Below are positions 1 through 64,000 of a DNA stretch of 64,000 nucleotides, one piece after another (position 1 is the first letter of the stretch; each line of letters opens with the position of its first letter). A model generated the notes under the pieces. That model was not told where the DNA came from and did not search any database. It worked only from the letters and a program-made list of their open reading frames with translations. Both the position numbers and the translations under genes were made by a program. Source of the stretch: Myrmaecium sp. VS I D KN 1. Its lineage: Eukaryota; Ascomycota; Dothideomycetes; Valsariales; Valsariaceae. The stretch lies in NCBI GenBank assembly GCA_019775845.1, contig JADQAV010000009.1, positions 744,001 through 808,000 on the forward strand, written 5' to 3'.

Positions 1-93
1 GAGCTGGGCGGGGTGAATGCTGCTCTGCCTTGGCTGCTGTCTCTGCTCGTTATCCGCATGGTCCTCGAGGCTGTTGGTCTCCATACTTCTTAG
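1..93 (+). CDS. possible 3' end of a protein gene cut by the window edge
   Basis: Frame 1 is open from the first base to a TAG at 91-93. It encodes 30 residues with a hydrophobic run (ALPWLLSLLVIRMVL), which would suit a membrane-protein C-terminus. No family can be recognised from so little. It may be chance, because a 30-codon open frame is not rare. The sequence left of the window would settle it. Confidence 0.25.
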   Translation, partial: ELGGVNAALPWLLSLLVIRMVLEAVGLHTS

Positions 94-572
94 ACGTACT
101 TTGAATGGAAGTCTTGGGAGTTTATGGATGAGAAGGAGATCTTCGCGTCCACAGAGGACACTCTTACCACGATCATCGGTCCGTATGTAGTAGGTATACA
201 GAGTCACTATACAGAGTCGTCACCGTAGAAACTCTACTGCCATAGTTGCTAAGAAGTGTATAATAGCAGCAATCCATCTCTCCATACAGTTTACAATTCG
301 CACAACGTGATACATTGTCCCTTTTCCCCAGAAACTACACGCTCATGATAGCCTTCCCAGTCGGCTTCACCACCTTATGGGATGATGAGCGAGAGAGAGG
401 CAGTGGGGATCCGGCCATAGTTCGGCCACGCTATAGGGGTGGGGTGGGTGGGTGGAGTAATGGACGATAGAAATCAACAAACACAATCACCTATTCACTA
501 GTATACAAACAACAATGCAACATGAACGCTTTGTGTCTAACCAATCCGATGGCACACATCTCCTCACAATTG
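94..572. other. intergenic, no gene seen
   Basis: There is no convincing coding frame and no RNA gene here. A short G-rich stretch (GGGGTGGGGTGGGTGGGTGG) lies near 436-455, just upstream of the tRNA-Ala 5' exon. Confidence 0.5.
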
Positions 573-715
573 GGGCGTGTAGTAAGTTTCACTCACACAG
601 GAATTGAGTATTCCCTTGTCCGTCTGAGACTGACTCTCTTCTTCTTCATCAGGCTCAGTGGTAGAGCGCCCGCTTTGCATGCGGGAGGTCCAGGATTCGA
701 TCTCCTGCCCGTCCA
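573..715 (+). tRNA. tRNA-Ala(UGC) with a 71-nt spliceosomal-type intron between positions 9 and 10
   Basis: Bases 653-715 give a full D arm, an anticodon arm (stem CCCGC/GCGGG, loop TTTGCAT, anticodon TGC), a five-base variable region, a T arm (CAGGA/TCCTG around TTCGATC), the 3' acceptor strand CCCGTCC and discriminator A. No 5' acceptor strand lies directly upstream. At 573-581 is GGGCGTGTA, the usual fungal tRNA-Ala 5' end including T8-A9. It is followed at once by GTAAGT (582-587), a CTGAC branch motif (630-634), a pyrimidine tract and CAG ending at 652. Removing 582-652 gives a 72-nt cloverleaf with box A restored (TAGCTCAGTGG) and the G3-U70 pair that identifies alanine tRNA. One acceptor pair (T6/C67) is mismatched. 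Known eukaryotic tRNA introns lie at 37/38 and are cut by the SEN endonuclease; the position and signals here differ. A dead or 5'-truncated tRNA is the alternative. Confidence 0.7.
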
Positions 716-723
716 GTCCTCTC

Positions 724-733
724 TTTTTTTTTT
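724..733 (+). terminator. Pol III terminator of tRNA-Ala(UGC)
   Basis: A run of ten T starts eight bases after the discriminator base of the tRNA, which is the usual RNA polymerase III stop. It supports transcription of the 3' part by Pol III, even though the 5' exon lies unusually far upstream of box A. Confidence 0.75.
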
Positions 734-1482
734 GTCTCTCTCTCAACCTCTTGTAGAGGTTGATTTTTTTCTCGATCGACGGTTCTTCCCTCTTGTCTTG
801 GTCGTGCGACAGTATGTTTGTGGGTTTTCTTGTCGTCCTTTCCATTGCATTTTTTGTCTCTTCGTTTTTTTTTCTCTCTTTCTTTTTGGTTAAGAGTTTT
901 TTCTTTCTGTGCTGTCAGCTTCAATTGAGAGATCAAGTCAATAAGTAAGTGAGTGAGTGTTTCGAGAGTAGAGCCCAACTGCCATCTTCCTCTCACTTCT
1001 TACTTCAAGGAAATCAAAGAAAACTGGACGTTATAGATAGAAGGCAGGTTAATCGTTTCTCAGTGAGCACACGAGTTAGCTCTCTAGCTCAGGTTGACAC
1101 TGCGATGTGAAACCTCTTCCAGGCTGTGTGTGTATGAACAAGTCGCTTTCATGCGCCGATATAATGTGAATTGGAGTCTGCTAGGCCAGGCCGTCATGGT
1201 TGCTGTTTACGTGAAGTGCCGACGAGGCCATATACGATCCTACTTCACAGTCGCATGGTTTCACGGTCTGGTCGCTCGCCACATGGGTGCGTATCTAATT
1301 TCACCGCGACACCGCCTTTTTGGATTCTTACATACATGGCTACCTAAGCATATAAAAGGCCATCGAAACATCATTTTCGGGGAAATCAACAGAACACATC
1401 ATTCCTTTTGCGGATCTCTTTTTCTTGAAGTTAAAAGGGAAGTGCCTACTCACGTTTTAGTTCTTTGTTTACGCAAAGCGAG
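734..1482. other. intergenic, T-rich then promoter of the next gene
   Basis: The first 200 bases are rich in T and CT tracts. The rest holds no believable gene; longer open frames on both strands have no codon or family signal. A TATA box near 1351 marks the promoter of the gene at 1483. Confidence 0.5.
1351..1358 (+). promoter_or_regulatory. TATA box
   Basis: TATAAAAG lies 132 bp before the ATG at 1483, a sensible distance for a fungal core promoter. Confidence 0.5.
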
Positions 1483-2286
1483 ATGGCGGTGCTTTCCACG
1501 CTCCGGCCTGTGGTCGAACCCTTGTGGTTTGGCATCGGCGCCGCCACGACCATCGCCTGCGATGCGCTGTTCGTCACGAGCCTTCTCCTCGTCGCCGAGG
1601 CGGCGGGACAGAGACTGGGGTGGTATACGCCTGCGGAGCACGAGAACGAGACCGAGGACGCGCACGCGGCTGGCGATGGCGGCAGAGTCGGTAAGCAAAC
1701 CTGGGAGAGGCGGGTGAAGGCTTGGTTGGAGGAGCAACAGCAGCAGCAGGAGGAAGCCCTGACGGGTGTCGCGGATGCAGATGGTTCGGAAGAGGATGCT
1801 GGCTCTGAACAGCAGCACTGCGAGGGTGAAGAAGAGCAGAAAGAACAGCAGGAGCAGCCGGAGGCGACGAAAGAGCACCACGAAGCAGAATCCGACCGGG
1901 AGCAAGTGCATCAGGAACAGCCCAAGCTGCAGCAGGAGACCGAGGAGCATTCCGAACGGAAGCAGGACCATCATGAGGAACCTGAACGGAAGGAAACGGC
2001 GGCTTCTACGGCGGGCGACCCTCTGTCCTACGCCGAGATGGTCCGGAAGCGGATCGCCCATCGGCGACAGCGGGAGGCGAGGCAGATGGAGCTGGCGGAG
2101 CTGGCAAGCGCGATGGCCGCCGCCTCCGGACCCGACAGCGGCCTCTTCACGAGTGCGAGTGCCGGTAAGGCTGCAGGTACACGCGCCGACCTTCCGCATT
2201 CGGCAGCCGAGGTGGCGCAGATCCGCGACACCTCATCGCGGGCTGCCCCTGCCGATGAGGGTAATTACAACGATGGACGGAAGTAA
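1483..2286 (+). CDS. E/Q-rich low-complexity protein with N-terminal membrane segment
   Basis: The model is an intronless frame of 267 aa starting at the first in-frame ATG after the TATA box. Residues about 11-38 form a hydrophobic segment rich in Ala, Leu and Val (from PLWFGIGAATTIACDALFV). The central part (about 70-180) is dominated by Glu, Gln and His and is probably coiled or disordered; it includes a CAG-type run encoding poly-Gln at 1738-1750. A basic patch (SYAEMVRKRIAHRRQREARQ) follows, then an Ala/Ser-rich tail. I recognise no family. GTAAGC near 1691 and GTAAGG near 2164 could be splice donors, so the 3' half may be shorter than given. The function is unknown; a membrane-tethered disordered protein is all the sequence supports. 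Confidence 0.5.
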   Translation: MAVLSTLRPVVEPLWFGIGAATTIACDALFVTSLLLVAEAAGQRLGWYTPAEHENETEDAHAAGDGGRVGKQTWERRVKAWLEEQQQQQEEALTGVADADGSEEDAGSEQQHCEGEEEQKEQQEQPEATKEHHEAESDREQVHQEQPKLQQETEEHSERKQDHHEEPERKETAASTAGDPLSYAEMVRKRIAHRRQREARQMELAELASAMAAASGPDSGLFTSASAGKAAGTRADLPHSAAEVAQIRDTSSRAAPADEGNYNDGRK

Positions 2287-2990
2287 ACAATCGTGCGTCA
2301 TCCTGCCAGCATCGACGAGCCAACCCTTTCCTTGGGGTTTCGTCGGTATAAATAAGGTAGGACAGCTCACCACCATCCATTCTTCCCCCCTTCCGTCGCC
2401 TTGCTTTCCCTCTCGGACTCGACTGGACAATAGTATTACCCCGGCCTTTCGCCCAGCTGGAAACTCACATACTTGCCCAACCACCAGGCTCTAATCGACT
2501 ATGCTTGAATAGGGCGACAGGACGAATGTCGACTCCTCTCCAGCTGTCCGTCGTTGTTCATCCGTCGTTCGTATCAGTCGCCGGTTCTGGTCTGTCTCGA
2601 CTTCATTCGCTCCACGTTTAAGTCGGGTCATGCTTGCGTGGCAGGCTGGTGACTTTTGAGTATGCTCTCCAACTGAAGTAAGGCATCTCTTTTCTACCAC
2701 ACGTAGTGAGTAATCCATGAAAGTTCTTTGTTTTCCTCTTGTTGGATATTCTTTCTGTGCGTACTGTCTGAAGATGGAACGTCGCTTTGTCCCGATCAGG
2801 TGAAACCGGCATTCTTCCAGCGCATCAAGCTGGGCGATTTTTTCTTCTCATTCTCCTCTCCTTTTTCCCTTCCTTAACTTCACGTTGCTTCATTCCTTTC
2901 TGAAGAACACCGTGTATCTGTATACCTATATATCCTTCTCATTCCTCCCGACACCATCTTCATTTCCATTCCTTGAGCAACAAGTCGAAC
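2287..2990. other. intergenic with TATA box
   Basis: No gene is seen. TATAAATA at 2347-2354 is a good core promoter element, but it stands about 640 bp before the next ATG. Either the 5' UTR is long or an unseen short transcript starts here. The last 150 bases are pyrimidine-rich, as is common before fungal start sites. Confidence 0.4.
2347..2354 (+). promoter_or_regulatory. TATA box
   Basis: TATAAATA on the plus strand, upstream of the small membrane protein at 2991. The distance to the ATG is long. Confidence 0.4.
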
Positions 2991-3275
2991 ATGGATCACA
3001 ACTATCTCGAAGCCGCGAGCCCATCGTGGACTGCACCCCTCCGCGCCATGTGCGTCCTGTGCGGCTCGGGGATTCTCATGCTCGCCTTACTTGAGGTCCT
3101 CATCAGCCTCGTCTTTTCCACATTCCACATGCGGGAACGGCAGTATGGCGGGCCGAGGCATCCCTTTCTGAACTTGAACCTAGGGTACGTCCGATTTTCG
3201 GATGCGCGCGCGATTCATCCGGATACTTACACTATGCGAAGGGGCACTCCTTTACCGCGGACCCCCCCGTCCTGA
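2991..3275 (+). CDS. small single-pass membrane protein
   Basis: The first ATG after a pyrimidine-rich leader opens a frame of 94 codons. The first 64 residues look real: a short polar N-terminus, one transmembrane helix (about residues 20-43, CVLCGSGILMLALLEVLISL) and a basic exit (STFHMRERQ). A GTACGT at 3185 could be a splice donor, so the last 30 residues of the unspliced frame are doubtful and the true 3' end is unknown. It resembles the next small protein (3637-3816) in layout and in a TFH motif just after the helix, which suggests a diverged tandem pair. No family is recognised. Confidence 0.4.
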   Translation: MDHNYLEAASPSWTAPLRAMCVLCGSGILMLALLEVLISLVFSTFHMRERQYGGPRHPFLNLNLGYVRFSDARAIHPDTYTMRRGTPLPRTPPS

Positions 3276-3636
3276 CTGAAACGCCCTTACTTTCATACGG
3301 ACATTCGAGACCTGCCCGGTCAGCCCAGGTTAGTACTGTTCCAGTCCATGTTGGCCTCCCCAGCATGATGTGACTCTCGATGGTCCTCGGACTTCTGAAA
3401 TGACGGTTTTTAGGCTGGCGGATGCCGTCGTGCGTGTGCGCGCTAGCGCCGGCTGCTCTCACATGCCCGGGGGTCATTTTCTCTATCCTTCTCATCACGA
3501 AAGCAGTGCGGTACGGTTTACCTTATGTCGGACTCCCCCGCTGCCTGACTTCCACTCAGTCGTCAAGCAATTCCTTCCACCGGCCAACCTCCCTAACCTC
3601 GACGTAAGCTTCACTCACAAAGACCTGCAGAAAAGT
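3276..3636. other. gap between two small membrane-protein frames
   Basis: No independent gene is seen. The stretch may contain introns or leader of either neighbour; CTTCCACTCAG near 3548-3558 is a fair splice acceptor. Confidence 0.3.
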
Positions 3637-3816
3637 ATGGCGAGCCCTTCTACCTACGAGCTTCTTTTCGACAGTCCAGGCTTTCGTATTGCCCTACTAA
3701 TCTTGACGTGGGCCATGAGCGTTGCTCTCATACTTACGACAGTCATCGTGATTGTAAGGTTCTTGGTGGAAACCTTCCATACCTGCGTGCGGTTAGTCCG
3801 CCCCATGAGGTGGTAA
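3637..3816 (+). CDS. small single-pass membrane protein
   Basis: A 59-codon frame starts at an ATG in good context (AAAAGTATGG) and ends in TAA. It has a polar N-terminus (MASPSTYELLFDSP), one strong transmembrane helix (about residues 17-42, rich in Leu, Ile and Val), then ETFHTCVRLVRPMRW, a basic tail. The layout copies the protein at 2991: short N-terminus, one helix, a TFH motif and a basic end. The open frame extends upstream to 3370 without conserved character, so I place the start at 3637. The function is unknown. It could also be the last exon of one gene begun at 2991. Confidence 0.4.
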   Translation: MASPSTYELLFDSPGFRIALLILTWAMSVALILTTVIVIVRFLVETFHTCVRLVRPMRW

Positions 3817-4359
3817 GAGGTGAGATTCCGTTCCCACGAACGCTTTTCTGTCACACCTGGTAAACCCATTCATAGGTTAGAACGCACATTATCTATCTCC
3901 TACCACCGGACCTGTGCTTTGCTCCTCTTCGCATGAGCAGTTTCGGAGCAGCATATGGTTAGTGACAGAGATAGGAAGTCGTCCACGGTTTCGCGTGAGA
4001 CAAGAATCGGTGGATCATGGGTTCGAAGGAGTGCTGTCGGTGGTGTTGATATACGGACAAGGTGGTAAACCTTGTATTTTACCGGAGGTATTGATTGAAT
4101 CCTGGGGAAGAGGAGATTAGTCACGACTCGAATCAGTTTAGACCCGGCTCTCGGAGCCAGCTCCATCCCGACGCGGGTCCACGGAGACACTGAGGTACCC
4201 GTGAATATATACCTGGTAGGGGCATAAAGTACACAGAAGCGAATCATTCTTCATTCCGCATTGAATTGGAGATCGTGTTTTAAGATATTCCTCAGTACTA
4301 CAATTGAATGCATTAGGAGATTTCTTCTATCAACTCCTCAACGCGTCCTTTCTCTCACC
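3817..4359. other. intergenic
   Basis: No gene is seen. The stretch leads into the acetyltransferase promoter. A weak TATA-like GAATATATACC near 4202-4212 is the only core-promoter candidate. Confidence 0.4.
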
Positions 4360-6107
4360 ATGGAGGGCCCCGAAACGCCTCGTCCGGGGCCAACGATTTT
4401 ACGAGCAGCGAGTACATGAGTTATCTTCTGAAAGATCATGCCTACTAGTACACCATCTCACAAGCTATAGGCAAGAACGACCATCGTTACATTGCCCGGG
4501 CAGAGCTGGGGTTTTATCGCGGCCTCATCCTCGCGGCGGAATACTCGATCGACGCCAGCACCCTCGCTTTCTCCGCGTCCTCTGACGCGCAAGCATTCTT
4601 CTATCCAGCCCTCGCCCGTTGTATCGCCGATCATCCGGCGCTGTCAACAGTTGTCCATGACGCTGGCGGCGGCGCGCCTCAGATAGTCCGCCTGGACGAG
4701 GTGGACCTGCGGAAGCACCTCCGGCTGCTCGATCCGGCAACGACGACGACGGATCCGGTGGACGAGACAGCGACGATCAGGCGATCCCTCGTCTACGTGC
4801 ACGACCTCCCCTGGACCGAGACGGACCGCGTGCCGGCGTGGCGACTGTACGTCCTTCCCCTGCCAGCCCGATCCGACGAAGCCGAAGCGGAACCCGGACC
4901 GGGACGCTCGCAGCGCTCGCGCACGCGCTTCCTCGCCATCTTCGACTACTCGCACGCGCTCGGCGACGGCACCACCGGACTCGCCTTCCACCGCAGCTTC
5001 CTCGCCGGCCTCCGCCAGCAGCAGCACCGACCCGCGCCTTCCGGTTCGGCGTCGGCGAACCCCGGCGTCATTGTCCCGTCCGCGACGACCCCGCTGGCCC
5101 CGCCGCTGGAAGCCGCCGGCGTCTTCCCGATCAGCTGGTCCTACCTGCTCGGCCCGCTGGTCCGGCTCTGGCTGCCGCGGGTCCTGCACCCCTGGCTGAT
5201 CCCGCGCAACGCGCACATCAGCCCGGACGCGCCGGGCGCCTGGCGCGGCCAGCCGCTCCGCTACGACCCGGACGCCTTCCGCACGGGGCTGGAGTGCGTC
5301 CGGGTGGACGGGCCGACGGTGGCGGCGGTGCTGGCGCAGTGCCGCGCCCGCGGCGCCAAGCTGACCGGCTTGCTCGCCCACCTCGTCGCCCGGGCGCTGA
5401 GCCAGGCGCTGCTGCTTGCCGAGCAGGAGGACGGCAGTCGTCCCAACTGCACCTGCTTCCTCGGCCAAATCGTCGTCAACCTGCGGCCGCTCCTGACGCG
5501 GCCCGACGACGACGGCGGCGTCCCGCTCACCAACGACGACATGGGCAACTACGCCAGCGCGCTGTTCGAAACGTTCCCCTTCTCCTCCTCCACCTCTTCC
5601 CGCTCCCTGCCCGCCAACCGCTACGACGAACCCTTCTGGCACGCCGTCCGCCACACGACCGCCGCCCTGGCGGACCGGACCCGCTCCCTCGCCGACCAGC
5701 CCGTCGGCCTGCTCCGCTACCTCTCCGACGTGCCCGCCTGGCTCCGTGGCCAGCTGGGCCAGCCGCGCGAGGCCACGTTCGAGATCAGCAACGTCATGGC
5801 TTTCGATCCGGATGCTGGCGTGGGAGCGGGAACGGGAGCGGGAAGCGATGTGGGGCTGGAGGGGGATGATGGTGCGCCCCGTCTGCACGTCGCGTATTTC
5901 TCGCAGCCGGCGAATGCGCTGGGTGCGCTGCTGAATGTTAATGTGGTTAGCGTGAAGGGTGCGGATGGTGCTCGGGGCGGCGGGGGCCCGCTCGTCCTCA
6001 CGCTGACCTGGCAGCGTGGCGTCTTGGGGTTGTCGGATGAGGACCGGTTCGTGGGACGGGTGGGCGAGGCGCTGGGGAGGGGGTTGAGGGAGGTTGCGGA
6101 ACTTTGA
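4360..6107 (+). CDS. alcohol acetyltransferase (AATase family)
   Basis: Two exons, 4360-4411 and 4471-6107, encode 562 aa; the 59-nt intron runs from GTACAT to CTATAG. The splice joins MEGPETPRPGPTILRAAS to KNDHRYIARAELGFYRG, restoring the N-terminal block typical of the family. The frame upstream of 4701 contains no ATG but is clearly conserved, which supports the intron. HALGDG at residues 179-184 is the HxxxDG catalytic motif of the acetyl-CoA-dependent acyltransferase fold. The block around GNYASALFETFPF matches the second half of the fold. These enzymes join acetyl-CoA to alcohols to give volatile esters. A Gln/Pro/Ala-rich loop follows the motif. The gene is very GC-rich. Substrate cannot be read from sequence; a sterol or mycotoxin acetyltransferase is possible. 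Confidence 0.85.
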
Positions 6108-6375
6108 AGGTGGGAACGAGAGAGTGCTCTAATGTCTAATGTTCGGTTATAGATATTGTTAAGGAAAGTTGTGATATACTAAATGGAAACGCTTTCTATT
6201 TTTCCACCGCGTTGCGCCATTACGATTTCGAACATGGTTGCTTGACTTTGCAGGGGAAGGGGGGTCCAGAAAAAGGAACGACAAGAAAGGAGCCAAGGAA
6301 AGAAGAAATCAAGGACATAGAGGGCCGTAGCCGGGTGGGACAGGAACGCAATCCCACCGCCATCCACACCTTGTT

Positions 6376-7847
6376 TCACAAGCCCACTCCCATCAGTCCA
6401 AATGGCCGGACGACCAAGAGCAACGGCAGCGACGGCAGCAGCAGTACGAGCCGTGACGAGTTTATCGAGAGCCTCCTCGCGGGGACGGCGGCGCCGGTGA
6501 ACACGGGCGGTAGTGAAACGGATGGGGACGACTGTGGGCGCATTCAGACCGTCCTCCCGGCCCTAACCCTAACCCCCCTCTTCCTCCTCCCTCGGCCAAA
6601 AAAACCACCCCCTTCCCGTTATTCCCTTCCGTCGGGCGTTGATTACGTTGATGTGGGGTTCGCGGCCTGTGGAGGAAGGCGGGGCGGTGGGGGGAGGAAG
6701 AGGGCGCGCATGTTAGCTGGGTTGCGTTCTTGGTTTGCTCTTGTGGAACGCGGGAAGGGAGGGGAGAGAGGAGGGAGGAGATGGAGGGTTTTCTCCTTTC
6801 CTTTCCCCTTCTGCGGCTAGAGGAGGGGAAGTGTGGACTTACAGGCGGGACGGTCGTCGTGGAGGTCACAACGACAACGGATGCGCTGGACGCCGGGGCG
6901 GTCGAACCGATGACGGTCGTGGTCGAGGTGACGACGACGACGGATGGGCTGGTCGTCGTGGTCGGCGAGACGGTGACGACGGTGGTTGTGGTGCTGGCGG
7001 CGACGGTGGCCACAGCCGTCGGGGTTCCGGTCACCGTGACAACGGAGGTCGAGGTCGAGGCGAAGACAGTTTGGGTGACGACGGTGGTCGAGGTGGGCGC
7101 GGGGGGAGTAGCGGGAGTCGCGCCGCCTACGGTCGCGGTGGAAGTCGAGGTCGAAGTGTAAACGATTTGAGTAAACACGAAGGTCGAGGTGGGGGGGTCA
7201 TTGAAGGCGCCCGCGGATGAGGATGAGGACGAGGACGAGGATGAGGATGAAGACAAGGAAGACGAAGAGGAAGTAGAGGTAGCAGGATATGCCGACGACG
7301 ACGACGACGACGTTGTCGCCAAGTATGTGCTCGAGCTCGTGTAGTAGCTCTTGCTGTAAAAGCCGTTCGGATCCTCCCAGTTGTTGGTGTCTCGGATCAC
7401 CCTAGCCTTGCGGCCTTTACCATTCGTCGAGCTGGTAGACACAGGCCCCTGTTCACACTTCTTGCCGGCCTCTGCGACCAAGGCGCCGTGGGATTCCCAG
7501 TTCTTCTGGTCATCGTGGGCACACCCCTGACAGGTCTTGTATGAGTCCTTGAAGTCGGCTGAGTCGCAGTACTTCTCGAGTTGAGCAAGGTCGGATGCAT
7601 GGACTGGTAGAAGTGCACAGAAAGCAGTCAGCGGGGAACGGGGTATAGTTCATTCCTCACTCCGCGTGAGCTCAGTGAAAGGGGCTCCCGGGGAGAGCCA
7701 AAGTTACTCACGGCAGTGAACGCGGCAGTCGTGAGTGTAAGCAACGTCAGGAGGAAACTGCCCGCGGTAAGCGAAAGCACGCTCGTCGACCACGGCCATA
7801 GCGAGCACCGGGGGGAGTATCATCATGAGAGACTTGAAGTAATGCAT
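6376..7847 (-). CDS. GPI-anchored Ser/Thr-rich cell-surface protein
   Basis: My model has three exons on the minus strand: 7847-7712, 7603-6843 and 6531-6376, giving 350 aa with matching phases. Exon 1 gives a signal peptide (MHYFKSLMMILPPVLAMA) and the first cysteines. Exon 2 adds a Cys-containing region (YCDSADFKDSYKTCQGCAHD) and then a long Ser/Thr stalk of TTTVV- and STSTS-like repeats. Exon 3 ends with VFTGAAVPARR and a hydrophobic tail (LVLLLPSLPLLLVV), the pattern of a GPI-attachment signal. Intron 1 (108 nt) has GTGAGT, CTGAC and CAG; intron 2 (311 nt) starts with GTAAGT. Reading through intron 2 would give a Pro/Arg-rich tail with no anchor, which is less likely. The probable place is the plasma membrane or cell wall. 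Ligand or role is unknown. Confidence 0.6.
6561..6578 (+). repeat. short telomere-like repeat
   Basis: CCCTAACCCTAACCCCCC is two units of the ascomycete telomere repeat (TTAGGG on the other strand). It lies inside the proposed second intron of the GPI-anchored protein gene. Confidence 0.7.
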
Positions 7848-7952
7848 CGTGAGTGTTGTGGTAGGACGGCCTGCTGTGATTCTTGTGGATCTTGTGGTTG
7901 TTGGCGTCGGTGTTGGTGGTTATGAGAGCAGACAGTTGACAGTGTGGCCGTT

Positions 7953-7959
7953 CCTTATA
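7953..7959 (-). promoter_or_regulatory. TATA box of the GPI-protein gene
   Basis: On the minus strand this reads TATAAGG, 106 bp before the ATG at 7847. It supports the chosen start in exon 1. Confidence 0.45.
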
Positions 7960-8868
7960 TGCAGGTCAGGTATCCTCTCTTTTAAACACCCTTCGGTGCC
8001 CTCTCCGCTCTCTATCGCCGTATATATCGGCGCCGTCGGAAAAAACATTAGCCAAGGATAGGGAAGCCCGAAGGGCATGTTCGTGCGGGTGTTTCGACTG
8101 CTGCGGATGCTTTCAGGGGTAAGAATTGTGCCTTGCCTGGAGAACAGAATTGTACGCATTCTGACTCCGTCATTTTCAGGGGACACCTATACATATCCGG
8201 TCTCCAACAACCTTCCGTATTCACCTCTGATGGTCGACCTGGATCTAAGCGCGGTAACCCAGGTCCAAGAACGTCCATAGGGTGATAAAGTCTAGCTTGG
8301 TCCCTCGCGAGGGCATCCAGGCATTTCGCACAACTCCGCCGGACCAACAGTCGGATTGGACACAATACAGCACTGGGACAGAGAGAAGACACTCCCTTTG
8401 AAGGCGACATCGTGGCGCTGCAATGATGCCTATAAACCTTACGGCGCATGCGTGTTGCGGAGTCAAGGAAGAGCGACAGCGACAAGGCTGTGAGGCAGTA
8501 AGGCTGCCTCGGCAGACCCACCGGTAGGCTTGCGGTCTTCCCACTTACTGAATCACTCACCGTACAGGATGTGAAAAGAGAACACCCCTCTTCGTCTCGG
8601 AAGACATTGACGACCGGATATCCTCCTGAAAGAGCGGAGGACGAGGAGAAGCCCAAACAGAAAGCATACGAACAATCGAAAAAAAAAAAAATGCGGATTA
8701 CTCCTGTACTATAACCATCCCTGTCTCATTTCCGGGTTTCCTCTCGCTTGGCGTTCCGTTTCTCCACCCATAAGGTGTAGGGCCTCCTTTCTAGCTCGCC
8801 GCAACACCAGCACGGGGAAAAAAATTGACCCCCACATGTGGCATGTGAAATCGAACTCATATCGTCAC
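7960..8868. other. intergenic
   Basis: No supported gene. A 202-codon minus-strand frame (8048-8656) has no recognisable domain or compositional signal and was not called. Confidence 0.4.
8818..8824 (-). terminator. Pol III terminator of tRNA-Ala(AGC)
   Basis: Seven A on the plus strand, i.e. T7 on the transcribed strand, 44 bases beyond the tRNA 3' end. It is the first T run long enough to stop Pol III. Confidence 0.5.
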
Positions 8869-8940
8869 TGGACTTGCCCGGAATCGAACCGGGGACCTCT
8901 TCCATGCTAAGGAAGCATTATACCACTAAACCACAAGCCC
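8869..8940 (-). tRNA. tRNA-Ala(AGC)
   Basis: A 72-nt cloverleaf on the minus strand with a fully paired acceptor stem (GGGCTTG/CAAGTCC, including the alanine-specific G3-U70 pair), anticodon loop TTAGCAT (anticodon AGC), a good B box (GGTTCGATTCC) and discriminator A. It has no intron. It serves as an internal comparison for the interrupted tRNA-Ala(UGC) at 573-715. Confidence 0.95.
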
Positions 8941-10527
8941 ATTGGTAGATATTGAAGCCGTTGAGGCAGCTGCCGTCGACCGTTGGAGAGTCCAGCAGAC
9001 GAAAGGGTTTGTCAAGAGCAGCACGCCTCAAACGGCATCGGTCATTTCTCGTTGAGAGGGGGTTGCGAATCCGCTGACGAGCTCTGGCCGTCTGTGACTG
9101 CCGGCTGCATTGCGTGATGAAGGGGTGCGATTGATGGGAAGGAGCATGTCCCCCTGCTGATCGAAAACTGAGGCTTTCTGCGCAGTAGTAGGTACTAGGG
9201 AAGCCTGGTCTGCTCGGCCCATGGCCCGGGATATAAACCTCCCTATAGAGGAGGGTGGTCGAGTTCCTGCACACCAGGCAGATGGCCGGACGCCCCCGAA
9301 CAAGGGGAGGGAAAAAATTCTCGATCTTCTTCCGTTCCACCAGTAGTTGCACAACACGAGAGAGGATCGCACGAGCGTTCCGTCGCGCGTTTGTATTCAA
9401 TGGCCGGCCCCGTCGACGCCTTGGTACGACCGATAGCTCCCCCGTCTTTCGCAAGAGGATCTCGCATCGAATGTGATATATCAATATGTCTCCGCTTCCC
9501 CTTTTGACAATGATCCCTCTCCGTCCGCGTTGCTTGCCGGCCTTCTCTCTGCTTCCCATCCCGTCTTGCCCCTGACTTCGATGTGCACTGCGAGATGCCT
9601 CGCCGTCTAGCGAAGAGCCTTGAGCAACACGGGTGCTTCTGTTATACATCGCCCACGCTTTGTCACATTATATCGCTAGTGGCTCGTCTCCCATCGTCCA
9701 AGCATCTGCTCTCAACCGGCCTGTGTCTTTCCAGCGACCAGCCTCGAGTTACCCAGTCTCCACATGACGGCAAATCCGCCCAAGCACAAGAGGGGAAGGA
9801 CGTTGCCAAACTCGAAGATCGAAGGGAAGGCGCTCTTTGCTCCCCCGGCTGCAGTACACCCGCCTTGACCTCTTCGAGTATCTTGACAGCTTTCCCCACA
9901 CTGTCAGTGACCACCCAGCCTTACCGCAAAGCTGCACAGGCTCAACATTCTCGACCAGCCAAGTTCAAGAAACCGGAAAACGAACAGCTCATTTCTCTGC
10001 CCCACGGACGCGTGCATGTGGTTATGGCCGTGTTCTAATCCAGGAGAAGAAGAAGGAGCCAAGCAATATGGAGAGTTGAGAGGTGCTGTGCCGGTCTTGT
10101 CGATGCCGGGATAGAGCTCGATTCTCGGGTGCGACGAGAGACTGAGTTAGGTGGCGCATCTACGAGGGCAATGTCGGACTGAAGAGTGTCGAGAAAGTAT
10201 AAAGAGACAGTACCTCCATCGCCGTTGACAGCTGGGACACGATCACTTCTTCCCTCAAGCTTCTGAACACTCCGCTCCTGACACCTACGTTCCGATTAGC
10301 CAGCGTCTTCCGCCGGTACTAAGCAGGCTTCCTCGTCCATCAGCGTCTTTCGATCTTCGTTATATTCCACGCGCCTTCTCAAAGTGAGTTTGTCCTGTGT
10401 CAGGCGCCTACCTCTCTGTGTTCTGACATGGCATGTAAGCCCTCAACGGCAGCCAGAGATAAATCGCGAGCCACGTTCGCCTTAAAGCATCCGACATTTC
10501 CACGAGTTCCGTCCAACGACGCTCAGC
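8941..10527. other. intergenic, no supported gene
   Basis: Several open frames of 70-240 codons exist on both strands but none shows a family, a signal peptide or a believable exon structure. One of them covers the tRNA. TATAAAG at 10198-10204 begins the promoter of the next gene. Confidence 0.4.
10198..10204 (+). promoter_or_regulatory. TATA box
   Basis: TATAAAG on the plus strand, followed by a pyrimidine-rich leader that ends at the ATG at 10528. Confidence 0.4.
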
Positions 10528-10749
10528 ATGTGCCAATTCGAGTCCATCCATTACGCCTGTGGCCACGCCGGTCGACGGTTGATCAAGCACTGCCACTTCG
10601 CCCGCAACGACCCCAACCATCAGTGCTTTGGAGCGTGGAGCATCAAGCGCGAATGGCAGCAGCCAACTGAGAAGTGCCCGACGTGCACAATGGCCCACTT
10701 GCAAGCGGCGTATCAGGCTCAACTGCGCGGTATGGGACGGATGCATTAG
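10528..10749 (+). CDS. small Cys/His-rich protein, probably zinc-binding
   Basis: An intronless 73-aa protein. Cys and His are spaced as in a compact metal-binding module: C2, H8, C11, H13, H21, C22, H23, C33, and C50-P-T-C53. The YACGH motif near the N-terminus and a late CPxC pair recur in many short uncharacterised ascomycete proteins that look like reduced RING or zinc-ribbon modules. There is no signal peptide or membrane segment, so it is probably nuclear or cytosolic. No partner can be inferred from the neighbours. The start is the first ATG of this frame after the pyrimidine-rich leader. Confidence 0.65.
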   Translation: MCQFESIHYACGHAGRRLIKHCHFARNDPNHQCFGAWSIKREWQQPTEKCPTCTMAHLQAAYQAQLRGMGRMH

Positions 10750-12729
10750 AATGCTGATGCGAACCCGCCATTCTCTCTATTATTCCCTCTCTCAAAATGA
10801 AGCGTGTTCAGGCGGATGAATGTCTTGATAGGTATCACATGGGGAAGTCGGCGCGTTTGCGAGGGGTGGTTTAGATCGTTGTCGTTCATTTTTTTCTTCT
10901 GAAGCAAAGGCCCGATGGCAAGCTGAGAAGGCGAGGGACTACTGAACACGGTGGCCAGTTTCGCGCAGCATCTCTCCTTTTTCGGCTGTAGATTAGAGAA
11001 AGAATCATCATCCCATCCCATTGGCACAAATCGGATGCACTGCGGAGGTTGCGAAAGGATGTGACGGCCCAGCAGGTTTCTTGCGGTCTCTTCCACTGTT
11101 CCCTCTAGCCGTCCGCGTATCACCGCGCGTGCGGACCTTGACACGGTGCCATACTGCAGACGCACCCCGTAGCTCAGATTGGGATCCTTACTGGAGAAGG
11201 AAGACGTTCTTTCGACCGTTCCCTTCCAGAGATCATTGCCGATACATGTCGCGGTGTGTATTCCGTACAACCTCAGGTCGATCAACAACTGCACTGTTGT
11301 CGCCAGCCGTTAACACAGAACAACTGTTTCAATTCGGATCAACTCAACTTCCTCTCACTATGAAATTCTCTTCGCCATCGGACCTGATGGTCAGTCACAC
11401 CATGTTCCAACCTATGGGAGGACTGCCATCTTCTCCAGCGGGGACGCAGATATGCTGTATCCACGGTCAGACGCTGGGCCACCTGAGGACGAAGTGACAG
11501 GTCGGTCGTACCGCCGTTATTTGTGTCTTGTGCCCAGGCTTCTCCACTCGTGCACCGTGTCTCGAGACTTGCTCATGGCACGCTCGTGAGGATGAGTTAA
11601 ATCAAACATCATTGCCACACGATGCATGGCTGTTCATAGTGCATCGCTGAGGGATCAAGTCGCTGTCTTAACATGATCTGGTATTCATACATACCGGTAG
11701 CCCGAGGACGCGAGCGAGAGCGGAGTTAATAGGAAGTCCTGCCTGCCAGGCCCCTGGCCGTAGGAATCAAGTCGTGTAGTTAGCCAAATGCAGCTTCGAC
11801 CTTTGCAAGGGAGGCTGGGCAGTCACCCTCTGACCTGGTGGACGGTACACAAAGCCTGCAAGTTGCACCACATGATGGTTGTCCGTCGGAGACCGCCGCG
11901 AAACCACTGCCGCAGAAGCTAGCAAAACCTGCCTGCCGATCTCTCCATACAGCTCTTGATCAGCCTGGGTACTCCTGTTGACCAATACTTTCAGACGATT
12001 AGATGAAGCGTGGAAAGAGGCTCACACAGCCAAGGGCGGAGAAAGGATGGCAAGAAGTCGATGGTGGGTACTAAGAGACATGAGTACTGAACCCACGACT
12101 CCCAGCTTTGCAAGACTATGTTTCTGAGCCCTGCGACGGTAATCGCGGCTCTTCCCTTCATGAGATTACACATCTTTCCCCAGAGCTGTACGCCAGCGAA
12201 GAAAAACCTGCGATTGACACAGCGTGATACGTGCGTGACCACCTTATAACATGTGGTCGATTAAAGCTAGCCAAGGAGGGGAGTCAAGTTCACGAAGCAC
12301 CGAAGGCCAGCGGCAGCCGTTTCGCTGCGCGGTGGCACAAGTAATCCCTTCCACGCTGCCGGCAGGGAACTTCTGTCAGCCAAGTCGACCGTGGCTGTGT
12401 ATCTTTGATTCACAGCTAGTCTGCTGCGAGGGTTTTCATGATAGGATGCTAAGGAGTCCATTTAGAGGAGTCGTTCGCGCTGTGAGAAACCATACTGCCC
12501 TATGAGATCCAATACAACAGTCCCCTGTCTTTGCCAGCTTCACGCTCGTCCGCATCGCGGATTTCAGTGCAGCGGTCCGAGAGCCGAGTCTACAGCGATG
12601 ATTGAAAGGTACTTTTGCCACTCTTCCATGAAATCGCAGGATGCTTCGCACTTCGCCCAGTCCACCAGACTTCAGCTCGGACGTCTTGCGTTCTTCCTTC
12701 TTCTACAACCTACTTTTCTTTCCATGAAG
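10750..12729. other. intergenic, no supported gene
   Basis: Two kilobases of average composition. A frame ending at 11497 contains an ATG at 11360 with good context (TCTCACTATGAAATTC), but the 45-residue product has no recognisable feature. No RNA gene was found. Confidence 0.4.
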
Positions 12730-13417
12730 TCAACCCAGATTGGTTGCACCTTCAACGATTCCGACGATATTGTATCGCTTGCTGAAGAACGTGAACCAAT
12801 CGTTCAGGACTTTCTTGTCTTTGTCCGGCAGATCTTCCCACTCTGGTCGGCAATCTTCTGGCTTCAGGCTGCTTTGGGCAAGCGCTCTGGAGGCATCACG
12901 GCCAGTGAACACTGCCGATTCAGAGTAGATTAGCCATACGTATGACAGAAGTAGACAAAAAAAGAACCGAAGTGGCCGTAACCTACCCTTATAATTGCCC
13001 TTGGGACCGTAAGCTTCGTTGCCACTGACATCGAAGACGCGTCCCTGTCCATTCAGCAATAGGATGTGCCGAGTCAGCCCGCTGTACCCTGCATGGGGAG
13101 CCTTTTTTCCGGTGTGGTAGAATGCACGATGCACTTAGCAGCGGTAGCTGCATCATACATGGCATGCAGAGGCAGGCATCGGGGTGCAGGCAGCATTTGG
13201 AGGTTGTACCTTGATCGCAACATATGTCGGATATCCTTCATGTGTTCCTAATGATAGAGACAAGGCAGTTAACACATGATGCCTGGGACTCGCAGCATCC
13301 AGGGTATTCAGACTTACCGTCGCATTTGGCTAGATAGTCGGGACTAATGGGGTCGTCGCGGGGCGGATCGAGCTGAACAGGATTCTTTGGTGCGAAACGC
13401 TCCTTGGTCTCCGCCAT
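12730..13417 (-). CDS. dap1: Dap1-like membrane-associated progesterone receptor family heme protein
   Basis: Four exons on the minus strand, 13417-13318, 13247-13210, 13044-12987 and 12911-12730, encode 125 aa; introns are 70, 165 and 75 nt, all GT-AG. The product is a single cytochrome-b5-like domain. It has the MAPR signature GRVFDVSGNEAYGPKGNY, then VFTGRDASRALA, and ends with the conserved WFTFFSKRYNIVGIV. Tyr58 and Tyr64 sit where PGRMC1/Dap1 proteins have the tyrosines of the heme pocket. In yeast Dap1 binds heme and supports Erg11 (lanosterol demethylase) and azole tolerance. No N-terminal membrane helix is present in this model, so the protein would be soluble or held by partners. 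The start codon is only about 290 bp from the RIP-mutated block, which must contain or abut its promoter. Confidence 0.9.
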
Positions 13418-13705
13418 GTTGGTCGATCTGATCTGGGCTGGACACCTCAGTTGGTACACGCAACGAGGATGTAGCTGACGGGACTTGAGGTTAGGATTGC
13501 GGAGCACTGACTATTCGCAGATGAACCCGATCCTCTCGGTCCCTGGATCGGTGGGGTAGACATTGCCCGAGAACCTACCCCGCTTCATCGAGATGTCATG
13601 CACGGGTACCAAGGGTGCTAAGAAAAGTAAGGCGTCTTGTTACCGTGGTGACCATCATTTCGCTTAGTAAGCAAATGGGTCTATGAGGTACTAGTAGGTA
13701 CCTTA

Positions 13706-13746
13706 CCTCAGTTAAACTCAGACGAACGATTATTACGCTAAACCGC
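13706..13746 (+). repeat. left terminal inverted repeat of the 8.3-kb block
   Basis: Starts CCTCAGTTAAACTCAGACG and reaches TAAACCGC at 13739-13746. It matches the reverse complement of 21974-22015 with several changes, mostly of the C-to-T/G-to-A kind expected from RIP. Confidence 0.6.
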
Positions 13747-16700
13747 ATATATATACGCAGCGGCTAGCTAATTAGGGTGATTAATACTATATAAGGAACC
13801 CCGATACTAATTAGGATCTAAGAGACTTTAATATCCTTTTATATAGTAGCGCGGACACCTTACTATATAATAATATATATAAACTTCTATAAAATTCAGT
13901 GTTATAACTATAATATATTTTATTATTTTATATATATTAATTAATAGCCTAATTAATATATTATATTTTATTAAAATATTAGTCTTACTAGTAAGTTCTA
14001 TTATTAATAATACGCTAGTTAAAACGTACGCTTTAGAGCTTCTATTTATACTTAATAATATACTATCTAATAATACCCGCTCTATATAACTACTTCTTAA
14101 AGATAATTTAAATAACGCGGACGATACTTCTAATAGTATAAATAATATAAATAAAGTAGATATTAAAGACGATAATACTAGGTAAAAGTATTTATTAGTA
14201 AATAAAAAGCTTAATATTATTATAAACTTACCTTATTAGTAGTCTATATTATTCCCTAATCTTATATAAGCCTAGATACTATATAATTCTATAAATATTA
14301 TAATCTAGAAGAGGAAGCGCGTAAAGTATACTAATATAATAAGATATAAGAAGACGCTAGCTCTATTAAATATTATATATATAAATAAGAAATATCGGGC
14401 TGCGCTCTTTAGTAACTAGGAGTATAAAATAATAATATTAATAATATAGTAGATATAATAAGGGATAATCTAGTTAAGCTTTAGAAGAAAGAGCTAATAT
14501 TTACTTAATTTAATTTAACGTAGGCTTTAAGGGACGATATATTTAATAAATTTATAAATAGTATCTAGTATATTATATACTACTCGAATAATAGAGTATA
14601 TATATATATATTATTATATATCTTAAGTAGACGACGGACGTCTTATCTTAATTATAAGTATACTTAGTTTTACTAAATTATATAACTTTTTAAACTACTT
14701 TACGTAGGTACTTAGTCTATACTTCTCCGCCTTTAATATTAAATAGCTCGTCCTCTCCTTACTTAATAGCCTTAGTATTATAAAGAGTTATATAATAATT
14801 TAGTAATAGAATATACGCCTCGCTAGAGCTATAAAGGTAGATTATTAATAAGTTATATATATACTACTAGCTAATACTATATAAGAGCTTAGTTTATAGT
14901 ATAAATTTATAGCTATTCTATATCTATTATAATAACTTTAACTATTACTAGACTACGCGTTATTAAGTAATAGAGGAGACTAGTACCTTCTATTTATATA
15001 TAATTAAGAAAGTCTTTTACGCGCGAGATATCCTACTTACTAGTCTTATAAAGTTAATAATTAACCGCGAGTACTATATATAACTAATTAATATTTTCCT
15101 CGCGCTTAGTAGTCCTATTAGTTTAACTAGTAAATCCGTCTTAAAGTACTTTATTATTAAAGTAATTAAGGCTATATTCCTAATAAAGATAGATATAATC
15201 TTTAATAAAGCTAAGTAGTATTATTTATTAATACTAATACTTAACTACTTAGAACTAGTATCTATATATTATATATTACTTAGGCCTATACTAGAGAGTA
15301 AGGCTATTATTACTAGTAATTATTATATTATCGTAGATATCTTCTATAATTAACTAAAGGTACTTACTAACTAACTTTATAATAGGCTCTTCCTCCTCTT
15401 TAGTAATTAGAAAACCGTATAGCTTATATACTTATATTAGGTAAGTATATTAAGGCTATAGATATAGTAGACCGGCTTAACTAATTACTTCTTATCCTTA
15501 GTCTTTAGTATACGCGCTAGGCGTATCTTAATATAATTATAATAGCTTATTTTACTACTATAAATATACCTAGTAACTTTTCTACGCTTTATATATATAT
15601 AAACTACTTTAGTTAGCGTAATATTCTACTTAAAAAAGTACTTTTCTACTTTATAGAGGAACTTATTATTTATAGCTTCTATATATATATTATAGTAATC
15701 TTTATTAATATACTACTACGCGGCTAATGTAATCTTTACTAAAAAGGTAGCTTATTATATATAGTTAGTTTACTTAGTACTACGTACTTCCTTACTCTTA
15801 TTAATACTATTTAAGAATAGTATATATTATAGATAGCCTAGATACCTTATATATATAAACTACTACTAAGCCTAATAGTAGACCTTATTAGTATAGTATT
15901 ACTTATATACTACCTAATAGTAAGTTATTTAACTATATTTAATTTATCGCTCTAGTAGATAGTTACTTTATTTTATACTTTACTATTAAAAATAGTAATC
16001 TAAGGCTATTATATTATATTATTATACGTAGTTATATCTACTTTACGGGTTTAAGCTCGACGAACTACGTATAAGAAATAATTAGCCTCTAGAAATTAGT
16101 TATATTACTATATACTAATTCTATACTCTAGCGTACGATACTTATAAATAGTCTTATTAATAACTATAGTAGTATAGCTACTTTTTATAAGGTTAATTAG
16201 ATAAATAAACTACTTAATCTTAAATTAAAGGAACTTATATAGTCGCGTAGTAGTAGTATTTATAATATTAACTTCCTTTTTATATATAGTATCTACTTAT
16301 ATAAATATATATATAAATAATATATATTATAGGCTTAAGCGGACGTTTAGTAAGCGTATAAGTATAAAGTATACTATAAAATTAATATTATATAATATTC
16401 TTTTCCTAGCTAATACTATACTTACGCGCTCTATACTAGTTAGCTATAAGAAAACTACTATATAATATATATTATATATTATATAAACTAGCGCTAATAG
16501 GCTTCCTTTAGTAGTAGCGAGTATTAATAATTACGATAATATATATAATATAAGTAGTAGTATAGAAGATATTAGACTACTTTTATTAATTCTTATTATA
16601 TATTTATAGCTTTCCGTATATTATAGCCTGTATATCTTTCTTATATAGTCCTTATTTTAATACTATTAACTTTCCTATTATAGTCCTCGTATTTTACTAT

Positions 16701-19700
16701 TATTAATTTTCCTATTTCCTATTATAGTATTTATTATATACTTCTCTTATATAGTCTTATTTATATTTATAGGCTTATAGATAGCGCCTTATATATCCTT
16801 AATAACGTCTTATATCTACGTATCCGTAATAACGCCTTATATCTTACTAGTATTCTTATAAATAGTCTTTTTACTAGTATTATTATTAATATCCTCCTTA
16901 CTAGCATCTTATTTAGCAGCACCCTGTTTAGTAGTACTATATTTAATATTATTCTACTTAGTTATCTTATATATTACCTTACTAGTAAGATACGTACTTA
17001 TAATTACTACGTACCTAGTTAGAGCTTATAGATTTTCTATAGTAGCTACGTAAAGTTAGCTTATAGCCTACTTAAGTTAATTAAATACAGTTAGGAGTCT
17101 TACTATAGCCTTATAATAAGCTTCCGGTAAGAATTATATAATATAATCGCTAAATTTATATTAGGCCTCTTAAAGTAAATTTATTATCCTCTTACTTATA
17201 TACTTAAAGCTTATACTAGTATCTATAACTAACTTAATATCTACTACTATAGTTATAGTCTAACCGTATATAACTTCTATATATTTAATAATCTTATAAA
17301 TAGTAGTACGTAACTCGCTATTAAGTATAGCTAAATTAGCGTAGATTAATATATTCCTCTTCTTAATTACCTCGACTTAATATATTAGCTCTATTATATA
17401 TATATAAATAGTATTTATATCTCCGCTATATCTAGTAATATCTGCAGCTACTTCTACGTAATATACCTACTCTATAGCCTAAGTAAGTTATTTAATAAAC
17501 TTCCTATTAGCTAGTATATTTAGGGGCTTTTTAAATAACCTTAGGAGTATATTATTAACGCGTACAGCCTCCGTATTTATATCTTATATAAGCGTAATAT
17601 TAAGTAGGGCCGTATTATAAGTATTAATAATATATAAAACTAAGTTTACTTTTATATAAACTTACTTAGCTATCGAGCGTACCTAGTTAATATTAATATT
17701 TACTTAAGTAAGCTGCTTTTTAATCTATCCCTAATATATCTCCTAATTATCTAGCTTTATAAGGATTATTTCGGAAAGCTTCCTAACTTTTATAATAATA
17801 TTAATATAGTCTTTATCTAGATATAACGTACTACTTAATATCTTAGGGCTAGGATTAGTTTATTTAGGTATAGGTATAGGTATAGGCGTAAATATATTTA
17901 TAAATACTTCTTATATATTTATAAATACTCCCTACTTATACTTAATACGCTACTTTTTTTTCTTTTAAGTAAGTATATTAGGTACTAATCTCTTCTTAAT
18001 AGCGGGTATAGGGGCTAATAATAATATAAGTATAATAGCTATCCTTATCCTTTTACTCTTTATAAGTATAATTAATATAATTAATACTAATAATATAGTT
18101 ACTACGAGCTTCTCAGCCTTTATTAACGCTATAGACGCAGATATAAACGCCTATATATTAGCGACTTTATTAATTTTCTAGTAGTTTATATAACTATTAC
18201 GCGCGGAGACTTAATATCTTAAATAGGTTTTCTTTAACTAAACGCCGGCCTAATAGAGATTACTATAGTATATATAATAGGGATATTCTTTATTATAATA
18301 TAACTAGTAGGAGATAGGGTAATTTATTCTATATATACCCTTAATATACTAGTAGTACGTTAGGCGCGTTTTCTATTATTTAAAAAGACTATCTTATTTC
18401 TTACTTACCTCGCGGAGATAGTTATAGGCGTAGTTAATAGGCGGCTTTAATATAAGAATACTTAATAGCTTATAGGAATCTATTTTAAGCGGCTCTAACT
18501 TCTTAATAATATTATTACTACTCTTCTTATTATTCTTAACTAACTTATATACTACTTATATAATAGTAGTATCCTTAGCTAGTATAGCCTTACTACGCTT
18601 TTTAGAGGGTATATTATAACTAGTTAGTATATACTATTAATAAATTAACTAATATCGACGTATATATTATTACTAATAAATAGTATATATAAGATATCTA
18701 CTATACTATTAATACTAAACTACTTTAGTTATATTAATATTAAATTTACTATAATTAATACTTAATTAGGACTGCGGCTTTACCGGCTAGACTATATACT
18801 AAATATATATAAATATTAAACCTAAACTAATAGAAGTAATATAGTAAGTAACTAGGAAGATATTTATATATATATTAACGTTATATAGTAATAAAAGGCG
18901 TTATAGGAGGTAGGATAGTAAAGGAGAGTTAATTAACTAGTAATAGCGGAGATATATAATATAATATAGGATAGTATAGTATAAAGTAATAAGAGTATAA
19001 AAATACTAGATATTTAATATCTTATATAGCTATTTACCGCTATACTACTTCTACTAACTATATTATTTCTACTAATATTACTTCCTTAACCGCCGCTACT
19101 TTATACTATTAGCTAGTATATTAGTAGTACCTAATTAGGAGGGGTTATATTACTAAATATAATAGTATTTAATATAATATTTACTAGCGGTATATAATTA
19201 TAAGGAGCTATACTACTAAGTATAATTAGTAGAGCTATTTAGTAGGCTACCGCTAGTATAGGTATATTAACCTATATAAATAATATAAGAGGACGCTTTT
19301 AAAACTATAGTAGTATAAGAAATAATAGCTAGATAGTCTAGGACGATAATAGTATATATTTATTTAAACTATATAGTATTAGGCCGATCCTTATATAGTC
19401 TTCTTAAATATAGCTTTTTTACTATATTAATAAGATAAAGTTATTTAGGTTATTACCTAATACTAATACGTCCTAGCTTAATATATAGCTATATAATAAG
19501 TCTCTATTAATAATTTTACTAGATTACTAATATATTTCGTATATTAAGTTATCCGTTACTACTAGCTCGCTATATATAATAAATAGTAAATTATAGAGAG
19601 CCTAACTAACTTACTAATAAAACTAGGCCTATATAAATATAAATATACACGCGAGAGACCTAGCTAAATTATTATTATTACGTATATAAGAGGCGCTGTA

Positions 19701-21971
19701 TTTAGTAAGTTTATTATATATATAATAGTTATAATTTAAATAATACCGATCTACCGGAATAAGCTATATTATATTAATATTAGCTTTTACTTCGTAGAAG
19801 ACGTCTAGCTAAGGCTTATATAAATACTTAGATATATTTATAAATTTATATATTATATCTAGTAACTATTTATATTACTTAATATATAATTAAGCTTATT
19901 TACTACTATCTATAGGCCTCTATATATAGAGCCTAAGGCTGATTAATATACTATCTATATTTATTTCTTAGATAAGGGGAAGTATACTGCCTAGTATATT
20001 CTCTATACTATTATTAGACGATGCGACCGACGATATATTAAATATATTATTAATTATAATAAGGTTTATTATTAAATATATAAAACTCCCTGTAAGTTTA
20101 TCCTCTATAATTACTTCTTAGTTAAGCTAACTTAGGTATAATACCTTAAAGGAGTAGATATAACTACCTCGCGTATATTATAGTATTAAATATACTACGC
20201 TAACTATATATCTAGCTCTTAAATATAAGGTATACCTCCCTTATTATACTATTTAAATAAGCTACTCTCTTCTACCGCTACTAGGTTATTATAGCGCTAG
20301 GCGAATATATAATACTAAACTATACTACTTAAGAGATATCTAGGATATTAGCTCTATTAGCTAAGATATTAAAATAAATAAAGATATAAATAGAATAGCT
20401 TAACTTAAACTCTATATAAATATATAACTTATTATTTTTAGCGTATATTAAATAAAGCTCCTATATAGCGATAGTAGCCTATTAGGTTATATATTTATAT
20501 AGTATAAGCTATTACTATAATACTAATATATACTCTTTTCCTTTATACTTATTATTAATAAAGATAATTATCTTATTAATTAAAAGTAGCGTAGGTATAT
20601 ATCGCGGCTATACGTCTAGATTATAGTTAATAGACGTAGTTTCGAGGATAAATAATACTACTTCGAACTAATAAGGCCCTCTATAATATATATAATTATA
20701 GATAATTACTAAGTTTAGTTAATTAATTATTATCCGTATTAACTATATATCCTAATTAAATCTAGTAAGAGTATATATATTCTAGCGCGTAACTTTATTA
20801 AGCGTTACTATATAAGCGAACTATAAAATAGAGCCTAGGATATTATATAGCTTATATAGTTAAATATATTTATATTAGAAGGAAGTACCCTAGATATATA
20901 TAAAGTATACTTCGTCTATAATAATATAACTAATATATACGCGGAAGATAGGATTACGAAGAATTATATAAAACTTTATACTTATAATTTACTTAGAGGA
21001 TACTAAGATATATATATACCGGCCCTATAGAATATCCGTAGAGATGCTATTAAATATAGTCTACTTAGTAATAAGTATAGACTTTATATTAGGGAGGCGC
21101 TTAGTACTTATTATCTAGTCCTTATCTATTATATTTAATAGAAGAATTACTAGTATAATACTACTACGTACTAAGAGTAATATACTTTATAGTATTATAC
21201 TTTTCTTAAAGCCGGTATATATAACTAGAAATAAGTCTTTATATTAGAAAACTAACTATTATAATATATCTAGCTACTCCGGTCGAGGTTTATATATATT
21301 TAACTTTATAAGTATCTTATAAATAGCCTCTTTTATATTATATTATTACTATTAGACGTGTTAAGAACCGCCTATTAAGTAACCTATAGCTTATATTATT
21401 ATATATTATAAAAAGTCGCCTTATAGCTCTTATTACGTAACTATAATATATTTAGTATATCTTTAGTAACCCTTCTACTATATCTTCGTCGCTTTAAATA
21501 ATATTAACCTTATTATAAGTATATTTAGTAGTATAAAAGGCGGTTACTAATCGGGCTATATAAATATTAATAATATATAATATACGTAATTTTATAGTAT
21601 AGAGCTATTAAGCGAGGGTAGATAAGACGACCTATATATATATATTTATTAGTATTTATATAGTAGTTATATATATAAGGCGTATAAAAGGCTAGAATTA
21701 AGCTATAGAATCCGTACTATTATATAAACTTAAAATTACCTTTAAAGAATAGCCCCCTTATAAGTAATAGCGTAGGCGGGGATCTATTTAAATTATTAGA
21801 TAGAGTATACTTATATCTTAAAGGTATTAACTTTTAATAATATATAGTATAATACTAGTAATATAGTAATATAATTAAGGTATATAAATCGACTTTTTAG
21901 AAGGAGTATATTATATAATAAGGCGCTAAAAGATCTTAGATTAACTTACGATATCCGTATTAATACGCGGA

Positions 21972-22015
21972 GCGGTTTAAGATTTATCTAATAAGTTAGT
22001 CTGAGCTCGCTGAGG
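21972..22015 (-). repeat. right terminal inverted repeat of the 8.3-kb block
   Basis: Ends CTGAGCTCGCTGAGG on the plus strand; the reverse complement begins CCTCAGCGAGCTCAGAC. It is less mutated than the left copy. Confidence 0.6.
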
Positions 22016-22153
22016 TAAGTAAGTACCTTAGGTAGGTAATATTCCGGCAGACAGCTACCTATTTGCTCTATCTATAGCTTTTCTAATAGCAAAGTATCTA
22101 ACAATGCTCCATCCTTTGTATATACAATGATTACAGAAACTAACATTTCAGCT
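22016..22153. other. short spacer between RIP block and rrn6 3' end
   Basis: Composition returns to normal within a few tens of bases of the inverted repeat. No gene is present. Confidence 0.6.
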
Positions 22154-25100
22154 TTAGAAGCCTTCCTGTCTGATTTTCCGCTTCTTTGTTGACCTTGACA
22201 GGCCGCCGACCTTCTGCCTTGCCCCAAACGGTCCCCGTTCCACCTGACTTGCTATTGGCATGCCTCCAGAGCCAGCTTGACTCTGCGAAGACATGAACCC
22301 TGACCCACCGACTTGGCTGCTCAAAAGACCGGGGCCAGAGCCCAGCCGATGTAGTCCGGTAAGTGTTCTGACCACAGGACCAGGTGAGCTTCTTGGATGC
22401 TCCAGGGTCTGCAGTAGTGCAGGGACGCTCTGCGATGCTGCCATGGCCGCGGCCGCCGTTTCACGTCGCTGGCGTTTTAACAGCTTATCAACCTTTCGCT
22501 GCATCCGTCTTCGCTCCTTGTCTGTCAAGCCTTCGCCTTCCGTATCAGAGGCTGCCTGGAGTGCTCGGCGGGTAGTGTCCCAGTCATAGTCCTCGGGATC
22601 AGCACCGAGTTCCCAATGCGCGAGGATATGCGTGAGACTACGAGTCATCGGTTGAGGTGTATTCGTGATTGAAAGGTGCTGACGAAGGCGAGATATAACA
22701 CCGCTCAGCCCTGAGGTATTAGAGAAGTATGAAACGCTGGATATGACCGAAGGAGTTGCTGAAGCAGGCGGCGTGGCTAAAGGAGTGGGCAGCGGCGTTC
22801 CATGAGCGGATTGAGAAGCGCTTCGCAACTTGCCGCCAAGAAACTCTATCGTGTTGGAAGCCGAGGGACCAAAGGAGGAAATAGTAAGATTCTCTCCTCC
22901 GACACCGACTGGCAGCCCAATTGCACGCGCAGGATCTCTTTCGTCACCATCAGCATCCACCGGAGGCACTTGATATCGTATGCGAAGGCTCGAGAAACAT
23001 GCCTCGGTGGCTATTCTTCGAGCGACCTTCTCTTTCGTTAAACGTAGCCGACCGGGTATTCCATCTCCCAGGGGCGAGATGAAGCATTCGACGAGCATTT
23101 CCCAGGTAGAAGTGACAGAAAACTTTCCACTATTTCCTATCTTGAGAAAGGTAGGCGAGGCTATAGGCGCAATTTCAAGTCCAGGCTCTTCGGCAACGGC
23201 AGGTGGAGCGGAAAACCGAGCGAGCTCTTGGAAAATAACCTCAGCGTATTCAGGGTCCGGTACGTTAAAACTTGGAGCCGAAAGGCTGAGTCTGTACATT
23301 ATTAGCTAAGGACATCCACAGTCAGATGGGCAACACTTACAGACTATGGAAAGGCTTTTCCAGCATGCTCAAGCCTTCTACCATCGCGGACTTTATCTCT
23401 CCCAAAACATCCGCAAGGTCCAACTGCTCACCGCACATCTCCAAAAGCTGATTATAGACCAATTCATTGGGGACTGTCCAGACCTCCAATGACTTCTCGT
23501 CCGTCGGATCGGTAGTGCGAAGTAGTTGTTCCCTTCGGTGGCTTGCTAACTTCTGCCGTCGTTGATTGACAATATTAGACAATACTGTGGCTTTCCCACC
23601 CTTCTCCCCATAATCGTCAACGACAAACCGGAAGTCCAAGGGACGTCTCAGCGTGGGCCCTTTCAACCGTTTGTTCCAGACCAGGGGCTCAACCGGCTTT
23701 GCACTAGCATCCTCAGTTTGTGAGTGCAGCACATACTCAACCATACTTCTGTCCGCAAGCATAACGGTAACTGAATAAAACTGTACTTGTCGAGACATGT
23801 ATTCGTAGCCTGGCCCAGAGCCATTCAATGTGTCGCCTTGTTGATACTGGATAGGCTGTAATGAAAGACTTTGGATATTATTCTGCGTGTAAGGCGCGGA
23901 GCCTTCCAACGGCAGGGGCAGCCTGAAGTCGTTCGGGTCTGCCGCGGACACGGAAACCCGTGATGATTCAGGATGCTGGGAGAATCTGAATGTCGTTATG
24001 ACAGTATTGAGCCGTGAATACAGTAGTACAATCACATCTATAGATCGGAATCAGTCGTAAGCTCTGACTTCGAATGTGAATCAATAGATGGGGAGAAACT
24101 TACCATCTTCTTCAGCAACCACACTTAACTGGAGACTGATATCTTCAGCATCCCGAAAGTGCCTCCAAGCTAGTTCTACCTTCGCCCTGGAGGTTGTCTC
24201 GGCATCAAGATTGTCCTCTCTTCCCACAATGACTGTATAATAGTACAAGGAGGACGATGTCAGAACAAAAAACCGTTCGGTATGTATCGGGTCCCTCGTA
24301 ATATCAAGAATCCAATGCGAATTACGGGAGAGGCCCGGCTGTGGACAGTAGAAGACGGTGGGGACTCCGCGGATGTCCAGCAGAGCCAAATGACGCCTCT
24401 GACAAACCGCAAGAGTGGTCACATTGCCGACCCAAAGTATACGAGCCCAGCCATCTTCCGGGATGACATCTGCACTCGATATGCCATCTAGACTTGAGGA
24501 TTGTCCCAAGGGCTTGAGTTCCCCTTCCTTATACAAGTCAGCACCGTATGTTGTTCTTTTCCTGCGTTGGCCCGTAATGTCCCAAACGCTCCAGGCGCCC
24601 TGTTCATCTATTATAGCCAGCTGGTTTTGGTACCAAGGGTTGAAAGCTATATGTGCATGAGGCGCTCTTCCGGTTCTTTCCATTGGAATCGTCAAGATCA
24701 AGTTGGCGTCAAGGCGCGAAGAGTCCGGGCTTGGGAATGCTTTCGGAGACGCGGCAGTCGGCATACGCCGATACAAGGGTTTGAAGAGAAGTGTTTCCGT
24801 CGGCAGCCGAGCGGCAAGTATGCTACCCCGACCTTCAGCGTTACCAAACACTAGTTGCCGAAGTGGCGACCCATTTCTAAAGCAGTGGCTTGCTTCTCCT
24901 GCGACTGTAGGTACTCTGAGCCAAAGGCTTCGGTCATTTTCCCAGCCGCGCTGCTCTTCAAAGACCTCTGAAAGCCTCAGGACCTCTCCTGAACGACCAC
25001 TAGCCATTGCAATCACCGGTCTCCCTTTGCCGCCTTCGTTGTCCATATCTGCCGCTCTCCCCCATGCAAACCGTTCGCCGTGGGTGGGATCATAGATGGA

Positions 25101-25421
25101 CGATGTCCTAATCGCGGCATGGGAGACGCTAACGAGCTGGGGTAGCAAGTGAAGGCCGGGAACGACTTCTGAGCTAGTTCTGGCGATGCGCTGGATTTGT
25201 CGTTCGATCTGGTCGCTGCGCACAGTATCGCATGTGATTTCCGTGTCCCCATTATTAGCCCGTCCACTTTCCGAAAGAGCTGTCCTCTTCGGAGCTCCAA
25301 TTATCCTCAACACACGATGCCGGTTCGGGATGCGGTTGAAGAGCCATTGTTGAGTCTGAGGCTCGTAGATCGCCTGCCCAAAATGACCGTAGTTAAGGTC
25401 CTGGCCCGGCAAATCAGTCAT
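22154..25421 (-). CDS. rrn6: RRN6-like RNA polymerase I core-factor subunit
   Basis: Three exons on the minus strand, 25421-24104, 24037-23341 and 23291-22154, encode 1050 aa; introns are 66 and 49 nt and all phases agree. The N-terminus (DLNYGHFGQAIYEP, then QQWLFNRIPNR) is characteristic of fungal Rrn6-like proteins. Repeated beta-rich blocks such as HIAFNPWYQNQLAIIDEQGA and ILWVGNVTTLAV fit the predicted N-terminal beta-propeller. The C-terminus is low-complexity with a basic end (STKKRKIRQEGF), possibly nuclear-localising. Rrn6 with Rrn7 and Rrn11 forms the core factor that recruits RNA polymerase I to rDNA promoters. I take the first ATG that gives MTDLPGQDLNYG. The gene shares a 494-bp divergent promoter with spc25. 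Its 3' end is 138 bp from the RIP block. Confidence 0.88.
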
Positions 25422-25915
25422 TCGGCCGCGGTACAAGCATAAACCAATGGATAGTATGAGACTGCCGGGGCATGTCTAGTCGTGCTATCCGATAACAATC
25501 CGCATTTCGTTCCGCACGGCCGCCGTCCACAGGTGAATATTCTCTTTTCGCTGTGCGCACGCTCACTCCGGACAACAGAAAACGATAGCAAACGGGGATC
25601 CTGCGGGCTTTGATTTCTTCAGATCTGTCGGAAAGCTTTTCGAGGACCAGTGGGCTGTGATACAGCGAGGATGATGTGTGAACCACCTGAGGTTGCAGCT
25701 GCAGAATGGAAGATTGCTACTCCGTAAGAGGTGCGGAAGGGCAGCAGAATCAGAGCTTGGCACCCTTCTACAGCGCACGCTAGTCTAAGAAAGGGCAGAT
25801 CAAAACAAACCTTCGCGGCAACACTCCCGAACAATTCACTACCCTTCCGCTTCTTCAACAACAGGCAGGAAACATTCACAACACTCATTATCTATCACGA
25901 AAGATTACAAGAACC
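25422..25915. promoter_or_regulatory. divergent promoter of rrn6 and spc25
   Basis: This 494-bp region separates the two start codons and must serve both genes. No clear TATA box is seen, as is usual for housekeeping genes. Confidence 0.6.
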
Positions 25916-26741
25916 ATGGCCACTACTTTTGAATCGTCCCTCGGTCCCAGCGCGTTGCGCCCAGCGCTTTCAACCGATGCGCCCACCATGGCTGATAGCC
26001 TGCCGTCGGTCAACTTCGGATTCGATGATTTGCGGTCTCGGATGGCCGCCTTTACGGCACGCTTTGACGAGTTCATTGAGAAAGGGCGCAAGAGGGTGCT
26101 GGAAGAGCGCAATCAGTTCCGCGTGAATCTTGCCGAACTTCAAGGTAATCATTATTGATCGCGACGCAGAAGCTCTCCGCTAACTGGGCTGCGCAGAGGA
26201 CCAGCGTATGCGACGGCGCGACATCGAGATTCTGCACCTGAAAAACAATGCGCATGCGCAAACGGTGCAGAAAGAATCCCAGGAAACGGCAGAGATGCAC
26301 GCCACCATCGCATCTTTGACGACACAGCGGGACGAGCGTCTAGCCACCCGAGACCTTCTCAAATCGCAGATTGCCGAAATACAGAAGTCGATTGCCGCTC
26401 GCCGAGAAGCCCAAGCCAAGCATCGACGTTACCTCGAAGGTCAAGCTCGATTCAACGAGCCGGAGCTCGAATTCTGGGAGACTTACTTGGGATTAAGGAT
26501 CGAGGGCGCCGGTAAAGAGGATAGGCTCAAGTTTGTTTACGGCGGTATTTGTGAGAGAGACTGGGAACGCGAATGTTGGTTCGAGCTTGACACGAGCGAG
26601 AGGGAATACAGGGTAATGGAAATCAAGCCGAAAATTGAAAGAGACGAGGTTGATAGGGTTCTGGATCGTCTCAACGAGAACCGAGACCTGGCAATGTTTT
26701 TGAAAGGAATGCGGGATCTCTTCGTGGAAGCGTGTAGGTGA
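25916..26741 (+). CDS. spc25: kinetochore protein Spc25
   Basis: Two exons, 25916-26144 and 26197-26741, encode 257 aa; the 52-nt intron has GTAATC, a GCTAAC branch site and GCGCAG. The N-terminal two thirds form a coiled coil (about residues 40-170, many Glu/Arg/Gln heptads). The C-terminus is the globular Spc25 domain, with EPELEFWETYLGLRIEG and a conserved end near MFLKGMRDLFVEA. Spc25 pairs with Spc24 in the Ndc80 complex, which links the inner kinetochore to microtubules. The length is normal for the family. It is convergent with the DHX35-like gene, with only 83 bp between stop codons. Confidence 0.92.
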
Positions 26742-26824
26742 TTTTCGGTTGTTTTCTGGCGTCGGGTTGGTTTGGCCACTTTTTGATTCCCTTCACTCGA
26801 GTTTTCAAAGCTTATATTATATAC

Positions 26825-28966
26825 CTATCGTTTTGTCCTCATCTTGTAGTACTCCGGTGCGTACTCAAGCAGCCATTCCTTTTCGATTTTAGTAATGTCC
26901 CGGATATAAGTCTTGTTCCCCGTATCCATGACTTCGTGGAAGACGACCCAGTTCGCCTTTCGATTCTGCAAAGAGAGTCAGTCAAGTCACTGCAGTGGCC
27001 ATGAAATACTTACAAACATCAGTGAACTCGGATGTGCATACAAGGTGGTGCCTCCGTCAACTGTCTTAAAGCTTCCGTCTGGTTGCATTACGGCCGCATG
27101 CGCAAAATAACCAGCAGTCAAGCATCGCCGTATCTTCTCAGCCGTGTCTATACCACCTGCTCTAGTAATGTCTGGCGCACTCAAGCTTTCGTTGACATCG
27201 ATACCAAAGCGTTCCAGATACTTGCGCAGCTGATTCCTTACAGACACAGCTCGGCTCAAGCTCTTGAAGTTAAGATAATTATCGCGGCACCATTTAGGAT
27301 CCTTTTTGCCCTTGGTCACGAAAGCATGGTAAACATTAAGGAGCGTTAGATGATCGCCCTCTTCGGTGGCAAACTTGCGTCTTGCACTCTGCTGAGCATT
27401 TTTCTCGCCTTCGTGATGGAACCACACTGAACCCTGAAGGGAGGTCATTGCTGTTATACTCAGAATTTCGCTCAAGACACCGAACGTAGGTGCCGTCAGC
27501 AATACCTTTGCCATCATGGGCTCCACGGCGAGCTCGGCCATACGCAGACCAAGTGGACGGGTTAGCTTTGCATAGTCGTCTAAAGCACCAAGGCTATAGA
27601 GAAGTTCCAGGCCTCGTACAACCAGTTCATATGGAGGAGGGGTGAAGAACTCCCATTTGGCGATGTTGTCAATACCCAAGGCCTTCAGCTGAAGAATGAC
27701 GGGGGCAAGGTTGGAACGCTGGATCTCCGGAACAGTGGAATCGGGCAGCCTCTGATACGCATCCTCGGTGTACAAGCGATAGCATTTGCCTGGCTTGGTT
27801 CTGCCAGCCCTTCCGGCCCGCTGGGTTGCGGAGGCCTTTGAAACTGGCACTGCCGTCAGTGTCTCAATACCAGTGTTTGGATTGTAGGCGCGAAGCTTTA
27901 CAAAGCCGCAGTCGATGACAAATGAGACCCCGTCAATGGTCACTGAGGCTTCGGCGATATTGGTGGACAGGATGACCTTGCGAGTATTCTGCGCCGCAGG
28001 CTCAAAGACATACATCTGTTGCTCCGTAGACAAACCAGCGTACATCGGAAGAGGTTGAAGGGTTGCCTTGTTGGGATTCCAGGACATCGTCTCATCCGCG
28101 ATTTTTTGCATTGCTCTCTCGATTTCCTCTCTCCCTGTTAAGAAAACCAGGATATCTCCTTCGGCTTCCTTTTCGTGGATGTCGAGCGCAGTCTGGACTG
28201 CCTTGTCAATGTAGTCTTCACAAGGCTGCTTGAGGTAATGGATGTCCACGGGATACATTCTGCCCTCCAGGCTCACAATGCGACTAACATTGCCGCCCAT
28301 ACTTTCTTGGTCCCCACCCTCGACAAAAGCGTCATCAGCGAAGAAGCGAAGAAAAGCTTCAGCATCCAATGTGGCACTGCTGATGATGATTCGAAGCTCC
28401 GGGCGCTTTTTCCGGATTTTTTTGAGTAGGCCTAGCAAGATGTCGGTACTGAGAGATCTCTCGTGCGCTTCATCCACCATGATTATGGAGTATTTGGAGA
28501 GAAGCGGATCTACAAGGAACTCCCGTAATAGTAATCCGTCAGTGAGGAACTTGATGCGAGTCGCTTCGGACGTCGCATCTTCAAATCGTATCGAATACCC
28601 AACCTCTTGACCAACCTTACAGTTCATCTCTTCAGCTACTCTGATGGCAACTGTAGTGGCGGCCACCCGACGAGGCTGCAGATGTCCGTTAGCAGTCCTG
28701 GAGATTTTCGCTGCGGACGCGGGTATCGACTAACCCACCTGAGTGATAGCAATCTGTTTTCTTTGAGCGCACCATCCTGCCTGGTCAAGATATTGTGGCA
28801 GCTGGGTTGTCTTGCCGCTACCTGTCTGGCCAACAACGATGGTCACTGGATATGTCTCGATCGTGTAAAGCAAAGCTTCTTTGTGCAATGCGATAGGTAG
28901 TAGAGCCGGATTCTTGTAAAGGGCCGGGATGAAGGCACCCCCGACATCAGCCTCCCCTTCCGCCAT
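26825..28966 (-). CDS. DEAH-box RNA helicase, DHX35 ortholog
   Basis: Three exons on the minus strand, 28966-28739, 28675-27014 and 26965-26825, encode 676 aa; introns are 63 and 48 nt. Walker A GQTGSGKT is at residues 46-53, DEAH at 144-147, SAT at 176-178, and motif VI QRAGRAGR at 361-368. The helicase-associated and OB-fold regions follow. The last exon restores the conserved C-terminus (RKANWVVFHEVMDTGNKTY and WLLEYAPEYY). The first exon starts just before the helicase core, as in human DHX35. It probably acts on spliceosomal or other nuclear RNA; DHX35 relatives are present in intron-rich fungi but missing from baker's yeast. Other DEAH proteins (Prp2/16/22/43) have longer N-termini or different C-terminal blocks. 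Confidence 0.9.
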
Positions 28967-29433
28967 GATCTAGCGCGAGACGCGGGTGTGACTTGACAGA
29001 TGGCCTGGGTATGCGCAGATACGATCTATTCCGACATCTCGCAGAAAACGCGTGATGAAGAGAGATGTATCGAGCTTCCTCAAATTCAGGTGTTTCTCGT
29101 GGTGGTTCGTTACTATGTAACGTTTAAAGGCAGTAGTATGTTATCTTGAAGTAAATTACCGCCGTTTTCCGCGTATCGTACCGTATCAGTCCGGTATCCA
29201 ATACAAAACGGGTGATACGGTTCGGTGTTTCGTCATCCGCCCTGGACTCCACATGAACCCCCATGCCACCTACCTGACAGGCACGCAGTCAGGAGCTCCC
29301 ACCAACCCACGCGTGCAGCGAGATTCTGCCTACTTCTGTACGAGTCACTCGACGCTTCCCTGTGCGATTACCACGTATTCTGTACCTGCAACTACCGCAC
29401 TCAACCATACCTAGTACTTATCATACGTCCACT
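28967..29433. promoter_or_regulatory. divergent promoter of the DHX35-like and CUE genes
   Basis: This 467-bp spacer lies between two divergent start codons. Related short motifs around GTATC/GATAC recur at 29170-29225, but I cannot assign a factor. Confidence 0.5.
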
Positions 29434-30961
29434 ATGTCGGACAAGCTAACGACGGACAAGCCTGTACGTACCCCGCTGCGGCGGCGTAGCTCCGTTGGAA
29501 CTTGACATCATGCTCATCAGCCGGCCAAGGTCGCAAATCCGTCAGGAGCAGAATCGCCCACCACAGCGCGAGAACTGGATTTCGACGACGAACAAGATAC
29601 CATGGCATCCACATCTCCTACAAAGAGAGCGAGCTTCCAAGAGGAGGAAGTGGCTCCTGCGAAGCCACCACGACCCATGAGTCCTCATGCACAAGCAGAA
29701 GCCACTCTTATTGAGGCCTTCCCCGACATCGATGCTAAGGTGGTCAAGGCTGTTCTAGTTGCCAGTGGAGGCAAAGTTGAACCAGCATTCAATGCGTTAT
29801 TGAGTATGCGGATATCATCGCCCTGGAACTGGCAGCGTTGAGCTAACTGCGTCTCGAGGCATGTCCGATCCCACCTTCAAGGCTGAGGAGGTACCTCCGC
29901 CACCACCCCCACGGCCATCTGCAACTCAGCACCAGCTCGAGGAGGATGAGCGGTATGCGCGACAACTCGCGGAGCATTATCAGAGCGCTGGAGGGTATGG
30001 TTCGCGCGGACGGGGCGAACCTCCACTTCCGCGCCAACGTCAGGCTGGCAGCCTCAAGCCGAACGAATTGTACGACGATCGCGAACATAGCTTCTTCGAT
30101 GGTAAGTCTAACCCAGCGTACCTAGATGTGATTAGAACTCCGACCTAATGGCTGGAACAGATGATCTCCCGCAAATCAAAGAGAACCTGCGCAAAGGCTT
30201 TCTCGAAACACAGTCGACCGTAAACAAATGGATCACGGAACTGAAAAAGAAGATCGACGGTGAAGACGAGGATGGCCCGAGCAACAGCTCACAAGGTCGT
30301 CAGAATTTTGGGCCCTCGCAATCGGAGCAACTATATGGGATCCGAAAAAGCGCAGACAACCGACGAAGTGGCGACCGAGACCGGTATGATGCAGACAACC
30401 GTGTTCTTGATGATGATTTCGCTCGCCTTGAGATGAGGGATGAGGAGCAGCGTAAGTTTCAATTCGTCCCTCGCTTCCATCCGTGTCATCATAATCGACT
30501 AACGCAACCCAGCGCCTCCAAAGCCGCCGCGCACTGCCCGGCCCCTAGCAAATCCAGATCTCTTCAAACCGACTGCTGTTGCCCCTCAAAGCGGCCCTGT
30601 CGATGAAGTCGAAGCTTTATATCGTCAACCGACTCCCACGAACCGGCAACCTTCGCCCAGCAACGCAGCTCCAGGGGCAAAGGCCAAGAAATGGCAGCCA
30701 CTGACATCGGTTGCACCTAACCCGGTCGATGATCATGATCCATTTAGCTTGGGTGACAGCGATGAGGAAGATGTCTCCGCAAAGAAGGATATCAAGGCCG
30801 AGGATACGGAGAGACTAAAGAAAGCAGCCGAAAAGAAGAAAGAACAAGGCAAGGTTGCTGAGACCAAGGAGGGGGAGGGAGCAACGCTCAAACCAGCGGA
30901 AAGGAGCGGAAGTGTTGGACAAAGAGATAAGGCTGCAGAAGAGCTGCTCACAAAGTCGTAG
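29434..30961 (+). CDS. CUE-domain ubiquitin-binding protein, Cue5-like
   Basis: Five exons, 29434-29463, 29521-29803, 29859-30101, 30161-30451 and 30513-30961, encode 431 aa; introns of 55-61 nt all keep phase. The CUE domain covers about residues 70-110 (EATLIEAFPDIDAKVVKAVL, then FNALL), with the FP motif and the terminal di-leucine that contact ubiquitin. Pro-rich stretches (PPPPPPRP), a basic linker and an acidic C-terminus (HDPFSLGDSDEED) follow. In yeast, Cue5 links ubiquitinated cargo to Atg8 for autophagy; that role here is inferred from family and layout. The first exon is tiny (MSDKLTTDKP) but splices in phase with the rest. It is divergent from the helicase gene. Confidence 0.85.
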
Positions 30962-31534
30962 GCTGTGAGGATTCCCCTTAGTACTTCTCCCATGTATACT
31001 CTCCAATGATTTAATAACAGACTTGCCAATGGCTTGAGCATGTATAAGCTGCTTTAATATTGACTCGTAGGCAAATCCGATGCCGCCTACTGGCGTCGAC
31101 ATGCAATGGGACTGTCATTCTGGCCGCTCCTGGATTACCTCAGAATCTTTTCGGGTTCGTTTGGCGGACGGTCTAGCCTAGGAGCATCACAGTTTTCTTC
31201 TAAATGCCTGCTGCATGGGTATGAAGTCACGACATTGAACATTTAAGAGCCGTTTTCGGAAGGTCTGCACGGTGTACTACCGGTCTTGGCTCTCGATATC
31301 CATCTGGAAGGCGCTGTACTATTACATACTAGTACCTTGATTGCTTCTCTGGCCCTCGCTGCAGGGACCTCAGGAACTCTTCTTAGGGATCTTCCGGTTA
31401 TACCACGATCGGATCACGACCTCAGCGATTCTCTTTCATTCTTGGTCATATACTATTAACATTAGTCGACACCTTAACAGAACTACGAGACACATCCGAC
31501 CACGGATAGGGCATAGCGGCAATATAGTTTAGAC
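30962..31534. other. intergenic
   Basis: No gene is seen. It contains the terminator of the CUE gene and the promoter of the F-box gene. Confidence 0.5.
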
Positions 31535-32893
31535 ATGTTTCAGCTGCTACAGGTCCCGCTCGACATCATTTTAAGCGTGCTGGATTTCCTAGAAATGGAC
31601 AAGCTCAGCAATCGCAATCTCTTACTCTCGTGTCGAGCCTTCCGGGGGATCATCTCGGAGAGGCTCATGTTACGGCACGTAGAGCTCCGCTCCGTCAGCA
31701 GCCTTCCGACCCAGCTGCGCGACTTCAACGCCGCCTTGTCCGCCTCCGCGTCCGCGGGCGCGGCTGTACAGACACTGAAGCTATGCAACTGCAACTGCAC
31801 AATCGACGTTTATGGCCGCCAGCACTATTTCCTCCAAGCCCTCCACGCCATGCCTAACCTTCGTGAACTCTTCATCAACGTGGTCGCGGGCGGGTTCAAA
31901 GCGCGGAGCGCATCGCGGATCATGCCGCAGCTGCCGCGCTTAGAGCGCGTAGAGCTCACCGACGAGGACAAGGGTGCGCATACTGAGCTACGTCGGCCAC
32001 CTGCCTTTTCAAGAGAAGATATGATCTTCTTCATGAGTTTGCCGTTTGTGACGAGCTTCTCCGCCGTTCAGATCAGAACAGGGATTCTCCGTACCCCGAC
32101 GGGGACATTGCAAGAGGAGCTGTGGACATTGGAGAGACTGCGATTAACCGGCTATGGGAGTTTCAACTTCACCATTTCCATACTGATCTCCTTTTTTGCC
32201 GCATGCAAGCGCCTGAGGGAGTTCGAGTGTGACTTCCCATGCGAGAGTGCGGACCAGGGAGCCTTCGCGGGCAAGACGTTTCTAAGGGCGTTTGTCCGGA
32301 CGCTGAAACTGGTGAAAAGCTCCCTCGTACGATTGCGCATTCATGGGGAGGACATGGACTTTCTCGAGCCACTATCGGCGGATGGGAGCCGTCTGGACGT
32401 CAGCGACTTCCCATCGTTGAAGGAGCTGAGAGCGCCGTCGTTTTGCTTCTTCCCTCCCGGCTGCACCTGCGAGGGCCGAGAAGACATGTATGCGTGTTTG
32501 CCCCGCTCGTTAGAAATATGCGAGGTTCGTGCACCGACGTCTCGATCCGATTCGAGATGGGACTGACTTCTCTTCCAGATCGCATTTGGCAGGATGACCA
32601 GCATCTGGCACCAAGTCATCGACTACGGGGCTCCCATGGACGGGGCATGCATCGCCAGGGTCTTCCAGCAGGACGAGACGGCTTTGTACGGCCCTCATTC
32701 CAACTGGCTGTGGGACATTTCCACAAACAAGGCGAGGCTCTACCCGTCCCTGCGGGAGTTCCGTGTCGTCGAGAGTGGAGAGCCCTGTCTTACGTGGCCA
32801 ACTCCGCGCGCACTCTCTTCGTACTATGACAGTGTCGGTATAAAGCTTTTCGTGCAATTACGCCGGCATCCTCCGACTTTTGTGACTTGCTAA
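31535..32893 (+). CDS. F-box-like leucine-rich protein
   Basis: Two exons, 31535-32524 and 32579-32893, encode 434 aa. The N-terminus has an F-box-like helix set (VPLDIILSVLDFLEMDKLSN, then LLLSCRAFRGII). The rest carries loosely repeated leucine-rich segments (for example MPNLRELFINVV, LPRLERVELT, LWTLERLRLTG), as in substrate adaptors of SCF ubiquitin ligases. The intron (54 nt) has an unusual GTTCGT donor but a good CTGAC branch motif and CTTCCAG acceptor. It joins CLPRSLEICE to IAFGRMTSIWHQ in phase. Without splicing the frame ends 13 codons later. The substrate is unknown. Large F-box families are common in filamentous fungi. Confidence 0.65.
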
Positions 32894-34848
32894 CGCTTTG
32901 CGCTTCACAGCGCGGTTATTGAAAGAGAGATGAAAAAGGCAATATATGCCTGCGCGCGTGATAAGAGCTCCACGGTGACGTGTGTGTGAGAAGCGTGACC
33001 CACTCCATCCTGCATGCAAGATGGCCCGCTACCGTCCGGCACCAGCGATCAAGCCACAGTGGTATGTGCTACGAGATCTCTTGGAAGGGGGCGTATTGGA
33101 CCGGTGACAAATCGCTGGGCGGAGCACCAGAGCACCATATTGAACGCTGTACCATACTGGCGGTTGTGGTCAACGGTCGAATTCTGGGCAGAAGAAGGTG
33201 GTCACAGGCTTCCTGAAGAGGAAGTGATGCTCCGCAAGAAGGGCGGAAAATAAGGTTTTTGGGGACGGGGAGGGTGGGGGCGGAATCCGCTGGTCTTGGC
33301 AGCGGAAGCAGCCTCGACGATCTCCCGATAGTGTCTGTGCGCTACCTGCTGAACCAATCAACGTCCGTCGATAGAATGACCCGCACTAAGCTATCCGTAT
33401 CTTGGCATGCCTGCGCTCGAGCCCCCCAATAAATTGAAGAATGGACCCTGAAAGAAGATGCGTTATGGAGAAGAACTGTGCTTCGCGCATGGGCGGTATC
33501 GAGGAGCGAAGGCAGGGAGAGAGGAGAGGAAGAGATGCTCGCATCACATCATTGGATATCTGGTCTCGTCAAAGAGAAAAAAAGGTGAAGGGAGGAATGC
33601 TGCCAAGGCGCGACACAGTTTTCTCCAGGGTAAACTGCGGTTTTCTGTGAAGCTTTGGCCCTTCAGCCGACTTGCAAGCACCAGAGAGAGGGAAGGGGGG
33701 TCCTCTTGGCGGATGGATGTACAGATCGAGACCAGCCGGTAAGGACAATTCCAGGGTCGGAGGCTTACGTATCCCAGGGATGAGGGTTGGTGGAGACCTG
33801 TCTGCAGACAGGAAACGCTCACGGCTGTCTCTCATCGCCTGGGAACGAGATCGACTGGCGCACGATCTTCCCGTTAGCCCATGTCCTCAGCGGACGGTTT
33901 CGAGATTTCAAAAAAGGTGGAAGGCAAACAAGCGCAGAGCTAGTAGACTAGCGAATCTGGAGGACCCGCGGTCTAGGCGGACGGGCCTCACCGACTCCCC
34001 ACGGAGAGACCGCCGGGCCGTGGGTGCGCTCGGTCAGCGGACCGAGTCATTCACCTGCGGGCTCTGGCTCGGTCGGGGGACGGCTGACGAGCCGGCGGCA
34101 GGGTTTGCGGCATCGTGCATTGGGTGCCGAGCTGCCCCACGGCCCCTGCAGGAACAGTGCAGGACTTCAGTGATGGACTCGGTACCGGGACCTCCTCCAG
34201 AGATTCCACCTTAGTCGGGTATATCGTACCCCTACAGTCCGATCCGGCCACTTTTGTGCGATCCACGCAAGGCCACCACGGTCAAGCAGTTCGATCGATT
34301 CCTGGCAGAATTGGGAATCTCTTCCGACCTACTTCTGCTGGATGGAGACGCGTGCGCGCTCCTAGAGGCGATAGTTACAAGATGCGTGGGGACGCACGGT
34401 GGAAAAAAGCCACCACAGTACGCCTTGCATTGGCGTGGGCGTTGATACAGTTGAAGGATGATGGAAGAGGCTCGAGCGAGGCTGCGCATTCCTCCCCAAC
34501 TCAGCAAAAAGGCAAGCCCCAAACACTTGAAGTCCCCAGTGGCGAAGGAAATAGAGTTGCTTCTACCCTTCGCACCGGCCGGGGCTTGGCGCCCTCTACG
34601 TAAGCTCGACCACGCCTGTACCTACCGTAGATTTTTCCGCAAGAGGGAAGCTAGCGGCTGTCAGATCTGAAGATCTAGAAGTCGGAGAGATTCCGTATAA
34701 AAAGAACGGCGGTGCCCTGCATGGAAAACGCTATCCCAACAGCCCTCGGAACCAAGCGATCGCCAGCCTTGTCCTCCTCAAGAGACCAGGAACCCCTCGA
34801 ACCCTACCTAGCTTCTCGCTTCCGTCCCTGACGGCCCCAAACTCCGAC
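32894..34848. other. intergenic, no supported gene
   Basis: Almost 2 kb. Open frames up to 180 codons (33672-34214) are Arg-rich and lack any family signal. A TATA box at 34696 precedes the next gene. Confidence 0.45.
34696..34703 (+). promoter_or_regulatory. TATA box
   Basis: TATAAAAA lies 153 bp before the ATG at 34849 of the secreted protein gene. Confidence 0.55.
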
Positions 34849-35826
34849 ATGTATCACTCGCAATCCCACTTTAACTTCTCCACCATCATCACCACCCTCT
34901 TCTGCTTCCTCTCCTCTTTTCGCGCTTCCGCCCGTCCTCTCGCTGCCGAGAACAGGAGCCAAAGCGATAGCCCGTTCGGTACCCTGGAGATCGACGAGAA
35001 CGCGGAGAATGTGGGCGTCGGCCGCCGCAGCAGCAGCGTCGACGTGACCACCGCCTACCTCTGGGACGTCACTCAGATCGAGACCACCTCGACCACCGTG
35101 GTCAACTTCGCCGTGAACAACAAGGTCAGCCGCATCTACCTTGCCGTCGACCCCACGGTCAGCAACAGCATCTACCAGCGCTTCCTTACGGATTGTCATG
35201 CCAAGTCCATCGCCGTCGATGCCCTGATGGGAGACCCGCTCTGGGGCCTGACGGCCTACCGGGGCGACCTCAACACATACCTCACTTGGCTCAGCACCTT
35301 CCAAAGCGCCGCGGGCAAGACGACCGCCAAGAAGTTCGATGGTCTCCACATTGACATCGAGCCCTACACCCTCGACCAATGGAGCACCAACCAGACCGAC
35401 GTCGTCCGCCAGTGGCAGTCCAACACGATGCTCGCCGTGAACAAGGCCAAGGCGCTGGGCATCCCCATCACGGCCTCGCTCCCCTTCTGGCTGAACACCG
35501 TGGCGACCGACGACAAGAACGTGACGCTGGACGCCTGGATGTTCCAGAACATCAACACGGCCGCCATCATGGCCTACCGCAACACGGCCGCCGCCATGCT
35601 CGACGTGGCCTCCACCGCCATGGCCGCCGCCGCCAGCGCCGGCAAGACGGCCTTCATCGCCGCCGAGACGAACGAGAGCTCGGAGGGGAGCTACATCAGC
35701 TTCTACGGCCTCGGCAAGGCCTACTTCAACAAGCAGATCGCCACCGTCCGGTCGACGGGCAAGACCACCGCGGGCTACGCCGGCATCGCCATCCATGACT
35801 ACACCGGCTTCACCGCCCTGACTTAG
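34849..35826 (+). CDS. secreted TIM-barrel-like protein, putative glycoside hydrolase
   Basis: An intronless 325-aa protein. The N-terminus has a signal peptide (about residues 10-29, STIITTLFCFLSSFRASA), and a short linker with RR near residue 60 may be a processing site. The mature part alternates strand and helix: VSRIYLAVDP, SIAVDALMG, then KKFDGLHIDIEPYTLDQW, ITASLPFWLN and TAAIMAYRNT. The FDGxHxDxEPY motif at the end of a beta strand is laid out like the acidic catalytic strand of GH18-like or related barrels, with the Asp/Glu as candidate catalytic residues. Potential N-glycosylation sites (NQT, NVT, NES) fit secretion. The exact family is not recognised. Bacterial proteins with similar motifs exist, so transfer is possible but not shown. 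Confidence 0.7.
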   Translation: MYHSQSHFNFSTIITTLFCFLSSFRASARPLAAENRSQSDSPFGTLEIDENAENVGVGRRSSSVDVTTAYLWDVTQIETTSTTVVNFAVNNKVSRIYLAVDPTVSNSIYQRFLTDCHAKSIAVDALMGDPLWGLTAYRGDLNTYLTWLSTFQSAAGKTTAKKFDGLHIDIEPYTLDQWSTNQTDVVRQWQSNTMLAVNKAKALGIPITASLPFWLNTVATDDKNVTLDAWMFQNINTAAIMAYRNTAAAMLDVASTAMAAAASAGKTAFIAAETNESSEGSYISFYGLGKAYFNKQIATVRSTGKTTAGYAGIAIHDYTGFTALT

Positions 35827-38247
35827 AAGGAGTGATGGTTCATGCAGAAGGGTGGCGGAAGCGACGTGGGCTATGCATACTAATAGAGTTGGAGCGACAG
35901 ATGGATGAAGATAGAGAAGAGAAGACAGAGTCGAGCTGGACTCGCGAGGGAGAGACAGGACAGAAAGAGACGGAAAGAGAGAAATCACAAACTGTACCGG
36001 TTCGCAGAGAAAAAAGTACTACATGATACCCGTTTTCTCTTTTTTCCTTCTCTTTTCTTGTTCTTCTGCATGGAAGGGAGTAAGTGGGTGGTATGTACTT
36101 CAGCTTCTTGATACAATATACAGACATACACACCTGATGCATCTTATTAACGCTTTTACTGCCTGTTCCATCTCGATTGTTTTCCCTCTTTCCTTATTTT
36201 CTTAGCCCTGGTTCAGGACCGAGTTGCCCTGGGGAGGTGGTGATCAAAGCTTTCATGAAGGAGGCCTTCAGGCTTTTCAGGCCGACGGGCATCCAGGTGT
36301 CCAGGTGGCAGGGCTTTAAGGCTTTAAGGCTTTAAGACGTTCAGGTGTCGAGGCAATCAGGCCTTCTTCACTATCACCGGCCACCGGAGAAAAAACCAGA
36401 AAAAGAAGGCGCGCACGATTGACGCATGCAGGTGCCAAAACCGATGGAATGAAGTGGAGAGACTGCGGCTGAAGAACTCGTCCCCGTCCCTTCTCTGCAG
36501 GTCGGTTGCTTCAGCTTCGGTATCTCTGGGTGTTCTTGCTTTCAATTTTCCTTCTCCTGGTCTTTTTCTGGGCCGGGGGGCACCGATTTTGTATGCCGAA
36601 TACATTGCGTTTCGGAAAGGTTGGTGCTGCGGTTTCAGAATGTCGCTTACTACGGAAGACTGCTGTATTCTATCGCGTGCTCCAGACTGAACATGGGTTC
36701 TTCGGTTGTCCTTGCTTCAAGTTGTTGTTGTCTTGTTGTTGTCTTCGGATGAACCGGTTACCTTACGGAGTACTAATGTCAGGGACCGGAACGTTTCATC
36801 GCTAACGAGGACCGATCATGGATTTTGATGGGGCTCGCCGCAATGCACGATGGATGGAGGATGATTGATAAGATCCTACAGGATCATATAGTACATACAT
36901 CCTGAGTAGTACTGTACTATGTAGTAGTTCTATACAATACATACTTGTCAAGTCCGCGACCTGCAGATCCATCTCAGCAGCAGAATCCTCAGGACTTCAT
37001 CATGGAGATAAGTACTACTCACCTGACCGGACAGGGGCAGTGATTCAGTAGGCGGGACAGACGCAGGGATTCCCAATCCATCACGGCGTCATGTAGAAAC
37101 TGATGTGAAGACGGGAGGTGGAAATCAGAAGCGAGGATTTCCCTACCCCTCCATACCGTGCCCCCTCCCTCGCGTAGTTGCGCCGAAGGACTTCCGCGGC
37201 CATTCTTCAGCTCTCTCTCTCTCTCTCCGGTTCCACCACGCTCCTTGAGGTTTGAATGACTGGGAATCAGTGTATTTCCATGAACTTGCCACCGATTGCC
37301 GATGTCGACCATCGGTCCAACAGTCCCTCGAGGCTCATATCGCCGTTTTGAAGGGCGCAGAGAGATCGCACAACACAGCTCCAGAGATACATAATATCCG
37401 ATTCTTCGAATGTATCATCAGTATTCTTTGGGTTACATGGCTTTCTCGACCATATGGCTAGTGTCCGCATTCGGCCCTTGTTTTCTGTTTCATTTCGGAC
37501 GGATAGAAGAGGAACAAGGAACAGTGCTCTCCTCCTTGCGAAAGCCGCTTGCTACCTTAGCAACTCTTTATCTCGTTTGCTGCCTCCTTCGATCCGATCT
37601 GAGTGATAACCCACCAAGACGTTTACAGGATGGATGATAGCAACGGTAACAGTGAGTCTCTCCCGTCTGCAACTGCAAGCTATCGGTAGCGGCAGCGGTT
37701 ACCGGGGGTGTGGGATGGCAGCGGCATCGAGAATGTCAGGGTCCAGGGGGCCAATGGCGGGACGGGATGCCAGCCTTGATGCCTGATTGGGCAATTCATC
37801 CATGCGACTGTCACGGCTTCCCTGTCCAACGGTTGAACTACCGCCCGTCACAGCGCTTTGCTCCGGCCTGTCCACTTCTCTCCGACCTCAGCTTCCAGCC
37901 GGGTCACACCCGTCACCGAGAACGTCGCCGAATGATGCGCCGGGATGCCCTGGCCCCGCCATCACTCATGGAGACGGATGCCCCTCGACCCTTCCATCTC
38001 GGATCCCCATTCGCCTCCTCCTCACGCTAGCCGGCGTGACTTGCATTGGACTGTGAGGGGGATGGGCTGGACCGGGAATGCGTCGTGAGGTACATATTGC
38101 CTCCCAGGACCCGTGCGTTCACCCGGCGATGTAGGCACAGAGGTGTCTCACTTTTCCTTCCGGTCTTGCTGCAAACTCGAGGCTGTCCTCGAAACATATC
38201 CTACCGCAAAGCAGCAGAACATATATCGTCGTCCGCCTCCCGCCGTC
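35827..38247. other. intergenic, no supported gene
   Basis: About 2.4 kb without a convincing gene. It contains purine-rich DNA (35900-36010), a small tandem repeat near 36312 and several TACT/AGTA-rich palindromic stretches around 36880-36950. Confidence 0.45.
36312..36335 (+). repeat. GGCTTTAA tandem repeat, three perfect copies
   Basis: Three exact 8-bp units, embedded in a wider region (36255-36365) of imperfect CAGG/TTCAGG-like repeats. Confidence 0.8.
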
Positions 38248-39774
38248 ATGCCGGGAGGAATTCACCCGCCGCTCGATGTCATCGCCTCCTGGCCGGCGGC
38301 GAACTACGTCAACCCTCAGACGCGGGGTTGGGGGCTCGTCGTGCTCGCCTGCGTCCTGGCCGCCGTCACGCTGCTTGCCGTGTCCGCGAGGCTGTGGGCG
38401 CGGTTCGTGCTGCAGCACAATTCGGGGCTGGACGACTACTTCATCATCGTGGCTATGGTAAGTAACTCGGGTCAAAGAGGAGAAACACGGCGCTCCCACG
38501 TCTGGAAGGAGAAGCAGAAGGAGAAGAGGAAGAGGAAGAAAAAGACGGTTCTCTCCTGCAATTGAAACTCCATCTGACGTCTGTCCACCCATAGATTCCC
38601 GTCATCGGCTTTGCCGTGCTCACCTGCCTCGCCTCCCGCCGGTTCGGGTTCGACCGGCACATCTGGGACCTGCATCCGGGCCAGGCCGTGCAGTCGCGGA
38701 AGGCCATCTTCGCCATGGAGCTGACCTACATCCCGGCCACGTCCCTGACGAAGATCAGCATCCTCCTCTTCTACCGCCGGCTGGCCGCGAACTCGCTCTC
38801 CCGCCCGTTCCTGTACATCGTCTACGCCTCGATCGTCTCCGTGGCCGTCTACATGGTCACCTTCGTCGTCGCCATCTTCTTCACCTGCCGACCCATGGCC
38901 GCCATGTGGATGCAGGTCGACCTGACCTGGGCGGCCACGCACGAAGGGCAATATCAATGCCTGGATGAGGAGGCCGCCCTGATGGCGGCCGCCATCATCA
39001 GCATCGTCCAAGACTTCCTGGCGTGCGCCCTGCCGACGATGCTCTTCTGGAAGCTGCAGATTCCCTTGCGGCAAAAGGTCCTCCTAAGCTCGATCTTCGC
39101 GGTTGGATTCTTGTAAGTCGAGTCGCGACGTCTCTCCTCTACGAATTGCAGCGTGCATGGCTAATCAGGGTCCGCCCGTCGATCTCAGTCTCTGCCTGAC
39201 CGGCATCTTCCGCCTCCTGGCCATCGACAACCTCTTCACCAAGACGTACGACACCACCTGGGCGGCCGAGTCGGTCTGGGCGTGGACGGCAGTGGAGACG
39301 CATCTCGGGGTGGTCTGCGCCAGCGCGCCCGCCCTCAAACCCTTCTTCCGCCGCTACCTCTCCGGCTCGACGGCGTCCGCGTCCGGGTCCGGGTCCGGCC
39401 TGAAGCGGAGCGGGTACGCCGCCGGCTACCGCCGCGGCCGGGACGAGGAAGGCCTTCGCGCCGGCGCGCAGGGGAGCAGCTGCTGCAGCCGTGCCCAGGA
39501 GGAGCCGGGGTGGAAGGAGGTTGAGTTGGGACGCATCGCGGTTGTGCGGGAGGTCGAGCTGCGGGAGGAGCGGGAGGCGGGGAGGCACATCGGTGTTGCG
39601 CGGGGCAGCGGGGAGCTGGAGTCGGAGGGCTGGAGGGCGGGGCCTTCTGGCGGCGAGGTGGAGGCGGAGGCGGAGGCACGGCCGGTGGGGAGTAATAGCA
39701 GCCTGGAAGAGCTGCGACCTCGTGATGGGGGCGGCAGTGGTGGTGTTGGTGTTGGTCTTGGACGGTGGATTTAA
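38248..39774 (+). CDS. seven-TM rhodopsin-domain integral membrane protein (PTH11-related family)
   Basis: Three exons, 38248-38457, 38595-39112 and 39189-39774, encode 437 aa; introns are 137 and 76 nt and the phases agree. Seven hydrophobic helices can be counted, starting with GLVVLACVLAAVTLLAVSAR. The conserved GLDDYFIIVAM, then TKISILLFYRRL in helix 3, and AAIISIVQDFLACALPTM are typical of the fungal rhodopsin-domain family. There is no N-terminal CFEM domain. The C-terminal tail of about 110 residues is Ser/Gly/Glu/Arg-rich and cytosolic. The exon-exon junction VGFF-LCLTGIF rebuilds a helix, which confirms the second intron. Some relatives sense surfaces or plant cues; here the ligand is unknown. 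Confidence 0.85.
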
Positions 39775-40451
39775 TACCGTTCTCTCTCTCTCTCTTAGTT
39801 TCACATCTTAGCCCGAGCTCAGGGTTGTTTCCTTCTGTTTACACTATTTTTTTGGTTCTCGACCACAAGAATTCCCATGTACCACTAACGACATTTCAAC
39901 TGCGACAACAATTATCTGGCCCTTCCGGCTGGGAAGAGTAAGGTACGATCATGTATAACACAACACACATTTTGACCCCTGGCGTCTCGGCGTGGTGGAG
40001 AACGGGGGCACACGGGGGTTGTTGGGCGTACAATGATGAAACGCATACCGCCTTCTCGTGTGTGTGATGCTACATTCAATCGAGGTAAGTATAAAAGATC
40101 TAGGCTCATCGAAGAAAATGAAAATCGCCGAAATACTATTTTTCCTACGGGTGGGGGCGCACTTTTCCAGTTAAACTCTATCCTTATCGTTCCTTTCTTC
40201 CTTTCTTTCTTTCCGTCTCTCTTCCTTCGGTGGATTTTTTTTTGTTTGGTTCTATTTTCAACGCGCCGATATCGGGTCCCTTTTATAAAAGCGATCACTT
40301 ACCTACTACTCACTAGGAGATACCTAGGTGACCCCCACGAGTCCCCTAGTATTTGGTGAGGTGACGTCTATTATCTTCAGATATCTTCCGTTGTTATTTT
40401 CTTCCAGCCTCCATCCACCCATCTCTCTCTTCCTCCCCAACCACCAACCCA
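39775..40451. other. intergenic, promoter of the monooxygenase gene
   Basis: Contains CT-rich tracts (TTTCTTCCTTTCTTTCTTTC near 40190) and a near-palindromic CCTAGG/CCCCTAG area at 40323-40350. No TATA box is obvious close to the start. Confidence 0.45.
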
Positions 40452-42350
40452 ATGCTCCCCGTCGCCATCATCGGCGGCGGCCCCGTCGGCCTCGCCTCCT
40501 CGATCCTGCTCTCGCAGCACGGGATCGCGCACGTCGTCTACGAGCGGCACGGCGGCACGTCCATCCACCCGAAAGCCTGCGGCCTCAACCAGCGCACCGC
40601 CGAGCTGTTCCGGCAGCTGGGGGTGGAAGCGGAGGTGCTGGCGGCCAGCGCGCCGCCTGCCCGGGCCGGAAGGACGGCGTGGTATACGGCGTTGGGACCG
40701 GGCGGGCGGGAGATTTGTGGGAGGGATGCGTGGGGTGGTGGTGGTGGTGGTGGTGGTGGGGCGGAAGTGTATGAGAGGCATAGTCCGTGTGCGTATGTGA
40801 TTTGTCCGCAGATTCGGTTGGAGCCGATTTTGCAGCGGAGGGCGTTGGGGTTGTGTCCCGGCGTGGTGCGGTATCGGAGGGAGGTGGTCGGGGTGGAGGA
40901 GAAGGAGGATCGGGTGGTGTTGAGGGTGCGTAGTCGGAAGGGGGAGAAGGAGGAGGAGGATGGGGAGGAGGAACAGGAGGAGGTTGTGGAGGCGAAGTAT
41001 GTGCTGGTTGCGGACGGCGGCAGGGGCATCACGGAACAGCTGGGCATCCGGTGGGAAGGCGAGAGGGACATCGTGGACATGATCACGGCGCACCTCCGCG
41101 CGCCCCTCCGCCGCCATCACCCGGACCCGCGCAACTTCATCACCTGGTTCGTCAACCCGGAGCTGGGCGGGAGCATCGGGTCCGGTTACCTGTATCACGT
41201 CGGGTCGTATGACCAGCGGAAGGAGTCGGAGGCGGAGGCGGAGGCGGAGGCGGAGGCGGAGTCAGAGAAGGAGGAGGAATGGGTATTCGCCTGCGCCATG
41301 GGCCCCCACGAGCCCAAGCGACTCGACGAGGACGCCATGCTCGCCCGCTTCCGCCAGAGCGTCACCATCCCGGACTTGCCCGTCGACATCCTCTCGCTAA
41401 GCCACTGGTCCGTCAACGCCATCACGGCCGCGCAATACCGCAGCCGCGACGGGCGAGGCCGCGCCTTCCTCGTCGGCGACGCCGCCCACCGCATCCCCCC
41501 CTGGGGCGCCCTCGGCCTCAACACCGGCCTGCAAGACGTGCAGAACCTGATCTGGAAGCTGGCGCTCGCCCTCCGCACCGACGACGGCGACGGTGGAGAG
41601 CAGCGCTACTCCCGCCTACTGTCAACCTACGACCGCGAACGCCGCCCCATCGGCCGCTGGGTCTGCACCTCCAGCCTGCGGAACCTGCGGCAACACGGCC
41701 TCGCCATGGATGCCGCCCTGGGTCTCGACCCCCGCGCACCCGTCGCGGCCAACCGCCGCGCCATGGCCGCGTACTTCGACCCCGCGCACCCGGATCACGT
41801 CGCCAAGCGGAACGCCGTCCGCGCCGCGCAGCGGGTTATGGATACTGAGTTCCACGCCCCGGGGGCGGAGTGCGGGTGGTTTTATCCGTCCGTCGGCGCA
41901 GCTGACGGCGGTGAGGATGCCCCCTACGATATCCCGGACGTGACGACCTACCACCCGACCTCCCGCCCCGGCCACCATCTCCCGCACGCCTGGCTGCGTC
42001 GGCGTTCCGGTTCCGATCCGGGCATCTCCACCCGCGACCTCCCGCCGTCGGATCGGTTGTTGCTCCTTGCGGGCCCGGCGGGAGCTGGTTGGACGGCTGC
42101 CGGGGCCGGCGCGCTTGTGCACGTTGTCGTGCTTGGGGTTGGCGATGGGATGTGCGAGGGCGGGTGCGATCCGGAGGAGGTGTGGGCGACGGTGGTTGCG
42201 GGGGAGGAGGAGGAGCTGGCGAGGGACGGCGCGGTGCTGGTTAGGCCTGATGGCATTGTTGCCTGGCGCGCACGGTCGTATGATCCTGCGCTGGTGAAGG
42301 AGGAGTTCCCGGCGGTGGTGAGGCGGGTGTTGTGTTTGGATGATGCGTAG
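40452..42350 (+). CDS. FAD-dependent aromatic-ring monooxygenase (phenol hydroxylase-like)
   Basis: An intronless 632-aa protein. The N-terminal dinucleotide fold has AIIGGGPVGLASS (GxGxxG), then an acidic end of strand 2 (YERH). KYVLVADGG fits the second FAD/NAD(P)H motif. FLVGDAAHRIPPWGALGLNT near residue 340 is the GD motif that binds the FAD ribityl chain, followed by QDVQNLIWKL. The C-terminal third ends with DGAVLVRPDGIVAWR, the thioredoxin-like domain of phenol hydroxylases. These enzymes insert one oxygen atom into an aromatic ring using NAD(P)H. Two in-frame microsatellites interrupt the protein: nine Gly (about residues 96-104) and an Ala-Glu repeat (about 258-270). It is convergent with the amylase gene, 286 bp apart. 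The substrate is unknown. Confidence 0.88.
   Translation: MLPVAIIGGGPVGLASSILLSQHGIAHVVYERHGGTSIHPKACGLNQRTAELFRQLGVEAEVLAASAPPARAGRTAWYTALGPGGREICGRDAWGGGGGGGGGAEVYERHSPCAYVICPQIRLEPILQRRALGLCPGVVRYRREVVGVEEKEDRVVLRVRSRKGEKEEEDGEEEQEEVVEAKYVLVADGGRGITEQLGIRWEGERDIVDMITAHLRAPLRRHHPDPRNFITWFVNPELGGSIGSGYLYHVGSYDQRKESEAEAEAEAEAESEKEEEWVFACAMGPHEPKRLDEDAMLARFRQSVTIPDLPVDILSLSHWSVNAITAAQYRSRDGRGRAFLVGDAAHRIPPWGALGLNTGLQDVQNLIWKLALALRTDDGDGGEQRYSRLLSTYDRERRPIGRWVCTSSLRNLRQHGLAMDAALGLDPRAPVAANRRAMAAYFDPAHPDHVAKRNAVRAAQRVMDTEFHAPGAECGWFYPSVGAADGGEDAPYDIPDVTTYHPTSRPGHHLPHAWLRRRSGSDPGISTRDLPPSDRLLLLAGPAGAGWTAAGAGALVHVVVLGVGDGMCEGGCDPEEVWATVVAGEEEELARDGAVLVRPDGIVAWRARSYDPALVKEEFPAVVRRVLCLDDA
40735..40760 (+). 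repeat. GGT trinucleotide microsatellite inside the monooxygenase gene
   Basis: About eight GGT units encode the poly-Gly run. It is probably polymorphic between strains. Confidence 0.8.
41226..41262 (+). repeat. GGAGGC hexanucleotide repeat inside the monooxygenase gene
   Basis: About six units encode alternating Glu-Ala in a surface loop between conserved blocks. Confidence 0.75.
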
Positions 42351-42636
42351 GGGTCGGTTGGATCTCGTGGCGGGGAGGGAGGGTGGGGAAGAAGAGATAC
42401 CACGATCACAACGATGAGGACGATTAAGATGGATGATGCGCGGGAACACAAGAGATATATATACGGACTAACTTGTTCTATCACTCGCGTTTCTCATATA
42501 CAGCTTTATTGTCTCATCATCGTAACCAATCTCACCGACACAACGAGAACGGATCAACCCCCCATTCACCCCGACCACCAACCGCCCTGGCCTCTCAAAG
42601 ACCTCTCATATGTACAGATACAGATACATCCACAGC

Positions 42637-44509
42637 TCACCGCCAGGTATTGCTGATCGTTGCGGTGCTCGCGCACGTCGGGACGGTGTAGCTGCGGTTC
42701 GGGTCCGATTCCCAGGTGACGGTGCCGTCGCTCGTGACGCGGACGAACTTGTACTCGAACGACGTGCCGGCAGGCAGGCTGACCGTCACGCTCCAGAGCG
42801 GGTTGCTGGACGTGTACGCGGACGCGCTCAGGGCCAGCCCGGAGGTTGCGCTCCAGCTGCTGAGCTGGGAGATGGAGCCCGTCAGGCGGATGGTGTCGCC
42901 GTAGTTGGTGGTGACGAGCTCATTGAAGGTGACGGCGACGGTGGCGGCGCAGGAGGCGGTCGAGGTGGACGTCTTGGTGGTCGTGGACAGGGTCGTCGCC
43001 GTGGCCGTGCCGGTCGCCGTGGAGACGACGAGCGCCTCGGGCCCGCCGCTGGACAGCTGCACGCAGATCTGGCCGTTGCTGTCGGCGGTGTACGAGTTGC
43101 CGGTGACCGTGCTGGTCCAGGTGGTGCCGCTGGCCTGCTGGGTGCTGAAGCAGATGGTGCTGCTGTCGGAGCTGCCGCGGTTGGACGTGACGACGATGAG
43201 CTTGCCGCTCGCACGGGACCAGGCGTACGCGTTGTCGGTTGTGTACAGGTGAACGTGATCGTTACCGGCGAGGCCACCGGCCGCGGTGCGCGCGGCGGAG
43301 AGGGCGGCGATGGTGGTGTAGATGTCCCCCGTGGTGCTGTATCCGCTACGCCAGAGATCCTCGCGGTTCGCCGGGTCCGACGAACCCGAGTAGCCTTGCT
43401 CGGTGCCGTAGTAGACGATGGGGATGCCTCTGGCCAGGATCACGTAGGCCAGAGCGTTCTTGAGGAGGGCGTGGTCGCTGGTGTAGCTCAGGAAACGTGG
43501 ATTGTCGTGGTTGTCGATGAAGTTGCCCAGCAGCGTCGGGTCGGAGAAGGTCGAGCCGACGGAATCGTGGTTGCTGACGAGGTCGGTGAAGGACGCACCC
43601 TGCGCGAAGACGCGGATGAGCGGATAGTAGATGGGGTAGTTGAGCAGGCCCGGCATCACCGATTGATAGCCGGCCACGTAGGAGGTGTCGCCGGAGAAGA
43701 CTTCCCCGATGGCGTAGGTGCCCGCCGCCGACACGAAGCCGGGCCAGTAATCCTTCTCCACGTGCTTGACGGTGTCCACGCGGAGACCGTCGAAGCTGTA
43801 GTTGCTGACCAGGCCGTGGACCCAGGTTTGGAAGAGGGACCGGATGGTGCTATCGGTGGTGTCCAGGTCAGGAAGGCCGGAGATCCAGCACGTCTCGATG
43901 CTGGACTGGCTGCTGTAGTCAATGTCGCACTGGGTGTGATAGGAGCTCTCCTCGTTCAGGGGAGGCGGGGAGAGGTTGGCGATGCCGCAGGAGCCCATGT
44001 GATTGGCGACAACGTCCACCATCACGTACATGCCCTGAATGAGAGTCAGCGGAGGGTTTCGGCTTTGGCTGGTTCGCGTTCAGACACCTTTGCATGGGCG
44101 GCCGCAACGAAGTTCTTCAGATCATCCGCACTGCCGTAGTTCGTGTTGACGTTGTAGAGCGCCTTGGCCCAGTAGCCGTGGTAGCCACCGTCGCAGTCTG
44201 CGATAAGATTGAGTGATTGCTTCGGAGGCGGGATGGAAAAGGTCGATCGTGCTTACTCTCGACGACGGGGGTGATCCAGATGGAATCGAAGCCCATCCCT
44301 TGGATGTAGTCCAGCTTGCTCGACAAGCCGCTCCACGTGCCGCCGCAGTAGTTGCTCAGGTCACTACATGCGGTCGTGGTGGACGGATTGGCGACGCGGT
44401 CGGTCAACGCGAAGTAGATGTTGCGGGACCTCCAGTCAGAGTTGCTGGCCGCGAGCAGCTGCAGCGGGTACAGCAGCAGCAAGGCTGAGAGGGCGAGGAA
44501 GGATCGCAT
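42637..44509 (-). CDS. secreted alpha-amylase with CBM20 starch-binding domain
   Basis: Three exons on the minus strand, 44509-44257, 44197-44088 and 44034-42637, encode 586 aa; introns are 59 and 53 nt. A signal peptide ([20 protein letters not shown]) is followed by the GH13 barrel of the Taka-amylase type. Catalytic residues appear as D208 (GLRVDTVKH), E232 (AIGEVF) and D298 ([10 protein letters not shown]), and VDVVANHMG is conserved region I. After a Thr/Ser linker ([19 protein letters not shown]) comes a CBM20 of about 100 residues ([17 protein letters not shown], then FEYKFVRV, ending TISNTWR). It cuts internal alpha-1,4 bonds of starch outside the cell, and the CBM20 allows binding of raw granules. 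A TATA element lies about 120 bp upstream. I saw no certain AmyR site. Confidence 0.95.
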
Positions 44510-44628
44510 CCTGACAACGTCTTGAAGTCCACCGAAGAGGCGGTGGATCAGAGGGGGAGGAGAATGGCAAGGGCCAAGAGAGGATGAGGGAGGTGAAGAT
44601 GGTCCTCAAGGGCGCGGGGACGATCATC

Positions 44629-44634
44629 TTATAA
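44629..44634 (-). promoter_or_regulatory. TATA box of the amylase gene
   Basis: On the minus strand this reads TATAAG within TTTTATAAGATG, about 120 bp before the ATG at 44509. Confidence 0.5.
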
Positions 44635-47286
44635 AAGTCGAAACGGCAGGAACAGGGTGCGCTTGCGAGAGCGGATGCGGCCAGGCAGGAACCTGAGGAG
44701 CTAAGATGGACGAGGACGATGGGTGGGTCCGTCCCGTCGCGCTGGTGGAGCCGGATCCAGGCTGGGACGGTGGGTGGGTGGCATAAACATTCCACCTGCC
44801 GCATGGAAGAATACTAGTGAGGACGGACTCGACAGATGTTCAGTTAGTAGGACGGACGTGATCTTGATACCTACAGTATTACCCTTGCGTACCGTGCTAA
44901 GTTAGTCCACTTGCCAAGCCTCGATGGAACGGAGGGTCAGAAACCAGTTTGGACGGTGAGGATGGAGTAAGTAAGGTAACTCACTAGCCGTTAGGTGAGG
45001 TTGTTAGGGGTTGTCCCACACGTCCGCTTCGAGGGGGAGAGAGATGGCCTTGGACCCTCCGGATGGCAGCCACGACGTTCCCATCCAGCGACGCCCGACC
45101 GGAGGCGATGCGGAGCGTGAATTGGCGCGGTGGGGAAGGGTGGAAGGGAACAGCCGAGGGCGGGACGGCGGCGATGGCGGGAAATGGGCGGGACTTGAAA
45201 GATGGATGGATATCCATCATCTTCTGGCGGTTTGTGCGCGTGAGCCTTCCCCCCTGGCTCTTCCTTCAGGACCACATGCCAAACCCTTCCTCGGGAAGAC
45301 CAGGGGGGAACATCTGCCCGTAAGGCTGCATCCCGTCGGCATTTTTATGCTTCCCCGCTCTCTCTTTCCCCACCGTGGCCGCGGGTCCCATCGTGCAGTG
45401 TGCAGTGTGCAGTGCCCAGTGCCGCGCAGGACAGGCCAGGCCAGGGCAGGAGAGGATCATGATCGGACGGTCTCGACGCAACAGGCTACGGCTACCTCCT
45501 CATCACCCGGCACTCACCGCCCCACGGGGAAAGAGGAGGAGGAGGAGCTGGAGAAGAACCTAAGTAAGCCGACCGTGGCTTCGGTGCTGAGTCGGAGGCG
45601 CGTGGTGAGGTGGTTCGCCTTCGCACCGCCGTTCGCTCCCTCAGGGCACCTCACAGGCCATAATTACGGAGCGTGCCCTGCTTGTCTCACCATTGAGGTT
45701 CTCGGCAGCCGGCCCGTCCCTCTCTCATCGTTAGCCGTCATCCCATCCCATCCATCCCATCCCATCCATTCATTCCATTCTTTCGCTCTCCCGCCGGCCA
45801 AGGCTTTCACCACCGAACGCCAAGCCGGGGCGTTGCGACCAAAGAAGCGACAGCTTCCGTGCGGAACCCGCCGTTTCTTCTTCACCCTCTCATTCACTCC
45901 TTCCTCTTTGGAGATCTGTCACATGGCCGTGGTCACTGCGCAGTTCATTTGCGGGGGAGGGGTGGTGCCGACATCTGCGTCTTTTTTCGCCTCCGTCTCT
46001 GCGTCCCTGGTGATGGAAGGGGAGAAGAGCAAGTAGAAGAGGAAAAGATGGCCGCGTGCGTTCCAGGCCTGGACGAATGGACGGGTTGCTTACTGAATTT
46101 ATGCGGCTGATATATAGTACTTACAAATGATATGTACAAAGTTCAACAGAATTTATCTCAGTGCTGCCAGGGAAGGTACGTACATAGATGCGGAGAAGAG
46201 GAGGGAAGTGAATAGCGGGCTGGTAGGAAGGAGTGTGGAGGATGACCGGTGGGTTGGAGAGCGGGGAGCGGGAGAGGATTCGGAGTACCTACAGTAGGCT
46301 GAGGTACCAGGTAAGGTACGAAGTCTTAGGGTCGGTATTGCATGCCTACTATATCCCGGGATGTAGGTACCTTGCAGTATGTACGGTAGTAGTATACTGC
46401 GAGGAGGGATGAAGTCACTCCGCGTCTTCTCTCTTCCTCTCTCTATCCTGTCCTATCTTTCTCATGATCCAGTCGTCTTCGGCGAAAAAAGCGCATTGTA
46501 CCATCTCGCCTGTATGTCCTCTATACATCCGGACTGATTGCGAAGCAACAGAGAAAGGACCTCGGAGAAAGTATGTATGGAGGAGGGTAGAAGCCAACGG
46601 GACCAGGGCAGAGTGGAAAGATCCGAACGATTCGTTAAGGTTGTTCATCCTACCCGGCCCCAGTCCAGTCCAATCCAGTCCAGTCCAGCCCAATCCCCTT
46701 CCTCCGTGGCTGAGACCGAAGAGAGATTGCCATATCGCAGGTATTACCTTAGGCGCCTAATGGCACGGCTTATAGGTCTTGACGTATGGTTATCTACCTA
46801 CATACATATGCAGTATACACGGATACTGTATACGATGGATTCACCTACTGGAACAAATTGATCATTCTGTACTGGTCAGCTTAGCGCTGGTCTCAGTTGT
46901 GCTGTTTCTGCTGCTGCCGCCGCCACCGGCCACCAAAGCGAGGGGCACATGTCTATCGAGCAGCATCTGCATGTTTCATGAAGAAGCTGAAAAAGAGCGC
47001 CCTGAGCTTGCTGCAACCATCTCCTCGCCCTCGCGGACGTCACCTTCCAATCGAAGACCACAGCGTTTCTTGAATACCTTGACCGTTTTTCGTTGGAAGG
47101 CAGATTTGTGCGAGTCAGATTTTTCCTTCGTTTGAAACTGGAGTGGGATGGGAAGGGGTGTTTAGAGGGGGATGGATGGAGGCGGAGGGAAGGGCGGAAG
47201 AGCTCCGCGTTTGAGGTTCAAGCCACCATCCTCCCTCCCATCTCATTCACCTCACCCGAATCCTTATCACCCCTCCTAGGTACTAA
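44635..47286. other. intergenic, no supported gene
   Basis: About 2.6 kb. A 341-codon frame (45011-46036) is low-complexity and unsupported. Simple repeats include CATCC-type units at 45738-45775, GTGCAGT units near 45396-45415 and CAGTCCA units at 46662-46690. TACC/GGTA-rich palindromic stretches lie at 46280-46400. Confidence 0.45.
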
Positions 47287-47313
47287 GGCAGCGTTTACTG
47301 GTGTCGATTTCTT
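47287..47313 (+). repeat. left terminal inverted repeat
   Basis: 27 bp, a perfect inverted match to 50338-50364. Confidence 0.95.
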
Positions 47314-50300
47314 GGCTGATTTGTACGGTGGGGGGGTCTTCCGGCAGTAGGACCGCTAGGGGGTCCCTCGGCGGGCCCATACTGAGCAGTAGAACCCCTA
47401 GGTATTTACTAGCTTGATTTTTACTGCAGAATTTATTAGTAATTATCGATTTCCTATATAGTTAAAGGTCTTCCTAGTATTCTCTTACTCGTACTTCCAC
47501 CTACCACCGGTACGCCGCCTATAGATATGCCCGATACTACTAATATTAATACTACTAATATTAACTAGCTAGTTAAGTAGCTAGTATCTAAGGAGCTAGT
47601 ACTTACGCTAGTATTTAATATACCGCCGCTGCCGCCGCCGCTGCTGCCGCTGCTTATATTAATATTAACACCGTTAAAAATACTAGAAAGGAGGGTATAA
47701 ATACTAGTAACTAAAGTAGTATAGTTAGAGTAGATAACTATCGCTATACTAAACACCTTAATTAAGGCTAAGAAAAAGGTATTAGATACTAATAGTAGCT
47801 TTAAAGCTACTAGATAATAAATAGTAATAGAGGCTATTAAGAAGATAATATATTAAGCTATTAGCGAGCGAACTATAAGGAATAAGCTTAATATCTTTAA
47901 ACTTATATAGAAAGAGTAGATAGTATATACGGAGATATTTAATTAGACGATAAATTTAGAGATAGGTATAATAGAAGTACTAGAGGATATAATAAATAAG
48001 TACTTTTATAAGTATTAAAACTATATTATCTTTCGCAACGCTAGATATCCTTATTATAATTAACTTAAGTAGCTTATTAGTAGTAAGTTAGTAATAGGCT
48101 CTATAGTAATATTTATTAATAAAGCTATTAGTAGTAATAATAGTAATACTACTATATTTATTAAGTTAATACTAGGCCCTTTATAGATACTAGTTTATAG
48201 TATTAAGTACTTACTATTTATATTTATATTATCTCCGTTACTAACGCTAATACTAGGCGCTAAGAATTAATAATATAGAGCTTTAAGAAATATAGTTATT
48301 ATAAGTAAGAAAGAGCGATTTAAAAGGGCTAAGTAATACTATATAAATAAGAAAGATAAGTAAATAATAAAGTATTTTAAAGAGTTAAATATATCGCTAT
48401 CTAGAATATTATAGTAGATCTCTTTAATAGAAGAAGCTATTTATACTATTAAACGCGACTTCTTTAGCGGCTTAAACGACGATAAGAAGGAAGCTATCTA
48501 TATTATATTCTTATTAAATAATAGTAATAATAAGGCCTGTATATTCCTAGTAAGTAGTAATAAACGATAAGTTCTTAGTAGATTAATTATACGCGGAAGA
48601 CGGCTCTTAGTATAGAAATTAGAAGTTAAAAAGTTTCGCTTAAAACTATCTATTAAGTAATTTTATTTATATACTTAAAAACTACTTAAATACTATATAA
48701 AATTACCTATTTAAAGGTTTTCTTATAAGCTCTACTAATATTATTTCTAATACCTTATTTAACTAAGCTAGCCTCGTGTAAGTTCGCTATATAGATACTT
48801 TATATCTACTTTATAATACTATTATATTAAGTTATTAACTACTACGTTATTTATTTATTAATAGCTTCGTTATTAACTTCCTCCTCTTTTACTACCTTAT
48901 TTATATTATAATTTAACTAGGTAGCTATAGTTCCTACCTCCTTACAGACGTTAATATAACCGCCTTAATTAAGGAAGTTATAGATAGCTATTAACGCTAC
49001 TATAAGATATACTTATATTAATATTAAATAGTTTACTAGTAGGCGTTAGAAGAGCCTAAATCTAGCTTTAAAAATACTAAATACTCGCTTAATAGCGTTC
49101 CTTAAGCTTAAATAACGTAAGATAAAAAGCTCTTCTTTATTTTAAAGCCTCTTCTCTTTAGCTCTCCTCTACTCTTTTAAATAGTATTATACTTACTAAT
49201 ATAGTATAAGGACCTCTTTATAACGATTTAAATAACTAGTATTTATAAGATAATACTAGTTCTTTAGTATTAAGAAGCCTTTCTCTAATATATTTCTAAA
49301 TACGCGGCCGTCGTAAGTAGAGCCCTCCTAACTAAGTAGGATAAAGATAAAGATAAAGTTAAAATTAATAGTTATAAAGATATTTTATAAAAGGAAGCCT
49401 ATATAATACCGCTATAATTTCTAGTCTTTTAATTATATATATATATATAAATAAGTACTGTTAAGAGTGCTAATATAGTCGGTAATATATAGCTAGAATT
49501 ATTTATCTTATTTAATAGTATTTAGTATCTTCTTAGGCGGAAGCTATATAATCTCCTTATATAGTAATAGGAAGTTATTAAGAACTTAGTAGAAGGCTAA
49601 ATAAATTATTCTTAATAAGTACTATATATACTTAGTAGCGTTACAGTAAGATACTTCTTAAGAAGTAATATATAAGAAGACTAATAACTACTTAGCGGTA
49701 GATATCCCTAGCTTACTACCTCCTATATTATTTATATAGTTTCTTAGTTTAATATTAATTATTAACTAGTAAAGTAGACCCTCGAAAGCGTCGACTAGTA
49801 GATATATTATATTAAAGATATAATTATAATACTTTACTTATAGGCCTTTTACTTATTATAAGCTTCGCCCTTTATTAGTATACTATAAATAATAATTAGA
49901 AGGGACGTACTTTTACTACCGCAGCTTTAATATAATTAAATATATAAGAATATAGTAGATATAGAGGCGTATAGCTATAAGAAGCTACTCTTTATAGCGA
50001 TTTTATTATATATAAGCTTATAATATAGCTTCTATAGTATTAAGGCCTTCTAGTAGTACTTATTAATAATACTAATACTAGAAAGTAATATAATATATAG
50101 AAGTACCTTCTTAGTAATAAATTATTTAAAAAAAGTAGCTTAATACTAACTATTATAAGAAATTACTATATAGTACGACTTTTACTTAATATAGTAACTC
50201 TAGTAGTTATAGTAGTACGTGCCATATCTAACATATAAATCGCTTACTTTTTATATAAGAAATCGCTTATTTCTATAGTTATAGTAAATACTATCGATTT

Positions 50301-50337
50301 ATTACCGTTATTTACATTACTCTGATAAATTCGCCCT

Positions 50338-50364
50338 AAGAAATCGACACCAGTAAACGCTGCC
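50338..50364 (-). repeat. right terminal inverted repeat
   Basis: 27 bp, a perfect inverted match to 47287-47313. The inner motif GAAATCG recurs at 50259-50265, and AAATCGCTTA occurs twice (50237-50246 and 50260-50269); these could be subterminal transposase-binding repeats. Confidence 0.95.
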
Positions 50365-50367
50365 TAA

Positions 50368-51266
50368 GACACTTCACTTCCCCCGTCGCTCATTCCCACC
50401 ATCCTTACTCCTTTCCCCCCTTCTCCCGGGTTTCAACCCAGTGATGCGTGCAGGTCTAAAATTAAGTCTATTTCGCTCTGCCTTGCTTAAACCGATGTCT
50501 TTTGCATTGCAGGACGCTCTCACTCAGTGCTCACCATTTGGCTATCGCTACTACGCGCCAGTCCTGGATAGGATGTGAGCAGGGGAAGGCTCATGATTTC
50601 CCCGGTTTCTGGTGAGATGCTCCTGGAGATTATAATGTCGTACATCGTTACTTTGGGGTATGGTTATGAATCGCTGTATGGACGGGGGATTCAAGACAGC
50701 TCACCTCTAGCGTCTTACTTCCTGTACTGTTCATATAGAGCGTCTGGGTAGACGGGTAAGAGTATGATAGGTACCGAACAGGACTGCACAGTGTGAACTG
50801 TCAGTACAATAGGTGAGTACCTTAGGTATTGAGGCACCATCTGTACCCCTCCCCTTCCTTCCCGTTCGAGATCAGCCACCTCGTTTCGTTTCTTCCCAGG
50901 GCCCCCTGGAGGGCTTGCAGTGCCTCCCGCTCCTCCACGATAAGATCATTGTCCGTCGTCCATCTTCCGTCGTCTACCGTCTCTCGTCGACAGCACTCTT
51001 GCTTCCCTCCTTTCTTCTTTCTTTCTCCTCTCCCTTTGTTCTCTCTTCTCTTCGTTTCACTGCCAACCCTTTCAACCTTCTTCTCTTCCTGTCGACGTAC
51101 AAGGTACAAGCTACCGGGTACACATTCACTCTTTTTGACAAATCTTGCCTCGTTGGGAAGTCTGTGACTCCAGCCCTTCTTTTGATCACTCACTCGTCAC
51201 CTCACCTTCCTATCACCCATCACGCTCTCTCGCTTGCTCTGGAGCAGCCGCAACTACACCAACAAC
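50368..51266. other. intergenic, promoter and leader of the DUF1996 gene
   Basis: Normal composition resumes directly at the end of the element. The last 400 bp are strongly pyrimidine-rich, typical of a highly expressed fungal promoter and leader. No other gene is seen. Confidence 0.5.
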
Positions 51267-52610
51267 ATGCCATTCGGTCTTCCCTCCCTTCTCGCGCTTG
51301 TCGGTCTGCTCGCTACTGGCACGGCGTTCGACTGCAACGGCCCCTACTTCAGCTTCTACAACCGTGTCGGCGATGCCGTCAGCTATCAGCAAATCGATCC
51401 TGTCCTGTTCCCTGGCACCATCGGCTCCCACATGCACTCCTTTGACGGCGGCAACAGCCTCTCGGCGTCCATGAACTACGCCGACACTCAGGCTGCTACC
51501 TGCACTACGACCCGGATCAAGACCGACAAAAGCTACTACTGGCGTCCGACGCTCTACTGGAACGGCAACAACACCGGCTTCTACCGGGTGCCTGACCAGT
51601 ACCTCAAGATCTATTACAAGTTCGGCGATTCTGGCAACGTCAAGGCTAACGTCAGCGTCTTTCCGGAAAACTTCCGCATGGTGGCCGGAAACACCATGCT
51701 TCGCGACGATGACGGCGTCGTTGGGACTTCCGAAGGCCCCGGCCTGGGATGGTCCTGCAAGGGCGCTAACTACCAATCGAACGATGCCATCGGCTTCCCC
51801 AAGGGCTTCACCTCTTGCCCCTACGGCTTCGCCGCCCAGCTGACGTTTCCCAGCTGCTGGAACGGCAAGGATCTCGACGTTAACAATCCGTCCGCGCACA
51901 TGGCCTACCCCACCGCGGGCGGTCTCGGCCTCGCCGCCTGCCCGAAAGGCTTCCAAGTCGCTCGCTTCCCCACCATCTTCATCGAGTTCTGGTACGACGT
52001 CACGGGCTTCGACAACCAATACTCCGCCGACTCCATCCCATGGGTGCTCTCGAACGGCGACCCCACCGGCTACTCCTTCCACGCCGACTTCCTCATGGGC
52101 TGGGCCGAGGGCGTGCTCGAGAAGGCGACGGCGGACGAAGGCTACTGCAACTGCGGCTGCGGCTGCGGCCAGGACCAGATGGAGCAGTGCTTCGGGGCGG
52201 AGAACGTTAACAACGACCAGGACGAGGACTTCAAGGTGTGCACCAACACGCCCGAGTACCCGGGCGGAGCCGCATCCCCCATCGACGCGCTTCCTGGTTG
52301 CAACCCCATCCAGTCGGGTCCGGCGAATGCCACTGCGGTCGCGAGCTGCGCGGTGGGTGGCGGAACCGTGACTTCCACTGCGACGACTGCCGCGACCAGC
52401 ACCGCCAGTGTCACGACCAGTACCGCCAGTGCAACGACCGCTGCCTCTGCTAACAGTGGAGAGGCGGACGAAGAGGTCGTGTTCGTCACCGTGACCGTAG
52501 AATCTCCGGTCGAAACTAGTGATGCGAAGACGAAGCATCGCAGAAGGCACCATGGTGGCCTGGCGCGCAGGAGAAGGCATGCGGCGGCTTATCAGGGAGA
52601 AAGCCTCTGA
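51267..52610 (+). CDS. secreted DUF1996 protein
   Basis: An intronless 447-aa protein. I use the ATG at 51267 because it gives a clean signal peptide (MPFGLPSLLALVGLLATGTA) cut before FDCNGPYF; upstream codons in the same frame lack an ATG. The DUF1996 domain fills about residues 20-300, with the diagnostic FPGTIGSHMHSFDGGNS, SYYWRPTLYWNG and FPSCWNGKDLD. A Cys cluster (YCNCGCGCGQDQMEQC) near residue 295 is followed by a Thr/Ser/Ala-rich linker and a basic end (KHRRRHHGGLARRRRH). The family is common in secreted sets of wood- and plant-associated fungi; its conserved His and Cys hint at metal or polysaccharide contact, but function is unproven. Confidence 0.88.
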   Translation: MPFGLPSLLALVGLLATGTAFDCNGPYFSFYNRVGDAVSYQQIDPVLFPGTIGSHMHSFDGGNSLSASMNYADTQAATCTTTRIKTDKSYYWRPTLYWNGNNTGFYRVPDQYLKIYYKFGDSGNVKANVSVFPENFRMVAGNTMLRDDDGVVGTSEGPGLGWSCKGANYQSNDAIGFPKGFTSCPYGFAAQLTFPSCWNGKDLDVNNPSAHMAYPTAGGLGLAACPKGFQVARFPTIFIEFWYDVTGFDNQYSADSIPWVLSNGDPTGYSFHADFLMGWAEGVLEKATADEGYCNCGCGCGQDQMEQCFGAENVNNDQDEDFKVCTNTPEYPGGAASPIDALPGCNPIQSGPANATAVASCAVGGGTVTSTATTAATSTASVTTSTASATTAASANSGEADEEVVFVTVTVESPVETSDAKTKHRRRHHGGLARRRRHAAAYQGESL

Positions 52611-53263
52611 AATGGAGAAAGTATAAGATCGGTAGATGCCATGTTGTTGCCTCTGCTGAGCTCTTGAGCGGATAGGCAACGAGCCTGATCTTACCGGTTA
52701 CGGAGAGACTGTGTGCCTCCCTTCTGCCGTTCGTGGAACGCTTTTCTTTCCATCTGTTTTCGCCAATTTTTTCTTATCCTTTCCTTCAATTTATCTTCTC
52801 ACAAACATTTCAGGTAGATACTCTTCTTCTCTACTTCCAACAGACATATCCCCTTTCTCCGTTGCCTACTTTGAGCGTGCTTGTCGAGCGAAATGGTGCT
52901 CAGCGTACGGAGTTATCCAGATGCGATATGCGGTTCATCTCTTACTTTTTGTCTTTTCTGACTTCATCTTCATACTGTGCGGAATATACATATACACGTA
53001 TTCCAGCAGCACTCCCAGCGCAGAATTAAAGCACTCTCCACCATCCGTGACCGGTGACATATATAGAGATAAAGCGAGAGTACAAAAACAGATTGACGAG
53101 GCGAGTTCTTAAGAAGAAAAGGTATCATGATCATACCGCGGGATTTTGGTGTAAAAGAAATACATACAGCGGTAACGCGACATCACCTCAAGCCGACACA
53201 TCCCCCCCCTCCCCCTTTTCCCAATTCCGCCTCCCGCTCCCTCGACAACAATAGTCCCATCTT
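52611..53263. other. convergent 3' region
   Basis: Spacer between the DUF1996 and nop4 stop codons. No gene is seen. Confidence 0.55.
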
Positions 53264-55531
53264 TTAAGCCGTCTCCTTCTTCCGCGTACGACGCGCCATC
53301 CGTTTCCTCGCAATGATCTGCTGCCGCTTCGCCTGCTTCTCATCCTTGACCGCCGCGCCCGACTTCGCCGAGGAAGAAGCGGGAGCCGTCTCCTCCTCCC
53401 GCTCCTCCCGCTTGCGCTTCCCACCCGGACCACCACCAGCGCCCCGCTCCGCCTCACCCCGCTTCCCTCCCCGCCGACGCTCGGCCTTGCTCGGCTTCGG
53501 CGCCGGCTTGAACCCTTCCCGGGCGTGCTCGCGCATCTTGGCCTCCTTCTCCAGCCGCCGGTGCACCACCTGGGCGTTCTCGATCGCGAACTCGACCAGG
53601 AGGCGCTTCTTGCGGTCCTGGACGTCGTCGGCGCTCGGGACGGCACCCGGGCGCGCGGAGGAGGAGGAGGCGGCGGCCAGGGTGCGGTAGTCGATCGCGT
53701 GACCGTTGAGCCAGCGGAGGCCCATGAGGGCGTGGCGGTGGGTGTAGTACTCGACGAAGCCGTAGCCGCGGCTGCGGCCGGCGCCGGACCGCTCGTCGAC
53801 CTTGGTGCCCGTCTTCGTCTCGAAGACGATCTTGGCCTGCTTGACGACGCCCTTGCCGCGGGCGCGCCGCTGCCGCTCCGCCTCCCGCTCCGTCTCCCCG
53901 CCCCGGGCCCGCTCCTCGGCCGACAAGGGCTGCCGCTTGCCTTCCTTGACGTCCTTGGCGAAGCCGACGACGGCCTGCCGCGCGAGCGCCTTCAAGTCCT
54001 TGGACGTCACGCTCCGCGGGATGTTCCGGACCGAGAGCCGGGTCAGGCTGAGGTGGAGGGACGGGTTCGACTGGATGAGCTGCTTGCGCTGCTTCACGCT
54101 CGCCTCGCGCAGCGTGATCTCGGCCGGGGAGAGCAGCTGGTAGAGCGGCGAGTTGGAGGCGATGGTGCCCTCGGAGAGGAGGTACAGCCGGCGCTTGTCT
54201 GTGTCGCGCGCGAACCGGTTCGCCGCCCCTTCCTCCGTCAGCCGGGCCGCCTCGTTCCGGTCGACGGCGCGGGTCACCTGCAGCACCCGGCCGTCCATCG
54301 TGTACCGGCCTTCGGGGTCGTCATCGACATTCTGCAGGATCGAGTGGACGGCGTGGACACCGCCGGCGTCCTTTTTCGCCTTGTGCGCCGGTTGGCTGTT
54401 CGCCGGGCGGGGGGCGCCTTTCAAGCAGGCATCCGCGTCCTCCTTCGAGTAGAAGCACACGAAGCCGGTGCCGCGGGGCCGCTCCGTGGCGTGGTCCATA
54501 ACAATCCTCGCGTAGCGGACGCCGCCGAAAGCCTGGAAGTGATCGTGCAGCTGCTCGTCGTCGCAAGTGAACGGTAGGTTTCTGATGAAAAGGGTGCTCT
54601 CGTTATTGTTTTGTCGGTGTTTCGGCTCCTCCTCCTCGGCCTCCTCATCATTCTCCCAATCCTCCTCATCTTCCTCTTCCTCCTCGTCTTCGTCTTCATC
54701 ATCGTCTGTAGCGTCGTCATCGTCGTCCTCGGAACCTCCAGACTGTGCAGCCTCCTCCTCTTCAGCACCTTCCTTATCCTCTCCAGCTTCTTCCTCTTGC
54801 GGCGCGTTCTTCTGCAGGTTTTCCCAAGTGTCCTTGTCCACCGCCCAATCGACTGCCAGTTGACGGCCATCCAACTCCTTGCCATTGACACCCTCGATGG
54901 CCTTCTCGGAGTTCTTACGACCTCTGATCGTGACAAAGCCGAACCCTGCCAGAAGCCCCGGCTTCTTCGTCGGAAGCTTCACGTCCTTGACTTTGCCATA
55001 GCTCCTGAACAGGTCGGCCAGCTGCTCTGGCTTCTTGATCGTCCAAGGCAGGTTGCGCACGATTAGCCTCGGGGGCGGCTGGCGAGCGGCAAGCTTCTCC
55101 TGCTCCCTCTTCACCTTTTCCTCCGCGGCCGCTCCCGGATCAGACTCCCTGTGCCTGGGCTGGGCGATATCGACCCGGATCTTCCGGCCCTTCAACTCCG
55201 AGTCGTTGAACTCTTCCAGAGCGCGCTGAGCATCTTCGATATCGGCGAAGGTAACGAAGCCGTAACCCTTGCATTGTTTCGTGGCGGGGTCGATGACGGC
55301 CGTGGCGTGCTTGATCGGGTACGATTGCGAGAAATGCTCGGTGAGGTCCTCAGTCGTCACGGTGGGAGCGAGCGAGCGGACGAAGAGTTGGCGGCGATGC
55401 TTCTGATCCTTGTGAGCCTCGGCGGGAGGGTCCTCGGCCAAAGCCTGCTTGACTTCGGCCGACACGACGTCCGCGATGGCATTCTCCGCCCCTTCCAGGG
55501 AAAGGCGCTGTCTCTTGTGTCGATGGCTCAT
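53264..55531 (-). CDS. nop4: nucleolar RNA-binding protein Nop4 (RBM28-like)
   Basis: An intronless 755-aa protein with four RNA-recognition motifs. RRM1 is at about 48-125 (LFVRSLAP and KGYGFVTF), RRM2 at about 155-235 (RLIVRNLPW and GFGFVTIRG), RRM3 at about 315-420 (TLFIRNLPF and GTGFVCFYS), and a degenerate RRM4 starts near 500 (SVRNIPRSVTSKDL, later YGFVEYY). A very acidic stretch of Asp/Glu (about 265-310) separates RRM2 from RRM3. The C-terminus is strongly basic (KRKREEREEE, then RKRMARRTRKKE), fitting nucleolar localisation. Yeast Nop4 is essential for 27S pre-rRNA processing and 60S assembly. The order of domains and the length match the family. Confidence 0.9.
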   Translation of the reverse strand: MSHRHKRQRLSLEGAENAIADVVSAEVKQALAEDPPAEAHKDQKHRRQLFVRSLAPTVTTEDLTEHFSQSYPIKHATAVIDPATKQCKGYGFVTFADIEDAQRALEEFNDSELKGRKIRVDIAQPRHRESDPGAAAEEKVKREQEKLAARQPPPRLIVRNLPWTIKKPEQLADLFRSYGKVKDVKLPTKKPGLLAGFGFVTIRGRKNSEKAIEGVNGKELDGRQLAVDWAVDKDTWENLQKNAPQEEEAGEDKEGAEEEEAAQSGGSEDDDDDATDDDEDEDEEEEEDEEDWENDEEAEEEEPKHRQNNNESTLFIRNLPFTCDDEQLHDHFQAFGGVRYARIVMDHATERPRGTGFVCFYSKEDADACLKGAPRPANSQPAHKAKKDAGGVHAVHSILQNVDDDPEGRYTMDGRVLQVTRAVDRNEAARLTEEGAANRFARDTDKRRLYLLSEGTIASNSPLYQLLSPAEITLREASVKQRKQLIQSNPSLHLSLTRLSVRNIPRSVTSKDLKALARQAVVGFAKDVKEGKRQPLSAEERARGGETEREAERQRRARGKGVVKQAKIVFETKTGTKVDERSGAGRSRGYGFVEYYTHRHALMGLRWLNGHAIDYRTLAAASSSSARPGAVPSADDVQDRKKRLLVEFAIENAQVVHRRLEKEAKMREHAREGFKPAPKPSKAERRRGGKRGEAERGAGGGPGGKRKREEREEETAPASSSAKSGAAVKDEKQAKRQQIIARKRMARRTRKKETA

Positions 55532-56315
55532 CCTGAGAAGTGCAGAAGGTATTTGTGAGGGAAGAAGAATCGAGGTTTGCTCGATCGGTTTCCTGGGGCT
55601 GGCGGGGACGGAAAGCTTCCCTTTTCGAAAAAATCAGTCGGCCGGATTAACGCCCCTCCGCCAAGGGTCCGGGCACTGCGCGACGCATGCCCCGGGCCGG
55701 CCTCAGGGTCGACAATCGCTCGCTAACTCTTTCTTCCCGGTCATTGGAGCCTGTTATTTCAGACATGGAGTAATGATACCTCCTAGTATTTCCCCACACA
55801 CTCGCAAAAGACTGGGAGAATCTCACCGAAGGCCGTCGAGCATCAAATGAAAAGGGCTGAACACAGATTACTGTTCTATCTCACTTCGCGCACGCATTCC
55901 GACCCGGCAGCCAGCTGTATGACGTCCGTTTGGTGAAGCTCACGCTTACGCTGCCTCACACCACTGCTATATGACTCGTCCGCACCGAAAGGTGCTTCAC
56001 TTGGTATCTTCGTGCCCTTTGCCAATTCGTGTCCCACCTCGGCAATTTGTTACCTGTAACTGGGAACTAGAGGCACCAGGCTCTCTAGCAAACAGTAAGT
56101 ATTGCTAATTCTTGCTGGCTTGCGAAGAGGATGCCCTCATCTCATTCCGTCTCACGTGAGATTGGACTTCTCATTTCTTCAAAGGAGCTTCTTATAGCTG
56201 CACCAGAACCAGAGCTTTCCTCTCTGCAATATGAGTCCTGCCTTTACACGGTATATTTATATACGTGGTTCTAAGTCTCTACCTTATAGGATCCTTCCTC
56301 CATAAACCGCTCAGA
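55532..56315. promoter_or_regulatory. divergent promoter region of nop4 and the ADP-ribosylglycohydrolase gene
   Basis: 784 bp between the start codons. TATATTTATATAC near 56251-56263 is a TATA-like element about 55 bp before the glycohydrolase ATG. Confidence 0.45.
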
Positions 56316-57371
56316 ATGTCATCATCCCGGCTTCCTGATTTCTCTAAACTCCGGCCAAAGCACCGCCGGATACTGGGTGCTCTTTTGGGCGTTCATGCCG
56401 GAGATTCATTAGGCGCAACTCTCGAATTCACGACATACAATCAAGCCCGCTCCCTGTTCCCAAATGGCCTTCGCAACATCGTCGGTGGTGGCATACTAGA
56501 CTGGCCGCCTGGCCATGCTACCGACGACACTGACTTGACGCGAGCCGTACTTCTTGCTTACCTCGACGAGGTCGAAGGCCACCTACCAAAGACGGCAACG
56601 AGCGATTCTGCAAGTGCCATCACGATTGCGGCCGCGGAGCACATGCTCGATTGGATGGATGGCAAATGGCCGGATCGGACTCCAGGTGCTTTGCCTCGCG
56701 ACATCGGCGGCGCGACTCACCTTGGGCTGAACAGGTATCGGGAAACCCGAGATCCGCTGAAGGCCGGTGCAGGAGAAGGTCAGGCAGGGAATGGCAGTTT
56801 GATGCGTTGTATTCCCACGGCTCTCTTCACGACCAGCCAATCTGAGCGCTACCATCTGAGCATCGAGATTTCTGCAATCACGCATGATGATCTCCGATGT
56901 TCCCTAAGCTGCGCGCTTTACAACGATATCGTTGCAGCGCTGGTGGCAGGGAAAGGCGTGGAAGAGGCTCTTCACGAAGCAGAAGACAACTTGAAGAGGT
57001 TATCAGCTCCAGCTGATGCGTTTGAAATTGAGCAAGCGGTGCAAAAAGGGCGCGGTATCGACCTTAGACGGGTTGCCCGCGAAGACCCGCATCCTCTTGT
57101 CGGAAAATGTAGGGGCTATGTCCTCGACTCCCTGGCGTTAGCGATCGCTGCCGTACTAGATCCGCGTCCAATGGTGGATGTCTTGGCCGATATTGTATCC
57201 ATCGGTGCAGACTCAGATACGAATGCCGCTATTGCAGGTGGACTTCTAGGCGCTCGAGATGGCGTGGAGGGGATACCCAAGGACTGGCTCGCGAAATTGC
57301 AGTTTGCCGAGGAGTTCGTGAGAGTAGTGGAGAAGCTTGTTGAGAGGAGGCCAGAGCTCGTGCAAGGATGA
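56316..57371 (+). CDS. ADP-ribosylglycohydrolase family protein
   Basis: An intronless 351-aa protein. The ATG at 56316 (MSSSRLPDFSKL) is preferred, since upstream in-frame codons have no ATG. All family motifs are present: GALLGVHAGDSLGATLEF near the N-terminus, ATDDTDLT around residue 70, GNGSLMRCIP in the middle and GADSDTNAAIAGGLLG near the end. The Asp residues of TDDT and of DSDT are those that hold the two Mg ions in ARH/DraG enzymes. The predicted role is removal of ADP-ribose from proteins or from small molecules. There is no signal peptide, so it is probably cytosolic. It is divergent from nop4, with no obvious functional link. Confidence 0.9.
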   Translation: MSSSRLPDFSKLRPKHRRILGALLGVHAGDSLGATLEFTTYNQARSLFPNGLRNIVGGGILDWPPGHATDDTDLTRAVLLAYLDEVEGHLPKTATSDSASAITIAAAEHMLDWMDGKWPDRTPGALPRDIGGATHLGLNRYRETRDPLKAGAGEGQAGNGSLMRCIPTALFTTSQSERYHLSIEISAITHDDLRCSLSCALYNDIVAALVAGKGVEEALHEAEDNLKRLSAPADAFEIEQAVQKGRGIDLRRVAREDPHPLVGKCRGYVLDSLALAIAAVLDPRPMVDVLADIVSIGADSDTNAAIAGGLLGARDGVEGIPKDWLAKLQFAEEFVRVVEKLVERRPELVQG

Positions 57372-58164
57372 GATTTCTGAATTGCGCCTACACAACGACA
57401 TCTCTTCCGACCCAGGACTGAGCGCCTCGGCATCGGAGGAGAGCGGCTCTTATGAGTACGACCATCCCGCCGCGGCTCTAAAGGCGGGATCGCGGTGAGT
57501 TGGAAAACGGAACAAGTACCGGTACCCGATCACGTTTTCTGATGATAAGTGGATCGCATTATGAGATAAACGAAGAGGATTTTCGATACCCGAAGCCGTG
57601 GGGTGAAGATCGGATGTCAGTTGAAGAACGGCAATTTGAGTTGGCGGGAAAGAAAGGCGATAGACTTCGATCGGTTGCCTGGCTAAAATGCGGTCCGTCG
57701 TTGGGGTCTCCTTTCAATTGTCCGCTCTAGCCTTGTCCGGTATGTCCTGACGTTGATGACCCGCTCTCGAGACGCTGCTGCGTACCGGATTTCCCCCATC
57801 ACCGAACAGCATTTCGTGAGCTGCCATGCTCCCCCTATCGCCTACACCGTTCTCGAGCAGGGCCAATGGCCATGTTCGCTGCAGTTTCCGCATGCAGGGT
57901 GGCTTGCGTTCCCGCTCTACCCACGAATAATTCGCCTTTCACCATTTGCCCCACTCTGGACAAGTACAGGCATCATCTTCACGCAGAAAGGAGCGTATAA
58001 TAAACATGCCGTTACCTCCCTTCTCTGCGGCCAATTCCACTGGCTTCTCCTTTCCTCGTCTTTCTTTATCCGGCGACAGGTTGCTGCGCCCTTTCCAGGC
58101 TCTTGAACGGGTCATTCTTTTAGGAAGGCCTTCGCCCGGTTCCTGGATCTACACGCCCCTCACC
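57372..58164. other. intergenic, promoter of the MFS transporter gene
   Basis: No supported gene. A 76-codon frame at 57500-57730 has no recognisable feature. Confidence 0.5.
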
Positions 58165-59952
58165 ATGTCGGCAGGGCTCAAAACAGAGGACACCCCGGTG
58201 GGCATTTCGCCCTCGGACTCCTTATCGACAGACGACGTGCGCCGCGTTTACTCGGCGGAGGTGGACGCACAGCTCAAAGATCCTGACCTTTCACTCTACG
58301 AGAAGAAATGCATCCTGATCAACCGCGAGATCGATGCCATGGGCATGGGAAGATATCAATGGTATATTTGGGGGCTATGCGGCCTGGGTTATCTCATTGA
58401 CCTGCTGTGGGCACAAGCATTTGGACTTGTCTTGGGTCCTATGCAGCAAGAGCTGGGATTTGGCAATGATCAAACGGGCAACCTATCTACCTCCTTTTCG
58501 GCCGGTCTCACAGCTGGGGCCTTCGTATGGGGCGTACTAGTCGATATCGTAGGCCGACGATGGGCTTTCAACCTCACCGTTTTCATATCCTCTGTGTTTG
58601 GCCTCTGCTTGGCTATCCCGGATTCGTACACCAGCATTCTGGTCTTGACAGCCTTCGTCGGCTTCGGAGTTGGAGGAAACATACCCATCGATACGACCAT
58701 CACTCTGGAGTTCACGCCGCAGTCGAAGCGGTTTCTCCTCCCACTGCTCTCAATCTTCCAACCTATCGGCGTTGTGGTCTGCTCTGCAGTGGCTTACGGA
58801 TATATTCCTTTCCACAGCTGCGAGCCAAATTTCTCTACAGACGATGCTCTTCCAGCTTGCTCCAAGGTCGGACCAGGGGAGGCTTGTTGCAGAAAGAGCG
58901 ACAACATGGGATGGCGCTACCTCCTGTACACCCTCGGCGCCATCACCCTGTTCATCTTCTTGCTCCGTTTCGTCGTCTTCACGTTTCAGGAATCCCCTAA
59001 GTTTCTCATTCACCGGGGTCGGGATGCAGAGGCCGTCAAAGCACTTCATCATGTTGCGAAGGTCAACGGGAGGACGTGCGGTCTGACTTTGGACATGCTT
59101 CAGACCCTTGACGAGGAGCACGAAACGGCAGCATCCCTCCATGAGCGGACAGAAGGAGAGATCGCCACTCGCGCAGCACCTAGCACGATGGACCGCGCAG
59201 GCATCCTGAACCCCAAGGCCAGCATGTCTGAAAAGTTCGCGCTGGAGGTCGAGCGATACAAGATGTTATTCAATGGCTGGCAGATGACACGTCTGACGAT
59301 ACTCACCTGGTTGACATACATCATGGATTTCTGGGGTTTTACTGTGGCCGGTCAGTATCTCAACATGGCGCCTTCGAAAAGGTCAATCAGTTACTGACAT
59401 GATAACTTTCTAGGTTTCTATCTTCCTCAAATCCTCGCGCTCAAGAACGCCTCCGTCCATCTGTCCCTCAAGCATACATACATGTCCTACCTATACATCT
59501 ACGCGCCCGGCGTCGTGGCGGTAGCATTGGGCGCGGCTGCCTACAACGTCCCTCGGCTGGGGCGGAAGTGGTGCATGTCCATGTCCGCGGGTCTGATGGG
59601 GGCCTCCATCTTCCTCTTCGCCACCGTCAACACGGCCGCGTCGAACTCGGGCCTGAGCGCGATGGAGTACTTCTTCCAGAGCATGTTCAACGCCGTCCTG
59701 TACGGCTGGACGCCCGAGGCGTTCCCGGCGCCCGTCCGGGGCACGGCCAGCGGCGTGGCGAGCTTCTGGGGCCGGCTGGCCGGCATCGTGGCCCCGCTCA
59801 TCGCTCAGCATCTTTGGGCTGGCACGGGCGATGATGGTTCGGGCGGTCAGAATATCAATGCGGTGTTGTACCTGGCTGGGGGAGTGACGTTGGGATGCGT
59901 GATCAGCACGGCGTTGTTGCCGGGGCGTTTGGTGGGCAGAGAGAGCTATTGA
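58165..59952 (+). CDS. MFS transporter
   Basis: Two exons, 58165-59350 and 59414-59952, encode 574 aa; the 63-nt intron has a GTCAGT donor, TACTGAC and TCTAG. The ATG at 58165 follows a long leader and gives a polar N-terminus of about 70 residues before helix 1. Twelve transmembrane helices can be placed. VDIVGRRWAF is the loop 2-3 motif, repeated in weaker form as PRLGRKWCM in the second half. The segment ESPKFLIHRGRDAEAVKAL is the middle loop typical of sugar- and organic-acid-porter-like MFS proteins. The joint VAG-FYLPQI restores a helix, supporting the intron. The substrate cannot be read; the layout resembles SVOP/sugar-porter relatives more than drug exporters. Confidence 0.88.
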
Positions 59953-61173
59953 TGGAGCTGGACACGGGAGAAGGTTAGATGGTTGGGAGAAGTAATATTG
60001 TCACTCGTGAAGAGAGTACTTGAAAAATCTCAAAATCGTCATATTTCGGCAGGTACAGCACACGCTTTCACTCTGCGGTTGCAGGCACTGAAGTCCAGTG
60101 ATGAACGACGGCGCTCACAGGAAGCCACCCAGAAGTCTCCAGTACGGTTCTGATACCTCCTACATGTCCGACCGAGGCTGTGATCGTCTCATACCCACTG
60201 TATCCTGCAGCATCCGAAACCAGGCAACTCCGGAACCTTTCGTAGCGTACCGCTGCACTACGGCGTCACCAACCACTCACGTCCCGCAACCGATATCCGC
60301 GAACCATCACGGCGCCTGAGTGAAACATAGAAACATGGCCATGCCTTACGATTCCCCCTCTTCCTCTTTCCTAGTATCATGGAAGGGTCGAGGTTTTGCA
60401 ATAGTGGCTATGGTGAGGAAGTATTCGTGTTGGAGGGCGACGAGGCAAGCTATACATACAATACAGATGGAGTATCGGGAGGCCATTGCAGCAGATGCAT
60501 AGGGCACAATTGTAGTTCAGTACATATCAGGACCTAGTTGATGAGCGATTCGTTTGCATCAAACAACTTTGACCTACACGCACACCCTACTCTTGCATAT
60601 TTATATATATATGTATACTATATATCTATATCGTTTATAGCTTCATTTCGCCTTGCCGAAACTTGGACCCTTCCCCGTCACTTTCGTTCCGCTTATCGTT
60701 ATCGGCTGCGGGTCCCCCTGACCCGACCGTTGCTGCACGCCAACATCCCTGACCTCCTGGGGGAATTGTCCGCCTCTTTTCCCCCCCAGTGCCCCCTCCA
60801 TCCTTGCCCTGTGCCGTCCCTCTTCTTCCCCCAATTCGCTGGCTCGCTCCTCTTCCCTTCTGTTCTCCACCACTTCTTCTTCCTCTTCTTCTTCCCCTTC
60901 CATTCTTATCCCAGCGTTCGCATCCGTCCTGTCCTTCTTCGTCCTAGGCGCCGTTGTCGTCCCTCCGACCGTCCCCGTGGAGCCCGCGCAGTCGCGCATG
61001 AGCTATGCGCCTTGAGCCCGCAGGGGAACCTTGCCGGCGAAGCATCATCCCACCTGAGCCTGTCCAGACGCTCCACGCTCGTGCGCCCTGGGGTTGATGG
61101 TGAGCCTACCGCAGCGCAGCAGTCCTCACTCGTACGCGCAGCTTCTCCCGGTCGCCGGTCGCGTACAACCAGC
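59953..61173. other. intergenic, promoter and leader of the alpha/beta-hydrolase gene
   Basis: A TA-repeat tract (TATTTATATATATATG) near 60599 may act as TATA. It is followed by a long pyrimidine-rich stretch (60720-60960). The open frame continues upstream of 61174, but the sequence there is Pro/Arg/Ser-rich and not convincingly coding. Confidence 0.45.
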
Positions 61174-64000
61174 ATGGACCGTGGCCTCTCTGCTACCAGC
61201 CGGCCCACCGCGGCAGCATCGCCGGATCGACGTCGCTCCCTACCCACCACCGCAACGGCCTCTCGCTCGCACAAGCGCTCCCCAAACCTTGCGCGACCCC
61301 AAGCAGCCTCACCGGAGGTCATCTCGTCCCTGATCGACTCGCTCTCCGCCATCTCCATCCCCGCGCATACCTACTTTGAAAACTTCCCGGCCGTCGAGGG
61401 CACCCAGTCCACGCCTGTCAGCCCGAGCATCACTCAAGCTCCGTTCGGCGGGGGTTCGGAATACACAGGCGACTATGGCGCGTACCGGCTGACCCTGCTC
61501 AAGGAGCAGCAGATGCTCTACGCCGATGAAGCGGCTGAACCTCCCGTGGTGCGCACGTCGAAGCCGCCGTCCGGACTCTCGCCGGTCACCGCCCCGAAGA
61601 AGCCGAAGAAGGAGAAGGAGACGTCTTCGCTGAAGACCTACCTACGGTCCACGAGCTGCTCCTCCCTCCATTCCGCCTACTCTCGCCGATCGCTTCGAAG
61701 CAAGGACGACGCCAGCAGCCTGGGAAACATCAGTATAGAGGCGGGCGTTCCGCGCAATTCCACCGTCAGTCGCGCGTCGACGGAGAGCAAGCAGAGTGGG
61801 AGGGCGGGCAAGGGACTGATGTACATGAGCTCGCGCGAGAGGCTGAGGAGCCACGAGAGCAAGCGTAGACGAGGCTCGCTCCCGTCCGGTGCCGTGGAGG
61901 GCCTGGGTTGCGGGCTGCTCTCGTTGACGAAGGACGGCGGAGGGCAGCCACCGAGCCCGAGAATCCATTATTTTGCGGATGCCCCCATTGACGAGGAGCC
62001 GGGGGTCGCTGGCCCTTCACGCTCTGTGGAGGTGCCGCGCCATGCGAAAGGGATTAGCCCTTCGGGCGGTGGTGCGCATCATAGCAGTGACAATCGAAGG
62101 GCGACCGTCGGGGGTCTCAGCCACATCCCCGAGCGCGGCTCTTCGTTGAGACGGCCGGAAGGTACTACACGGAGCAAGGGGCGATCACGCAGGTCTGGTA
62201 AAGCTAAGCAGAGCACGTTGATTGGGGAGTCGGGGGCGGCGCAGGAGGTGCGGCCGCACTCGACCGGGAGGATTGCTGAGGAGCCTGAGGAGCATGAGAG
62301 GGTGGCGGCGCGGATCAGGCAGCTGAAGGACCGGATCGGGGCCAAGGACAAGCTGGGCCTTAGCGGACCCGAGCGGACGGACACAGGGGCAACGGGCGCA
62401 GGCGCGGGCGCGGGCAGCATGGGGGCGGACATGGGCATTGGCATGGGCAAACGCGGCGTTTCAGCATCGGAACCCTTCCCCCTCTCCACCTCCACCTCGA
62501 CCACCTCCAGCGCGTCCGACCGCCGCCAGAGAGAATCCGCCGCCAAAGCCCACAAGATCCTGGGTATCTCGTCCTCCCCCATGCCCTCGCCGCGCCGGCA
62601 CCGATCCCTCAGCGACCCGATCACCGACGATGGCGAGGCCGGCGCGCTCGACGATATCCCCATCGACTACCAGCTCGCCATCCGAAGCCTCGAGCAAGGC
62701 AAAGGCAGCCTCGACTCCACCCGGAAATCTCATTCGACCGGCGCACGCCCGTCGCGGTCCAACTCGGCCAGCCTGGAAGGGAGGACTGTCAAGTCACGGT
62801 CGACGGAACACGGTGCGACGCGAACGGGCCAAGCACACTCCGACCGTGGACAGTCCGCGACCACCAGTCCGACAATTGGCCATCAGAGCCTTGAGCTGCC
62901 TCATGGGACTCATGAAAGGCAACCTGGGTCGTCTCAGCCGAGCCGGCGCGTCACTCTATATGTCCCTCCATCGTCGGCCACTGCTACCGCAGCGACGGAA
63001 CGGCGACAGCAGAAAAAGAAGCGATGGTCGCATCCGGACCTGCCTCTGAAGGCTGACTCTAAGCACCAACCCAAGTCCGACCATCGCACGAGCCTGACCT
63101 CCGAGCCCAAGCACAGCGGCGAACGTGATGCCGTCAAGCCTCCCGCCGAGCCCGTCTTGGAGGAACGTCCGACCAGTGTCGACTCGGTTGACGACGAGGT
63201 AGAAGCCTTCCTCAACGCGCGCCGGCTCTCCCAGAAGGTGCAGCATCCGCAGACGGGCCGTGTCATCTCGTTCTCGGAGGTGGGCGATCCCAACGGGTTC
63301 GCAGTGTTCTGCTGCGTCGGCATGGGCTTGACGCGCTACGTGATGGCGTTCTACGACGAGCTTGCCTTGACTCTGAAGTTGCGGTTGATCACTCCGGATC
63401 GCCCTGGTATCGGCCAAAGCCAAGCGGACCCCACTGGAACGCCATTGAGCTGGCCAGGTACGTCTGCCGTGATCCATACCTGACGAGAAGAACATCGCTA
63501 ACGAACATGCAGATGACGTCTACACCATCTGTCAGGCCCTCCGCATCACCAAGTTCTCGTTGCTCGCTCACTCCGCCGGCGCCATCTACGCGCTCGCCAC
63601 CGCTCTCCGGATGGCCCCACACATCCGCGGGCGCGTCCATCTCCTCGCCCCGTGGATCCCTCCGTCCCAGATGGCGCCTCTGGGGATACACCAGGACGCC
63701 CCTCCTGGCGGCCAGCTTCCTAGATCGCAAAGGCTTCTCCGCGCGCTCCCTCCGTCGTGGCTCAAAGTAGCCAACTCCGCTTTCCTCTCCGCCTCCTCTG
63801 CCTCCATGACCCGCAGCGTGCCCAAGACACCGCAGAAGAGTGCAAAACGAAAGGGCACGGTCAAGGACTCGCCCCATGCAAGCCCTGGCGCGGCGGTTCT
63901 TGGAGGCGCCGCCTCGAACGCCAACGGGCATCTCCGACCGACCGTGCCGAACGCCCGCCACAGCATGCTGGTAATGGACCAGGTGCTGCCGAACGGCAGC
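61174..64000 (+). CDS. alpha/beta-hydrolase with long disordered N-terminus, cut by the window end
   Basis: Exon 1 runs 61174-63457 and exon 2 from 63513 past the window end; the 55-nt intron has GTACGT, a GCTAAC branch site and a TGCAG acceptor. The start is the first convincing ATG (MDRGLSATSRPTAAASPDRR), but an earlier one is possible. About 680 residues are rich in Ser, Pro, Arg and Lys with many RS/SP sites and look disordered and phosphorylated. Then RVISFSEVGDPNGFAVFCC and LITPDRPGIGQS open a hydrolase fold, and SLLAHSAGAIYALA holds the GxSxG-like nucleophile elbow (AHSAG). Another disordered insert follows (KTPQKSAKRKGTVK). The Asp/His of the triad lie outside the window. The role is unknown; large fungal relatives are uncharacterised. 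Confidence 0.75.

Follow-up and report, generated by a model that had tools for sequence, protein, structure and literature searches.

Spliceosomal introns are reportedly present in the rRNA genes (rDNA) of ascomycetes, and the U2 gene of Rhodotorula is said to carry an intron of the mRNA type. U6 is a Pol III gene. An origin by reverse splicing has been proposed for the U6 intron (PMC10484740). Introns of nuclear tRNA genes generally lie at position 37/38 exclusively, where the tRNA endonuclease cuts, with exceptions such as the red alga Cyanidioschyzon, and noncanonical tRNA introns exist in archaea and in Cyanidioschyzon (both according to PMC3978253). Some species of Dothideomycetes have invading introner-like elements (PMC4457414). 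Of the open-licence papers listed, none described a tRNA gene with a spliceosomal intron in its title or opening abstract lines, and the accessible portion of a paper on nucleomorph genomes (PMC4494063) contains nothing on spliceosomal tRNA introns.

Here, we report a fungal tRNA-Ala(UGC) gene that is split between tRNA positions 9 and 10 by 71 nt; very probably, judging by its sequence, an intron of the spliceosomal type was inserted into the gene. The locus lies near the start of the window, by which we mean the whole 64,000-nucleotide stretch analyzed (C66:744001-808000), in an assembly of 25.66 Mb and 66 contigs. A NOP4-like open reading frame (ORF) of the window (53264-55531) has 52 to 62% identity to its relatives among the 120 matches listed, the best named of which include Coniosporium, Botryosphaeriales, and Glonium, and the window's DHX35-like ORF reaches up to 78% identity, with Saccharata among others. 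These protein relatives place the window within the Dothideomycetes or close to them.

The anatomy of the locus, in window coordinates and with the evidence for each feature in parentheses, is as follows.

573..581, + strand: exon 1, tRNA-Ala positions 1-9, GGGCGTGTA, comprising the 5' acceptor strand plus T8 and A9 (same as the first 9 nt of the paralog at C19:554081)
582..652, + strand: insert of 71 nt between tRNA positions 9 and 10, with features of a U2-type spliceosomal intron (absent from the paralog; signal statistics)
582..587, + strand: 5' splice site GTAAGT (sequence; same hexamer in the DHX35 intron at window 26966-27013)
630..634, + strand: branch-point-like CTGAC with its A at 633 (the sole CTRAY of the insert, whose A lies 19 nt ahead of the final intron base)
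635..652, + strand: tail of 18 bases, 15 of them pyrimidines, with the 3' splice site CAG at 650-652, the insert ending in TCAG (sequence)
653..715, + strand: exon 2, tRNA-Ala position 10 to the discriminator base, with anticodon TGC at 676-678 (RF00005; identity to the paralog)
651..661, + strand: box A in its interrupted form, AGGCTCAGTGG in place of TAGCTCAGTGG (sequence)
693..703, + strand: box B, GGATTCGATCT, including an A53-U61 pair common to the paralog (sequence; paralog)
724..733, + strand: T10 run, a Pol III-type terminator (sequence)
502..507, + strand: TATACA, a possible but weak upstream promoter element 65 nt before exon 1 (sequence alone, with no significance estimate attached)

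An earlier note, made from the letters of this DNA, had read the locus as a tRNA-Ala(UGC) gene split at 9/10, and every element was confirmed at the position claimed. Its further statement that the signals at 9/10 are spliceosomal and not of the tRNA type is well supported by the sequence, GTAAGT, CTGAC, the pyrimidine tail, and CAG all being present. The cut could sit one base later, because insert and exon 2 both start with G. The Rfam RF00005 match (41 bits, above cut-off) covers 652-707 alone, which are model positions 9-63 of 71, and ARAGORN called no tRNA gene at the interrupted locus. A permuted tRNA gene was ruled out, since the parts are in the order 5' then 3' and the 3' part does not precede the 5' part. 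The box A core, box B, and the terminator are intact, and the T10 run starts 8 nt downstream of the tRNA end. Nine bases past it, at window 743-763, a scan scored against shuffled sequence found a hairpin of 9 pairs with seven T behind it (1 site versus 0.8 in shuffles), which may be due to chance.

Removal of 582-652 from 573-715 gives a 72-nt tRNA-Ala(UGC) with the tRNA stems, anticodon TGC, and the G3-U70 alanine pair all present. A DNA search of the genome with this joined 72-mer returned two places, the interrupted locus and C19:554081-554176, an ordinary Ala(UGC) gene with a 24-nt intron in its anticodon loop. The two products are exactly identical (72 of 72 positions) once the latter intron is taken out; the 9-nt piece at 573-581 is therefore the correct 5' end. 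The sequence GGGCGTGTA itself was seen twice in 200 kb (100 kb, both strands), one occurrence being the interrupted locus, and inspection by eye of the insert beside position 10 gave no fitting alternative 5' acceptor strand.

The match to the paralog bears out the 72-nt tRNA with G3-U70 that the earlier note had obtained by removing the insert, and it lifts one of that note's warnings, the T6/C67 mismatch, which is not decay because the ordinary paralog has it too. The A53-U61 pair is likewise shared, so decay or misreading at both places was ruled out. The note had also asked for the number of other Ala(UGC) genes and had counted the existence of intact ones as one part of what would speak against it; a single one, C19:554081-554176, was found in the genome. 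The interrupted copy thus need not be essential.

A recent segmental duplication of the Ala(UGC) gene was rejected for want of a clear relation between the flanks of the two copies. The 200-nt flanks gave a score of 13 upstream (reached by 36 of 200 shuffles) and 11 downstream (191 of 200), and the nearest 40 nt gave 8 upstream (22 of 200) and 9 downstream (132 of 200). A retrocopy of a mature CCA-tailed tRNA was also rejected, as no CCA follows the discriminator base. Paralogs with identical bodies and differing introns are not unusual in this genome: the Glu(UUC) genes L033 and L086 have identical bodies once the 34-nt intron of L086 is removed. Two tRNA-Ala(CGC) genes (L074 and L075, C4:43920-44934) are oriented oppositely, with about 0.8 kb between them, and have anticodon-loop introns that differ in length; ARAGORN labels one of them Ser, and the Ala reading was taken from the sequence. 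The window itself also holds an uninterrupted tRNA-Ala(AGC) at 8869-8940 (- strand); the 61 loci fetched contain seven copies of this gene in all.

The signals of the insert sit exactly at its boundaries and at the usual distances: it contains a single CTRAY, and no AG occurs from the branch point to the terminal one. In splice-site ends, branch point distance, and length, the putative intron is of the U2 type. The full signal set (GTAAGT; a CTRAY whose A is 10-35 nt from the end; no AG between that CTRAY and the last AG; terminal YAG) was seen in 1 of 199,290 71-mers (100 kb of genome, both strands), which is the candidate, and with the looser GTRNGT in 3, the candidate among them. Against counts expected from resampled sequence, GTAAGT-CTRAY-YAG composites of 60-79 nt were in excess in the same 100 kb on both strands (8 observed, including the candidate, versus 1.5 expected), as were those of 40-120 nt (13 versus 5.1), and GTRNGT composites showed a slight excess (47 versus 39.8).

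The DHX35 gene of the window has a 48-nt intron (26966-27013) with GTAAGT on which the spliced alignments of two homologs agree, and its end, CTGACTCTCTTTGCAG, is close to the CTGACTCTCTTCTTCTTCATCAG of the tRNA insert; on a second DHX35 intron, the two homologs disagree. The 71 nt of the insert fall within the 60-79-nt range of composite excess, and the usual length range of introns here rests on few cases, since just the one 48-nt intron was fixed by two homologs. A codon-bias search for introns across the window, made ab initio, returned 83 clusters that were for the most part noise; it was left unused.

These counts bear on a chance origin, in which an unrelated piece of 71 nt broke into a tRNA gene and its likeness to an intron is accidental. 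Such a coincidence would fit with the intron being argued from sequence alone and with the failure to find a second case in the genome, but it would have to produce a signal set that no other of the 199,290 71-mers has and that only two others have with GTRNGT; we consider it very improbable. A DNA search of the genome, which skips simple repeats, gave no second match to the insert, and membership in an introner-like family was rejected because the 71 nt have no sequence relative there. Group I and group II introns were ruled out by the length of only 71 nt, and Rfam matches at gathering score over the window were the two tRNAs alone, with no ribozyme core.

Removal by the tRNA splicing endonuclease or another nonspliceosomal route has precedent in the noncanonical introns of archaea and Cyanidioschyzon. 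The insert lies at 9/10 and not at the 37/38 of the canonical nuclear (SEN-type) intron, the position to which PMC3978253 generally confines nuclear tRNA introns. One constrained fold, with the cloverleaf forced, gave no bulge-helix-bulge at either junction, and GTAAGT, CTGAC, and CAG would on this route be an accident, so that we regard it as extremely improbable. In the forced fold, 581-635 form an extended hairpin in which GTAAGT (582-587) pairs with the branch region, and 636-652 are free. That predicted pairing could hinder U1/U2 or could bring donor and branch together. Folded without constraints, the precursor reaches its energy minimum in a structure other than the tRNA shape, and the same holds for the joined 72-mer, which the paralog yields as well.

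In usual tRNA genes, TFIIIC and TFIIIB set the start a short way before box A. At the interrupted locus, the distance from box A to box B is unchanged, and box A is 71 nt further from tRNA position 1 than in an uninterrupted gene; the long 5' end-to-box A distance about which the earlier note had warned therefore stands as a warning. If TFIIIC sets the start here as in usual tRNA genes, Pol III initiation would fall within the insert, at the cost of exon 1, which is just 9 nt plus leader. Upstream profiles of 83 tRNA genes, in an alignment off by one base for some of them, showed the last few bases before position 1 to be G-poor and A/C-rich and contained no TATA-like element that could replace the displaced start signal. 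The TATACA at 502-507 is the sole candidate upstream element seen at the locus; a sigma-70 promoter scan of the window is not suited to a fungus. With box A displaced and no TATA-like element, the choice would be between Pol II, Pol III from an unusual start, and no useful transcript.

The last of these belongs to the main rival, in which a recent spliceosomal intron insertion silenced the gene, Pol III starts in the insert or nowhere, the paralog supplies the tRNA, and the exons are perfect through youth. The displaced box A, the lack of a common upstream element among tRNA genes here, and a second, ordinary gene able to supply the same tRNA speak for it. The absence of mismatches in 72 positions despite unrelated flanks and splice signals that resemble those of a working intron point the other way, both being compatible with a young insertion. 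We rate a silenced gene as unlikely, though as a contender to be taken seriously.

A transcript made by Pol II could alternatively use the tRNA pieces for another end: they would be the ends of a spliced noncoding RNA, or of a 3'-extended transcript of the upstream gene on this strand, and the tRNA would act as a processing signal rather than an adaptor. An ORF of 688 aa in this orientation does end at window 93, 480 nt upstream, and the signals of the insert are those of Pol II introns, but every tRNA position is kept, anticodon and G3-U70 included, and the T10 run follows 8 nt past the tRNA. This makes a processing signal highly unlikely.

We favor, at somewhat better than an even chance, the reading in which a nuclear tRNA-Ala(UGC) gene gained a 71-nt U2-type intron at 9/10 that is spliced by the spliceosome to a working tRNA. 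From the sequence, we infer the origin by intron insertion, the splicing, and the kind of polymerase. The intron would have been inserted at 9/10, with reverse splicing as the obvious route. The transcript would begin upstream of 573, made by Pol II or by Pol III from an upstream element; U1 would bind at 582, the branch would form at 633, and the spliceosome would ligate 581 to 653. RNase P, RNase Z, and CCA addition would then yield a tRNA that matches the paralog's product exactly; a Pol III transcript would terminate at the T10 run (724-733). Taken by itself, splicing of the insert to a working tRNA has an even chance or slightly more, and we hold it there because of the promoter problem and the spare paralog. 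We consider it evenly balanced whether the gene, with an mRNA-type intron outside the anticodon loop, needs the spliceosome for its tRNA to mature, and probably also a transcript that starts upstream or is made by Pol II.

The interrupted Ala(UGC) gene was the only truncated match among 62 tRNA matches, from an inventory in which 63 of 614 first-look candidates were scored. The other 61 matches comprised 60 tRNA genes by ARAGORN and one (L068) with a gap of N, and 20 further loci from the B-box matches listed comprised 18 tRNA genes and two that were not. Val(AAC/CAC), Pro, Trp, nuclear elongator Met, and some others were unseen in this scored inventory; because it is partial, another interrupted tRNA gene may exist, especially away from 9/10. 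For a second case at 9/10, a YAG-position 10-box A-box B pattern, which is blind to the candidate itself because of its U61, gave 20 matches versus 19 in reversed controls, none of them a tRNA by eye. A stricter box A with U61 allowed gave 3 matches versus 6 in controls: the candidate itself and two more that were not taken for tRNAs. A GTAAGT-initiated pattern was far too loose (at least 130 matches versus at least 246 in reversed controls).

No comparable intron was seen in the other Pol III genes examined, the U6 and 5S matches scored. The sole strong U6 match was contiguous over the model and a second was under cut-off (best 47 of 1268 candidates scored); among the 5S matches, 33 of 37 reached at least 83 bits and the 4 weak ones hold runs of N (best 47 of 1662 scored). 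The U6, 5S, and tRNA searches are incomplete, since the best candidates alone were scored. The interrupted gene was not matched in GTDB or among viral contigs, which is unsurprising for collections without fungi.

Two further observations were made on the Pol III genes of this assembly. Short runs of N occur in the Cys tRNA gene L068 (C1:70996-71066) and in four 5S genes (L108-L111), and repeats such as these seem to break the assembly. At four loci (L015, C10:303913-304584; L018, C6:273092-273763; L019, C7:81857-82528; L020, C34:195488-196159), a tRNA-Gln(CUG) gene and a tRNA-Phe(GAA) gene stand in that order, 15-33 nt apart and with no T-run separating them, an arrangement suggestive of a repeated dicistronic Gln-Phe unit.

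If the favored reading is true, two splicing systems can trade substrates, the spliceosome maturing a tRNA precursor, and a further Pol III-class gene, beside U6, has accepted an mRNA-type intron. It would also bear on the birth of new spliceosomal introns, because the insertion site is in a highly constrained RNA and not in coding sequence. Were the gene dead, it would still be a case of intron insertion into a noncoding target with an uninterrupted twin for comparison.

Like the canonical 37/38 intron, which the Ala(UGC) paralog carries, the insert lies within a nuclear tRNA gene, but it differs in its site at 9/10, its 71 nt, its GT-AG ends and branch point, and its junctions, where no bulge-helix-bulge was found. 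In Cyanidioschyzon and archaea, noncanonical and permuted tRNA genes are likewise interrupted outside the anticodon loop (PMC3978253); those carry a bulge-helix-bulge, whereas the Ala(UGC) locus has the normal order of pieces and spliceosomal signals. The introns of ascomycete rDNA are also spliceosomal and outside protein genes but occur in rRNA and not in tRNA genes. The U6 snRNA gene of Schizosaccharomyces pombe likewise has an mRNA-type, spliceosomal intron in a short noncoding RNA gene, an insertion that is explained by U6 RNA being part of the spliceosome. The Ala(UGC) locus encodes a tRNA instead, and its insert separates the expected start from box A.
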